From Cylindrospermum sp. NIES-4074 (GTDB lineage: Bacteria > Cyanobacteriota > Cyanobacteriia > Cyanobacteriales > Nostocaceae), in assembly GCA_003994795.1 (NCBI GenBank), contig AP018269.1, positions 3,322,484 through 3,368,099 of the forward strand: a stretch of 45,616 nucleotides of DNA, given 5' to 3'. The notes beneath the pieces were generated by a model, which was not told the origin of the DNA, did not search any database, and worked only from the letters and a program-made list of their open reading frames with translations. Positions within the stretch are counted from its first letter, which is position 1. Each line of letters opens with the position of its first letter. The translations under genes were made by a program, and so were the position numbers. Shown here piece after piece: positions 1 through 45,616 of this stretch.

Positions 1-1021
1 GATATTCTTTCAATCCTAAAAAACCCTTGGCTTCTCGATAAAAAACCTCTACCCAATTCCGTTGAGAATAGGTGTTGACTATCCATTCTGGAGTCACAAC
101 AGATGTAGCAACATTGGTAATAAAGTAGTCGATATCTGTGGCATTAGAAAAAGTATTAGCATTCATGACGATAGCTATACTTCGTTTACCCTCTAGACGT
201 GATATCTCGACTTCTTTAGTTGCCACCCATACTTTTTTGGGTTTATCTAAGTTGAGTTGAATTTCGCTAAAAGACTCTTGGGGTAAAGACTTTGCCAACT
301 CATCTATCCTAATTATTTGGTGATTATTCTCTTGCTCACCGATTGTAACTTTCCGATTTTTGGCTATTCCTCCTAAATACTTTAATTTTCGATTTTCTAG
401 TTCTATTAGGAATGATGTATTGTTACCATATCCCGCATCTATAATCACTATTCCTGGTTGATATCCTCGACCCAGAGTTTGGTCTATTAACTTAATTGCT
501 ATCTCTGTTTTTTTCTCAAATAGAGGGTCTTGTTTCCCTTCGGCTAAAGAATCAGCGTGTTGATATAATTCTATATCTAATGGTAGGCTTTTTCTCCCAT
601 CATATAAATGACTTGTTACTACTACTATCCCGTTATCTGTTTTACCAATTTCTCCAATATATTGTCTGACTACGCCTTCGGTAAAGTTACCACTTTTCCT
701 ATGTCCTGAATCATCAATTATCAAGCTAAATCCCCTACTGATTCTGGTCTGACTACACTTGTTCATTACCTGCAAACGTCGTTCATTTACCTTGATTGCT
801 GACCACGGTGCTTCTGTTAAAAAATGGTGTAATCTGTAGTAAGTTACGCCTACAGCGTTCTCTGCCATCTGGAATATGTTTTTTCGCTCGCTTTCTCCTA
901 ATAATCCTCCTAAATAATGTCTAAACTCCCTTTTTTGGGCTTTATGGCCAAATACATCATCAAACCTTTGACACCATTTTTCAAAGCATGGGGGCATAGC
1001 TGTGGGCGTTGTCTCTTTCAT
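1..1021 (-). CDS. IS701-type transposase, partial (C-terminus beyond left edge)
   Basis: I translated this frame by hand on the minus strand. It is open from an ATG at 1021 down to base 2, giving 340 residues without a stop, and it continues past the left edge. It is a DDE transposase that cuts and joins IS ends. Visible catalytic motifs are DDSGHRKSG (Asp near 103-104), IDAGYGN (Asp195) and YSQRNWVEVFYREAK, which matches the IS4-superfamily Y-(2)-R-(3)-E-(6)-K signature with Glu325 as the third acid. The DDSGHRKSG plus RQYIGEIGK context is typical of the IS701 group, whose proteins are usually about 400-440 residues, so roughly 60-100 residues are missing. The visible part looks intact. The IS end should lie within 1022-1115, but I could not pick out the terminal inverted repeat with confidence. 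Confidence 0.88.
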   Translation of the reverse strand, partial: MKETTPTAMPPCFEKWCQRFDDVFGHKAQKREFRHYLGGLLGESERKNIFQMAENAVGVTYYRLHHFLTEAPWSAIKVNERRLQVMNKCSQTRISRGFSLIIDDSGHRKSGNFTEGVVRQYIGEIGKTDNGIVVVTSHLYDGRKSLPLDIELYQHADSLAEGKQDPLFEKKTEIAIKLIDQTLGRGYQPGIVIIDAGYGNNTSFLIELENRKLKYLGGIAKNRKVTIGEQENNHQIIRIDELAKSLPQESFSEIQLNLDKPKKVWVATKEVEISRLEGKRSIAIVMNANTFSNATDIDYFITNVATSVVTPEWIVNTYSQRNWVEVFYREAKGFLGLKEY

Positions 1022-1115
1022 GCGGGTTAGTTTGATGTGAAAGCTTTGCTATATCTACATCATAACCTTTTTTAGTCTCTTTTTTTGCCTAAGTCCCGTT
1101 AGGGAGAATAACTGA

Positions 1116-1493
1116 TTAATTCGTAACCTGACCAGTCCACTCTCCAGCCATAATCACCTGACTACATCGATGTCCAGCTAGACGGAACCTGTCACTGGCG
1201 ACTCTAAAGATTTTGACCCGAAATATCATGTGTTCAACAGCAATTCGGCGGGACGAGAGTCGTTTATTCTCTTGTTTTTGTAATTCAGAAATTTCTGTAT
1301 TTTTGCGTTTCTTATGAGGAGTAGTAATGGCATCATCTCCAATGTAGACTTTATCGCCAAGAAACTTTTGTGTGGCTGTAAATTTATGACGAGTTTCTCG
1401 AAACAAATTTATATCGTTTGTCTTGCCTAACATTCCCACACAGACATTGGCAGTATCTATTATAAATGATTGAGGTTTATTGCCAAAGTTGGC
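1116..1493 (-). pseudogene. IS5 family (IS1031-like) transposase remnant, C-terminal part
   Basis: The frame is open from 1493 (in-frame stop at 1494-1496) to the stop at 1116. It carries FGNKPQSFIIDTANV, then GKTNDINLFRETR, GDKVYIGD and ENKRLSSRRIAVEHMI, ending in KIFRVASDRFRL. This order (GKT.DI.LFR, LGDK.Y.G, E.K..S..R..VEH..R..K.FRV) is that of the DDE_Tnp_4/HARBI1-like transposases of the IS5 family. The N-terminal half is absent, with no matching frame upstream, so this is a dead fragment. A GTG at 1437-1439 could nominally start a 107-residue ORF, but there is no reason to think it is expressed. It abuts the right end of the IS701-type element, suggesting nested insertions. Confidence 0.7.
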
Positions 1494-1496
1494 TTA

Positions 1497-2012
1497 AATC
1501 AAAACAGTTAATTCATCTGTGTTTATCTGTGGTTCCATTCTCCTCAAATTAACTTTTGCCAGATGTCGGATTCAATCATTATCGATTTTTACCCTAACTA
1601 CTATACGGGAACCATATTTGAATTTTGAAAAAAACTCTGTATAGCTTTACCTCCCCTCTTGCCTTCTTTCCCTGTTAAGAGTTCCCTATCTACACCAATA
1701 ATCTCAATAATCAAACCCGATTCCTATAGATATGAAAAAGGCTTGGAAGGGAAACCAAGCCGAAACTTCACTCAGGGTAAAATTACACTTTATAATAAAA
1801 TTTTTCAGTAAGTGCGGCATCTATCTTACGGATGATTTCACAGTATTATTTCTGAATAATTCAGTAGACAAATCTTACTTGATTTTAATTGAATTGTATG
1901 CATATCTGCTGAAATCGTGTAATTGTGGAGATGTAGTTAGTGGCTGATTTGTCAACAACTTAGGATTGAGTATAGCCCTTTCAGGGTGTGTTAATTTTCT
2001 GTGTTTTCTGGG
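1497..2012. other. AT-rich noncoding stretch between IS remnants
   Basis: No supportable gene. It contains one copy of the dispersed 10-bp-unit repeat (TCATCTGTGTTTATCTGTGG, from about 1513) followed by GGTTCCATTCTCCT, a flank shared with other copies. Near 1737-1762 there is a short inverted repeat (GGCTTGG ... CCAAGCC) resembling an IS end or a weak terminator. A 71-codon plus-strand ORF at 1732 starts inside that hairpin and looks like chance. Confidence 0.5.
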
Positions 2013-2330
2013 CTAAAATCTGATCCTGTTGAGACAGGAGGCAAGTTCAAGAGATAAATTCGTTTTGGTTGAGCAATCTTTGGGCATCCTGGATGGCGGC
2101 GAAAACCTTTCAGCTTGGCAAGACCTGCCAGATGTTTGAGAATTGGCGATCATGCGATGAAGGTCATGTTCTAAAAAACACGCCATTCTTCGGGGGGAAT
2201 CGTAATCATCATCCCTCTGTAAGTGCAAAAATTCCGGTCTGCAATCCAAACATCATATTCTTCAACAGTAGGTAGTACCTTATCACTGGACTTTAGACTA
2301 AAGCAAGGAATGGTCAGGCAGCCAAGCAGC
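2013..2330 (-). pseudogene. IS4-family transposase remnant with internal stops
   Basis: On the minus strand the frame reads LKSSDKV, then LPTVEEYDVWIADRNFCT, then GMMITIPPEEWRVF. It hits a stop (2171-2173), continues in the same frame through a second stop (2150-2152), and ends with LKHLAGLAKLKGFRRHPG and a Pro/Lys-rich tail. WIADRNFCT around the second catalytic Asp and the C-terminal KL..FRRHP..P tail are typical of an IS4-type transposase family common in cyanobacteria. The middle that normally separates these segments is deleted. No functional product is expected. Upstream (2331-2497) I see no convincing continuation. Confidence 0.55.
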
Positions 2331-2497
2331 TAAAAAGGAAGGAATGCCAGTAAGAACAAGCACCCCAATAACGACCGTTTGAGGCATCGTAGTCTAGGGT
2401 AACAACGACTCAGGCAAACGAAACGTTCAAGGAGTTCGTCAAAGTCACTGACAAAACCATCTAGAGTGAATTAAGAAAAACCAGTGTAGAGAAAAAC

Positions 2498-3748
2498 ATG
2501 ATAGAGATGTTAGCGGAAACCTTGACCGGCATAGAAGCCAGATTACAAATTGATTGGGTTCTGGTAAATACCAGCTTGCAGTTTGCTGGTTGGGGAATCT
2601 TCTCACTTTTGCTTGCAGAGATATTAAGAGACAGCTACCATGCCTTGTGTCACCAGGTAACTTGGCTAGCTAAATGGCACAACAAACACCATGCAGCCTA
2701 TCGTCGGGATTTATCGCTAGTTTCCCAAAAAGCTTACATAGATTCCCAGCTATATCACGATATTGTCGAATCTAGTCTACTGCTAGTGCTATTGGTGTTA
2801 TTAGCCTTAATTGGCCAACAATGGGGATTATGGCTGGGAGTAGCCTATGCTTGCACCTTTTTGTATGGTGCATCTGTGCGATATTTCCAAGGGACAATTG
2901 ATACAGACTACAACCACCTACCCGGCCCATTAGAGACGATTCCCTCAGTATGGTGGGTAAACAGGTCTTACCATTGGCGTCATCATTTTGATGATGTTAA
3001 TGCTTATTACAGTGGTGTTTTTCCTCTAGTAGATAAAGTAATAGGAACAGGACTTTCTCTTAAAGGTAAAACCATCGCTTTAACAGGTGCATCAGGTGCT
3101 TTGGGGCAAGCATTAGCGGCGGAACTCCTTAAGCATAATGCTAAAGTTATGGCATTAACCACAAATCCCGAAAAAATAGCGGCGCAAGCTGGGGTAAAAG
3201 TTGTTTTTTGGCAATTGAGTAATGAGTCTGATCTGAAAGAAAGTTTACAGAAAGTTGATATTTTGATTATCAATCATGGTGTGAATGTCTACAGTAGCCG
3301 CACACCGCTAGCAATCAAAGATTCCTACGAGGTGAATACTTTTTCAGCATTGCAGTTGATAGATATATTTTCTACAACTGTCACAGTCGGAGAAGCTAAA
3401 GCAACTAAAGAAATTTGGGTTAACACTTCTGAGGCGGAGGTTTCCCCGGCGCTGAGTCCACTTTATGAACTTAGCAAACGTGCCTTGGGGGAACTTGTGA
3501 CTCTCAAGCGGTTGGATGAGGTTTGTGTAATTCGCAAGTTAATTTTAGGGCCGTTTAAGAGTCAATTAAATCCTTATGGTGTAATGTCAGCATCACAAGT
3601 AGCACGTGGTATTTTGTTTTTAGCAAAGCGAGATTTTAGAAATATCATTGTGACAATAAATCCGCTGACTTATGTGCTTTTTCCTGTGAAGGAATTTAGT
3701 ACTTGGCTGTACTATCGGGTTTTTAGTAAAGCAGTACAGGGTGAATAA
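2498..3748 (+). CDS. bifunctional sterol desaturase-like / short-chain dehydrogenase fusion
   Basis: This 416-residue protein has two domains. The N-terminal half (about 1-185) is membrane-associated with hydrophobic stretches near 25-42 and 92-130. It carries the His clusters of the fatty-acid-hydroxylase/sterol-desaturase superfamily: H48/H52, HNKHH (61-65), H140 and HWRHH (159-163), which bind a di-iron centre. The C-terminal half (about 188-400) is an SDR Rossmann domain with TGASGALG (196-203) and a Y323-x3-K327 catalytic pair (YELSK). The substrate is unknown; an oxygenation coupled to alcohol/ketone redox on a lipid or carotenoid is a reasonable inference. The same fusion is annotated in other cyanobacteria as bifunctional sterol desaturase/short-chain dehydrogenase. 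Start at ATG 2498, with no strong Shine-Dalgarno. It is the first intact gene after the IS scrapyard and appears monocistronic. Confidence 0.85.
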   Translation: MIEMLAETLTGIEARLQIDWVLVNTSLQFAGWGIFSLLLAEILRDSYHALCHQVTWLAKWHNKHHAAYRRDLSLVSQKAYIDSQLYHDIVESSLLLVLLVLLALIGQQWGLWLGVAYACTFLYGASVRYFQGTIDTDYNHLPGPLETIPSVWWVNRSYHWRHHFDDVNAYYSGVFPLVDKVIGTGLSLKGKTIALTGASGALGQALAAELLKHNAKVMALTTNPEKIAAQAGVKVVFWQLSNESDLKESLQKVDILIINHGVNVYSSRTPLAIKDSYEVNTFSALQLIDIFSTTVTVGEAKATKEIWVNTSEAEVSPALSPLYELSKRALGELVTLKRLDEVCVIRKLILGPFKSQLNPYGVMSASQVARGILFLAKRDFRNIIVTINPLTYVLFPVKEFSTWLYYRVFSKAVQGE

Positions 3749-3780
3749 TTGGTAGGGTGCGTTATGGACATTAGTCCTAA

Positions 3781-3966
3781 GAGGATGTCTGAAAAGTTTT
3801 TGGTGATGTATCAAGCACCCGGAGATCCCCCTAAATCCACGCCAGTTCGCACAACGGGGGGAACCCCCGCAAGCGACTGGCTCCCCTTAAAAAGGGGGAC
3901 TTTAAGAAAATTCCCCCCCCTTTTTAAGGGGATCTAGATCAATTGTGATACTTCTCAGACATCCTC
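3781..3966. mobile_element. 186-bp MITE-like element with TAA target duplication
   Basis: The ends are inverted repeats: GAGGATGTCTGAAAAGT at the left (3781-3797) and the complement of GAGGATGTCTGAGAAGT at the right (ending 3966), 16 of 17 matching. The element is bracketed by TAA at 3778-3780 and 3967-3969. Inside is a second inverted pair, CTCCCCTTAAAAAGGGGGA (from 3881) against CCCCCCCCTTTTTAAGGGG (from 3912), so the transcript would fold strongly. GAG termini plus a 3-bp TNA duplication are the hallmarks of the IS1031 group of IS5, and a remnant transposase of that family lies at 1116-1493. It carries no coding capacity of its own; a 62-codon ORF over it is a by-product. Confidence 0.65.
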
Positions 3967-3969
3967 TAA

Positions 3970-4178
3970 CGCATCGAAAATATAGGACGGTTCATTAGCC
4001 TACGGCATAACACACCATACAAAACTAGAAAATGGGTAAAATTGAAAGCCTCTTTCCTTGTAGGGAAGAAGTTTGGAGAGAGGTTTTTATCTAGTGTGAA
4101 AAGTCAAAAAATACTAGTTACATGGTTTTGTATTTCCAGAATAAATAGTTAAAAGCAAATTTGTTTATTTATCCTCGT
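3970..4178. other. intergenic, upstream of the esterase gene
   Basis: No gene seen. The stretch is AT-rich and includes AGCCTCTTTCCTTG and GGAAGAAGTTTGGAGAGAGG segments that look like repeat debris. It must contain the promoter of the esterase gene, but no clear -35/-10 pair can be assigned by eye. Confidence 0.3.
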
Positions 4179-5390
4179 ATGCCCTATAAAAGTAAAATAG
4201 TTTTATCAGTTTTATCTTGGCTGGTCATCTTGCTGAGTTTTGTGAGTTTGTTTCTCAGTTCTTGGATTATTATTCCTGCTCCAAATATGCTTTTACTCAA
4301 TCTAGGGGTGGGAGCGCCAGAAGTCAGTCCTTTGTTGTTTGTATTAAGTTCGTTTTCATTGTTGCTGTCTTTTTTGTATATTCGTCAGCATAAACTAAAG
4401 CGCCTAGCTGGTATTTTTAGCTTAATAGGATTGTTACTTTGTGCGTTGGTGCTGGTGAATATATCACCAACTCAAAGGCAAATGGCAGCAGCAATGAAAC
4501 AAGGTTTAGGTGCAGACTATCTAGAAAAAATTCCCGTTAAAGTCAGCGCTAAAATGCAAAAGAGTCCCTTTTTATTAGTTAATTCTTTTCGGGGTATTCC
4601 ATTAGAAAAAACACGGCATCAAACAGGTATTGCGTTCGCTACTCCGGCGGGAGTGCCTTTAACAATGGAAGTTTACCAACCTCCAGAAGTGGGAAAATAT
4701 CCAGCGCTGGTAGTGATTTATGGTGGAGGTTGGCAACATGGCAATCCTCGTGCCAATTCAGCATTTAATCAATACATTGCTAGTCGTGGATATACAGTAT
4801 TTGCTATTGACTATCGACACGCACCAAACTATCGATTTCCTGCTCAATTAGATGATGTGCGAACCGCCCTGAATTTTATTCGCCAACACGCGGCTGAATA
4901 TGAAGCCGATACAGAACGCATGGCGCTTTTAGGACGTTCTGCGGGGGCGCATTTAGCAATGTTAGCGGCTTATCAACCAGATGCACCACCCATTCGGGCT
5001 GTGGTGAACTATTACGGGCCTGTTAATTTAACTGAAGGCTATAACTCACCACCACATCCTGACCCCATCAACACCCGCGCTGTTTTAAAAACATTTATTG
5101 GTGGTTCTCTGGAAGAATTCCCCAAGCAGTATGAAATTGCTTCACCGATAAATTATGTAACGGGCCCTTTACCACCAACTTTATTAATTTACGGTGGTCG
5201 TGACCATTTGGTAGAAGCGCGATTTGGTAGGCAGATGTATGAACGTTTACAAAACTCTGGTAACACTGCTGTTTTTCTGGAAATTCCTTGGGCAGAACAC
5301 GCTTTTGACGCCGTTTTTAATGGTGTGAGCAATCAATTAGCGTTATATTACACCGAAAGGTTTTTGGCTTGGGCGTTGTTCAATCCATAA
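4179..5390 (+). CDS. membrane-anchored alpha/beta-hydrolase (esterase/lipase, BD-FAE/Aes-like)
   Basis: This serine hydrolase has an N-terminal block of about three membrane segments (roughly residues 5-110), then a soluble alpha/beta-hydrolase domain. Visible features are the oxyanion motif YGGGWQHG, which replaces the HGGG of hormone-sensitive-lipase-type enzymes; the nucleophile elbow GRSAGA (Ser254); Asp342 in GGRDHLV; and His374 in EHAFD. Together these form an intact catalytic triad. The sequence IDYRHAPNYRFPAQLDDV is typical of carboxylesterases acting on short acyl esters. I chose ATG 4179 (MPYKSK); a TTG six codons upstream (4161) is possible, but it adds nothing recognisable and has no better ribosome-binding site. 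The catalytic domain should lie at the membrane surface, but which face cannot be settled here. Confidence 0.85.
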   Translation: MPYKSKIVLSVLSWLVILLSFVSLFLSSWIIIPAPNMLLLNLGVGAPEVSPLLFVLSSFSLLLSFLYIRQHKLKRLAGIFSLIGLLLCALVLVNISPTQRQMAAAMKQGLGADYLEKIPVKVSAKMQKSPFLLVNSFRGIPLEKTRHQTGIAFATPAGVPLTMEVYQPPEVGKYPALVVIYGGGWQHGNPRANSAFNQYIASRGYTVFAIDYRHAPNYRFPAQLDDVRTALNFIRQHAAEYEADTERMALLGRSAGAHLAMLAAYQPDAPPIRAVVNYYGPVNLTEGYNSPPHPDPINTRAVLKTFIGGSLEEFPKQYEIASPINYVTGPLPPTLLIYGGRDHLVEARFGRQMYERLQNSGNTAVFLEIPWAEHAFDAVFNGVSNQLALYYTERFLAWALFNP

Positions 5391-5654
5391 TTTCATCCCA
5401 GAAATTAGCTGGTAATTTTTAATAATTAATCGCCGATTGTATCAGTTTCTCCGAGAGTAGAAGGGCGGGCAAGATGCCCACCCCACAAGAATCACATTGA
5501 ATGATGATATGCAAATTATAGAATTTTCAGCTTACTCATATTCAGCAATGCTGATTTTCTTATCTGTGTAGCCTTCGGCAAGCCGCTTTGCGTCTACATC
5601 TGTAGTTCCCTTTTCATAAAATTTATGTTTCTACTCTTGTCTAATTAATAAAAC
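5391..5654. repeat. intergenic with a common cyanobacterial hairpin repeat
   Basis: Contains GGGCGGGCAAGATGCCCACCC (about 5463-5484), a GC-rich hairpin of a family widely scattered in cyanobacterial genomes. It lies between convergent genes and may slow transcription from either side, but it has no T-run, so I do not call it an intrinsic terminator. Confidence 0.5.
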
Positions 5655-6797
5655 CTATTGCACCACCCAATCGACTGTTTGTGCTTCAGTAATATCTGGC
5701 ACTTCGAGTCGAGATTTCATCCGGGAAAGTACTTTCTCTGGCACATTCGCGGTGCGATCGCCATTTCTTCGCAGTAATTCTTCCCAAGATGCTTCTAAAT
5801 AAACAATGCGAACGCTGGCTTGATAATTAGCAAATAAACGCACCAGCACCCCTCGCAATTGGCGACTGAGGTTAGTTGCATTCCAGACAAAGCATTGTTG
5901 ATTTCGTAGATATTCCTTGGCTATGGCTTTAGCTGCATTCACCACTGCACCTTGGTCTTCGTCAGGATCAATACCCATCCTTTTTCGCAGTTCATCTAGA
6001 GAAATCACCCGCCAGTTAGGAAGATTTTCTTGAATCCAAGTATCTTTCCCTGAACCTGGTAAACCCGACATCATCACCACTTGAAAGCGCGTATCATCAT
6101 AGGCTTCATAGTCTGGGTGACGATCTTCCTTTTGGAAATAAATAAACCGACTGTGGGCTGATGGAAATATGCGCGGCTGTTCAAAGCAGTGATTTTCTTG
6201 GCAAAATTCTCTAAAAAACTCGATCCGCTCAAATAACTGTGCTTGGTCATCGCAATAACGCCCCCGCACATCGGCTTCAGCCAACAAACCCAGCATATCG
6301 CAACGGATGATTTGACTAGCTTTAATAACTGCGCGTTCAGGGTTCGGCTTGTCCCAAAACCATAGCGGCAGACTCCCATATTTAATCAAAGATGCGATCG
6401 CCTCCCGTTCTCTAAATGGTACACCCAAATCCCAAAGAATCTGCTGTGCCATTCTCACTCCCTGGAGTACATGACCTTTAGAAGAAATCGCCCCAGTCTC
6501 ATCAACCTGAGTAGAAGCGGGTTTAGCGACATCATGGAGTAAAGCAGCCGCAAATAAATGCGATCGCTCTTTAGACGGTAACACCCGCCATTGAGGTAAA
6601 GCAACTAACGCCTCACACACCAATTTTGTATGAATGAGAACATTACCCTCAGCGTGATAACGTGGGTCTTGGGGACAATCAGCCAACGCTAGCAGCCAAT
6701 CAAACTTTGCTTCCAGTGCAGGCCAATTTATTAACCAATCAGGTTCATTGGGACAATCAGGAAAAAACCAAGATAACGAATTAACAGCAGAAATCAT
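5655..6797 (-). CDS. HD-Pnk-like RNA/DNA end-healing enzyme (HD phosphoesterase + 5'-OH polynucleotide kinase)
   Basis: This 380-residue two-domain protein has an N-terminal HD-superfamily metal phosphohydrolase (about 45-200) with H56, the doublet H88-D89 in ALLHDVAKP, H109 in KGHV and D167 as candidate metal ligands. The C-terminal P-loop kinase (about 238-380) has Walker A GLPGSGKD (245-252), SLDEL with Asp268 as likely general base, and an Arg-rich lid RNGDR (344-348), as in T4-type polynucleotide kinases. This order matches the HD-Pnk enzymes described from Runella, in which the HD module removes 2',3'-cyclic or 3' phosphate and the kinase phosphorylates 5'-OH. It lies 148 bp downstream of an RNA ligase gene on the same strand, so healing and sealing activities are paired. 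Start ATG 6797; both domains appear intact. Confidence 0.85.
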   Translation of the reverse strand: MISAVNSLSWFFPDCPNEPDWLINWPALEAKFDWLLALADCPQDPRYHAEGNVLIHTKLVCEALVALPQWRVLPSKERSHLFAAALLHDVAKPASTQVDETGAISSKGHVLQGVRMAQQILWDLGVPFREREAIASLIKYGSLPLWFWDKPNPERAVIKASQIIRCDMLGLLAEADVRGRYCDDQAQLFERIEFFREFCQENHCFEQPRIFPSAHSRFIYFQKEDRHPDYEAYDDTRFQVVMMSGLPGSGKDTWIQENLPNWRVISLDELRKRMGIDPDEDQGAVVNAAKAIAKEYLRNQQCFVWNATNLSRQLRGVLVRLFANYQASVRIVYLEASWEELLRRNGDRTANVPEKVLSRMKSRLEVPDITEAQTVDWVVQ

Positions 6798-6864
6798 TTT
6801 CCTATCCTCAAATATTTATTTGCATTTGAATAAACCACCCAACAACAGATAAGCACCAATAAAA

Positions 6865-6895
6865 CATCTGTGTTTATCTGTGTTCATCTGTGGTT
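6865..6895. repeat. dispersed 10-bp-unit repeat (ACAGATGAAC type)
   Basis: On the plus strand this reads CATCTGTGTTTATCTGTG and continues TTCATCTGTGGTT, three tandem 10-bp units of the sequence ACAGATGAAC/ACAGATAAAC in reverse. It lies between the RNA ligase and HD-Pnk genes. Other copies are at about 1513, 8058, 14951 and 17455. The flank GGTTCAATTCTCCT is shared with the copy at 1513. Confidence 0.75.
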
Positions 6896-6945
6896 CAATT
6901 CTCCTAAAATTTGCCTTTCCAAATCATGAACTCAATCGAATACTA

Positions 6946-7731
6946 TCACCCAAACAAATCAACATCAGAACGCAGCAGATTGGGAATTATCGGACGATTT
7001 AGCCAATGTCCATCTGACTGTTGAATAGTCGTCAAAAAGCTCGAACGCACATATTTATAACGGCAAGTAACCACATCATCATTTTCAACCTTGATATATA
7101 AACCTTCCATCAAAGAACTTTGGTCAGTTTGTTTGAGACAACGTTCCACATCAAGTCCTTTTTCTTGACAAATTTGGCTCAAATGTTCCAAATGTGCAGG
7201 TGTTTGGTAATGCGATTCACCCAACAGCCCCATGAGTTGTTTATAAGCTTGGAGTTTACCCGCAAACAGCACAGGTACAGAAACTAGAGGCAATCCTTCT
7301 AATAACTGCTGACGGCTAGCGGTGCTGAGAAATACGTGCTTTTTTAAATCCAAAACATCGTATTCAAGAAAGTAGTGAGGTAAGGCATCATAAAATACTG
7401 TATGCTTGGCGTAAAGCCACTCACCAAACAGAATAAAACGGCTTCCCAATACTTCCCAAAATGCCGCCGCGTGAGTATTTGCCCACTGTTTAAATAGGTT
7501 AAAGTGCTTTTCCCTAGCGCCACCAGTTAAATAGTGTCCCCGGCTTTGTAGACGCAGTTGACCATCAGCAGTAAAACTAATAGCAGCATTTGCCCCATCA
7601 ACCTTTTCTTCAACTACCACATACTGGTTTTTGATAGCAGTAAAGGGAATACTATCAAGGTCTTCATCCCCAGGTTGCAGCCTCGAACCCTCAATATGAT
7701 GGGTACGCGGATATTTATAAATTTGTTCCAT
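6946..7731 (-). CDS. ATP-dependent RNA ligase (Rnl2-like RNA_ligase family)
   Basis: This 261-residue member of the covalent nucleotidyltransferase superfamily should join 3'-OH and 5'-phosphate RNA ends through a lysyl-AMP intermediate. Signature motifs in order are I, EEKVDGANA with Lys43 as the AMP-accepting residue; Ia, SRGHY (63-67); III, FGEWLYAKHTVFYD (102-115); IV, EGLYIKVE (209-216); and V, RYKYVR (224-229) with Lys226. All expected catalytic positions are present. It lacks a large C-terminal domain, so specificity would come from the short tail after motif V. It is the first gene of a minus-strand pair with the HD-Pnk gene. I infer RNA rather than DNA ligation from the family resemblance and the partner enzyme. 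Start ATG 7731. Confidence 0.9.
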   Translation of the reverse strand: MEQIYKYPRTHHIEGSRLQPGDEDLDSIPFTAIKNQYVVVEEKVDGANAAISFTADGQLRLQSRGHYLTGGAREKHFNLFKQWANTHAAAFWEVLGSRFILFGEWLYAKHTVFYDALPHYFLEYDVLDLKKHVFLSTASRQQLLEGLPLVSVPVLFAGKLQAYKQLMGLLGESHYQTPAHLEHLSQICQEKGLDVERCLKQTDQSSLMEGLYIKVENDDVVTCRYKYVRSSFLTTIQQSDGHWLNRPIIPNLLRSDVDLFG

Positions 7732-8057
7732 TATTTTCCTACCTTGGCATCAACAATCAAATGACTTCGCGGCAAATTGAAACGAGTAAGCAAACGTCTT
7801 TTGAGGATTGCTACTATTTGCCCTTGACCTGAATTTGACTGAGATGAGGGACTACATATGCCGTTACCGTAGGTTTTTTAGGGTATTATTTCTATAATAC
7901 ACGATACTCTACCGGATTGGCTAGGGTTTTTGGCAACTGACAATATTTTTTATCAATGCTAAAAAGTAGGACTTTGGGAATTTTTTTTCCTTCATTCAAG
8001 TAGTAAATTTAGATTTTTGCATTTCTCAGTTAAGTGAGAGATGAGAAGAATTAAGTA
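7732..8057. other. divergent intergenic region between the RNA ligase and exported-protein genes
   Basis: About 330 bp with no gene. It must hold promoters for both directions. AT-rich blocks (e.g. TATTATTTCTATAATACACG near 7883) could supply -10 elements. Near 8023 the segment TTTCTCAGTTAAGTGAGAGA forms a small hairpin. No operator could be assigned. Confidence 0.35.
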
Positions 8058-8087
8058 ACCACAGATGAACACAGATGAACACAGATA
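8058..8087. repeat. dispersed repeat that supplies the start codon of the next gene
   Basis: The sequence after ACC is ACAGATGAAC, ACAGATGAAC, ACAGATAAAT: three direct 10-bp units of the same family found at about 1513, 6865, 14951 and 17455. The ATG inside the second unit (8075) is the only ATG preceding the signal-peptide-like segment of the downstream ORF. Confidence 0.75.
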
Positions 8088-8920
8088 AATTGGGAATTCA
8101 ACAGATTAAAAAGGGCTATAGGCAGCAATTATATATAAGTTATATTGCTATTTTTTATCCGCTTTTTGTATTATCAATAATTTTTGGCAAGACATTAGCG
8201 GTAGCATCGACACCCTCAAGATTTGCACCAGCACAGATAAATAAAAAAGTGCTACTTGACCTCACATCTTCGACTCTAGATTACGTTGGTGAAGAAGATG
8301 CTATTTTTCCTCCAGGCGGGCTATTTGAAGGATCTCAGTTACACGGTCAGCGATTAGAGATTACGTGCGTTGTGGGCAAGGTGCGCCTGGGGACACAAAT
8401 TGAAGGAGTGATTAGACAAAAAGAACGCCGTTTTATTTTAATGCCTACCAATCACCCATTATCATCCGAAATTCTCCACGACTTACCAGGATGTATCGTG
8501 GTAAGGAGATGGGATTATGCTGACAAAAAGGGGCATTTCCCCCTATCAAATCTCGAAATTATTCCTATGCTGCCAATTGGGAAACCTGATTATCAACAGA
8601 AGTTAAAAGTAGTCGGTAAAGACTCTGGGGCAATACTAACTATTGAAGGCTCAAAAGCTATTCTCGAGGCTAGAAAGAGTTCCAGCGGAATTTGGGATCT
8701 TTCTGATAAGACCCGCTTAACTTTATTGTGCAATTTGTCTGGCGGTCGTGCAGTCGGGCAAGGAGTTTGGAATGGAACTACCCAAGGAATTATTTTTAAT
8801 TTGTACAGCTTACCTTTAGCCACAACTCAAGCCAAATCTTCTTGCCGGATATTAGATAATCAAGCTTTAATTCAGCCGGAGTTTGGATGGGAAACTAAGT
8901 TTAAAATGCGATCGCCTTAA
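8075..8920 (+). CDS. exported protein of unknown function
   Basis: I do not recognise a family for this 281-residue ORF. A hydrophobic segment near residues 22-45 (IAIFYPLFVLSIIFG, then AVAS) looks like a secretion signal, so the product is probably periplasmic or membrane-attached. The rest is soluble, with Cys residues in ITCVVG, PGCIV, LLCNL and SSCRI; four Cys could make two disulfides, which fits an exported protein. Its start lies inside a dispersed repeat, so the first residues (MNTDK) are repeat-encoded; TTG at codon 6 is an alternative. It ends 69 bp before the convergent ion-channel-like gene, and the tail overlaps a HIP1 site (GCGATCGC). The long intact frame and signal make it likely to be a real gene. 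Confidence 0.6.
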   Translation: MNTDKLGIQQIKKGYRQQLYISYIAIFYPLFVLSIIFGKTLAVASTPSRFAPAQINKKVLLDLTSSTLDYVGEEDAIFPPGGLFEGSQLHGQRLEITCVVGKVRLGTQIEGVIRQKERRFILMPTNHPLSSEILHDLPGCIVVRRWDYADKKGHFPLSNLEIIPMLPIGKPDYQQKLKVVGKDSGAILTIEGSKAILEARKSSSGIWDLSDKTRLTLLCNLSGGRAVGQGVWNGTTQGIIFNLYSLPLATTQAKSSCRILDNQALIQPEFGWETKFKMRSP

Positions 8921-8989
8921 GTGGACGCAAAGCGCGATGCTCATCTTGCCACAAGCTATATTAAAAGCGATCGCCTTCATAACTCTCCA

Positions 8990-10678
8990 TCAACTGCCCA
9001 TTGCCCGCTGTTCATCACGCCACAATTGATATAACCGATTTGCAGGCATCGTCAAATACAAAACATCCCCAGGACTGAGAAGAGTTTCTAGCAAATCCCA
9101 GCCATGCAGGGTTTGATTATTTGTTTCCACATACAACGGTACAAAGTCCGCAGACATGGCTACATTTTTCACCAACTGATTGCCAAAGGGATGTGTGGGT
9201 GTAATCACGCTGGCAAAAGCAACCCATAAGCTATCTGCTGTAATGCCATTACCGATGATTTTGCCCCCCAATGCGGCGGCGGCAAAAGCTGGTGCTGCTA
9301 GTTCGGCGGGACTCAATACTGCTTCAAAGTCAAAAAGCTGTTGCGCCATACCTGCAAAATCAGGATCGGCATAATGGACAATCACCGGAATTTTGGGAGT
9401 TATACCTTTAGCTTTTAGGGCAATTTCTAAGTTAGTGGCATCATTATTTGTGACAGCCAGCACTGCGGCGGCGGAGTGGATATTGCTGGTTTTGAGGGTG
9501 GCTAGAAAGCTGGCGTCGCCTAGAATTACGGGAATACCTAATCCTCTGGCGGTGTTAACAAATCTGTTGTTGCTGTCGGTTTCAATCACTACTACATCAT
9601 GTCCGTTGGCGTGGAGTTGTTGGACAATTTTGATGCCAATACCACTTAAACCACAGACAATATAATGATAGCGTTGGGGAATTCTGGCTGCATCCCAAAA
9701 TTGCTTGAAGCGACTTCCCAAAACGAAATCGGTCAGCATGGCATACCAAATACCAATCACTGCTGCTCCAATTAACATAATGATAATGGTAAATATTTTA
9801 ATGCTATCGGGGGCGTGTTCTACTACTTTGTCGTTACCACCCGCGCCAGTAATCATACCGACGGCAAAATATAAGGCATCAACAAAAGAAATATTTAATT
9901 TAGCCGAAACATAGGTGAGGGTAGCCAGCAAGATTGTCACCAATAATGCGATCGCCATTGCCACTACCGCTTGAGCGTGTTGCTGAAACTGTTTAATATT
10001 GGTTAAGACCTTCAGCAGTTTTCTGATTAATGACTTGCGTGGGGAACGGATGCGGGGTTGAGTGCCAATAATTAAGCGATCGCCTACTTTTAACCGGTGT
10101 TCCAACAATACCGCAGATACCAAATCTAGATCACCTTCCACAGGCAGGTAATAAATCAGCATCCGCGAACGGTCTTTCCACAAATCACAGAGTTTAAGAC
10201 CTCTCCACAGATGGTTTTCATCAATATATTCTTCGTGGATGGGCCAAGTTTGCTGAAATAACTTGATTTGTCCGATCGCTTGATTTCCCAGTGCCGCAAA
10301 GGTGAAAACCGTTGCTGCTAAACCCATCACACTCATACTCCAGTGGTCTGGGAGAGTTTGATCGAGGCGATCGCCTAAACTTGTATTATAAAAGCGGTTG
10401 ATCACCCGAATTTGGGGATTTAGCATCCGCGCTTGCATCATAATTGACAAATTTAGCGCATCATCAGAACCCGCAATTACCAAAGTATGTGCCAGTTCAA
10501 TTCCCGCTGCCATCAGGGTAGCAGCTGTATGTAAATCGCCAACAATCACATTTCCTGCGGTTTCTCTAGGAATGGGTTTGTGATGAATGCCAACGACAAA
10601 TGCTCCCTGTTGTCTCAACAACCGAAAGATTTTATATCCAGTACGTCCTAAGCCACAAACAATGATTCGAGGTTTCAT
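8990..10678 (-). CDS. ion-channel-like protein with two TrkA-N (RCK) domains flanking a pore segment
   Basis: The layout of this 562-residue protein is unusual. An N-terminal Rossmann TrkA-N domain has GLGRTG (9-14) and is followed by a TrkA-C/RCK-C-like region (about 140-208). A two-helix membrane unit comes next: TM1 about 236-258, pore loop 262-283, TM2 about 294-318. A second TrkA-N domain has GLSGIG (343-348), plus a C-terminal RCK-C-like tail. RCK domains bind NAD(H), nucleotides or ions and gate K+ flux. The pore loop reads ITGAGGND instead of TVGYGD, so potassium selectivity is doubtful. It resembles the wider VIC-like/Castor-Pollux class more than KtrA or Kch; I infer a nucleotide-gated cation channel in the cytoplasmic or thylakoid membrane. 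Start ATG 10678. Confidence 0.75.
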   Translation of the reverse strand: MKPRIIVCGLGRTGYKIFRLLRQQGAFVVGIHHKPIPRETAGNVIVGDLHTAATLMAAGIELAHTLVIAGSDDALNLSIMMQARMLNPQIRVINRFYNTSLGDRLDQTLPDHWSMSVMGLAATVFTFAALGNQAIGQIKLFQQTWPIHEEYIDENHLWRGLKLCDLWKDRSRMLIYYLPVEGDLDLVSAVLLEHRLKVGDRLIIGTQPRIRSPRKSLIRKLLKVLTNIKQFQQHAQAVVAMAIALLVTILLATLTYVSAKLNISFVDALYFAVGMITGAGGNDKVVEHAPDSIKIFTIIIMLIGAAVIGIWYAMLTDFVLGSRFKQFWDAARIPQRYHYIVCGLSGIGIKIVQQLHANGHDVVVIETDSNNRFVNTARGLGIPVILGDASFLATLKTSNIHSAAAVLAVTNNDATNLEIALKAKGITPKIPVIVHYADPDFAGMAQQLFDFEAVLSPAELAAPAFAAAALGGKIIGNGITADSLWVAFASVITPTHPFGNQLVKNVAMSADFVPLYVETNNQTLHGWDLLETLLSPGDVLYLTMPANRLYQLWRDEQRAMGS

Positions 10679-11230
10679 GAAACAGCAGCGTAATTTACAG
10701 GAAAAGCTGCATAATTAGTTATTCATCAATATTGTGGCTCATTTTCCTGAAAGAGAACTGTAGCTGAACACACGGTAAATTTAAAATAGAGGAAACTTTT
10801 AAGGATATTAGTACATCCCTAAGAGGCTTGAAATACAAAGGTTTCTGAGATTTTAGCAGATGCAGTTGTTGCATAAAGTTAGTGATGAACAAACGTTTTT
10901 TCTAAAAAAATGCCAATTTGGCAACCACTGTCGAATTAACCAAGCTAAATTTAATTAGACAAGCGAATTCAAGGGAGTTGCTAACAGGGTTACTGAATTA
11001 CCAACTTACTCTTGTAAGCAATGTCTAACAAAGGATCATCAGGGAGAAAAGGACAATCTACTAATAAATTGTGGACTATCTGTTCAGCAAGCAAGTATTA
11101 ATAATAAGTCTTGGCATTTGCTGCGATAGGAATAAAAACGGTGTATGGATGTTGTCGTTAATCTACACATAGCCCCCCCTAAATAACGGGCAATGTCTAT
11201 ACATTATTCCTGACCGCTTCAGCAGCAAAT
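10679..11230. other. noncoding stretch ahead of an orphan terminator; possible ncRNA or microprotein
   Basis: About 550 bp with no ORF long enough to believe, yet it ends in a strong plus-strand intrinsic terminator at 11231-11285, and no plus-strand gene is upstream. A transcript that begins somewhere here is therefore likely. A 26-codon ORF starts at 11022 (MSNKGSSGRKGQSTNKLW, then TICSASKY) and is basic, but has no clear ribosome-binding site. I could not match the region to 6S RNA, tmRNA, SRP RNA, RNase P RNA or Yfr families by eye. Confidence 0.4.
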
Positions 11231-11285
11231 AGAGAGTGGGAGATAAATGGCGATTGGTAATGCCTGCTCCCACTCTCTTTTTTTT
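11231..11285 (+). terminator. strong Rho-independent terminator
   Basis: A perfect 12-bp stem, AGAGAGTGGGAG (11231-11242) pairing with CTCCCACTCTCT (11267-11278), encloses a 24-nt loop that holds a small GGC/GCC helper stem, and is followed by a run of eight T. It is oriented for plus-strand transcription. Confidence 0.85.
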
Positions 11286-11357
11286 GGGGAATAATTATTT
11301 TTTGTCTCACGCAAAGGCGTAAAAAAGGGCGCGATTAGATAATATTCAAATTTTTGG

Positions 11358-11513
11358 GCTTCGTTGTCATTCCGCCCTGAACTGAAGTTCAGGGCTAATA
11401 GTCAAAGTCTACTAAAGTAGACTGTAATTTTTTCAGAGGTTTTTCTTAGTCTGCTTGAGCAGACTTCAGCTATTAGCCTGGAAATTCATTTCTAGGCAGA
11501 ATGACAACGAAGC
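11358..11513. repeat. 156-bp hairpin-rich dispersed repeat (MITE-like)
   Basis: The ends are GCTTCGTTGTCATTCCGCC (11358-11376) and its inverted partner GGCAGAATGACAACGAAGC (11495-11513), 18 of 19 matching. The interior is a chain of small palindromes: CCCTGAACTGAAGTTCAGGG, AGTCTACTAAAGTAGACT, AGTCTGCTTGAGCAGACT and an imperfect AGCCTGGAAATTCATT/CTAGGC. Such serial stem-loop repeats are a familiar cyanobacterial class. No coding capacity and no obvious target duplication. Confidence 0.7.
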
Positions 11514-11722
11514 GAGATATTTGTGAGTGGTTTAGGAACGCCATAACGCACAGGTAATATTTGGCTTATCGGCGAGCGCACACAGGGTATGGTGTGGTTG
11601 AGTATGTGATATAACCTTACTTTAGTTGTTAAAAGCTCTCATTCGTCTCAAAAAGTACGTAGTTTAAAGTAGAAATATAGTATACTCATACCAGTAATTT
11701 ATAAATTAGTCCTCAAACCAAT

Positions 11723-13522
11723 ATGTTTATAGATGGATTTAGTATTGCTGGTTATAGGAGCTTCGGGAGCCAGCTACAAAGAATTGGGCCACTGAATAAA
11801 ATCAATTTTTTTATTGGGCAGAACAATTCAGGAAAATCAAATATTCTCTCGTTTATGTCAAAATACTACCCAGCTGCATGGGAAGTTGCTAAAGGTCAAT
11901 GGACACATATAGCTCAAAAATGGAGCTTTGAAGGTATTGACAGGCATATTGGGCAAAACTCTGGAGAACCTTTGATAGAATTTGGAATCAAGATTAATGG
12001 GGAATACTATAACCTTATTCTAGAAGAATCTTTGAAATTAATTTCCGACATCTATAATAACTATGGTTCAGTCATAGATCCTAAAAATTGGATTGAGAAA
12101 ATTCTCAAGTCAAATACTCTCACACAAGGAACAGATATGATATGGTTTCCTCAAAAATTACCCAAATCACCAAATGATCAGTCAAGTTTAATTATGGATA
12201 AGCTAGTAAATAAAATTTATGAAGAATCTGTATTAAATGATTGGCAATGGTCTAATCTATGGGAAAAAATGACTAATCGTCAAGGCGGCGATATTAAAAT
12301 ACATCGGATTCCTCAAATACTTGAAAGACTAAATCCTGCACAATATATTAAATTACCTAAAATAGATATAATCCCAGCATTTAGAAAAGTAGAAGGTACT
12401 GACGTTCGGTCAGATGATTATAGTGGATTTGGACTAATAGATAAATTAGCAAGATTTCAGCAGGCTGGACATAGAACACAAAATTTACGAGAAGACTTCG
12501 ATAAAATTAATCAATTTGTTCGTGAAATAATTGGTAATGAAACGGCAAAATTAAATATTCCTTATGAGCGCGATATGATTGAGGTTGAGATGGACGATAA
12601 ATTACTTCCTTTGTCATCCCTTGGAACCGGAATTCACGAAGTGATTATCTTAGCCGTTGCAGCAACAGTTATTCAGAACCAAATACTTTGTATTGAGGAG
12701 CCAGAAATACACTTACATCCAACCCTTCAGAGAAAGCTTATTCGCTATCTGCAAGAGAAGACAAATAATCAGTATTTTATTACAACTCATTCTGCACATA
12801 TACTAGATACACCTGAAGCCGCAATATTTCATATTCAACATATAAATGGTGAATCTAAAGTAAATCCAGCCTACACAACGCAAAATAAGTCAATGATATG
12901 TACAGACCTTGGCTATCGCGCTTCTGACCTTTTGCAAGCAAATTGTGTTATCTGGGTTGAAGGCCCATCAGATAGAATATATATAAATCATTGGCTTCAT
13001 GATGTTGAACCTGATCTGATAGAAGGATTACACTACTCAATTATGTTTTATGGGGGCCGTTTGTTAAGCCATCTATCAGCAGATGATTCAGCGGATGAAG
13101 AAGATATTAATGACTTTATTTCCTTAAGAAGGTTAAACCGTTATATATCAATTGTTATTGATAGTGATAAAAGCACAGCAGATAGTCCTATTAATTCAAC
13201 AAAACAAAGAATTCAAGAAGAATTTGATAAAGGGACGGGATTTACCTGGATTACACAGGGTAGAGAAATAGAAAATTATATAGAAGCAAGCGTTTTAGAA
13301 GATGCTATTAAAAAAAGTCATCGGAATGTAGCTGAAATAATATCTACAGATTCATACGCTCACGTCTTACATTTCAAAAAGAGCAATGGAGACACTAAGA
13401 CAGATGCGGATAAAGTAAAAATTGCAAAGTACGTTACACAGCATCCTGCCAACCTAAATATACTTGATCTGAAGCAGATGGTAGACAAATTAGCTAATTT
13501 TATAAATCGGGCTAATAATTAG
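11723..13522 (+). CDS. OLD-family ATP-dependent endonuclease (AAA ATPase + TOPRIM)
   Basis: This 599-residue protein starts MFIDGFSIAGYRSFG, the typical opening of SMC/RecF-like ATPases. Walker A is GQNNSGKS (32-39), an ABC-type signature region is PLSSLGTGIHE, Walker B is CIEEPEIHLHP (about 323-334) and a switch His sits in TTHSAHIL. The C-terminal TOPRIM domain shows WVEGPSD (acid near 413), IDSDKS (Asp near 480 and 482) and GREIENYIE, the metal-binding pattern of OLD nucleases. Family members degrade DNA and several act in phage defence; the Gabija system pairs such a protein (GajA) with a UvrD-like helicase, but no helicase lies next door here. The gene is visibly more AT-rich than its neighbours and sits between repeat-filled spacers, which suggests horizontal acquisition. 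Start ATG 11723. Confidence 0.85.
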   Translation: MFIDGFSIAGYRSFGSQLQRIGPLNKINFFIGQNNSGKSNILSFMSKYYPAAWEVAKGQWTHIAQKWSFEGIDRHIGQNSGEPLIEFGIKINGEYYNLILEESLKLISDIYNNYGSVIDPKNWIEKILKSNTLTQGTDMIWFPQKLPKSPNDQSSLIMDKLVNKIYEESVLNDWQWSNLWEKMTNRQGGDIKIHRIPQILERLNPAQYIKLPKIDIIPAFRKVEGTDVRSDDYSGFGLIDKLARFQQAGHRTQNLREDFDKINQFVREIIGNETAKLNIPYERDMIEVEMDDKLLPLSSLGTGIHEVIILAVAATVIQNQILCIEEPEIHLHPTLQRKLIRYLQEKTNNQYFITTHSAHILDTPEAAIFHIQHINGESKVNPAYTTQNKSMICTDLGYRASDLLQANCVIWVEGPSDRIYINHWLHDVEPDLIEGLHYSIMFYGGRLLSHLSADDSADEEDINDFISLRRLNRYISIVIDSDKSTADSPINSTKQRIQEEFDKGTGFTWITQGREIENYIEASVLEDAIKKSHRNVAEIISTDSYAHVLHFKKSNGDTKTDADKVKIAKYVTQHPANLNILDLKQMVDKLANFINRANN

Positions 13523-13562
13523 TACATAGTTAATCAAAACCAAGCAATATCTTCTTAAACTC

Positions 13563-14756
13563 TCACCCACAAGTACAATACCTGAAGACGAAAAATATCA
13601 AAATCGCCACACCTGCTGCTGCAAAAAATACGCCGCTAATTCCGCCAAAACCGAAGGCTATACCCATCAACAACGGCCCTAAAGTTTGCCCTAATCCAAA
13701 AAAAGTGCCATTAACAGATATCACCGTCGCTAAATATTCTCTGGGTGCTAAATCTGCTAATAAAGTTTGAATACTGGGGAAACCAATACCTAAACCAATA
13801 CCAAAAATTGTCGTAGGAATTAATAGCAACCAGAGATTTGGCATAAAAGGAACAATTACCAGCGCTACAGCATATAAAATATAAGATGCACTAATTAAAG
13901 TTGTGGGTTTATATCTTCTGGCTAATCTACCTAACTGAGAAGATGTAACAGTAATTGCTACAGAAACACTAGAAAGTATGATGCCAATTGTGGCTGGTGG
14001 TGCTTTGAATATGTCGTCAATTAGTTGTGGTAAATAAGTGACGTGGGCACCATAAAGCAATATAAAATTAGCTGCACTGGCAATAAATAATCCAAATAAC
14101 TGCCGATTTCGCAAAACCTTGGCTGCGTTGGCTAAATATGCTTGAAGATTGCGATCGCCTTTTGGTTCCTCATTTTTGAGCGAAAACATCACCAACAAGC
14201 CGATGGGAAGCGCTAATATAGGCAGCATAAAGGGGTAACTCCAGCCGAGTGTAGCCAACGCGCCACCAATTAACGGGTAACTTGCTGTACCTACACTACC
14301 TACACTAGAACTGTAACCCATTGCTGTAGTTCGTCTATCTCCTGTATATAAATCACCAATTAAGGTAATACTTAGAGACAGTAATGAAGCTGCACCAATT
14401 CCTTGCAGCAAACGCAAAAATAACAATAGGTTAAAGTTAACAGTAAAAGCGCAAGCTGTTCCCGCAATGGCAAATAAAAATAGTGAAGGAACGATAATTT
14501 TCTTTCTTCCCCATCTATCAGCAACGACACCAATAACAGGCCCTAAAACTAAAGTTGGAAATGTGAATACTGTTATTAATAATCCCAAATCTTTAGGATT
14601 GACATTCAAGGCTTTAGCTAGTCTAGGAAAGGCTGGAGTCACGCTGGAAACGCCAATCACAGCAATTAGTGTAATGGCACAAATAATTTGAAAGTTAAGT
14701 TCTTGATAAACTGGTTTAAGACGTTCAATTTGATTTTTATCTTCTGGTAGATTCAT
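13563..14756 (-). CDS. MFS transporter (drug/metabolite exporter type)
   Basis: This 397-residue polytopic protein has about twelve hydrophobic segments. The first cytoplasmic loop carries GVVADRWGRKKI, the G-x-x-x-D-R-x-G-R-K/R motif between TM2 and TM3 that defines the major facilitator superfamily. LRLLQGIGAASLLSLSITLIGD around TM4-5 resembles the antiporter motif of proton-driven drug exporters, so efflux of a small hydrophobic compound is the best guess; the substrate cannot be read from sequence. It is followed on the same strand, after gaps, by redox genes. The N-terminal 20 residues are polar and cytoplasmic; start ATG 14756. It ends 40 bp from the convergent OLD gene. Confidence 0.85.
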   Translation of the reverse strand: MNLPEDKNQIERLKPVYQELNFQIICAITLIAVIGVSSVTPAFPRLAKALNVNPKDLGLLITVFTFPTLVLGPVIGVVADRWGRKKIIVPSLFLFAIAGTACAFTVNFNLLLFLRLLQGIGAASLLSLSITLIGDLYTGDRRTTAMGYSSSVGSVGTASYPLIGGALATLGWSYPFMLPILALPIGLLVMFSLKNEEPKGDRNLQAYLANAAKVLRNRQLFGLFIASAANFILLYGAHVTYLPQLIDDIFKAPPATIGIILSSVSVAITVTSSQLGRLARRYKPTTLISASYILYAVALVIVPFMPNLWLLLIPTTIFGIGLGIGFPSIQTLLADLAPREYLATVISVNGTFFGLGQTLGPLLMGIAFGFGGISGVFFAAAGVAILIFFVFRYCTCG

Positions 14757-14837
14757 CGTAGATACCCCGTGTATGAATAGTTAAAATATTACATTACAGA
14801 GATTGTCATTTAAATTCAGTACATCAACCTCAACAAT

Positions 14838-14865
14838 GTAGAGACGTTACATGTAACGTCTCTAC
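14838..14865. repeat. perfect 28-bp palindrome (GTAGAGACGTTAC type)
   Basis: GTAGAGACGTTAC, then AT, then GTAACGTCTCTAC is a perfect palindrome over 28 bp. This AGAGACGTT.ACGTCTCT sequence is a familiar dispersed cyanobacterial repeat rather than a gene-specific operator. There is no T-run. Confidence 0.7.
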
Positions 14866-14950
14866 AGTTTGCATTGCACAGAACATGGAAGCCCTATAGA
14901 TTAATCAAAATAGCCTGTAATTTAAACGAATAGCCAGATAAAGATAATTA

Positions 14951-15015
14951 AACCACAGATGAACACAGATAAACACAGATGATTTATCGGTGTTCATCTG
15001 TGTTTATCTGTGGTT
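14951..15015. repeat. inverted pair of the ACAGATGAAC repeat
   Basis: AACCACAGATGAACACAG (from 14951) and its inverted partner ending ATCTGTGGTT at 15015 face each other around a short TTATCGG spacer. Over 25 bp, 23 positions match, so the pair would form a long hairpin. It belongs to the family also seen at about 1513, 6865, 8058 and 17455. The rest of 14757-15076 holds no gene; just downstream, GACTTCTTTAAGAAGTT (about 15042-15058) is another small palindrome near the rubrerythrin stop codon. Confidence 0.75.
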
Positions 15016-15076
15016 CCAAAGAGGAAAATTCAGATACGCGACTTCTTTAAGAAGTTGGGTATCTTGTTATTCATTC

Positions 15077-15790
15077 TTAAGCAGCAACTTTTTCTTCAAG
15101 TATTTTAAAGGTCTTTTTGCTAGCACCACAAATTGGACAAGACCAATCTTCGGGAATTTCTTCAAAAGGTGTTCCAGGTGCAATTCCGGAATCAGGATCG
15201 CCAGCAACAGGATCGTAAATCATGCTGCATTGTCTGCAAATCCATTTACGAGTTGCGGGATCTTCTCCTGCGACTCTAGTTGCAGATTGTCCTCCATTTA
15301 ATACTTCTAAAGCTTCGGTGTAGCGATCAGCGTGGTAATTTTCGATAAATTTGAGCAAGCCAAAACGGTGTGCTGCTTCCCGAAATGTGTTGGCGTGATC
15401 GGTAGATTCTTTTACTTGCTTGAGAAATTCTTCGACTGCGGGATTATCGCGATCACGTTGTGCAGCGGCGGCAAAATCTGGATACATTGTAGTGTATTCG
15501 TAGGTTTCGCCTTCAATGGCTAAAGACAAGCAGCGAGAGACAATTTCTTTCTTTTGTTCTTCTGTTAAAGATTCTGGATCTTCAACTGCTAGTTCTGGAT
15601 GTAACAACTCGAAATGTGCAAAAGCGTGTTCGGTTTCTTGGTCTGCTGTTTCTTTAAAAAGTTTTGCTAAATCTTTAAAGCCCAGCTTACGCGCTACTTC
15701 AGAAAAATACAGGTACTTGCGATTGGCCATCGATTCACCACCGAAGGCAGCTTCTAAGTTTTGAAGAGTTGAAAAGTTGGATAAATCCAT
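15077..15790 (-). CDS. rbr: rubrerythrin (ferritin-like di-iron + rubredoxin)
   Basis: A peroxide-scavenging di-iron protein. From the chosen start (MDLSNFSTLQNL) it is 237 residues. The N-terminal four-helix domain carries the ligand patterns FGGES (Glu19), QETEH (Glu52, His55), EGETYEY and STDHA. The C-terminal rubredoxin domain binds one iron through Cys185/Cys188 (CRQC) and Cys218/Cys221 (CPIC), with the usual YDP..GD...GI.PGT.FE..P..W spacing. It reduces H2O2 with electrons delivered through the rubredoxin centre. I prefer ATG 15790 because rubrerythrins begin this way; a start 15 codons upstream (15835) adds a poorly conserved basic stretch. Cyanobacterial rubrerythrins help protect heterocysts and other low-oxygen cells, which fits a Nostocales host but is inference here. 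Confidence 0.93.
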   Translation of the reverse strand: MDLSNFSTLQNLEAAFGGESMANRKYLYFSEVARKLGFKDLAKLFKETADQETEHAFAHFELLHPELAVEDPESLTEEQKKEIVSRCLSLAIEGETYEYTTMYPDFAAAAQRDRDNPAVEEFLKQVKESTDHANTFREAAHRFGLLKFIENYHADRYTEALEVLNGGQSATRVAGEDPATRKWICRQCSMIYDPVAGDPDSGIAPGTPFEEIPEDWSCPICGASKKTFKILEEKVAA

Positions 15791-15984
15791 AATTTTTGGA
15801 TGCCTGCAACGTGATATTTTGTGATTAAAAAACAAACTTCCAATCTGGGCAAATGAGCTAAATTATACAGATTTTACACAACCTGCTTTTGCTCAAATTT
15901 AGTTACCCGTTTTGTTAGCTGCTCTTGGACAATTATAAAACTGAAAACGGTTTGCAGTTTAGTAATTTTCTTTCCGGAATTGCT

Positions 15985-17079
15985 TCAATTCGTCTGAAGT
16001 TCTAAAAATGGGTAATCTGTGTATCCTGTCGCCTCTGAGGCATAGAATGTCTTGGGATCTGGTGGGTTAAATTGGGCATTAAGTTGCAGACGTTTTGGTA
16101 AGTCAGGATTAGAGATAAAGAGCTTGCCAAAAGACACTAAATCTGCATTGTCACTGCTGATAATACTATCTGCTTTGGGGCGATCGTAGCCACCATTAGT
16201 AATCAAAGTGCCTGTAAATATTTGGCGGAATAAAGGCGTTGTGGGGTTGATAACCTCGCGGGTTGCCAAATCAATGTCATTTGGTTCCATCAAGTGGAGA
16301 TAGGCAAGTTCAAAAGAGTTGAGCGCGGCGATCGCATAACTAAAGGTTTCTTTCGGCTGAGAGTCTTGCATTCCATAGAAGGTGTTACTGGGTGAAAGCT
16401 TTATCCCGACACGGTTTCCACCCCAAACACTGGCAACGGCTGCTACCACTTCCAACAAGAACCGGCTGCGATTCTCAATTGAGCCGCCATATTCATCAGT
16501 GCGTTGGTTGGAGCCATCTTGCAGAAATTGGTCAATCAAATAACCAAAAGCACCGTGAAGTTCCACACCATCAAAGCCAGCAGATAGGGCATTTTTTGCG
16601 CCTTGGCGGAATTGTTCCACTATTTGAGGAATTTCGTCATTTTCTAAGGCGCGGGGTGCTTCTAGGGACACCTTACCCGCTGGGGTGTGCAATGAACCAA
16701 TTCCGGCGATCGCACTTGGCGCTACAGGCAACTCTCCACCAAGTAAAGCTGGGTGAGAAACTCTGCCAGAATGCCACAGTTGGAGAAAAATTCTCCCACC
16801 TTGCTGATGAACCGCATCTGTCACCAAGCGCCAGCCAGCCACCTGTTCTTCTGAGTAAATACCAGGACAGTTCATGTATCCTATACTCAGGGGTGAAATC
16901 ATTGTGCATTCGGTGACAATCAGCCCTGCGCTTGCTCTTTGGGCGTAGTATGTCGCCATTAGTGAGTTGGGGATGCTATCAATTGCCCGTAAACGGGTCA
17001 TTGGTGCCATGACAATCCGGTTGGGGAGAGTGTAAGGCCCAAGCTGAACTGGTGTGAATAGGTTGATGTCAGGACTCAC
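15985..17079 (-). CDS. old yellow enzyme-type alkene reductase (NADH:flavin oxidoreductase)
   Basis: This 364-residue FMN-dependent TIM-barrel enzyme resembles NemA/OPR. It starts with the FMN-binding segment LPNRIVMAPMTRLRA and carries LQLWHSGRVSHP, in which the His lies in the substrate pocket. ELHGAFGYLIDQFLQDGSN replaces the more usual HGANGYL with Phe at the Asn position, and TDEYGGSIENRSRF follows. It reduces activated C=C bonds in enals, enones or nitroesters with NAD(P)H. Neighbours on the same strand are a rubrerythrin downstream and an SDR upstream, so a role in handling reactive electrophiles is plausible. Start ATG 17079 follows a TAAAGGAGAATTAACG stretch with a good AAGGAG Shine-Dalgarno. 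Confidence 0.92.
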   Translation of the reverse strand: MSPDINLFTPVQLGPYTLPNRIVMAPMTRLRAIDSIPNSLMATYYAQRASAGLIVTECTMISPLSIGYMNCPGIYSEEQVAGWRLVTDAVHQQGGRIFLQLWHSGRVSHPALLGGELPVAPSAIAGIGSLHTPAGKVSLEAPRALENDEIPQIVEQFRQGAKNALSAGFDGVELHGAFGYLIDQFLQDGSNQRTDEYGGSIENRSRFLLEVVAAVASVWGGNRVGIKLSPSNTFYGMQDSQPKETFSYAIAALNSFELAYLHLMEPNDIDLATREVINPTTPLFRQIFTGTLITNGGYDRPKADSIISSDNADLVSFGKLFISNPDLPKRLQLNAQFNPPDPKTFYASEATGYTDYPFLELQTN

Positions 17080-17495
17080 TCGTTAATTCTCCTTTAGTAG
17101 ATGGTAATTATTTCAGGACTTACTCAATAACTCTTTGAAACTCTTATTCCTTTGCGCTCTTTGCGTCCTTTGCGGTTCGTTTCCTCATAATCATGACTTA
17201 CGCAAAAATCGCCAAAAAGCTTAATTTATCCAACCGCCTTCTCTGCGAGACACTACGTGAACGCGAAGCGTCTCGTTGGCGAAGCCTCTAGTAGAGAAGA
17301 GAAGAACGCCAAGAATTCGTAGAGTATGCGTAAGTCCTAATAATTTTGCATAAGTCCTATAGTTATCAGGCTGTGCATAGCATCTAATTTTTAAACGTTC
17401 GCGTAGCATGCCGGAAGCATACCGCAGAGGCGCAGAGAGAATAGAGAATAAATTATCTGTGTTCATCTGTGTTCATCTGTGGTTCCATTCTCTTA
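17080..17495. repeat. repeat-filled intergenic region
   Basis: About 415 bp with no gene. It contains TTGCGTCCTTTGCGGTTCG, ACGCGAAGCGTCTCGTTGGC, GCATAAGTCCTA motifs and a copy of the ATCTGTGTTCATCTGTGTTC repeat (17455-17484). These short modules recur in many cyanobacterial spacers. An 81-codon minus-strand frame over it starts in the repeat (MNTDN, as at 8075) and is not credible as a gene. Confidence 0.6.
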
Positions 17496-18236
17496 TCAAG
17501 CCACTCCACCGTTGACGCGGATATTTTGCCCGGTAATCCATCTGGCTTCGTCGCTAGCGAGAAACGCCACGACATCGGCAATTTCTTGCACTTCTCCCAA
17601 TCTTCCCAAAGCTGCCATTTGGGCTAAATGGTTAATCTGTGCTTCTGTTTTGCCTTGTCTGAATAGTTCTGTATCGGTGGGGCCGGGAGAAACGGTGTTG
17701 ATCGTAATCTCTTTTGCACCCAATTCTTTGGTTAACGCCCGTGTGATTTGTTCTACAGCCCCTTTTGTTGCTACATAAGCGCTATAGGTTGGCAGCATCA
17801 GGGCTGTGGTTGTGGAGGAAAAGTTGATAATTCTGCCCCCGTTTGCCATGTGTAGTGCGGCTTGTTGGCAAGCGAAATAAGTACCTTTAATGTTGGTGGC
17901 TATAATTTTGTCAAATTCTGCTTCTGTCACCTCAATAATTGGCTTATAAAGGATGACGGCAGCGTTATTTACCAAAATATCGACTTTACCAAAGTGGGCA
18001 ATTGTTTGCTCAAATAGCCCCTGAATATCAGCTACTTGGCTAACATCAGCGGGGAGACTAATGGCTTGGCTTCCCAATTTGGTAATTTCCGCCACAACTG
18101 CTTGGGCTTTGTCTGCATTGCTGGCATAGTTAACAACGACAGATGCACCGTTACTAGCTAATTTTAGAGCGATCGCACGACTGATGCCCCGCGAGGCACC
18201 AGTAACGATCGCCACTTTTCCCTCTAAACCTGCCAT
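17496..18236 (-). CDS. SDR family oxidoreductase (FabG-like)
   Basis: This 246-residue classical short-chain dehydrogenase has a cofactor loop reading TGASRGIS, so the last Gly of TGxxxGxG is Ser. NNAAV, the catalytic Ser in NFSSTTT and YVATK (Tyr-x-x-x-Lys) are all present. SPGPTDTELF and the C-terminal ASDEARWITGQNIRVNGGVA are standard. The basic residue in the ASR of the glycine loop suggests NADP(H). The substrate is unknown; similar proteins are often annotated as 3-oxoacyl-ACP reductase or glucose dehydrogenase. It is downstream of the RND genes on the same strand (50-bp gap), so it could be cotranscribed with them. Start ATG 18236. Confidence 0.88.
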   Translation of the reverse strand: MAGLEGKVAIVTGASRGISRAIALKLASNGASVVVNYASNADKAQAVVAEITKLGSQAISLPADVSQVADIQGLFEQTIAHFGKVDILVNNAAVILYKPIIEVTEAEFDKIIATNIKGTYFACQQAALHMANGGRIINFSSTTTALMLPTYSAYVATKGAVEQITRALTKELGAKEITINTVSPGPTDTELFRQGKTEAQINHLAQMAALGRLGEVQEIADVVAFLASDEARWITGQNIRVNGGVA

Positions 18237-18285
18237 AGATTAATCTTGTGTTGTATTGCTGAACTATAGTTGACCAAGGTTAAAT

Positions 18286-21200
18286 TTAGTGATGGCTGGT
18301 ATAGGGAACTTTGCCATCATGACTGGGTTCTAAGTGTTGAGGATTTTTGGGTGGATTGAGGCGATCGCGAATTGTACCAATGACGATATACAAAATTGGC
18401 ACTATAAATAAACTCAAGAAGGTAGCGATAAACATCCCGCCAAACACCGCAGTTCCTAGAGATTGGCGACTTGCAGCCCCAGCACCTGAAGCAGTTACTA
18501 GGGGAAAAATACCCAACAAAGTAGAAAAAGCAGTCATCAAAATTGGTCGTAACCGCTCTTGAGATGCTTGCACTACGGCTTTAGTAATTGGTAAACCCTG
18601 CTGTTCTCGCAATTGGTTGGCAAATTCTACAATCAGAATGGCATTTTTACTGGCTAAACCAATCAGCATCACCAGACCAACTTGACAAAATACATCATTC
18701 GTCAACCCCCGCAATGACTGCGATAACAACGCCCCCATGATAGCTAGGGGAACTGACAGCATAATAATTAAGGGGTCAACATAGTTCTCATACTGTGCAG
18801 CCAGCACCAGGAAAACGAAAATCAGTCCCAAGCCAAAAATCACAGGTGCTTGACCACCAGACTGTTGCTCTTCAGCAGTCAAACCTGACCATTCATAACC
18901 CATACTTGCGGGTATAATCTCCTTGTCATTTGCGAGTTTCTCCATTGCGGCTGTTGCTTGTCCTGAACTAAAGCCAGGAGCCGGGGAACCGTTAATTTCA
19001 ATGGAGCGGAACAAGTTATAGTGATTAATGGTTTGCGCCCCGGTAGTTGGAGTAACCTTAACTAAACTGCTCAGGGGAATCATCTGATTAGTCTGAGAAC
19101 GCACATATAATTGACCGATATCTCCAGGGTTAGAGCGAAACTGAGCGTCTGCTTGCACATATACTCGATAAGACCGCGCCAGAAAATTAAAGTCGTTGAC
19201 GTATCGCGAACCCAAATAATTTTGTAGGGTCTTAAAAATGTTGTCTATTGAGACTTGCAACGCTTTGGCTTTATTGCGGTCTACTTCTATTAACAGTTGC
19301 GGTGTATTTGCAGTAAAAGTGCTAAATACAGCTTGTAATCCAGGGGTCTGATTTCCGCGCTGCATGATCTGCCCCATAACTTGCAGCATCGCGTTCAAGC
19401 CACTAGTACCTGCTCTGTCTTGTAACTGAAATTGGAAACCGCTAAAACTACCTAAGCCGCGAATTGCTGGCGGATTTACCGGAAAAATTCTGGCTTCTGT
19501 AATTGTCGATAGGGTTCCTCTCAATTTGCCAATGATGGCTTGTGCTGACTGACCAGGGTTTTGGCGATCGTCCCAAGGTTTGAGGGTGGTAAAAATTACG
19601 CCACTGTTAGCGGTATTCCCACTAAAACTAAAGCCACCGATCGCAAAAGTACCTGTAACTTCTGGTAATTTGAGGATTTCTTTTTCCACCTGAGCCATGA
19701 CTTTGCTGGTGTAGTTCAGCGAAACTCCTTCTGGCCCTTGAACAATGGTGATGAAATAGCCTTGGTCTTCATCGGGGAGAAACCCTGTGGGTACATGGAG
19801 GTAAAGCCAACCTGTCAAACCCAAGGAGAGGATAAATAAGGTGATGACGATCGCCTTAATTCTAGTGAGGAAATTTAGCGATCGCTCATATCCTCTCCGC
19901 ATCGCATCCAGAAACCTGTTAATCTGACCGAAAATCCAGCCAAATACACCCCTTGGTCTAGGTCTTTGACGCAGCAGCAGTGCGGAAAGCGCAGGAGTGA
20001 GGGTGAGCGCCAGGAACGTAGAAATAGCGATAGAAAAGGCGATCGTGAGCGCAAATTGTTTATAAATTTGTCCTGTAGAACCAGGGAAAAATGCCACCGG
20101 CACAAATACAGCCATCAGCACTAAAGAAGTTGCAATCACCGCCCCAAATAGCTCATGCATTGCTGCTGATGCTGCTTGACGCGATCGCATTCCTTCCTCT
20201 TGGACTAAGCGCGAAATATCTTCAACAACAATGATCGCATCATCCACAACCATCCCAGTTGCTAAAGTCAAACCAAATAAAGTCAAGGTGTTAATCGAAA
20301 ACCCAAAAACTTTGACAAAGGCAAAAGTCCCAATCAACGCGAGAGGAATTGTCAGGACAGGAATCAAGGTAGTGCGCCAATCTTGCAAGAAAATAAAAAT
20401 TACCAAGACGACTAACCCAATTGATTCCATCAGGGTTTTCACAACTTCCGCCAGAGACTCTTCTACAACTAGAGTTGTATCAAACGCCACCTGATATTTC
20501 ATCCCTGGTGGAAAGCTTTTTGACAATAGCGCCATTTCCGCTTTCACAGCCTTAGCAACATCTAAGGCATTACTTCCAGGTGTGCCAAAGATCCCTACAC
20601 CCACACCCTCATTGCCCTTAAATCGCAGGAACGAGCTATAGTTTTGGGCACCCAGTTCCGCCCGACCCACATCTTTCAACTTGATCAGTGTGCCATCAGC
20701 ACCTGTTTTGAGAACTAAGTCGTTAAATTCCGTAGCTTCTGTGAGCCTACTAGCTGCCCTCAAGTCAAGTTGATACATCTGACCATCCGCTGATGGCTGC
20801 TGTCCAATTTGCCCAACACCCACTTGTAGGTTTTGTTCATTGACTGCATTGATCACATCATCAGCAGTCAGATTCCGACTCGCAAGTTTATTGGGGTCGA
20901 GCCACAGACGCATAGCATAACGGCGTTCACCAAAAATTCGCGCCTCACTCACACCTTTGATTCTTTTCAGGGCATCTGTTACGTAGAGGTCGGCATAGTT
21001 GCTTAAAAAGACGTTATCGAACTGTTTGTTGTCGCTATATAACCCGATCGCCAAAAGGATGTTGTTAGACTGCTTGCTGACAGTGACTCCAGTTTGTTTC
21101 ACTGTATCTGGCAACTGCGGTTCGGCTATAGATACGCGGTTTTGCACATCAACCGCTGCAATGTCTTTGTTTTTTGATGAGTCAAATGTGACTGTAATCG

Positions 21201-21468
21201 TGCTGCTACCATCATTACTACTACTCGAAGTCATATATTTTATGCCTTCGACCCCGTTAATCTGGCGCTCTAAGATAGTTGTAATCGTATTTTCGACAAC
21301 TTCAGCACTAGCACCGGGGTAGTTAGCATTAACAATAATTTGCGTCGGGCTAATCTCTGGATACTGTTCTGTGGGCAGTGTGGGAATACTGATGATTCCT
21401 ACCAGCAAAATGAGGATAGCGCAGACACTCGTAAATACAGGTCGCCTAATAAAAAAGTCAACAAACAT
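18286..21468 (-). CDS. RND multidrug efflux permease (HAE1/AcrB-like)
   Basis: This 1060-residue inner-membrane proton/drug antiporter starts MFVDFFIRRPVFTSVCAI, the conserved amphipathic start and TM1 of AcrB/MexB. The two-fold repeat of six transmembrane segments with large periplasmic loops is evident. TM4 carries GMVVDDAIIVVEDI, the Asp pair of the proton relay, and the second half has GLASKNAILIVEFA in the equivalent helix. Length and motif order match AcrB without truncation. It is preceded on the same strand, after 87 bp, by the periplasmic adaptor. No outer-membrane TolC-like gene is in the window, so the pump would have to borrow one. The 87-bp gap contains AATTGGTAATTGGTAATGG repeat units. 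The C-terminal tail (RDRLNPPKNPQHLE) is short and cytoplasmic. Confidence 0.95.
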   Translation of the reverse strand: MFVDFFIRRPVFTSVCAILILLVGIISIPTLPTEQYPEISPTQIIVNANYPGASAEVVENTITTILERQINGVEGIKYMTSSSSNDGSSTITVTFDSSKNKDIAAVDVQNRVSIAEPQLPDTVKQTGVTVSKQSNNILLAIGLYSDNKQFDNVFLSNYADLYVTDALKRIKGVSEARIFGERRYAMRLWLDPNKLASRNLTADDVINAVNEQNLQVGVGQIGQQPSADGQMYQLDLRAASRLTEATEFNDLVLKTGADGTLIKLKDVGRAELGAQNYSSFLRFKGNEGVGVGIFGTPGSNALDVAKAVKAEMALLSKSFPPGMKYQVAFDTTLVVEESLAEVVKTLMESIGLVVLVIFIFLQDWRTTLIPVLTIPLALIGTFAFVKVFGFSINTLTLFGLTLATGMVVDDAIIVVEDISRLVQEEGMRSRQAASAAMHELFGAVIATSLVLMAVFVPVAFFPGSTGQIYKQFALTIAFSIAISTFLALTLTPALSALLLRQRPRPRGVFGWIFGQINRFLDAMRRGYERSLNFLTRIKAIVITLFILSLGLTGWLYLHVPTGFLPDEDQGYFITIVQGPEGVSLNYTSKVMAQVEKEILKLPEVTGTFAIGGFSFSGNTANSGVIFTTLKPWDDRQNPGQSAQAIIGKLRGTLSTITEARIFPVNPPAIRGLGSFSGFQFQLQDRAGTSGLNAMLQVMGQIMQRGNQTPGLQAVFSTFTANTPQLLIEVDRNKAKALQVSIDNIFKTLQNYLGSRYVNDFNFLARSYRVYVQADAQFRSNPGDIGQLYVRSQTNQMIPLSSLVKVTPTTGAQTINHYNLFRSIEINGSPAPGFSSGQATAAMEKLANDKEIIPASMGYEWSGLTAEEQQSGGQAPVIFGLGLIFVFLVLAAQYENYVDPLIIMLSVPLAIMGALLSQSLRGLTNDVFCQVGLVMLIGLASKNAILIVEFANQLREQQGLPITKAVVQASQERLRPILMTAFSTLLGIFPLVTASGAGAASRQSLGTAVFGGMFIATFLSLFIVPILYIVIGTIRDRLNPPKNPQHLEPSHDGKVPYTSHH

Positions 21469-21555
21469 AGAGGATGGCTAATGGGTAATTGGTAATTGGT
21501 AATGGGGAAAACGGCAAAGATGACTAAGGAGACTTTTACTAATGACCAATGACCA

Positions 21556-22875
21556 TCACTCAGGAACAATAGGAACGCCATCCCGGAGATTCAATAGCCC
21601 TGAGACGATAATTTTCTCTTCTGGCTCTAAACCTGTGAGAACTTGGTAATTATTACCTTTGATATCGCCCAACTTCACCGGCTTTTGCCGAGCCACTAGT
21701 TGAGAAACACCTTGAGGGGATTTCTCTGTTTGTGGTACAAAAGCGAAAGTTTCCCCCGCCACGCGAGATACTGCTGATGTGGGAATTAACACTCCAGGGC
21801 GCTGACTCCAAATCACTCTAGCCTTCACCAATTGATCTGCCCGCAGTTCACCTTCAGAGTTGTTGTAGAGTGCTTTAATCAGTATCGATTGAGTATTATC
21901 ATTACTAATGCTAGGTGAAATGAAAGATACTTCTGTATTACCTATGCGATCGCCTTTGGCGTTGATCACCTCCACTGGTAGCCCCTCACGCAATTGCGGC
22001 CCCCGCTCTAGTGGTACGGAAATGTTGACTTCTAAAGGGCGATTTTGAGTGATGGTAACTAATGATGTGGCAGTATTAACGAAATCACCTACTTTTACAG
22101 GGATGTTGCCCACTGTGCCACTAAAGGGTGCAGTAATTTTGTAGTACTGAAGCTGAACTTGTTGCTCCCTACTATTAGCATCTGCTTGCTCTAAGGATCT
22201 TTGTACCTGGGATATGGTAGCTTTCTGCGCTTGAATTTTGGCATCAATTGCCCCAAGATTAGCCTTAGCTGTGGCCAGCCTGTTAGCATACTGATCTTTG
22301 GTCTGTCGAGATACGGCTCCTTGCGCGGATAGTTGAGAGTACCTTTCGTAGTCTTGCTGATTCAATCGCACATCAGCAACATTAGATAGCCTGTCAGCTT
22401 CCAGGGATTTGAGTGTAGCGCGGGCATTTTCTAGTTGAGCCACAGCCGCTTGACCAGCAGCGTTGATACTACTGACTGCTGCTTGTTGTTGTCTGGAGTC
22501 TATTTGGATAATTGCTGATCCTGTTGTGACTGGATCTCCTGACCTAACAAATATTTGGGTGACTTGACCCTGAATTCTAGGCTTGAGTTCAACCGATCGC
22601 CTAGATTCCAATTTGGCGATAAACTCTGAACTGTCCTCAATTGTGCCCGCTTGTACTGTTGATAGTTTTACTTTTACCCCTGGAGGTGGAGCGTTAGCTG
22701 TTGCAGGTGCTGAATTGCCAAGGTTGAGCAAACGCCAAGCTATACCTACTCCGCCGCCAATCAATAATAGTGCAGCTAACAATAACCAAAGCCACCGCCG
22801 TGGTTTGGGGGGTGGCTCGAATAAGGGCTGGGGAATATTTTCTCCAAAATCAGTTTCAGGTTCAGGGGATGTCAT
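21556..22875 (-). CDS. RND efflux periplasmic adaptor subunit (MFP, AcrA-like)
   Basis: This 439-residue membrane-fusion protein links an RND permease to an outer-membrane channel. There is an N-terminal cytoplasmic Pro-rich stretch, then one anchor helix (about 29-47, WLWLLLAALLLIGGGVGI). A lipoyl-like half motif follows (ELKPRIQGQVTQIFVRSGDPVTTGSAIIQID), then a long alpha-helical hairpin rich in Ala/Gln (about 125-240), the second lipoyl half (ITAPFSGTVGNIPVKVGDFVN) and beta-barrel/membrane-proximal domains. It is the first gene of a pair with the permease. The helical hairpin appears longer than in AcrA, which may reflect the partner channel. Start ATG 22875; no promoter assigned. Confidence 0.93.
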   Translation of the reverse strand: MTSPEPETDFGENIPQPLFEPPPKPRRWLWLLLAALLLIGGGVGIAWRLLNLGNSAPATANAPPPGVKVKLSTVQAGTIEDSSEFIAKLESRRSVELKPRIQGQVTQIFVRSGDPVTTGSAIIQIDSRQQQAAVSSINAAGQAAVAQLENARATLKSLEADRLSNVADVRLNQQDYERYSQLSAQGAVSRQTKDQYANRLATAKANLGAIDAKIQAQKATISQVQRSLEQADANSREQQVQLQYYKITAPFSGTVGNIPVKVGDFVNTATSLVTITQNRPLEVNISVPLERGPQLREGLPVEVINAKGDRIGNTEVSFISPSISNDNTQSILIKALYNNSEGELRADQLVKARVIWSQRPGVLIPTSAVSRVAGETFAFVPQTEKSPQGVSQLVARQKPVKLGDIKGNNYQVLTGLEPEEKIIVSGLLNLRDGVPIVPE

Positions 22876-23332
22876 AGCTTATAGAGAAAATAAGGAACAA
22901 ATTAACTAAAATCAGGTTTTTATCTGTTGATATTCAAGTTATTAATTAGGTATGATGCAGTTTTCCAAAATTTGTGTTAGCTCATCTTAATATACTGTTT
23001 GTATGATTTTTTATAATCTACCAAAAGGTGAATTCATAAATTAAATAAGACTACTGACAATCATGTTAAACCGTGGATTATTTAGCGCCAACAGCTAAAA
23101 CAATGCTATTTTACAACAATTTAGCATAAGTTGAACAGCAAATTTACAGATAAGATACTACTTATTTTTAGCCAATTATTGCTAAAAATGTTTTAATCTT
23201 GCTGTTAAAAATAATTGCTTTTTTTAGGAGTAAAAACCAGATTCAGAAGTTGCCAACTAATAAAGAAGCGATTGCCTTTTTGTTGGTGAGGTGGCAAAAA
23301 CTCATATTTCCGCTTTTTGAGGGCAGGAAACC
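22876..23332. other. AT-rich intergenic region upstream of the RND genes
   Basis: About 457 bp, no gene seen. Very AT-rich, with ATCTTAATATACTGTTTGTATG and CCAATTATTGCTAAAAATG segments. It should carry the promoter of the adaptor/permease genes (minus strand). A 61-codon plus-strand frame at 23199 overlaps the convergent LysR gene and is judged to be chance. No palindromic operator stands out. Confidence 0.35.
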
Positions 23333-24265
23333 TCAAAGGCTCGATAACAAAGTTTGTTCAAAGGTTTTAGAGAGAGCAGTTTGAAACCGCTGTCGATGCT
23401 TGAGCTTGAAAAAGGGTCTAACTATTTCTACGCTGACACCAGAACTTTCTCTATCATCAATAACTTGAATTGCCTGTAAAGTCCCTATTTGTATTTCTTT
23501 TTTGACCATTAATTCAGAAATTCCAGTTGCACCAACACCGCTTTCTATAGCTGCTTTCGCCATTTCCCCACTGGTGAACACTAAAATTACATTTAGTTCG
23601 CTCAGATTGATACCCCAATTTTGCAAGGCTTCCTCAAACCTTTGCTGGGTTCCCGATCCCGGTTCCCGCATTACCCAAGGGGTTTGAGTTAGTTCTGTCA
23701 AGTAGATTTTTTTTTGTTCAAACCAAGGGTGATTTTTGCCTACTACAATTTGTAAGCGATCGCTCCCGAAAATTTCATACTCCAAAGTATTCTGGAGTTC
23801 TGCCTTCACTTCTCCTTCCACCAAACCCAAATCAAAATGTCCCATCGCTGTGCCGGCGCAAATCGTCTCTGCATTGGCTAGAGTACAGTTAACGGAGATG
23901 CCAGGATATTGGCTTTTAAACGTACTAATTTTGCTGGGTAGCCAGTAATTACCAATCGTCAGACTTGAACCTAATTTCAATTCACCCCGTTGCAGATTGT
24001 TCAATTCCCGCAATCCCCGTTCCGTCAAGGTTACTTGGTCAAGAATTTTCTGCGCTTCCACTTGCAGTAACTTACCTGCCTCAGCAATTTCTATATGGCG
24101 ACCAATTCGATGGAACAACTTGACTCCGTATTCCTGCTCTAAGCTGTGGATCGCTGCACTGACCGCTGGTTGAGTAATATAAAGCTCCTCAGCCGCACGG
24201 GTAAAGTGTAGATGTTCTGCCACAGCCAGAAAGATGCGTAGCTGATCCAGCGTCATTCCTGCCAT
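23333..24265 (-). CDS. LysR-family transcriptional regulator
   Basis: This 310-residue regulator has the classical layout: an N-terminal winged helix-turn-helix (about 4-65, LDQLRIFLAVAEHLHFTRAAEEL, then ITQPAVSAAIHSLE), a linker helix, then a periplasmic-binding-protein-like effector domain (about 90-300). Length is normal. ATG at 24256 (MTLDQ) is an equally good start. It is divergent from two tandem CadD-type transporter genes, with 164 bp between, the arrangement usual for LysR proteins that control the neighbouring gene. The effector is unknown; resemblance to CysB/CbbR-type members is only general. No clear T-N11-A box was settled on in the spacer. Confidence 0.93.
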   Translation of the reverse strand: MAGMTLDQLRIFLAVAEHLHFTRAAEELYITQPAVSAAIHSLEQEYGVKLFHRIGRHIEIAEAGKLLQVEAQKILDQVTLTERGLRELNNLQRGELKLGSSLTIGNYWLPSKISTFKSQYPGISVNCTLANAETICAGTAMGHFDLGLVEGEVKAELQNTLEYEIFGSDRLQIVVGKNHPWFEQKKIYLTELTQTPWVMREPGSGTQQRFEEALQNWGINLSELNVILVFTSGEMAKAAIESGVGATGISELMVKKEIQIGTLQAIQVIDDRESSGVSVEIVRPFFKLKHRQRFQTALSKTFEQTLLSSL

Positions 24266-24429
24266 TTTTCAATGTCCTTTCAACTTTAGTCTCATTTTAA
24301 TCACTTCTGTTTATCATTTTGACAAATAAAAGCATTTGATTCTATCGGTTAACTCACCTAAAGTATAAATCGAGGCTCTGAAACGAGCACAAGCAAAGTA
24401 AAGCATTGTAAATATTGTGAGTAACGATC
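24266..24429. promoter_or_regulatory. divergent promoter region between lysR and cadD-like gene
   Basis: A 164-bp AT-rich spacer. It must hold both start regions and, by analogy with other LysR systems, the operator. TGTTTATCATTTTGACAAAT (about 24307-24326) is a loose dyad with AT-rich arms and includes a TTGACA-like hexamer for the plus-strand gene. This is inference only. Confidence 0.35.
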
Positions 24430-25101
24430 ATGGATTGGCTAATCAGTACATCAGCTATCGGGGTATCGGCTGCTTTTGCAACCACCTTTGACGATAATTT
24501 ATACTTGACAGCCTTTTTCGGAAAAGTCAATCGCACCTTTCGTGCCAAGAATGTTGTTCTTGGTGAATATCTGGGATTTACTGCATTAGTGCTGGCCAGT
24601 CTCCCTGGTTTCTTCGGTGGTCTACTCGTTCCAGAGTCCTGGATTGGCTTGCTAGGGTTACTTCCAGTTACTATTGGTATCAGTAATCTCATCAAGCGGG
24701 AAGAGGAGGAAGACATGGTACAAGCTGTATCGATTAACTTACCCTCTCATGACAAATCGCCGCATCACAATAAATCACTATGGGCAACTCTGCGTGACCC
24801 TCAAACTTACCGTGTTTCTGCTGTGACCATTGCAAATGGAGGAAACAATATTGGAATTTACGTGCCTTTATTTGCCAGTAGCAATCTTCCAAGTTTAGGT
24901 GTAATTTTATCTGTTTGCTACGCGACTATTGGTGTATGGTGTCTACTTTCTTATAACATGACACGCAATCCTCTCATGGCTCCGCTGATAGCTCGCTATG
25001 GTCGTAAAATCTGCCCGCTTGTATTGATTTACTTAGGAATTTCCATCCTGATTAAAAATGGCAGTTATCAACTTTTACCTGGATTTAGTCATGTTTTCTA
25101 A
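24430..25101 (+). CDS. CadD-family cadmium-resistance transporter-like protein, copy 1
   Basis: This 223-residue integral membrane protein has about five or six hydrophobic segments. The N-terminus STSAIGVSAAFATTFDDNLYL carries the paired acids (DD) conserved in the CadD/LysE-like superfamily, and LGFTALVLASLPGFFGGLLVPESWIGLLGLLP is a family hallmark. DPQTYRVSAVTIANGGNNIGIYVPLFA is the mirror of the first motif. A His/Lys/acid-rich loop (about 82-118, with SHDKSPHHNKS) could sense or bind metal on one side of the membrane. CadD proteins export Cd2+ or related ions in Gram-positives; substrate specificity in cyanobacteria is not settled. The next gene is a paralogue. The ribosome-binding site is weak. 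Confidence 0.85.
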   Translation: MDWLISTSAIGVSAAFATTFDDNLYLTAFFGKVNRTFRAKNVVLGEYLGFTALVLASLPGFFGGLLVPESWIGLLGLLPVTIGISNLIKREEEEDMVQAVSINLPSHDKSPHHNKSLWATLRDPQTYRVSAVTIANGGNNIGIYVPLFASSNLPSLGVILSVCYATIGVWCLLSYNMTRNPLMAPLIARYGRKICPLVLIYLGISILIKNGSYQLLPGFSHVF

Positions 25102-25243
25102 TTTTATAAATTTGCTCCTGATTAATTACATGGTTGTGTAAATTTCTTGGGTAAGTCTAAATTCACTATTTTCAATTTCCGAGTTTTTAAATTTCGATTA
25201 TCAACAAATAATCAAACATCACAATCGAGAAGGACTTTCACAA

Positions 25244-25942
25244 ATGAGTGGGTTAATAACTGCAATAACCACTGGAATCACAGCCTTTAGTGCTACCAAC
25301 ATCGATGATATTGTTATCCTGACGTTGTTGTTCTCACAAATAAACAAGACCTTCCGCTCTCGTCACATTCTTGCAGGTCAATATCTAGGATTTGCTGTAT
25401 TAGTCGCCGCTAGCCTTCCTGGTTTCTTCGGTAGCTTAATTGTACCCCAGGAATGGATTAGACTACTAGGATTGATGCCAATTATCATTGGTATGACCAG
25501 TTTAATCAAACGCGATGAAGATTCATCAGATGAACTCAATCAAGAGACTGAGCCATCTTATCCCCCAGCACTGGCAAGTTTCCTGGCTCCTCAGACCTAC
25601 AATGTAGCTGCGATCGCCTTTGCTAATGGTAGTGATAATATTAGCGTCTATATACCGTTATTTGCTAACTCAGAAGTAGAGAGTTTGCTAGTGATTATTG
25701 GTGTATTCTTTGCAATGGTGGGTGTGTGGTGTTATGTCGCTTACAAGGCTACCAGTCTACCAGTAATCGCCCAATTTTTAACTGAACATGGTAATACTTT
25801 TGTTCCTTGCATTTTAATTGGGCTAGGTGTATTTATAGTGATGGAAAATATGATTTTTACACTTTTATCAGTAGTTGCTAGTTATCTATTTTCCTTAGCT
25901 TTGGATATGTATAATCAGCCATCGGCTGAACAAAAAAATTAA
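25244..25942 (+). CDS. CadD-family cadmium-resistance transporter-like protein, copy 2
   Basis: A paralogue of the preceding gene (232 residues) with the same order of motifs: TAFSATNIDDIVILTLLFSQ, LGFAVLVAASLPGFFGSLIVP, then GLMPIIIGMTSLIKRDED, and APQTYNVAAIAFANGSDNISVY. The loop between the two halves is acidic (DEDSSDELNQETE) where copy 1 is His-rich, so the two may differ in substrate or form a heteromer. It has a good Shine-Dalgarno (GAAGGA) before ATG 25244 and begins 142 bp after copy 1. It is followed after 85 bp by a secreted protein in the same direction, so all may belong to one LysR-controlled unit. Confidence 0.85.
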   Translation: MSGLITAITTGITAFSATNIDDIVILTLLFSQINKTFRSRHILAGQYLGFAVLVAASLPGFFGSLIVPQEWIRLLGLMPIIIGMTSLIKRDEDSSDELNQETEPSYPPALASFLAPQTYNVAAIAFANGSDNISVYIPLFANSEVESLLVIIGVFFAMVGVWCYVAYKATSLPVIAQFLTEHGNTFVPCILIGLGVFIVMENMIFTLLSVVASYLFSLALDMYNQPSAEQKN

Positions 25943-26027
25943 AGCTTTAATAAAATAAACATCATAAATTAGCTGTTTAAACCTTTTTTCAAAGTTCAAA
26001 ATATACCATCTTCAAAAGGAGTGAATC

Positions 26028-26684
26028 ATGAAAATTTGGAAATCTCTGTTAATCGTCTTAATAATTCTGGTAAATCTCACTGTTGCTCAACCTTCCTTAG
26101 CGGAAGCTCCAAAGTTTACCGAAAATCCTGACTATATAGAAGTCACTCAAGCACTAGATGAACTTTCTCAGGCGACAGCAGCACAACTGCAAGCAGAAGG
26201 TTCTATCCCAGCAGAAACTCAAAGGAAAATCGATGAGTTAGCTTTTCAAAAATACGCTTTAGAGTCGGGAATCAATTGGGGTCAATGTGATAATCAAACA
26301 GGCAAAACCCTAGCTATATACGGTAAAAAGCCCAACAAGAAAGATAATAAAAAGTCCGTCTATGAAAATGGACTGTATTTTCTAGCAGATGGTCAGATTA
26401 CAAAAAGCAGATGGGATTGTGATGGATTTTATTTACCCAATGATGCCAAAATTGTTGGCTTAAATCCTGATGGACAAGTTCAAGAATTTCCAGGCCCAGT
26501 TGCTATAAAAATACCTGATGGTAGCCAGTTGGTAATTAAGACTAACCCAGAAACTGCGGCGATTGAAGTCAATATTCCTAACACTCAATTTGTCAAGACT
26601 GATGTAGCTACTTGGTTTATTCCCAATGTGTCCCAAGCGCTGATAGATACGAAAATTCCCAATGCGCCTCACAAGAAGTCTTGA
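26028..26684 (+). CDS. secreted protein of unknown function
   Basis: A 218-residue ORF I do not recognise. The first 27 residues are a clear Sec signal peptide (MKIWKSLLIVLIILVNLTV, then AQPSLAEA) with likely cleavage after SLA or AEA. The mature part has a helical acidic N-terminal region (about 30-80), two Cys residues (GQCDNQ and RWDCDGF) that may form a disulfide, a Lys/Asn-rich loop (KKPNKKDNKKS) and a beta-rich C-terminal half. A strong Shine-Dalgarno (AAAAGGAGTG) precedes ATG 26028, so it is probably well expressed. Its position behind two CadD-like transporters suggests a periplasmic partner in metal or ion handling, but that is context only. Confidence 0.7.
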   Translation: MKIWKSLLIVLIILVNLTVAQPSLAEAPKFTENPDYIEVTQALDELSQATAAQLQAEGSIPAETQRKIDELAFQKYALESGINWGQCDNQTGKTLAIYGKKPNKKDNKKSVYENGLYFLADGQITKSRWDCDGFYLPNDAKIVGLNPDGQVQEFPGPVAIKIPDGSQLVIKTNPETAAIEVNIPNTQFVKTDVATWFIPNVSQALIDTKIPNAPHKKS

Positions 26685-26995
26685 GGTTAACAGATAGTTA
26701 CTTTCTAAACGCTTTTTATCAATTGACATAAGGTATCAGCCGAAATTTAGAGACAAAATCCCATCAGCGTTGGTGAACAAGCTCTCTAGTTTTGGCTGAT
26801 TTTTTAATAGCCAGTAATTCCGGCTTGTTTTATGACGATATCTGCATTAAAATGAATTTTGAAAAAATGCACAAGCAAATCAGGTATATTTGGGTAGTGC
26901 GACCACCGCACTGGAAGAAAATTTTCTGGAAGCTAATTAGCATTTTTCTGAGTGTTGTTATTAAAGCTACCTCTTTGGGAATCAGGGTGTTATCG

Positions 26996-27418
26996 ATGCA
27001 GCTACAGTCCAAACCCACAGAAACAGATAAAAAGAAGCCAGGACGGCTGAATCCGTCGCGAATTCGGGATCATTTAGCCAACGAGCGTACCTACCTGGCT
27101 TGGATGCGAACGGCGATCGCACTTTTGGGATTTGGTGTCGTCATTGTGCGTTTGCGTGCCTTCCAAGTACCTCTAACGACCTCTCCTGGTAACGGCTGGA
27201 AGTTAGGTCTAGTCTTTTCTCTGGTGGGTTTGATTACAGTTTGGCTCTCCACAGCGCATTATTTCGCTGTTCGTCGTGACATTGAGGAAGATACCTATGA
27301 ACCAACAGACCGCTGGGTTATTCTCTTCAGTCTGGCAATTATGATACTTGGTTCTGGGGTTATTTATTTTGTTTTCACCACTCCGTTAAATCTGTTGAGT
27401 CCGATCACAGCAGATTGA
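26996..27418 (+). CDS. DUF202 (YidH-type) small membrane protein
   Basis: The recognisable part is RIRDHLANERTYLAWMRTAIALLGFGVVIVRL, the signature of DUF202 proteins, followed by two more membrane helices (about 56-77 and 98-120 from this start). Members are small three-helix inner-membrane proteins of unknown role. I chose ATG 26996, giving 140 residues, the usual family size. The frame is open back to 26792, but the extra 68 codons begin at a TTG and show no family features. The preceding 311 bp (26685-26995) contain no other gene; a hairpin-like AGCCGAAATTT ... GGCTGATTTTTTAAT near 26738-26808 could terminate the secreted-protein transcript. Confidence 0.8.
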   Translation: MQLQSKPTETDKKKPGRLNPSRIRDHLANERTYLAWMRTAIALLGFGVVIVRLRAFQVPLTTSPGNGWKLGLVFSLVGLITVWLSTAHYFAVRRDIEEDTYEPTDRWVILFSLAIMILGSGVIYFVFTTPLNLLSPITAD

Positions 27419-27480
27419 TGATTGGTGACCACAAGATAATTAAGTAGGTTGGCACAATAAAATTAAATTATGTCAAAAAA

Positions 27481-27519
27481 GAATAAAAAATAACCCCTTC
27501 CCGCAAGCAGGAAAGGGTT
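27481..27519 (-). terminator. Rho-independent terminator of the pirin gene
   Basis: AACCCCTTCC (27492-27501) and GGAAAGGGTT (27510-27519) form a stem around CGCAAGCA. Read on the minus strand, the stem is followed by TATTTTTTATTC. It lies about 90 bp after the stop codon of the pirin gene. Confidence 0.7.
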
Positions 27520-27609
27520 AGGTTAATTAAGTAATCACCCAAACTTACAGCAGTTTTCAGTTAAATGAACTACATACTGTGGTCTATTCATCTGCAAGTC
27601 GCTGTAATT

Positions 27610-28326
27610 TCACGCCAAATCGAAAAGTAAGATTTCTCCACCAATATTGGTGCTAATTTCCAGTTGTTCTTCCCCAGTTATTTGCACTCCATCGCCGGCT
27701 CTCAGTTCCTCGCCATTTAAGGTAACTATACCTTGAGTTATTTGTAACCAGGCATAACGATGAGGTTTGACGTGATAATTCACAACATCACTTGGCTCTA
27801 AAATAGATGCATATAAATCAATGTCTTGGTGAATCACAACAGCACCATCACGTCCATCTTTAGCCGCAATTAAGCGTAGTTTCCCTCGCTTTTCTTCTGG
27901 AGGAAAAGCCTTTTGTTCATACCTTGGTGTTAAACCTTGTTCGTCAGGAAGAATCCAGATTTGCAGTAAGTGGAGTGGTTCCGTTGGCGAGGGATTAAAT
28001 TCACTGTGCTGGATACCAGTACCAGCACTCATAATTTGTGCATCACCCGGACGAATTACCGAACCTGTACCCAAACTGTCTTTATGTTCTACCGCACCTG
28101 ACAAAACATAAGTCAGAATTTCCATATCTCGATGTCCGTGGGTAGGAAATCCCGCACCTGGTGCGATGCGATCTTCGTTGATTACTCGCAGAGAACGAAA
28201 TCCCATGCGGTTGGGATCGTAAAAACTGCTAAAGGAAAATGTGTGGTAACTATCGAGCCAGCCAATCTGAGCATGACCACGGGCGTTTCTATCATGAATT
28301 ATGTGAGTTTTAGTTGTCTGAGACAT
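27610..28326 (-). CDS. pirin-family protein (YhhW-like bicupin)
   Basis: This 238-residue bicupin has N-terminal cupin features including [18 protein letters not shown] (HxH metal-binding motif) and AGTGIQHSE, which supplies further ligands; the iron-binding pattern of YhhW/pirin (His, His, His, Glu) is intact. The second cupin (about 140-238) is degenerate, as usual. YhhW-type proteins show quercetin dioxygenase activity in vitro; the in vivo role is unknown, often stress-linked. A clear Shine-Dalgarno (GAGGGGA) lies before ATG 28326. It has its own terminator, so it is probably monocistronic. The start [17 protein letters not shown] is a strong family match. Confidence 0.93.
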
Positions 28327-28499
28327 AAATTCCCCTCTTTTTTGGTGGGTTTTTAATTATCAAATTTGGCAGCAATTATTGGATATTTATTTGGTTTTTG
28401 GTTCAAGTTTAGAAATATTGGTAATTCATCTGCAAATTATCTATCACCATTAACTAGAACCTGGTTTTGAACTATTTCAATAATAAAGTATCTAACCAT

Positions 28500-28534
28500 A
28501 AAATGAAAAGTACGCACTTGAAAGTGACGTACTT
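28500..28534 (-). terminator. probable terminator of the dps gene
   Basis: AAGTACGCACTT and AAGTGACGTACTT (28508-28534) form a stem with one bulge around GA. On the minus strand it is followed by TTCATTTT. It starts about 50 bp after the dps stop codon. The T-run is interrupted, so efficiency is uncertain. Confidence 0.55.
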
Positions 28535-28584
28535 ACCAAAAAGTTACTATGAGAATTGAATTGGCTTATTTACATAATAAGCAG

Positions 28585-29154
28585 TTATTTCGCTACGGCT
28601 GTTTTTTGAGTTTTAGTAGTAGCCGCTGCACCATTATCTCCCTTCGCTGGGTATTCTTGCAGATGAGCTTCTAAGAACCAGAGTCGTTTGTCAATGGTGC
28701 GAGAAATTTCGGTGTAAATATCAGCGGTGTCAGCATCACCTAGATCATTAGTTTTGGCGATCGCTTTTCTGATGTGTTTGGCGTAGGGTGCAAAACGATC
28801 TGCTAAGGCTGTGACGTGCTCTTTTCCATCCACAGCCTCGAAGGGAAACTCTGGCAGGATGGAATTACTAGCGGCGATGCGAGCTGTTCCTAAAGCGTAT
28901 CCACCCAAAGCGGTGATGCGTTCAGCAACTAAATCGACGAATTCTTCCAATTCCCCAGCTAGCACGTCAAACAATTCGTGCAACTGATAGAAATCTGTGC
29001 CTTTCACATTCCAGTGCGCCTGCTTTGTTTGGGTTTTCAGATCCAAAGTGGCTGCTAAAGTTTGGTTGAGAATGGACACGATTTCTAATCGCACTTCTGT
29101 AGAAATATCAATCCGGGTAGGGAACAACCGCGATGAAAGTTTGTGATCGCTCAT
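28585..29154 (-). CDS. dps: Dps-family DNA protection / ferroxidase protein
   Basis: A 189-residue mini-ferritin that forms dodecamers, oxidises Fe(II) with H2O2 and stores iron. Intersubunit ferroxidase ligands are spaced exactly as in E. coli Dps: His47 (QAHWNVKG), His59, Asp63 (LHELFD), Asp74 and Glu78 (DLVAE). The C-terminal tail (about 167-189, with GAAATTKTQKTAVAK) is Lys-rich and probably disordered, and could bind DNA; the N-terminus is also basic. The start is ATG 29154 after a GAGG ribosome-binding site. Nostocales carry several Dps paralogues, and which one this is cannot be told here. It lies in a stress-gene group with pirin and an aldo/keto reductase. Confidence 0.93.
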   Translation of the reverse strand: MSDHKLSSRLFPTRIDISTEVRLEIVSILNQTLAATLDLKTQTKQAHWNVKGTDFYQLHELFDVLAGELEEFVDLVAERITALGGYALGTARIAASNSILPEFPFEAVDGKEHVTALADRFAPYAKHIRKAIAKTNDLGDADTADIYTEISRTIDKRLWFLEAHLQEYPAKGDNGAAATTKTQKTAVAK

Positions 29155-29290
29155 GATTCAACCTCAGGGTTTGTACACCATAAATGTACTGATATTTGCT
29201 GGCTACAGGCAACTCCCTAGCGGTAGATATAATTCATGCCAGAAGTTAAGTTGACGATTAAGGGAATTAATGCTGTTGGTTGCTTTGGGG

Positions 29291-30343
29291 TTAGATGTGA
29301 TGGTTATCTATTGAGCTAAATGTGCCACCAAAAAGGCGATCGCGAATAACCTGATTTTGCAAGAATTCATGGGGGAAACCCAAATCAATTTTACTCACGT
29401 CATGCAGTCGTTGCAGATGTTCTGGCGAAAGGGTGACATCCAAATAACCCAAGTTATCTTGAAATTGACTGAGCTTTCTCGCGCCAACAATGGGGACAAT
29501 GACACCAGGTTGAGCGCGTAACCAAGCCAGTGCTACCTGTGAAGGTGTGTGTCCAATTTCCGCAGCAACTTCGCCGACTACTTGCGCGATCGCTAAATTC
29601 TGTTCAGTAATACTCCCCATCGCTGGATTTGCCAATCTTCCCTGATCTTCAGTTACTGGAATTGGCTGGTTATACTTACCTGTTAGCACTCCACCACCAA
29701 GGGGAGACCAAGGTGTCACCGCCAAGTCGAAGGCTTTAGCTAGGGGTAACAAGTCCCGTTCTGGTGTGCGCTGAATCAAACTATACTCAATTTGCAGAGC
29801 GACAAACTGCGTCCATCCTTCATATTTGGCGATGGTATTGGCTTGAGCAACAATCCAAGCGGGTGTGTCAGAGATACCGATGTAAAGGATTTTGCCTTGA
29901 CGTACCAAATCATCAAGCGATCGCAAAACTTCTTCCACAGGTGTGGTAAAGTCCCAAGCGTGCAACCAAAATAAATCGATATAGTCGGTATTCAGCCGTT
30001 TTAAGCTACCTTCTAACGACTGGATCAAATTCTTGCGATGATTACCGCTGGCGTTGGGGTCGCCTTTGCGCTCATTCATCCGTAGGGGAAAACTATATTT
30101 AGTCGCAACTACAAAGCGTTCCCGGTCTTGAGCCACAAACTCACCAACAATTTTCTCACTGCTGCCATCAGTGTAACCATTGGCGGTATCAATAAAATTT
30201 CCCCCTGCTTCCACATAGGCATCAAAGATTTTTCGACTTTCGTCTTTGGATGCTCCCCAACCCCAGTCTTCACCAAAGGTCATGGTTCCCAAAGAGAGTT
30301 CAGAAACTCTCAACCCGCTTTTGCCCAAAAGTTTATATCTCAT
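29291..30343 (-). CDS. aldo/keto reductase
   Basis: This 350-residue (beta/alpha)8-barrel NADPH oxidoreductase has the catalytic tetrad Asp52, Tyr57 (FIDTANGYTDG), Lys82 (VVATKYS) and His128 (FWLHAWD). The C-terminal GARKLSQFQDNLGYLDVTL supplies the NADP-phosphate contacts. GTMTFGEDWGWGASKDES at the N-terminus places it in the YajO/Tas-like group that reduces aldehydes. It sits 81 bp downstream of an AraC regulator on the same strand, so it is likely its target or cotranscribed. Start ATG 30343. Confidence 0.93.
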   Translation of the reverse strand: MRYKLLGKSGLRVSELSLGTMTFGEDWGWGASKDESRKIFDAYVEAGGNFIDTANGYTDGSSEKIVGEFVAQDRERFVVATKYSFPLRMNERKGDPNASGNHRKNLIQSLEGSLKRLNTDYIDLFWLHAWDFTTPVEEVLRSLDDLVRQGKILYIGISDTPAWIVAQANTIAKYEGWTQFVALQIEYSLIQRTPERDLLPLAKAFDLAVTPWSPLGGGVLTGKYNQPIPVTEDQGRLANPAMGSITEQNLAIAQVVGEVAAEIGHTPSQVALAWLRAQPGVIVPIVGARKLSQFQDNLGYLDVTLSPEHLQRLHDVSKIDLGFPHEFLQNQVIRDRLFGGTFSSIDNHHI

Positions 30344-30424
30344 GATTCAGCCGTTCCCAAATTTACATACAAACAGTAGTCAGGATGCTTGCTAACACTG
30401 GATTTTTAAATTTTGAATTGCTTA

Positions 30425-31333
30425 CTATCTCACCTGTTCTCTGTAGACTTTTGGCGTTGTACCCATCAGTTTGCGAAAGACGTTTGTAAAGTGACTTTGA
30501 TTCTGAAAACCCACTAATTGATAGATTTGGTCTATTGTTTTTTCAGAGCGAGTCAATAAAACTTTGGCTTTTTCAATTCGGCAATTCATCACATACTGAT
30601 GAGGTGCAAAACCCGTTGACTGTTTGAACAGGCGCGAAAAATGATACATACTCATACCCACCACAGCGGAAATTTCCGCTAAGGACAAATCTTTGTCGAG
30701 GTTGTCATGAATATATGAGATGGCTTGTTGCAACTTTAGCCGCGACAAACCTTTACCTTGAGTGTATTGGGGGATATTTTCTGGATATGCGCCATAGCGC
30801 TTCAGCAGGTGAATGCAGAGGGTATTAGCCAGAGATTCGATGTAAATACGACTACCCATACCATCAGATTCTAGTTCTGATTTCAGTGCCAGCCCAATCT
30901 GCTGAATTAGAGGATCGGGTGTAAAAAAATGGGGCGTGATATCAATATTCTGCAAATCTGCTGACTCTAAGGCGATGCGATTGAAAAAAGTTGGTTCTAA
31001 ACTGAGGAGGATAAATTCTCCCCCTGACTCGCAACGCGACAGATGATGAATGTTTGCCGGAATCACTGTAACATCACCATTAGTGATGCGTTCATGCTGA
31101 GTACGTCCATTTAACACCCGCTCCACTTTTTTAATACCACAGTCTAGGCTAATGCCGATAATGTGCTGGTGAAAGTAGTGTTCGGGTGTTTCGTGGCTAG
31201 GCTGTCGATGATGATCTAAGCGAATACCATCCCAGTTAGCATGGTAACTAGAAACCAGGGGCGATCGCGGCAGAATTTCTGAACAAGCGTGTTCTTGAAC
31301 AAAATCAACAGTAACAACTTTCTCTTCTGGCAT
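30425..31333 (-). CDS. AraC-family transcriptional regulator
   Basis: This 302-residue protein has a cupin-like N-terminal sensor half and a C-terminal double helix-turn-helix (about 203-300) with DKDLSLAEISAVVGMSMYHF, then SRLFKQSTGFAPHQYVM, and the second motif IDQIYQLVGFQNQSHFTNVFRK. This is the full AraC/XylS signature. The effector is unknown. It is divergent from the DCC-protein gene (95 bp between starts) and upstream of an aldo/keto reductase on its own strand, so either could be a target. Start ATG 31333; no obvious Shine-Dalgarno. Confidence 0.93.
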   Translation of the reverse strand: MPEEKVVTVDFVQEHACSEILPRSPLVSSYHANWDGIRLDHHRQPSHETPEHYFHQHIIGISLDCGIKKVERVLNGRTQHERITNGDVTVIPANIHHLSRCESGGEFILLSLEPTFFNRIALESADLQNIDITPHFFTPDPLIQQIGLALKSELESDGMGSRIYIESLANTLCIHLLKRYGAYPENIPQYTQGKGLSRLKLQQAISYIHDNLDKDLSLAEISAVVGMSMYHFSRLFKQSTGFAPHQYVMNCRIEKAKVLLTRSEKTIDQIYQLVGFQNQSHFTNVFRKLMGTTPKVYREQVR

Positions 31334-31428
31334 CGTTTTCGCCCCAGAAATAACTTGGCTTCAGGTTTGAAGCTATAGGTACTTTCTCCAATATCCTAGA
31401 CTATTATCCCAAAATAGCTGTTATTGCC

Positions 31429-31842
31429 ATGAATTACTATGTCATCTACGACGGGAATTGCAATCTCTGCGTCACGTTAGTGCAATTGCTAGAAACCCTA
31501 GACCAAGGAAAGCTGTTTCATTATGCCCCCATGCAAGATGAGCAGACACTTGGACAGTGGGGAATTACCCCCCAAGATTGTGAACAGGGCATGATTTTAA
31601 TTGATGGTAATGCCCCAGAAAGACGTTGGCAAGGCAGTGCTGCTGCGGAAGAGATTGGGCGCTTATTGCCAGTGGGAAGTGTATTTGTAGACGCTTATCG
31701 CGCCTTACCGGGGATGAAGTGGGCTGGCGATCGCTTTTACGAACAAATCCGCGATCGCCGCTATACCCTTTTTGGCAAACGTTCTAGTACCTATCAATCG
31801 GCATATTGTATAGATGGTAGCTGTAAACCCAATAACGAGTAA
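31429..31842 (+). CDS. DCC-family thiol-disulfide oxidoreductase (DUF393)
   Basis: This 137-residue thioredoxin-fold protein carries the defining motif YDGNCNLCV, with the redox-active pair Cys11-x-x-Cys14. The downstream conserved blocks of the family are present (QGMILIDG, GSAAAEEIGRLLP, then RDRRYTLFGK). Two further Cys residues sit in the C-terminal AYCIDGSC. DCC proteins are thought to reduce or isomerise disulfides; physiological partners are unknown. Start ATG 31429 opens directly into the first strand, as expected. It is divergent from the AraC regulator. Confidence 0.9.
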   Translation: MNYYVIYDGNCNLCVTLVQLLETLDQGKLFHYAPMQDEQTLGQWGITPQDCEQGMILIDGNAPERRWQGSAAAEEIGRLLPVGSVFVDAYRALPGMKWAGDRFYEQIRDRRYTLFGKRSSTYQSAYCIDGSCKPNNE

Positions 31843-31907
31843 TCAAGAGTCTGAGGGATTTTTAGTACATGGGTTCGTCGTGAGAATAATCGGCGTGGAG
31901 GATTATC

Positions 31908-32294
31908 ATGAAAAGTAAGATCCAAAATCGGTACAATCCAGATTACGTTTCTGCTCCTGGGGATACCCTACTGGAAGTTCTGGAAGAACGGGGAATGACC
32001 CAGGCAGAACTGGCGGAACGGACAGGAAGACCAAAAAAAACAATTAATGAAATTATTAAGGGTAAAGCAGCAATTACCCCTGAAACAGCATTACAGCTAG
32101 AACTGGTATTCAATATCCCAGCTAGTTTTTGGAACAACCACGAACGACACTACCGGGAATTTTTAGCGCAACAGGAAGAAAAAGAGCGCTTAAAAAAGCA
32201 AGTAGCATACCTTAAAATAATTCCGGTTACAGCCATTAACCCTGGAAAGCTGATTATTCGACAACTAGCAGGGCGATTAGCGCGATATGGCTGA
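31908..32294 (+). CDS. HigA-like XRE antitoxin, apparently shortened, no toxin partner
   Basis: This 128-residue ORF has a helix-turn-helix (about 16-72): PGDTLLEVLEERGMTQAELA, then ERTGRPKKTINEIIKGKAAI, typical of HigA/VapI-type antitoxins. The sequence FWNNHERHYREFLAQQEEKERLKKQ matches the start of the coiled linker in longer cyanobacterial HigA-like proteins, which continue for another 200 or so residues into a peptidase-like domain. Here the frame ends soon after in ARLARYG. No HigB-type toxin lies upstream (the DCC gene is 65 bp away) or downstream. A good Shine-Dalgarno (TGGAGG) precedes ATG 31908, so the fragment may still be expressed as a DNA-binding protein. Confidence 0.8.
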   Translation: MKSKIQNRYNPDYVSAPGDTLLEVLEERGMTQAELAERTGRPKKTINEIIKGKAAITPETALQLELVFNIPASFWNNHERHYREFLAQQEEKERLKKQVAYLKIIPVTAINPGKLIIRQLAGRLARYG

Positions 32295-32299
32295 ATTCT

Positions 32300-32728
32300 T
32301 TACTCACTTGATTTATTAAATACCTCTAAAATTTGTCGGCAAATCTGTTTAAGCTGTTCCCCGATTTGGGGCGAAGGTACAGTTTCGCCTACAAAACTCC
32401 AGTTTTCCACCGTCGAAAGTCGCCACACCTCGCCACGATGATCGAAGCCAGCAACTTCAACACCGATCGCACGCCGGGAGTTATTTAGGGCATCATGATA
32501 AAACCGGATTTGAATCAAAACACTGCGACTACGCCAAGACTTGCTGATTCCCGGAAAGTGAAAGCCAATATCTATCGACTCAGGATCAACTAACTCCCTG
32601 GTTTCTGGGTCATTCTGCCAAGGTTTGAGATCCGATTTAGCATCAGGAAACTCGAATTTGAACAGATTAACTGCCGTAGCAATCTTGCTGGCTAGTTCAA
32701 GGTTTGTTGCCTGTTCAGATGCATTCAC
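32300..32728 (-). CDS. conserved-looking protein of unknown function
   Basis: I do not recognise this 142-residue soluble protein. It has no signal peptide and no Cys. A helical N-terminus (to about 25) is followed by a mixed alpha/beta core with IGFHFPGISKSWRSRSVLIQ and GFDHRGEVWRLSTVENW, rich in Arg and Trp, then a terminal helix (QIGEQLKQICRQILEVFN). It is convergent with the HigA-like gene, with only 5 bp between stop codons. Convergence argues against it being the toxin of that module, although the pairing is tight enough to mention. Start ATG 32728. Confidence 0.6.
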   Translation of the reverse strand: MNASEQATNLELASKIATAVNLFKFEFPDAKSDLKPWQNDPETRELVDPESIDIGFHFPGISKSWRSRSVLIQIRFYHDALNNSRRAIGVEVAGFDHRGEVWRLSTVENWSFVGETVPSPQIGEQLKQICRQILEVFNKSSE

Positions 32729-33101
32729 GAAAAAACACTCCTATTTTGCGTCAGTCTATGGGCGATGTGACGACAGAAAAACCGCCAGAAGGCTTATCCT
32801 ATTAGTGTTTTACCTTATCAATACCTTTTAGATTAAGCAACTCCCTATCATGCTTTCCTCACAATTATTTTGACCAAAAGCAGCCAAAAACCCTTGATTT
32901 CAGACTTTTGGCTGAGTAATACTTTTGAGTAATTATACTTAATCTTTTCAGAAAGCAGCTAAAACTCTGCTTTATATCGAAAGAAGTGGGTAAAGTTTGA
33001 AAATTTTTTGCAAAAATCTTGGCTGACAAAAAAGATAAATTACGCTAGCGATCTAAAATTACACTATTAATTGGCACACACAAAATAAATAAGTTTAGTT
33101 T
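32729..33101. other. intergenic, promoter region of psbQ
   Basis: About 373 bp between divergent genes. AT-rich, with the decaying dyad GACCAAAAGCAGCC / GACTTTTGGCTGAG around 32869-32917. A possible psbQ promoter lies near 33020-33060 (TTGGCTGACA upstream of AT-rich DNA), but I cannot fix it. Confidence 0.35.
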
Positions 33102-33569
33102 ATGGCGCGTCAACGTTCGATTTTTTCACTAATTCTCGTACTACTGTCAACATTCATCATCAGTTGTGGCAGTCCTAGCGCCGCAGTTGCACCTCCAACC
33201 TACACCGCAGCCCAATTAGAGAAAATTCAGGCATATATTCCTGATATTCAGACTGTACGCGATCGCGTTGGTGAACTAGAAACTCTGATCAAAAAAAGTG
33301 ATTGGATCTATGTGGGTAACTTCATACATGGCCCCATAACCGAAGCAAAGCTGAACCTGACTTTTGTTATCCCCAACCTGCTACCCCAAGACCAATCCGC
33401 AGCACGTCAGATCACAAGGGATTTGTCTAACCACTTGATTAAAATCGACCAAGCTGCTAAGGCTGGTAACACTCAACTAGCCTTGAGTAATTACCAAGCT
33501 GTTGTTACAGATCTTGACAAATTCCTGCAATTAGTGCCTAAAGCTAGCAGTTCATCAGAGGCCAGCTAG
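33102..33569 (+). CDS. psbQ: photosystem II extrinsic lipoprotein PsbQ (CyanoQ)
   Basis: This 155-residue protein starts with a lipoprotein signal (residues 1-21) and a lipobox ending IISC, so Cys22 would be lipidated and anchor it on the lumenal side of the thylakoid. The mature part is a four-helix bundle. DIQTVRDRVGELETLIKKSDWIYVGNFIHGPITEAKLNLTFV is the conserved PsbQ core, with the Trp-Ile-Tyr-Val and HGP segments seen in other CyanoQ proteins. CyanoQ stabilises the oxygen-evolving complex of photosystem II, especially under low Ca2+ or Cl-. Its size is normal. The tail (ASSSSEAS) is low-complexity. It is monocistronic in this context and the clearest photosynthesis gene in the window. 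Confidence 0.92.
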   Translation: MARQRSIFSLILVLLSTFIISCGSPSAAVAPPTYTAAQLEKIQAYIPDIQTVRDRVGELETLIKKSDWIYVGNFIHGPITEAKLNLTFVIPNLLPQDQSAARQITRDLSNHLIKIDQAAKAGNTQLALSNYQAVVTDLDKFLQLVPKASSSSEAS

Positions 33570-33635
33570 GCAAGAGGGGGGAAAATGGGATCAGGAGACA
33601 ATAAAACAGAACTTACGCATGGGTAGGAAGAACCA

Positions 33636-33808
33636 AGGGTGTAGGGTGTAGGGTGTAGGGGTTAGGGTGTAGGGGAAAGACAGAAGGGGGGAAATACTTT
33701 TCCTCTGCCTCTACCTTTTCCCCACAACGCCAGTCGCTACAACGGAGGAAACCTCCGCAACGCGCTGGCTCCCCCACACCCCACACCCTACACCCTACAC
33801 CCTACACT
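33636..33808. repeat. GTAGGGT heptad repeats in inverted arrangement
   Basis: Tandem GTAGGGT-type heptads (33636-33674, G-rich strand) face the complementary ACACCCTAC heptads (33772-33808). The block between carries CCTCTGCCTCTACC and GGAGGAAACCTCC. The two arms could form a long hairpin. This is a simple-sequence family common in Nostocales spacers. It fills most of the gap between psbQ and the flavoprotein gene. Confidence 0.75.
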
Positions 33809-33843
33809 CCCAGTCTCCCCCTCTCTCATCTTGTAAAAAAGCC

Positions 33844-34929
33844 ATGAATGTAGTTATTATCGGTTGTGGTGTAGTTGGGGCGGCGATCGCCTACGAACTC
33901 AGCCAAGTTAAAGGGTTAAACATCACCGTTTTCGACCAACAACCACCCGCAAAAGCTTCCACAGGTGCAGCACTTGGCGTTTTGATGGGCGTGATTAGCC
34001 ACAAAATCAAGGGTAAAGCTTGGCAGATGCGCCAAACTAGCATCCAACGCTATGAAACTTTAATTCCCGAACTAGAAGCTTTAACAGGTCGCCAAATCCC
34101 TTTCAATCGCCAAGGAATCCTCAGTCTTTGCTTGGAAGGAGAGGATCTAGCAGGATGGGAAAAGCTACGGGAAACTCGCCATTCTCAAGGCTACCAGTTG
34201 GAAATTTGGGACAATGCCAAACTCAAGCATATTTGTCCTCAAGTTAATCATGGCAAAATAATCGGCGCTGTCTATTCTCCCCAAGACCGCCAACTTGACC
34301 CCACAGCCTTAACATTAGCTTTAGTCGCAGCGGCCCAGCACAACGGCGTAACTTTCAAATTTGGCGTCAGTGTTTTGGGAAGTCTCACCCCGGAATTTTC
34401 TTCTCAACTTGAGACTACAGAAGGCAAAATTACTGCTGATTGGTTTGTTATTGCGGCTGGGTTGGGTTCAACGCCACTAACAGCTAAATTAAATCAAATG
34501 GTGGATATTCGTCCTGTGTTGGGGCAAGCTTTACACCTCAGCTTAGGGCATCCATTAGGAAATTCTGACTTTCAACCGGCAATAACTGGTAATGATGTTC
34601 ATATTGTGCCTGTGGGCAATGGTGATTACTGGGTGGGTGCAACGGTGGAATTTCCCACCAACGGGGATGAAATACCAGCAGATGTAGAACTGCTGGTATC
34701 TGTGAAACAACAAGCGATCGCCTTTTGCCCAGAATTAGCCCAAGCAACCATTACCCGCACTTGGTCAGGTTTACGCCCCCGCCCCGAAGGAAGACCAGCC
34801 CCAGTCATTGGTAAGCTACCAGGATTTAATCATGTCCTCCTCGCTACCGGACATTATCGCAACGGCGTTTTACTTGCACCTGCTACAGCTTGGGCAATTC
34901 GGGAAATGATTATTTCTGAAAGCGGGTGA
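33844..34929 (+). CDS. FAD-dependent amine/amino-acid oxidoreductase (DadA/ThiO-like)
   Basis: This 361-residue flavoprotein of the D-amino-acid oxidase family has the N-terminal Rossmann motif IIGCGVVGAAIAYEL (GxGxxG at 7-12), then TVFDQ with an acid to bind the ribose. It has STGAALGVLMG, the family's flavin-contact loop, and a C-terminal TWSGLRPRPEGRPAPVIG followed by LLATGHYRNGVLLAPATA, strongly like glycine oxidase (ThiO) and relatives. It probably oxidises a small amine or amino acid with O2 or a quinone. Cyanobacteria often have a ThiO-ThiG fusion for thiamine synthesis, but no ThiG domain is fused here, so I avoid naming it thiO. Start ATG 33844, right after the inverted heptad repeats. 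Confidence 0.85.
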   Translation: MNVVIIGCGVVGAAIAYELSQVKGLNITVFDQQPPAKASTGAALGVLMGVISHKIKGKAWQMRQTSIQRYETLIPELEALTGRQIPFNRQGILSLCLEGEDLAGWEKLRETRHSQGYQLEIWDNAKLKHICPQVNHGKIIGAVYSPQDRQLDPTALTLALVAAAQHNGVTFKFGVSVLGSLTPEFSSQLETTEGKITADWFVIAAGLGSTPLTAKLNQMVDIRPVLGQALHLSLGHPLGNSDFQPAITGNDVHIVPVGNGDYWVGATVEFPTNGDEIPADVELLVSVKQQAIAFCPELAQATITRTWSGLRPRPEGRPAPVIGKLPGFNHVLLATGHYRNGVLLAPATAWAIREMIISESG

Positions 34930-34941
34930 AAAAATTAGCTA

Positions 34942-35532
34942 CTAGCTCAAGGTCACACTTTTAGGGGATGCTTTGATCTTTCTTACCTTTCTCATTGCCC
35001 CTAAAGCTAACAGTCCGCCCACCGTGGGAATTGTTGCCCCTCCGGGAACTTCCCAGGGAACACCTTGAGCTTCGTAAGTAGCACCTGCAAATCCGTTGAG
35101 GTTAAATGCTGATAAATCTTGATTAGATTGAATTAGGTTAGCAGGGATGAAAAGTGCATTACGACCATCATTTGTGGCATTTAAGTATAATAAAAGCCCA
35201 TTTTGACCCTGATACTGAAAATTTGCATTTGTAAGTTGACCGTTTGTGACTACAAAGGAGTTAGATAAGACAGGGGAATTTGGGAAAACTAAATTAATTG
35301 GCAGAGGTAAAGCCGGGAAAGAAGCGCTATTAGGGTAACTTTCTACTATTACTTGTGTGGCGCTACTAGAACCTTCAGTTAATCCAAAGATTTTGCCAGT
35401 AACTGTACCATTATCAGGACCATTAACGTTATCGAATGAAAAGTTAAAGTCTAGTGCTTTAGCAGCAGTTACGTTGGTAAAAAATCCTAAGCTAGTCAAC
35501 CCAATTGCTAAACAAATTTTTGATAGTTTCAA
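34942..35532 (-). CDS. secreted protein with PEP-CTERM-like sorting tail
   Basis: This 196-residue protein has an N-terminal signal peptide (about 1-27, ending TAAKALDF) and a beta-rich, Asn/Ser-rich body. It ends in a C-terminal anchor region: WEVPGGATIPTVGGLLALGAMRK, a small hydrophobic helix after a V-P motif, then a basic cluster. This organisation is that of PEP-CTERM-type proteins processed by exosortase, in the variant style common in cyanobacteria. The body (FDNVNGPDNGTVTGKIFGLTEGS) resembles other such cell-surface proteins of unknown function. A good Shine-Dalgarno (AGGAGG) precedes ATG 35532. It is convergent with the flavoprotein gene, 12 bp apart. Confidence 0.8.
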   Translation of the reverse strand: MKLSKICLAIGLTSLGFFTNVTAAKALDFNFSFDNVNGPDNGTVTGKIFGLTEGSSSATQVIVESYPNSASFPALPLPINLVFPNSPVLSNSFVVTNGQLTNANFQYQGQNGLLLYLNATNDGRNALFIPANLIQSNQDLSAFNLNGFAGATYEAQGVPWEVPGGATIPTVGGLLALGAMRKVRKIKASPKSVTLS

Positions 35533-36046
35533 GGTAATATCCTCCTAAATGAGAAAAATTAAAGGGTAGAAGCATCCGAACGAAGCTAACCAAAAAAAGG
35601 TATTGCTGGTTAAGAGTATGAAAAAATAGAGTTTGAAGTTTAACTCATTTGACCATAGCTAAAAAATTGAAGCAATGCTGTCTGCATAGTTGTCAGAATT
35701 TAGTATGGTACTTATGCAAAAAAAGTAAATAATTTTACGCTTTTTTCAAAGCCAGATGCAGCAAAATTCCAAAAACCTCAAGGCTTGACATATGCAATTG
35801 CTGAATTTTAACCTAAGTATCTAATGTATATCGTTTATACAATACTTCTTCATGGTTTGTCAATCCCAGTTTTACTTGTCGTCCTCTACACAAAGTGGCG
35901 TTGTTACTGCGCTTTGCCTTGTCAGGCTGATATCTTCTAGGGATTGATCACAGAAAAGGCAATCTGCGATCGCCATTATGTCTCTGCGCTACCTATTTGT
36001 AGGATGATGAAAGAGAATTCAGTATTAGGCCTCCTGTGCGAGGCTG
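35533..36046. other. intergenic, divergent promoters; no gene seen
   Basis: About 514 bp. It carries the promoter of the exported protein (minus strand) and perhaps of the hydrolase (plus strand). AT-rich from 35560 to 35860, then a GC-richer segment with GCGATCGCC (HIP1) near 35967. No hairpin with a T-run and no small ORF that I would defend. Confidence 0.35.
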
Positions 36047-36925
36047 TTGCATTCCCCAAATCAGGAAAATAAAGTGTCAATTACAGAACATAAAATTACA
36101 GTAAATTCACTAGAATGGTATTATCGAGAAGCTTCACCAATTGGTAGAAGTAATTTACTGCCAGTGTTATTGCTACACGGTATAGTTGCCAACAGTTATA
36201 GCTGGAGAAACATTCTACCAGCTTTGGCAAATCAAGGCACAAGAGCGATCGCCCCAGATTGGATCGGTTATGGCTTTTCCAGCAAACCAGAAAAACGCGA
36301 TTTCGCTTACACTCCTGACGCATTCATTACAGCTTTAGAGGCATTTGTCAAGGCAGTAGAATTAGAACGATTCTCTCTAGTTGTCCAAGGTTTTTTAGGT
36401 TCAGTAGGTTTACAATACGCCTTGCGACATCCTGAACAAATCGCCAACATTACTATTTTAAATACACCCATTTCTACAGCCGTTCAATTACCCTGGAAAA
36501 TTCAACAAATGGGTTTACCTTTAGCGGGTGAAGTCATGACCCAAGACCCTTTATTAGTTGACCGGACTCTAGAAAATGGTAGCTGTTATGTAATAGTTGA
36601 GAAAGATTTAGAAGTTTATCGCCAACCCTATATCAAATCAGGCTCAACTGGGCGCAGTCTTTTAGCCACAATTCGTAATTTGCAACTGTCTTCAGCCATG
36701 ACAGAAATCGCATCTGGCTTTAAAAAATGGCAACAACCAATATTAATCCAATGGGGATTGATTGACCCTTGGTTATCTGTAGATATTGCCGAATCTTTCG
36801 CCAAATCTGTACCTAATACCGAATTAATCAAATTTAACAATGTCGGGCATTATGCCCAAGAACATTACCCTGAAGAGATGTTGCAAGACCTTTTGCCCTT
36901 CGTCCGTCTCGCTGGATCTAGTTGA
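36047..36925 (+). CDS. alpha/beta-hydrolase-fold protein lacking the usual nucleophile
   Basis: This 292-residue protein has the fold of haloalkane dehalogenases/epoxide hydrolases: LLLHGIVANSYSWRNILPAL (the HG oxyanion segment), APDWIGYGFSSKP, then the nucleophile elbow. There LVVQDWGG-type enzymes have an Asp, but this protein reads VVQGFLGS, with Gly115 at that position. The acid region (WGLIDPWLS) and terminal His268 (NVGHYAQEHYPEE) are kept. Classical hydrolysis through a covalent intermediate therefore seems unlikely; it could be a non-catalytic binder or use another mechanism. I recall similar VQGFLGS sequences in other cyanobacteria, so this may be a conserved variant rather than decay. 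The annotated start is TTG 36047; GTG 36074 with AGGAAA upstream is a good alternative. Confidence 0.75.
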   Translation: MHSPNQENKVSITEHKITVNSLEWYYREASPIGRSNLLPVLLLHGIVANSYSWRNILPALANQGTRAIAPDWIGYGFSSKPEKRDFAYTPDAFITALEAFVKAVELERFSLVVQGFLGSVGLQYALRHPEQIANITILNTPISTAVQLPWKIQQMGLPLAGEVMTQDPLLVDRTLENGSCYVIVEKDLEVYRQPYIKSGSTGRSLLATIRNLQLSSAMTEIASGFKKWQQPILIQWGLIDPWLSVDIAESFAKSVPNTELIKFNNVGHYAQEHYPEEMLQDLLPFVRLAGSS

Positions 36926-37457
36926 GTTGCTAGTCAGCACAATCTAAACAAAACCCAAAGGTAATAATTCAATAGCTAAATGCAGTACCAATACAGTTTT
37001 TATGCAAATAGCAAAGATTGCAGAAATTCTGATCAATGCCAACATAGAAGAAGTGTTTGACAGTTCAACGGATGTAAGGATTCAGGTGTTTGAAACCCAG
37101 TCACAGAGTCAGTTTCAAAATTGAATTTGGGTTATTAACATACCTTTAGTCGCAATAAGAAACGAAAATATAGGCGTTACGTAATTCTTATTGAGAATAA
37201 AAATTTGTGTTTAATTCCCAGAAACCCTTGTCAGGAAATGATTGTAGAGATTTTGATATGACCTGAATCCTTACCAACGGATTGTCAAAATTTACCTATG
37301 TTTTTCACTGATTATAAATCAATTCCGGCAATTGTCAGTGCTAAAACCATAGATAATTTACCTCTTCCCTAGCAACATTTCTCTTCTCCACCCAACAGAT
37401 TTTCACCTATGCATGAGCCAACTACAAATCAAGCCATTACACAACACCTTGAAAGGG
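36926..37457. other. intergenic with a candidate microprotein ORF
   Basis: About 530 bp beyond the end of the graspetide ligase genes. It holds a 40-codon plus-strand ORF at 37002-37124 (listed separately) and a 20-codon ORF at 37410 that overlaps the end of the MvdD-like gene. There is no T-run hairpin to end the ligase operon and no repeats that I recognise. Confidence 0.35.
37002..37124 (+). CDS. possible 40-residue microprotein
   Basis: ATG 37002 opens a 40-codon frame beginning MQIAKIAEILINAN and ending TQSQSQFQN. The composition is protein-like (amphipathic helix, acidic middle, Gln/Ser tail). There is no convincing Shine-Dalgarno, and an overlapping frame from ATG 36980 is equally open for 26 codons. 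It has no graspetide motif. I list it because it is the only coding-looking signal in this spacer. Confidence 0.2.
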   Translation: MQIAKIAEILINANIEEVFDSSTDVRIQVFETQSQSQFQN

Positions 37458-38432
37458 CTAGGATTGAGTAACTAAAAGTTCGGCAATCGCTTGAGAAATT
37501 GGTAAACCAGGGCAGCGTTCTAGCCAGAAGAACTCACCAACTGGGTTAACTTCTAGGAATACATGGCGATCGCATGGTGTGACAATAATATCAATCGCTC
37601 CATAGTTCAAACCAAAGTTAGCCATGAGTTTGAACAGCTTCTGTTCAACATCTTGGGGTAAAGTGTAAGGTTGCCAAGCATCCAGCAAAGCTACTCCCTG
37701 TCGTCGCCAGTCATATTGTGACTTTTTTAAAGCTTGGGAGTCAACAGCAGCGGTGAAAATGCGCTTACCGACAATAGTTGTCCGCAGTTCTAAAGCTTTG
37801 GGGATTTTCTCCTGAAATGTCATCGGGCAAAAACGCAGTCCATCAAGATGATTCAAATCCTCAGGGGTGACGGGATTGGTAAATACCACGTTCTCATGTC
37901 CTTGCTGATCATAAATAGCGAAGGAAGAGAGCATCTTAGTCACGATACCTTGCTCACACTCTTGGGCAAATTGCTTGACAGCTAGTGGATTATTGGTAGT
38001 TAAATTGCGGGGGGTATCTAAACCGATTGCCCTTGCGACTTGCAGTTGTAGTTGCTTATTCTCTGCCCGTCGAATACTTGGTTGAGGATCGAGATGGAAA
38101 CCTTTGATGCTGGCAATCATCCCCTGAATAGTAACACGAGATTCTTGAATAGAAGCTTGTCGGAGTTGCTTATCCATCGTTTGGGGAATTTTTGCCCCAA
38201 TAGCGATGCGTCGATACCAAACTGCGGATACCTCATCTAAGTCTAGCTTTTGGTCATCACAAGCTAGAATTACGCGCTCGGATTCTTTGCCATAGTACAC
38301 ATCTAACAGTACTTCTGTGGGAAATCGGTCTGTATCAAAACGAAATGCTTTTCCACCAAGATTTGCGATCGCTTGCTGAACTAGAGAAATGCTTTCGTTA
38401 TCTTCGCTGTGAGTAATGATTAAGATAGTCAT
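37458..38432 (-). CDS. MvdD/MdnC-like ATP-grasp ribosomal peptide maturase
   Basis: This 324-residue ATP-grasp ligase is expected to form the omega-ester (lactone) bonds of microviridin-type peptides. The pre-ATP-grasp domain starts MTILIITHSEDNES and includes FRFDTDRFP and VWYRRI, the family's signature for binding the precursor leader. The ATP-grasp half has CPMTFQEKIPKALELRTTIV and GAIDIIVTPCDRHVFLEVNPVGEFFWLE, where Asp, Glu and Asn bind Mg-ATP. In characterised systems MdnC (MvdD) makes two lactones between Thr/Ser and Asp/Glu and MdnB (MvdC) the Lys-Glu lactam; assignment here is by similarity. It starts at ATG 38432, overlapping the upstream ligase gene by 4 bp (ATGA), so the two are translationally coupled. 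It is the last gene of the cluster. Confidence 0.9.
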   Translation of the reverse strand: MTILIITHSEDNESISLVQQAIANLGGKAFRFDTDRFPTEVLLDVYYGKESERVILACDDQKLDLDEVSAVWYRRIAIGAKIPQTMDKQLRQASIQESRVTIQGMIASIKGFHLDPQPSIRRAENKQLQLQVARAIGLDTPRNLTTNNPLAVKQFAQECEQGIVTKMLSSFAIYDQQGHENVVFTNPVTPEDLNHLDGLRFCPMTFQEKIPKALELRTTIVGKRIFTAAVDSQALKKSQYDWRRQGVALLDAWQPYTLPQDVEQKLFKLMANFGLNYGAIDIIVTPCDRHVFLEVNPVGEFFWLERCPGLPISQAIAELLVTQS

Positions 38433-39427
38433 ATCAAGGGTTGTGGGTTTTTTGATAGTAGAGAATCGGCGATCGCTTCAGAAATCGGATAATTTAAATC
38501 TCGTTCCAGCATTCCCCATTCACCTGTGGGGTTAACTTCCAAAAAGACATATTCCCCTGAAGGTTTGATAATAATGTCAATTGCCCCAAAAGTCAGCCCA
38601 AACCTAGCCATAAAAGCCTTCAGACAATTGGCTACATCCGTTGGTAGTTCATGGGGTTGCCACACACAAGCTTCCTGTGTACCCCGACGCCAATCTTGGG
38701 TAGATGCTGCATAACCAGAGGCATCTAGCGCCCCCACAAAGAAATTTCCATCCGCAAACACAACTCGCAATTCCAGATATTTGGGGATTTGCTCTTGAAA
38801 AACCATAGGACAATAGCGCAGCGTCTGAGCATCCACCAAATCTGCTTCTTTAACTGCGCTGGTGTACATAAAGAAAGAAGATCCTTCCATACTAAAAGAA
38901 AGAGGTGTCAACAGCTTGGCAACCATTTTTCCCTCTAACTTATGGAAAAACTCCCGTGCTTCCTCAGGGTTATTAGTCACAAGAGTTTGGGGAATCATCA
39001 AACCCACCTCACCTGCAACCCTCAACTGTCGTAGCTTGTTTTCTGCGGCGTTGATTCGCTGCAAATCATCCACCCAACGAGCTGTTCTCAAACTGTCCCA
39101 GAAACCATCTAGAGTAGCTAGCGATTCTCTCACGCAAGATTGTTGAAATTGCGGAGCCAATTCCTTGCCAAACTCAGGCTGCCAAATGCGGCGCATCCAG
39201 ACAGCTTGCACCTGTTCTGTGGTGATACATATACCACCATATTTTAGACTGTGATGACTCCCAGAATTGCCAAGATGTGCCTGTATTTGCACAGCAATAG
39301 GAAACTGATCAGTGTCGAGACGAAATGGCTGTGCGCCTCGTTTTGATAGGGCATCTGCCACTCTATCTATTGTGAAAAAATCACCACTATGGGTAATTAA
39401 CAAAACCACATCACGAGAAGGGTGCAT
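38429..39427 (-). CDS. MvdC/MdnB-like ATP-grasp ribosomal peptide maturase
   Basis: A paralogue of the downstream ligase (332 residues from the chosen start) and the probable lactam-forming enzyme. Motifs are VLLITHSGDFFTIDRVADAL, FRLDTDQFP, VWMRRIWQPEFG, and in the catalytic half CPMVFQEQIPKYLELRVVFA and GAIDIIIKPSGEYVFLEVNPTGEWGMLE. MvdC proteins usually begin MHPSRDVVLLITHSGD, which fixes ATG 39427; the frame runs back to a TTG at 39469, adding 14 residues that do not resemble the family. The two ligases are near-equal in length, and this one keeps the E-P-N/ATP residues. Precursor genes lie upstream on the same strand, with a 376-bp repeat-containing spacer in between. Confidence 0.9.
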   Translation of the reverse strand: MHPSRDVVLLITHSGDFFTIDRVADALSKRGAQPFRLDTDQFPIAVQIQAHLGNSGSHHSLKYGGICITTEQVQAVWMRRIWQPEFGKELAPQFQQSCVRESLATLDGFWDSLRTARWVDDLQRINAAENKLRQLRVAGEVGLMIPQTLVTNNPEEAREFFHKLEGKMVAKLLTPLSFSMEGSSFFMYTSAVKEADLVDAQTLRYCPMVFQEQIPKYLELRVVFADGNFFVGALDASGYAASTQDWRRGTQEACVWQPHELPTDVANCLKAFMARFGLTFGAIDIIIKPSGEYVFLEVNPTGEWGMLERDLNYPISEAIADSLLSKNPQPLI

Positions 39428-39532
39428 ACAATATCCAATAATAAATCTTGGCGTTTTCTCTGTTGCCAAACATAACAGCAGAAATAGGCACTTAGCTTAT
39501 ATTTTGTACTATTCTCATTGAGCCACTTAACC

Positions 39533-39770
39533 TGCCTGGGAATGAATTCCCCCCGCTTATAGCCCAAGGCTATTTCGTTGCAATCTACAGCAACGCTACG
39601 CGAACAGGGTTAATTAAGACCGCTTATAAGACAGCTAACTAAAATAAGGATTTTAACCAGTTTTAACTGGTTTGTGCTTTAAGCCGGAACTTTAGTTCAC
39701 GGCTTTTGGCTTTCCTTTAGACGACTTGTGCTATTAGACTCAGAATTCATTCTGAGGCGGTTATTGGGAC
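39533..39770. repeat. hairpin-rich dispersed repeat between precursor and ligase genes
   Basis: The ends share GCCTgggAATGAATTC (about 39535-39550) and the inverted form GAATTCATTCTGAGGC (about 39742-39757). The interior carries AACCAGTTTTAACTGGTT, GCCGGAACTTTAGTTCACGGC and TAGCCCAAGGCTA palindromes. It is of the same general style as the element at 11358-11513. It sits in the 39470-39803 spacer and could reduce read-through from precursor to ligase genes, thereby setting a high peptide-to-enzyme ratio, though that is inference. Confidence 0.6.
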
Positions 39771-39803
39771 TGATGCAAAATTTGAGTTAGGGCTTAAAGA
39801 CCT

Positions 39804-40064
39804 TTACACAATAGGACAAATGCTATCATCACCGTCTGAGGGGTACTTCTGAGTAACAGCCTCATCACTATCAGAAGGGTATTTCTTAGTAGTTAAACCA
39901 CCGTCTTCGGCGTCAGAAGGATACTTTTCAGTTACAAATTTAGCACCGCCGGTGACTGCGCTGATTTCCTCTTCAGACATATCTGCACAAGATTGTCCTT
40001 CTAAAAAACGAGCGAAAAACGGTACTGCTTGCGAATTTAAATCTTCTACTTTGATGTTAGACAT
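39804..40064 (-). CDS. microviridin-type graspetide precursor A, three cores
   Basis: This 86-residue precursor has a leader with PFFARFLEGQ (15-24), the recognition helix bound by the ATP-grasp ligases. A Gly-Gly at 39-40 precedes three core modules: TEKYPSDAED (45-54), TKKYPSDSDE (59-68) and TQKYPSDGDD (71-80), followed by the tail SICPIV. In microviridins the Thr and Ser side chains are esterified to the acids and Lys forms an amide with the last acid. All three cores keep Thr, Lys, Tyr-Pro-Ser-Asp and two acids. A single Cys in the tail (SICPIV) and one in the leader (SCADMS) are unusual. The Shine-Dalgarno (AAAGGAAAAG) before ATG 40064 is good. Confidence 0.95.
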   Translation of the reverse strand: MSNIKVEDLNSQAVPFFARFLEGQSCADMSEEEISAVTGGAKFVTEKYPSDAEDGGLTTKKYPSDSDEAVTQKYPSDGDDSICPIV

Positions 40065-40091
40065 ATGCTTTTCCTTTAGTCTGGTTAGTGT

Positions 40092-40170
40092 GAATTGATA
40101 GCGTCAATTCAATCAATTAAATACCCATCCAAAACAATAGCTAATTTATTTAGTATGATAGATGGGTATT
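40092..40170. promoter_or_regulatory. two palindromes upstream of precursor A
   Basis: GAATTGATAGCGTCAATTC (40092-40110) is a perfect 7-bp-arm palindrome just ahead of the precursor A ribosome-binding site. Further upstream, AATACCCATC (40120-40129) and GATGGGTATT (40161-40170) are inverted around a 31-bp AT-rich spacer. Either could be an operator or an mRNA leader structure. This is a visual call only. Confidence 0.4.
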
Positions 40171-40180
40171 AAAACTTAAA

Positions 40181-40450
40181 AAGTAAGCATTCAGCTATCA
40201 GCGTTCAGTAGTCAGCGTTCGACGCTCGCTCACGCCGTAAGCGCAAAGCGCAGGCTTGTCTGCGACACGCTCCGCGAACCGCCAACGCGTAGCGTTCCGC
40301 AGGAAAGTCTAAAACAGAGTTTTAGACTGAGTTTAAGGGCTTTTCTCAAGGGATAATTACACCAAAAACAATTAGTAATCCCTCTGTCATAATGCTCATA
40401 AATTCTTTAGGATTGCTGATAGCTGACGGCTGACGGCTGAATGCTTACCT
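40181..40450. repeat. inverted-repeat element between the two precursor genes
   Basis: GTAAGCATTCAGC (40183-40195) and GCTGAATGCTTAC (40436-40448) are perfect inverted ends of a roughly 270-bp segment. Next to the ends are CAGCTATCAGC/GCTGATAGCTG modules, and the interior holds GCGCAAAGCGCAGGC and GCGTAGCGTTCCGC units common in cyanobacterial spacers. It has no coding capacity. Confidence 0.6.
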
Positions 40451-40504
40451 AAAAAAAACTAGGCAATTCAGGAACTTTTGAAAATAACCTGTAGTTCAGC
40501 TTAA

Positions 40505-40765
40505 CTAGACTGCTACACCGCCCTCATCGCCATCAGATGGGTACTTTAGAGTGACAGCATACTCATCACTATCAGAAGGATACTTCTTGGTGGCAACATC
40601 TTCTTGATCAGAAGGGTACTTTAAAGTTGTGACCCCACCACAGACGCCACCGTTAACTGCATCCAGTTCATTTTCAGACACCTCTACAGGGGTTTGTCCT
40701 TCAAGGAAGCGAGCAAAGAATGGCACCGCTTGTGAATCCAAATCTTCTACTTTTATGTTAGACAT
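40505..40765 (-). CDS. microviridin-type graspetide precursor B, three cores
   Basis: This 86-residue paralogue of precursor A has a near-identical leader (MSNIKVEDLDSQAVPFFARF), then EGQ, ending in NGG (38-40). Its three cores are TLKYPSDQED (47-56), TKKYPSDSDE (59-68, identical to core 2 of precursor A) and TLKYPSDGDE (72-81). The order of acid pairs (ED, DE, then DD or DE) is the same in both precursors, so the whole gene was duplicated after the cores had multiplied. The tail is EGGVAV without Cys, but Cys42 sits just before core 1. A strong Shine-Dalgarno (AAAGGAGAAA) precedes ATG 40765. It is the first graspetide gene on this strand. Confidence 0.95.
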   Translation of the reverse strand: MSNIKVEDLDSQAVPFFARFLEGQTPVEVSENELDAVNGGVCGGVTTLKYPSDQEDVATKKYPSDSDEYAVTLKYPSDGDEGGVAV

Positions 40766-41055
40766 ACATTTCTCCTTTATTTTGGTTGATTTAGATGCTC
40801 TTAAATCATTGTTTTATTAATATAACTTTCAAAATCGGAGTTTTTTTCCTTGATTTGTCCACAGTTACTCAACTTATAGGGACATAATTAATTTAGTTAT
40901 ATCAATATTATGAGTAGTTAAAACCCACCACTAGCTTTCTCGGAAACCAACACCATACGATTCAATCGCAGCACGAGGACATAGCTGAATATTTTAGGGA
41001 TATAATTACTATAGTTATGTCCCCCAAAAAATAAGGTAGATTTAGAAAATCAACC
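40766..41055. promoter_or_regulatory. spacer between CHAT gene and precursor B with duplicated palindromes
   Basis: Two related imperfect palindromes in direct repeat: GGGACATAATTAATTTAG plus TTATATC (40879-40903) and GGGATATAATTACTATAG plus TTATGTCCC (40997-41023), 118 bp apart. The second is a near-perfect hairpin (GGGATATAA / TTATGTCCC). They lie upstream of precursor B and just past the CHAT gene stop. They could be an operator pair, or the ends of a small IS200/IS605-type (palindrome-bounded) element; no tyrosine-transposase gene is present. Confidence 0.5.
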
Positions 41056-44000
41056 TTACCAAGGGCTACCAATCATTGTAAAAGCTGCCCAATAAAAGGG
41101 ATGAGATAGCTTTCCTTGAATGTTGTTCTGCAAATATTCAGCCTGTTTAGATGATAGTTGGATGCTACCTTGAGAACCAATAAAGCGATGCCCTTCTATT
41201 CGCACTTTACCTTGAAGCATTGCTAATTGCGCTTGTTGCAATGCTTCGGCTTTAATCCTGGCAGTAGTTAAGTTACTATAAAGTTCAGTCATTAACCCCA
41301 AGGTTGCCGGATCTGACACATACCACAAACTCGCTATTGCTGACTTGACACCACTCTTCACAGCTAACCCCGCAAAACCTAATTCTGCCTGTTCATCACC
41401 TACAGCAGATTTACAAGCACTTAACACCAATAACTCTACTGGGGGATTTTTCCACCCCAATTGATCTATTTGATTTAGCTGTAGCTTGCTGTCATACAAC
41501 TGAATATATGATTTATTTTGACCTGCACTTGCTTGACTGGAAAAGTCTGCATGGGTGGCTAAGTGAATGACTTTATACGGTGTGGTGGCACGTTGAGCTT
41601 TCAGATTAGCAAGGGTAAAGTCTTGGTTGAGGAAGTATTTACCCCGTTTGAGTTTGTTGATGATGGCAGGAATTTCTAGAGGTACAGCGTGTAATTCTGA
41701 TTGTTCTTGTTCTGGAGTAAATTTTTCCGCTCCCATTGCTAAAACTTGAGCGTCTTTGAGTCCAATATATGTGGTGTCTGTGAGGCTGAAACTCGGTAGG
41801 AGAGCGACACTGTACTTTTCGATCAGAAATTGTTTACCATCATGGAGAGCGGGTAGGGGAAGCGATCGCAATCCTCCATCCATGACAAACATCAAATTGG
41901 TGATCCCTTGCTTCCGTAACTCTGCTTCCTGGGGTGCTATCAGCCATTGATAAAGCTTCTGGGAACTGGCTAAATATTTGTTGCTACCAGTTTTTTCTTT
42001 ATCAGTAATTTCTGATTGAAATTCTTTAGATGCAGCCATTACCTTGGCTCTAGTCGCACCCGATACTGGCTTGTAAACAGGTAGCAAGTCTCCTGTGACA
42101 ACACCCACGCGCAGGATATCGCTATCTTGTGTGATGTTTATTAAACTCCCAGAACGGGCTGCCAATTTTTCTGGTGCAAAGTTGACATAAATAATAGCCG
42201 ATTTAACCCCTGTGGTTGACTCAACAGTGCGGAGAACTGTTTGTGAATCCTCTGTTTTGGTTAGGTTTCCAGTCGTGGTTAGTCCTAGAAATGAAGCAAA
42301 TTGTTGGGTGTTACTCTCCTCTGATTTGTCAATAGCTTTACTTTCGGCTATAGCTGATTGAGTGCTATTAGTGGATGTTACTCCTATATCAGCGGTTGTG
42401 GTTTTTTCTTCTGGTGTCTGTTTTTCCTGTGTCTGCTCTTCTGGCGATTGTGCTTCTTGATTGGGAATATTTGTAGATAGCGCCGACGTTATTTCAACAG
42501 GAGTGAGCTGTGAGAGAAATGATAAATTTATTTGAATATTGCCTTGTGTGAAATTATCAGTGAACAACTGAGTAGGTAAAATGCTGTTAGTAGAGCTAGT
42601 AACGATACTTCCAGCAGTACCATTGGTGGTAGCATCACCTACCACAAAGCTTTCACCTCCATGATTAATAGTGATATTACCACTACCCAAACCCCCAGAT
42701 GTAGAGATACTGGCGTTAATCCCATTGCTATCGATGAAGGTGTCTGTGGCGCGGAAATTGCGTTTAGTGGTGATATCTACATTCCCACCTATGCCGTTGG
42801 TTCCACCTTGGGCGTTGATTGATGTCACTACAATATTATTGTCTGGATCTAGTGTTACCGAGCCACCATTACCAGTGCTAGAACTGGAATTGATGACGCC
42901 GGCATTGATGCGATCGCGTGCCAGAAGAGCTACAGCACCCCCATTACCAGAAGTAGTATTAGAATTGATGTTGCCAGTGGCGATCGCCCCTGTAGTGCTA
43001 TTGAGTTCGACATTACCCGCATTACCAGCTTTGCTGGCTGAAGAAACATCTCCGGTAGTGACATTACCCTTCGCACTGAGGGTGGCATTACCGCTATTAC
43101 CTTCTCCATTAATATTGGAGTTTAAATCACCAGTTGTAATGCTCCGATTTTGACTGGTAATTTTAATATCTCCCCCTGCTGTAGAGATATTACTAGTATT
43201 AATATTCTGATTTGCTAGCAGTGTAATTGAGGCATTATCTTCACCTGTAATTGCCCCTATGGCATTAATTGCACCTGACCCAATATTAGATTGAATTGTC
43301 ACAGGGTCAAAGAATTTAACAGGATTAATTGTAATTAATCCACTGCTATCAGAGCCTCCAATAGTGATAGCATTGAAACCCTTAGTTAAGGAGGCAATAT
43401 CAGTTGTCGTCAGGTCTAAGGTATTTTCCCCGCTATCACTAGCACCACCAACTATGATATTTTGTGTTGCTGTTGTTGGTTGTAGGAATAAGTTACCCTC
43501 ACCATTAAAAGAATTCGCTGTAGCTGGCAAGTCAATTTCATTAGCAGTCAAAGTTAGATTGTTACTACCAGCGGCAAAACTGCCTAAAATATTAATTGTG
43601 GCAGTGCCTACATCAAGAGTTGTATTACCCGTCAGAGTGGTATTACCATTGAGTGTAATGTTTTGATTATTAGTGGTGATATCTCCAACGTTGATTTTGT
43701 TGGCAGTGAGATTAATGGCTGCGTTCCCCGCACCTGTAATTTTGCCTGTAGCGGTGATACTGCCATTGGGAGACTGAATATTTACTGGATTGTTGAATGT
43801 AACCGGATTAATGGCGATCGCCCCACTACCATCACTCCTGCCAATGGTGATGGTACTAAAGCCATCTTTCAGGGAAGCTAGTTCACTGGTAGTTAAGTCT
43901 AAGGAATTACTATCACTGTCAGTAGTTCCGGCAATATTAATATTTTGTCCTGGGGTTGCAGGCTGCAAGACTAAATTACCGTTACCACTGACACTGGCTG

Positions 44001-45616
44001 TAGATAGCAAGTTAATTTCATCTGCGGTGAGTGTCAGGGTATTACTACCCGCTCCTATATTCCCGTTAATATTGAGGGTAGCACTGCCAATATTAAAGCT
44101 GGTGTCTGCAATGAAGTTCAAATTGCCGTTGATGTTGAAATCTTGATTGTTAGTGGTGATATTCCCAGAAGTGATATTACCGAGATTTAGGCTAATTGTC
44201 GCGTTGTCAGCGCCAGTAATTGTCCCATTTCCTGCTAGAGTCCCCTGAGGAGATTGAATTGTCACTGGATCTCGGAATGTTGCACCCTCACTAGCGATGG
44301 TAATCTCCCCACTGCCATCTTCGCGGCCAATGGTGATGGAATTGAAGCCATTTTGCAACAATCCGAGTTCTGTAGCTGTGAGATCCACAACCCCAGGAGT
44401 GATATTACTGCTACCACCCAGGCTAAATCCTGTATTTGCTGTTCCCTGTTCAAGTTGCAGATTGCCAGTACCTGTGACATTGCCTTGAAAATCAATTTCA
44501 TTGCCAATTAATTTCAGGTCGTTACTATTTAATGTCACAGTATTGTTAAAGGCGATCGCACCAGTTCCCGCATTAAACACTTTGCTACCACTACCAGTCA
44601 AACTGACAGGACTATTAAATTGCTGAATACCTGTGGTGTTGATGTCATTAGCCACATTTGTGTTGGTGGCATTCAGAGTTAAATTGCTAGTTCCAGTTAC
44701 TTTGTTGCCAAAGGTAATTTCGCCTGTAGAGGTGAAGGTTTTAGGAGTATCACCAGTCAAGTTGACTTGACTATCAAATTGCAGATTCCCTGTATCGATG
44801 TTATTAGCCACATTGGTAGTAGCAGCACTCAAAGTTAAATCGCTGGTTCCCGTGACTGTATTACCAAAGGTAATATCACCTATAGATGTGAAGGTTTTAG
44901 CATTGGCACCAGTTAAGTTAACTTGACTATTGAATGCCAAATTACCTGTACCCGTACTAATGTTATTAGCAACATTAGTCTTGGCAGCAAAGAGAGTTAA
45001 ATTGCTAGTTCCTGTGACTGTATCTTTGAAGGTGATCTCACCATCACCTGTATTAAGAGTTAAATTGGCATTGATTAGGGAGACGGTTTTCTCAAAGTTA
45101 ATAGCAGAGTTGTTGGTGGTGATGTTCCCATTCAGGTTGGTCTTACCATCAAAGGTGATAGAAGCGTTATCTTCACCTGTAACTCCATTAACATTGATAG
45201 TGCCAGTGGGCGATCGCAATGTCAGCGGATCACCAAAGGTGACGTTACCATCCAGAGTAATTGCACTGCTGCTATCTGTGCGTCCGATAGTAATGGAACT
45301 AAAGCCATTTTGCAAGAAGCTGATGTCTGTGCTGGTTAAATCCAATATACTGTTGTCATCACTATATATTCCCCCAATGGCGATCGCTTGAGACACAGTG
45401 AAAGGCTGAAGCGTCAAATTGCCTGTACCTGAGACATTTTGACCAAAGTTTAGTTCATCTCCGGTTAAAGTGCGATCGCCTAAAATTGCCACTGTACTGT
45501 TATAGGTTTGTCCGGTGGTAGTGGTGACATCACCGTTGAGTTGAGTTGTCCCTGCATTGTTAACTGTTAAGCTGCTTAAAGGAGTAGCATTACCCACCGC
45601 CGCATTTAAGTTGACA
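41056..45616 (-). CDS. giant repetitive beta-solenoid-like protein with C-terminal CHAT protease domain, 5'-partial
   Basis: The frame is open from the right edge, so the N-terminus lies outside; at least 1519 residues are visible. The N-terminal two-thirds consist of filamentous-haemagglutinin-like beta repeats rich in Asn, Thr, Gly and Ser. One unit (GF..ITIGR.D.SG.I.I......P..I.SP.G) recurs four times, and a shorter unit (NLTL.A..TNVANNI and F.S.VNLTG) recurs at least three times. After a Gln/Glu/Thr-rich linker (near 42360-42490) comes a CHAT domain, a caspase-like cysteine peptidase fold. HLATHADF holds the catalytic His (about 41553) and LSACKSAVGD the Cys (about 41413), ending SHPFYWAAFTMIGSPW. 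Similar proteins are common in filamentous cyanobacteria, with an N-terminal secretion/haemagglutination domain. The target is unknown. Confidence 0.88.
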   Translation of the reverse strand, partial: VNLNAAVGNATPLSSLTVNNAGTTQLNGDVTTTTGQTYNSTVAILGDRTLTGDELNFGQNVSGTGNLTLQPFTVSQAIAIGGIYSDDNSILDLTSTDISFLQNGFSSITIGRTDSSSAITLDGNVTFGDPLTLRSPTGTINVNGVTGEDNASITFDGKTNLNGNITTNNSAINFEKTVSLINANLTLNTGDGEITFKDTVTGTSNLTLFAAKTNVANNISTGTGNLAFNSQVNLTGANAKTFTSIGDITFGNTVTGTSDLTLSAATTNVANNIDTGNLQFDSQVNLTGDTPKTFTSTGEITFGNKVTGTSNLTLNATNTNVANDINTTGIQQFNSPVSLTGSGSKVFNAGTGAIAFNNTVTLNSNDLKLIGNEIDFQGNVTGTGNLQLEQGTANTGFSLGGSSNITPGVVDLTATELGLLQNGFNSITIGREDGSGEITIASEGATFRDPVTIQSPQGTLAGNGTITGADNATISLNLGNITSGNITTNNQDFNINGNLNFIADTSFNIGSATLNINGNIGAGSNTLTLTADEINLLSTASVSGNGNLVLQPATPGQNINIAGTTDSDSNSLDLTTSELASLKDGFSTITIGRSDGSGAIAINPVTFNNPVNIQSPNGSITATGKITGAGNAAINLTANKINVGDITTNNQNITLNGNTTLTGNTTLDVGTATINILGSFAAGSNNLTLTANEIDLPATANSFNGEGNLFLQPTTATQNIIVGGASDSGENTLDLTTTDIASLTKGFNAITIGGSDSSGLITINPVKFFDPVTIQSNIGSGAINAIGAITGEDNASITLLANQNINTSNISTAGGDIKITSQNRSITTGDLNSNINGEGNSGNATLSAKGNVTTGDVSSASKAGNAGNVELNSTTGAIATGNINSNTTSGNGGAVALLARDRINAGVINSSSSTGNGGSVTLDPDNNIVVTSINAQGGTNGIGGNVDITTKRNFRATDTFIDSNGINASISTSGGLGSGNITINHGGESFVVGDATTNGTAGSIVTSSTNSILPTQLFTDNFTQGNIQINLSFLSQLTPVEITSALSTNIPNQEAQSPEEQTQEKQTPEEKTTTADIGVTSTNSTQSAIAESKAIDKSEESNTQQFASFLGLTTTGNLTKTEDSQTVLRTVESTTGVKSAIIYVNFAPEKLAARSGSLINITQDSDILRVGVVTGDLLPVYKPVSGATRAKVMAASKEFQSEITDKEKTGSNKYLASSQKLYQWLIAPQEAELRKQGITNLMFVMDGGLRSLPLPALHDGKQFLIEKYSVALLPSFSLTDTTYIGLKDAQVLAMGAEKFTPEQEQSELHAVPLEIPAIINKLKRGKYFLNQDFTLANLKAQRATTPYKVIHLATHADFSSQASAGQNKSYIQLYDSKLQLNQIDQLGWKNPPVELLVLSACKSAVGDEQAELGFAGLAVKSGVKSAIASLWYVSDPATLGLMTELYSNLTTARIKAEALQQAQLAMLQGKVRIEGHRFIGSQGSIQLSSKQAEYLQNNIQGKLSHPFYWAAFTMIGSPW

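What the first reader, a model, noticed from the sequence alone, without database searches (positions are those of the whole stretch)
37458..40765. Six-core microviridin-type graspetide locus with two tri-core precursors
Two 86-residue precursors each carry three complete TxKYPSD cores behind a PFFARFLEGQ leader, next to coupled MvdC-like and MvdD-like ATP-grasp ligases. One locus could yield up to six tricyclic depsipeptides. Multicore microviridins are known, but most characterised microviridins come from single-core precursors. The mdnD acetyltransferase and mdnE/mvdA ABC transporter are not within the window on either side, so export, cleavage between cores and N-acetylation are unexplained.
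Basis: partly seen in the sequence, partly recalled or inferred. Interest (0 to 1): 0.75.

Follow-up and report, generated by a model that had tools for sequence, protein, structure and literature searches.

The report
Class II multicore microviridin gene cluster
A cyanobacterium carries a standard set of genes for making cage-shaped protease-inhibitor peptides (microviridins) from two precursors with three core sequences each; such multi-core precursors are already known, so this is a tidy new example rather than a surprise.

Summary
On the minus strand lie two 86-residue precursors, each with a PFFARFLEGQ leader and three TxKYPSDx(D/E)(D/E) cores, then MvdC and MvdD ATP-grasp ligases overlapping by 4 bases. 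The kind is known: a class II (multicore, double-glycine leader) microviridin cluster, like the tri-core AMdnA/AMdnC system of Anabaena PCC 7120 (PMC5934393). Of the 80 best MvdD relatives, 48 have a multicore precursor. Two multicore precursors side by side are rare but not unique: Moorena bouillonii has 5+3 cores, G187 has 3+3. Missing mdnD/mdnE is a class I expectation. Class II is associated with C39 peptidase-transporters; none was detected at 21 of 36 complete class II loci, nor here. The genome holds an unlinked C39-ABC/HlyD pair, the C39-ABC 61% identical to one linked to a microviridin cluster in Nostoc UHCC 0870. Relatives of it occur in 202 of 217 family genomes, so it is a candidate, not proof. 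One side observation is mildly interesting: core specificities keep a positional order (Leu, Lys/Arg, Gln) among closer relatives, not among the most diverse ones.

The parts
40505..40765 (-). precursor peptide gene A2 (86 aa), cores TLKYPSDQED, TKKYPSDSDE, TLKYPSDGDE; double-glycine leader end ELDAVNGG
   Evidence: PF12559 85.1 bits, NF033738 78.5 bits; core audit; groups with the Komarekiella / Nostoc MG11 tri-core precursors, support 98/95, on a long branch
39804..40064 (-). precursor peptide gene A1 (86 aa), cores TEKYPSDAED, TKKYPSDSDE, TQKYPSDGDD; double-glycine leader end EISAVTGG
   Evidence: PF12559 76.4 bits, NF033738 71.3 bits; core audit
38429..39427 (-). MvdC-type (MdnB-like) ATP-grasp ligase, predicted to form the Lys-Glu/Asp lactam; start taken at the ATG (a TTG start at 39469 is also open)
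   Evidence: TIGR04185 513.5 bits over cut-off 425; best solved relative is the AMdnB protein 7m4s, 542 bits over 322 residues
37458..38432 (-). MvdD-type (MdnC-like) ATP-grasp ligase, predicted to form the two lactones
   Evidence: TIGR04184 545.7 bits over cut-off 475; best solved relative 5ig9, 439 bits; 80% and 70% identical to plasmid copies in Nostoc UHCC 0870 and 0926
40183..40448 (.). 266-bp interspersed repeat (MITE-like, 34-nt imperfect terminal inverted repeats) between the two precursor genes; an insertion, probably not functional in the pathway
   Evidence: inverted repeat I1; at least 27 further near-full copies in the same genome

Best explanation
This is a class II (multicore, double-glycine leader) microviridin cluster. 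Each precursor's PFFARFLEGQ helix recruits and activates MvdD and then MvdC. MvdD closes two ester rings per core (Thr1-Asp7 and Ser6-Asp/Glu9) and MvdC one amide ring (Lys3-Asp/Glu10), so up to nine waters are lost per precursor. A C39 peptidase-ABC transporter with an HlyD partner then cuts after the Gly-Gly and exports the modified core region. With none at the locus, this would be done in trans, most plausibly by the unlinked C39-ABC/HlyD pair at C1:4.947-4.951 Mb. The products would be serine-protease inhibitors whose specificity is set by the residue between Thr and Lys (Glu, Lys, Gln in one precursor; Leu, Lys, Leu in the other). Shown here: gene content, motifs, family membership, and that a C39/HlyD pair exists. 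Inferred from the family: ring formation, ring assignment and ring order. Inferred only: export in trans, protease targets, and whether the three cores are cut apart.
For: Both ligases pass the equivalog cut-offs for MvdC and MvdD, and both precursors pass the microviridin cut-offs. The best solved relatives are microviridin ligases: 5ig9 for MvdD, 7m4s (named AMdnB) and 5ig8 for MvdC (that 5ig8/5ig9 are MdnB/MdnC is recalled, the records say 'ATP grasp ligase'). AMdnC installs up to two lactones on each of the three cores of AMdnA in vitro (PMC5934393: main-text parts 1 and 2 of 6, and passages). Both leaders match a strict double-glycine pattern of mine that is met by 39 of 71 precursors with at least 3 cores, 3 of 37 single-core ones and 0 of 7100 shuffles, and the tail E(I/L)X2(I/V)XG(G/A) of the consensus quoted in PMC3140520. 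A C39 domain was detected at 15 of 36 complete class II loci and 0 of 12 complete class I loci. The genome has seven C39 domains. One belongs to a 722-aa C39-ABC 61% identical over 632 residues to the microviridin-linked one of Nostoc UHCC 0870 (next best 33%), beside an HlyD 47% identical to the linked one.
Against: No product or expression data. The nearest C39 domain in the genome is about 198 kb away. The favoured C39-ABC/HlyD pair sits among its own double-glycine precursors (11 leaders in the 17-kb stretch), and its relatives are in 202 of 217 family genomes at E 1e-200, so its presence says nothing specific. A profile of those 11 leaders does not favour the window's leaders: A1 scores below all five of its own shuffles, A2 below the one of its five shuffles that was reported. 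The published double-glycine tail is met by only 7 of 71 precursors with at least 3 cores (7 of 7100 shuffles), and the window leaders lack the M(R/K)EL head of that consensus. Lactam formation on a tri-core precursor was not described in the text I saw.
Confidence: 0.85

Rival explanations
1. Each precursor is cut between its cores, so the locus yields six separate small tricyclic peptides.
For: [quoted passage not shown] Precursor A1 has GG between cores 1 and 2.
Against: The other spacers in the window are VA, YAV and AV. In 71 precursors with at least 3 cores the spacers are short and varied, median 4 and 3 residues. No other protease was found to recur at these loci, but only C39, HlyD and ligases were searched systematically. 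A microviridin need not be freed to act: the modified MdnA precursor inhibits elastase with its leader still attached (PMC11672978, abstract and passages).
Confidence: 0.4
2. A NosP-like M1 metallopeptidase removes the leader after LEGQ, as NosP does after LEEQ in class I microviridins.
For: The leaders read PFFARFLEGQ, close to the LEEQ/LAEQ motif cut by NosP (PMC13039773: part 1 of 5 and passages). The genome has one M1 peptidase match, at C1:3583959.
Against: The motif differs (Gly for Glu), the source describes it for class I only, and both leaders carry a double-glycine site. A single M1 peptidase may be housekeeping: 8 of the 14 control genomes have the family. It was not compared with NosP.
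Confidence: 0.12
3. The cluster is a decaying or silent acquisition. It lies where synteny with its two same-genus relatives ends, a mobile repeat sits between its precursors, and it has no transporter of its own.
For: Both same-genus genomes lack PF12559. One shares the left flank up to 37367, about 90 bases short of MvdD, and nothing beyond in the stretch compared. The repeat at 40183-40448 has at least 27 other near-full copies.
Against: All four genes are intact, the ligases pass the equivalog cut-offs and all six cores are complete. Its four closest named relatives also lack a detected C39 or HlyD gene at the locus.
Confidence: 0.1

Closest known systems
AMdnA/AMdnB/AMdnC of Anabaena (Nostoc) sp. 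PCC 7120, class II microviridin
   Same: One leader with PFFARFL, three tandem microviridin cores, one MdnB-type and one MdnC-type ligase; AMdnB (7m4s) is the best solved relative of the MvdC here
   Different: The paper text seen describes one tri-core precursor, with the ligase gene in record NC_003276.1 (a plasmid, recalled; PMC5934393); here there are two precursors, on a 6.8-Mb contig
Komarekiella delphini-convector, K. atlantica, Nostoc sp. MG11 and Desmonostoc vinosum loci (L046-L049)
   Same: Closest named MvdD relatives (85-86% identity), tri-core precursors with the same leader, no C39 or HlyD hit within 10 kb
   Different: One precursor per locus. Genome G042, which I take to be Desmonostoc vinosum from an identical precursor and contig length, has a second tri-core precursor on another contig
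Moorena bouillonii PNG (L087) and genome G187 (L175)
   Same: Two multicore precursors side by side (5+3 cores; 3+3 cores)
   Different: Distant precursor sequences; L087 totals eight cores
Nostoc sp. UHCC 0870 plasmid locus (L014)
   Same: MvdD 79-80% identical, multicore precursor (4 cores)
   Different: Carries its own C39-ABC transporter and HlyD beside the ligases, one precursor, on a plasmid

Membership tests
Class II microviridin | Paired MvdC- and MvdD-type ATP-grasp ligases | tested here: met
   TIGR04185 and TIGR04184 over cut-off
Class II microviridin | PFFARFL leader helix | tested here: met
   Motif present in both precursors; PF12559 and NF033738
Class II microviridin | Several (up to five) tandem cores on one leader | tested here: met
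   Three complete cores in each
Class II microviridin | Double-glycine motif | tested here: met
   VSENELDAVNGG and MSEEEISAVTGG match the strict pattern
Class II microviridin | C39 peptidase transporter at the locus (often, not always) | tested here: not met
   No C39-ABC or HlyD hit in the window or the next 16.9 kb; nearest C39 domain about 198 kb away. Also not detected at 21 of 36 complete class II loci. Not treated as defining, since the sources say 'often' or 'normally'
Class II microviridin | Two lactones and one lactam formed per core; serine-protease inhibition | not testable with these tools
   Needs co-expression, mass spectrometry and enzyme assays
Class I microviridin | Single core per precursor, mostly without a double-glycine motif | tested here: not met
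   Three cores and a double glycine in each precursor

The most novel reading that the evidence does not exclude
The tri-core region is not cut apart but is exported whole as one trivalent inhibitor whose heads stand in a fixed, selected order (hydrophobic, basic, Gln), each blocking a different class of serine protease; this genome's second precursor supplies a complementary trivalent variant (Glu-Lys-Gln beside Leu-Lys-Leu), and a shared bacteriocin-type C39 exporter serves both in trans.
Probability: 0.2. Interest if true: 0.5.

Novelty: new member of a known kind. Interest (0 to 1): 0.2.

Why it matters
The native product of a class II precursor (cut or uncut) was not described in the passages I saw, so this locus is a convenient test case. 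The ordered-core observation gives a concrete prediction about which proteases each head should block.

Tried and rejected
Presence of the C39-ABC as evidence for export in trans: rejected, because the base rate is 202 of 217 family genomes. A search of 50 genomes holding relatives of this MvdD gave 50 of 50 at E 1e-20, which is too loose to tell anything.

Leader kinship with the bacteriocin precursors beside that C39-ABC: tested with a profile from 11 leaders. Among reported scores, precursors with at least 3 cores have median -0.5 bits (69 of 71 reported), their shuffles -2.1 (217 of 355) and single-core precursors -2.6 (35 of 37), but the window's own two leaders score -3.6 and -4.5.

Recent tandem duplication of the precursor gene: not supported. 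A2 groups with the Komarekiella/MG11 precursors (98/95) while A1 falls outside that group with weak support (few columns, A2 on a long branch). The two genes are still alike over 141 bases of leader and upstream DNA at 74%.

Core-order pattern as proof of selection: weakened. It is strong among 71 precursors (0 of 300 order permutations) and among 35 representatives at 75% identity (0 of 2000), but not among 11 at 60% (222 of 2000), so inheritance without shuffling may explain it.

RNA families at 36900-41100: none at gathering scores. A first core search that allowed only AGY serine codons missed the window's own cores and hit one unrelated place. PADLOC scan of the CHAT protein: nothing. No structure prediction was run: solved relatives already cover both ligases.

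Known weak points of the census: cores and leaders were counted by motif, so degenerate ones are missed. The 80 named loci are the best hits to this MvdD and so lean to class II. Two truncated loci counted as single-core (L052, L081) do carry a C39 gene. Of the 21 complete class II loci without a detected C39 domain, L074 has a C39-ABC-like hit cut off by the locus end, L100 an ABC hit without the C39 part, and L055 and L086 short ABC hits.
Full report
What is there. The window lies in a 7.70-Mb genome of 5 contigs. At 37458-40765, all on the minus strand, are four genes: precursor A2 (40505-40765), precursor A1 (39804-40064), an MvdC-type ligase (38429-39427, ATG start preferred) and an MvdD-type ligase (37458-38432). 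The last two overlap by four bases. Both precursors are 86 aa, each with a PFFARFLEGQ leader and three cores. The ligases pass the equivalog cut-offs of TIGR04185 and TIGR04184, and the precursors pass PF12559 and NF033738. The six cores are the only six in all frames of the window, and no core appeared in 24,000 shuffled frames. No further PF12559 match exists in the genome at E 0.001. The closest solved structures are 5ig9 for MvdD, and 7m4s (AMdnB) and 5ig8 for MvdC.

What kind it is. Microviridin precursors are divided into class I (one core), class II (up to five tandem cores, double-glycine motif, often with a C39 peptidase transporter) and class III (PMC13039773, part 1 of 5 and passages; PMC7823629, passages; both cite Ahmed 2017, which I did not see). 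[quoted passage not shown] The window cluster meets the class II features tested: paired ligases, leader motif, three cores, double-glycine leader end. Its leaders end in VSENELDAVNGG and MSEEEISAVTGG. A strict form of that pattern is met by 39 of 71 distinct precursors with at least three cores, 3 of 37 single-core ones and 0 of 7100 shuffles. The published consensus tail is met by both window leaders but by only 7 of 71 precursors with at least three cores, 0 of 37 single-core ones and 7 of 7100 shuffles. A C39 transporter at the locus, frequent but not universal in the class, was not found.

How common it is. PF12559 occurs in 112 of 217 genomes of the family. Of 80 named loci found with an MvdD query (the best 80 of 154 relatives), 48 have a precursor with at least two cores, 23 only single-core ones, and 9 none that my motif search could see. 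I also examined 91 sources in 78 family genomes: 90 stretches covering all listed PF12559 places of 47.8 bits or more outside the window, plus the window. Genomes with only weaker places were not examined. Of these 78 genomes, 73 have a multicore precursor; five stretches gave no parsed precursor. The stretches reach only about 1-1.5 kb to each side. Six of the 78 genomes have two multicore precursors; at one place this is so in the window and G187. Among the named loci it is so in Moorena bouillonii (5 and 3 cores). The two sets overlap in part. So two tri-core precursors side by side is rare, not unique, and six cores is not the highest total seen.

Export and leader removal. Of 38 frames of at least 120 aa in the window, 33 were scanned with Pfam and none is an acetyltransferase, ABC transporter or C39 peptidase; tblastn with the C39-ABC, HlyD and GNAT proteins of the UHCC 0870 locus finds nothing in the window or the next 16.9 kb. 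Among class II loci with at least 20 kb held, a C39 domain was detected within about 10 kb of MvdD at 15 of 36, against 0 of 12 class I loci; it was not detected at 21 of 36, including the four closest relatives. Of those 21, L074 shows a C39-ABC-like hit cut by the locus end and L100 an ABC hit without the C39 part, so the true count without one may be a little lower. The window's genome holds seven C39 domains, the nearest about 198 kb away. One belongs to a 722-aa C39-ABC protein at C1:4946876-4949041, 61% identical over 632 residues to the microviridin-linked transporter of Nostoc UHCC 0870, while the other six are 33% or less; beside it is an HlyD 47% identical to the linked one. This pair is a plausible exporter in trans. 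Against reading too much into it: it has its own double-glycine precursors (11 leaders), relatives occur in 202 of 217 family genomes, and a profile of those leaders does not favour the window's leaders.

Core order. The residue between Thr and Lys sets protease specificity (position 5; passages of PMC7823629). Among 71 precursors with at least three cores, the last three cores show a usual order: Leu in 39, Lys or Arg in 56, Gln in 39. Variable core positions agree 55% between same-position cores of different precursors and 32% between different positions; none of 300 order permutations reached the observed value. A Leu-Lys-Gln score holds with 35 representatives at 75% identity (0 of 2000 permutations) but not with 11 at 60% (222 of 2000), so it may reflect shared descent in the nearer relatives rather than selection. 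The window's precursors read Glu-Lys-Gln and Leu-Lys-Leu. Spacers between cores are short and varied, and a modified precursor can inhibit elastase with its leader attached (PMC11672978, abstract and passages), so a single trivalent product is about as reasonable as three separate peptides.

Origin. Both same-genus genomes lack the precursors. They share the left flank of the cluster; in one of them similarity runs to 37367, about 90 bases short of the MvdD stop, and then ends. Neither the cluster, the CHAT-domain gene beyond it, nor the 16.9 kb that follow match within the 18.0 and 14.5 kb compared. The cluster therefore lies at the edge of a variable region. A 266-bp repeat with at least 27 other near-full copies in the genome separates the two precursors. 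A2 groups with the Komarekiella-type precursors; A1 is more distant, so the pair does not look like a fresh duplication.

Verdict. Observation confirmed; kind known; two tri-core precursors a mild rarity. Nothing here requires a new mechanism. I do not claim that ordered trivalent microviridins or a trans C39 exporter are unpublished: my paper searches cover open-licence papers only.

Noticed in passing
window 40183-40448: 266-bp interspersed repeat with imperfect 34-nt terminal inverted repeats, at least 27 other near-full copies in the genome (40 of 243 candidates were scored); MITE-like.
   Followed up: partly
window about 37072-37276: About 203-bp repeat with three further copies at about 100% identity (C2:53912, C1:1007247, C1:3695710), absent from the otherwise continuous syntenic place in G002, so probably a recent insertion.
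   Followed up: partly
L129 (G000:C1:4940000-4957000): Bacteriocin-type cluster: HlyD and a C39-ABC transporter with 11 small proteins whose leaders resemble ELFVELSDEQQELLAGG in the same stretch.
   Followed up: partly
L133 7253-8958 (G000:C1 near 332-334 kb): A distant ATP-grasp protein (28% to MvdD, 334 aa) beside a 235-aa frame that may be a truncated ATP-grasp partner, perhaps like the branch 8 loci described in PMC8939145 (passage).
   Followed up: no
window 41056-45615: Long protein (at least 1513 aa) with a C-terminal CHAT protease-like domain (PF12770, 219.7 bits), directly upstream of the precursors; its frame runs off the window end.
   Followed up: no
window 11723-13522: AAA ATPase (PF13175), weakly like GajA and AriA defence proteins (80 bits each); no partner gene examined.
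   Followed up: no
window 24430-25942: Two adjacent, similar membrane proteins, both PF03596 (cadmium resistance transporter family; 94.7 and 107.2 bits).
   Followed up: no
L080, L084, L090-L094, L098: These eight class II loci (Hassallia, Brasilonema, Calothrix, Scytonematopsis, Rivularia) carry a different C39-ABC transporter (31-33% to the UHCC 0870 one) with a distant HlyD (22-25%), suggesting more than one C39 family has been recruited.
   Followed up: partly
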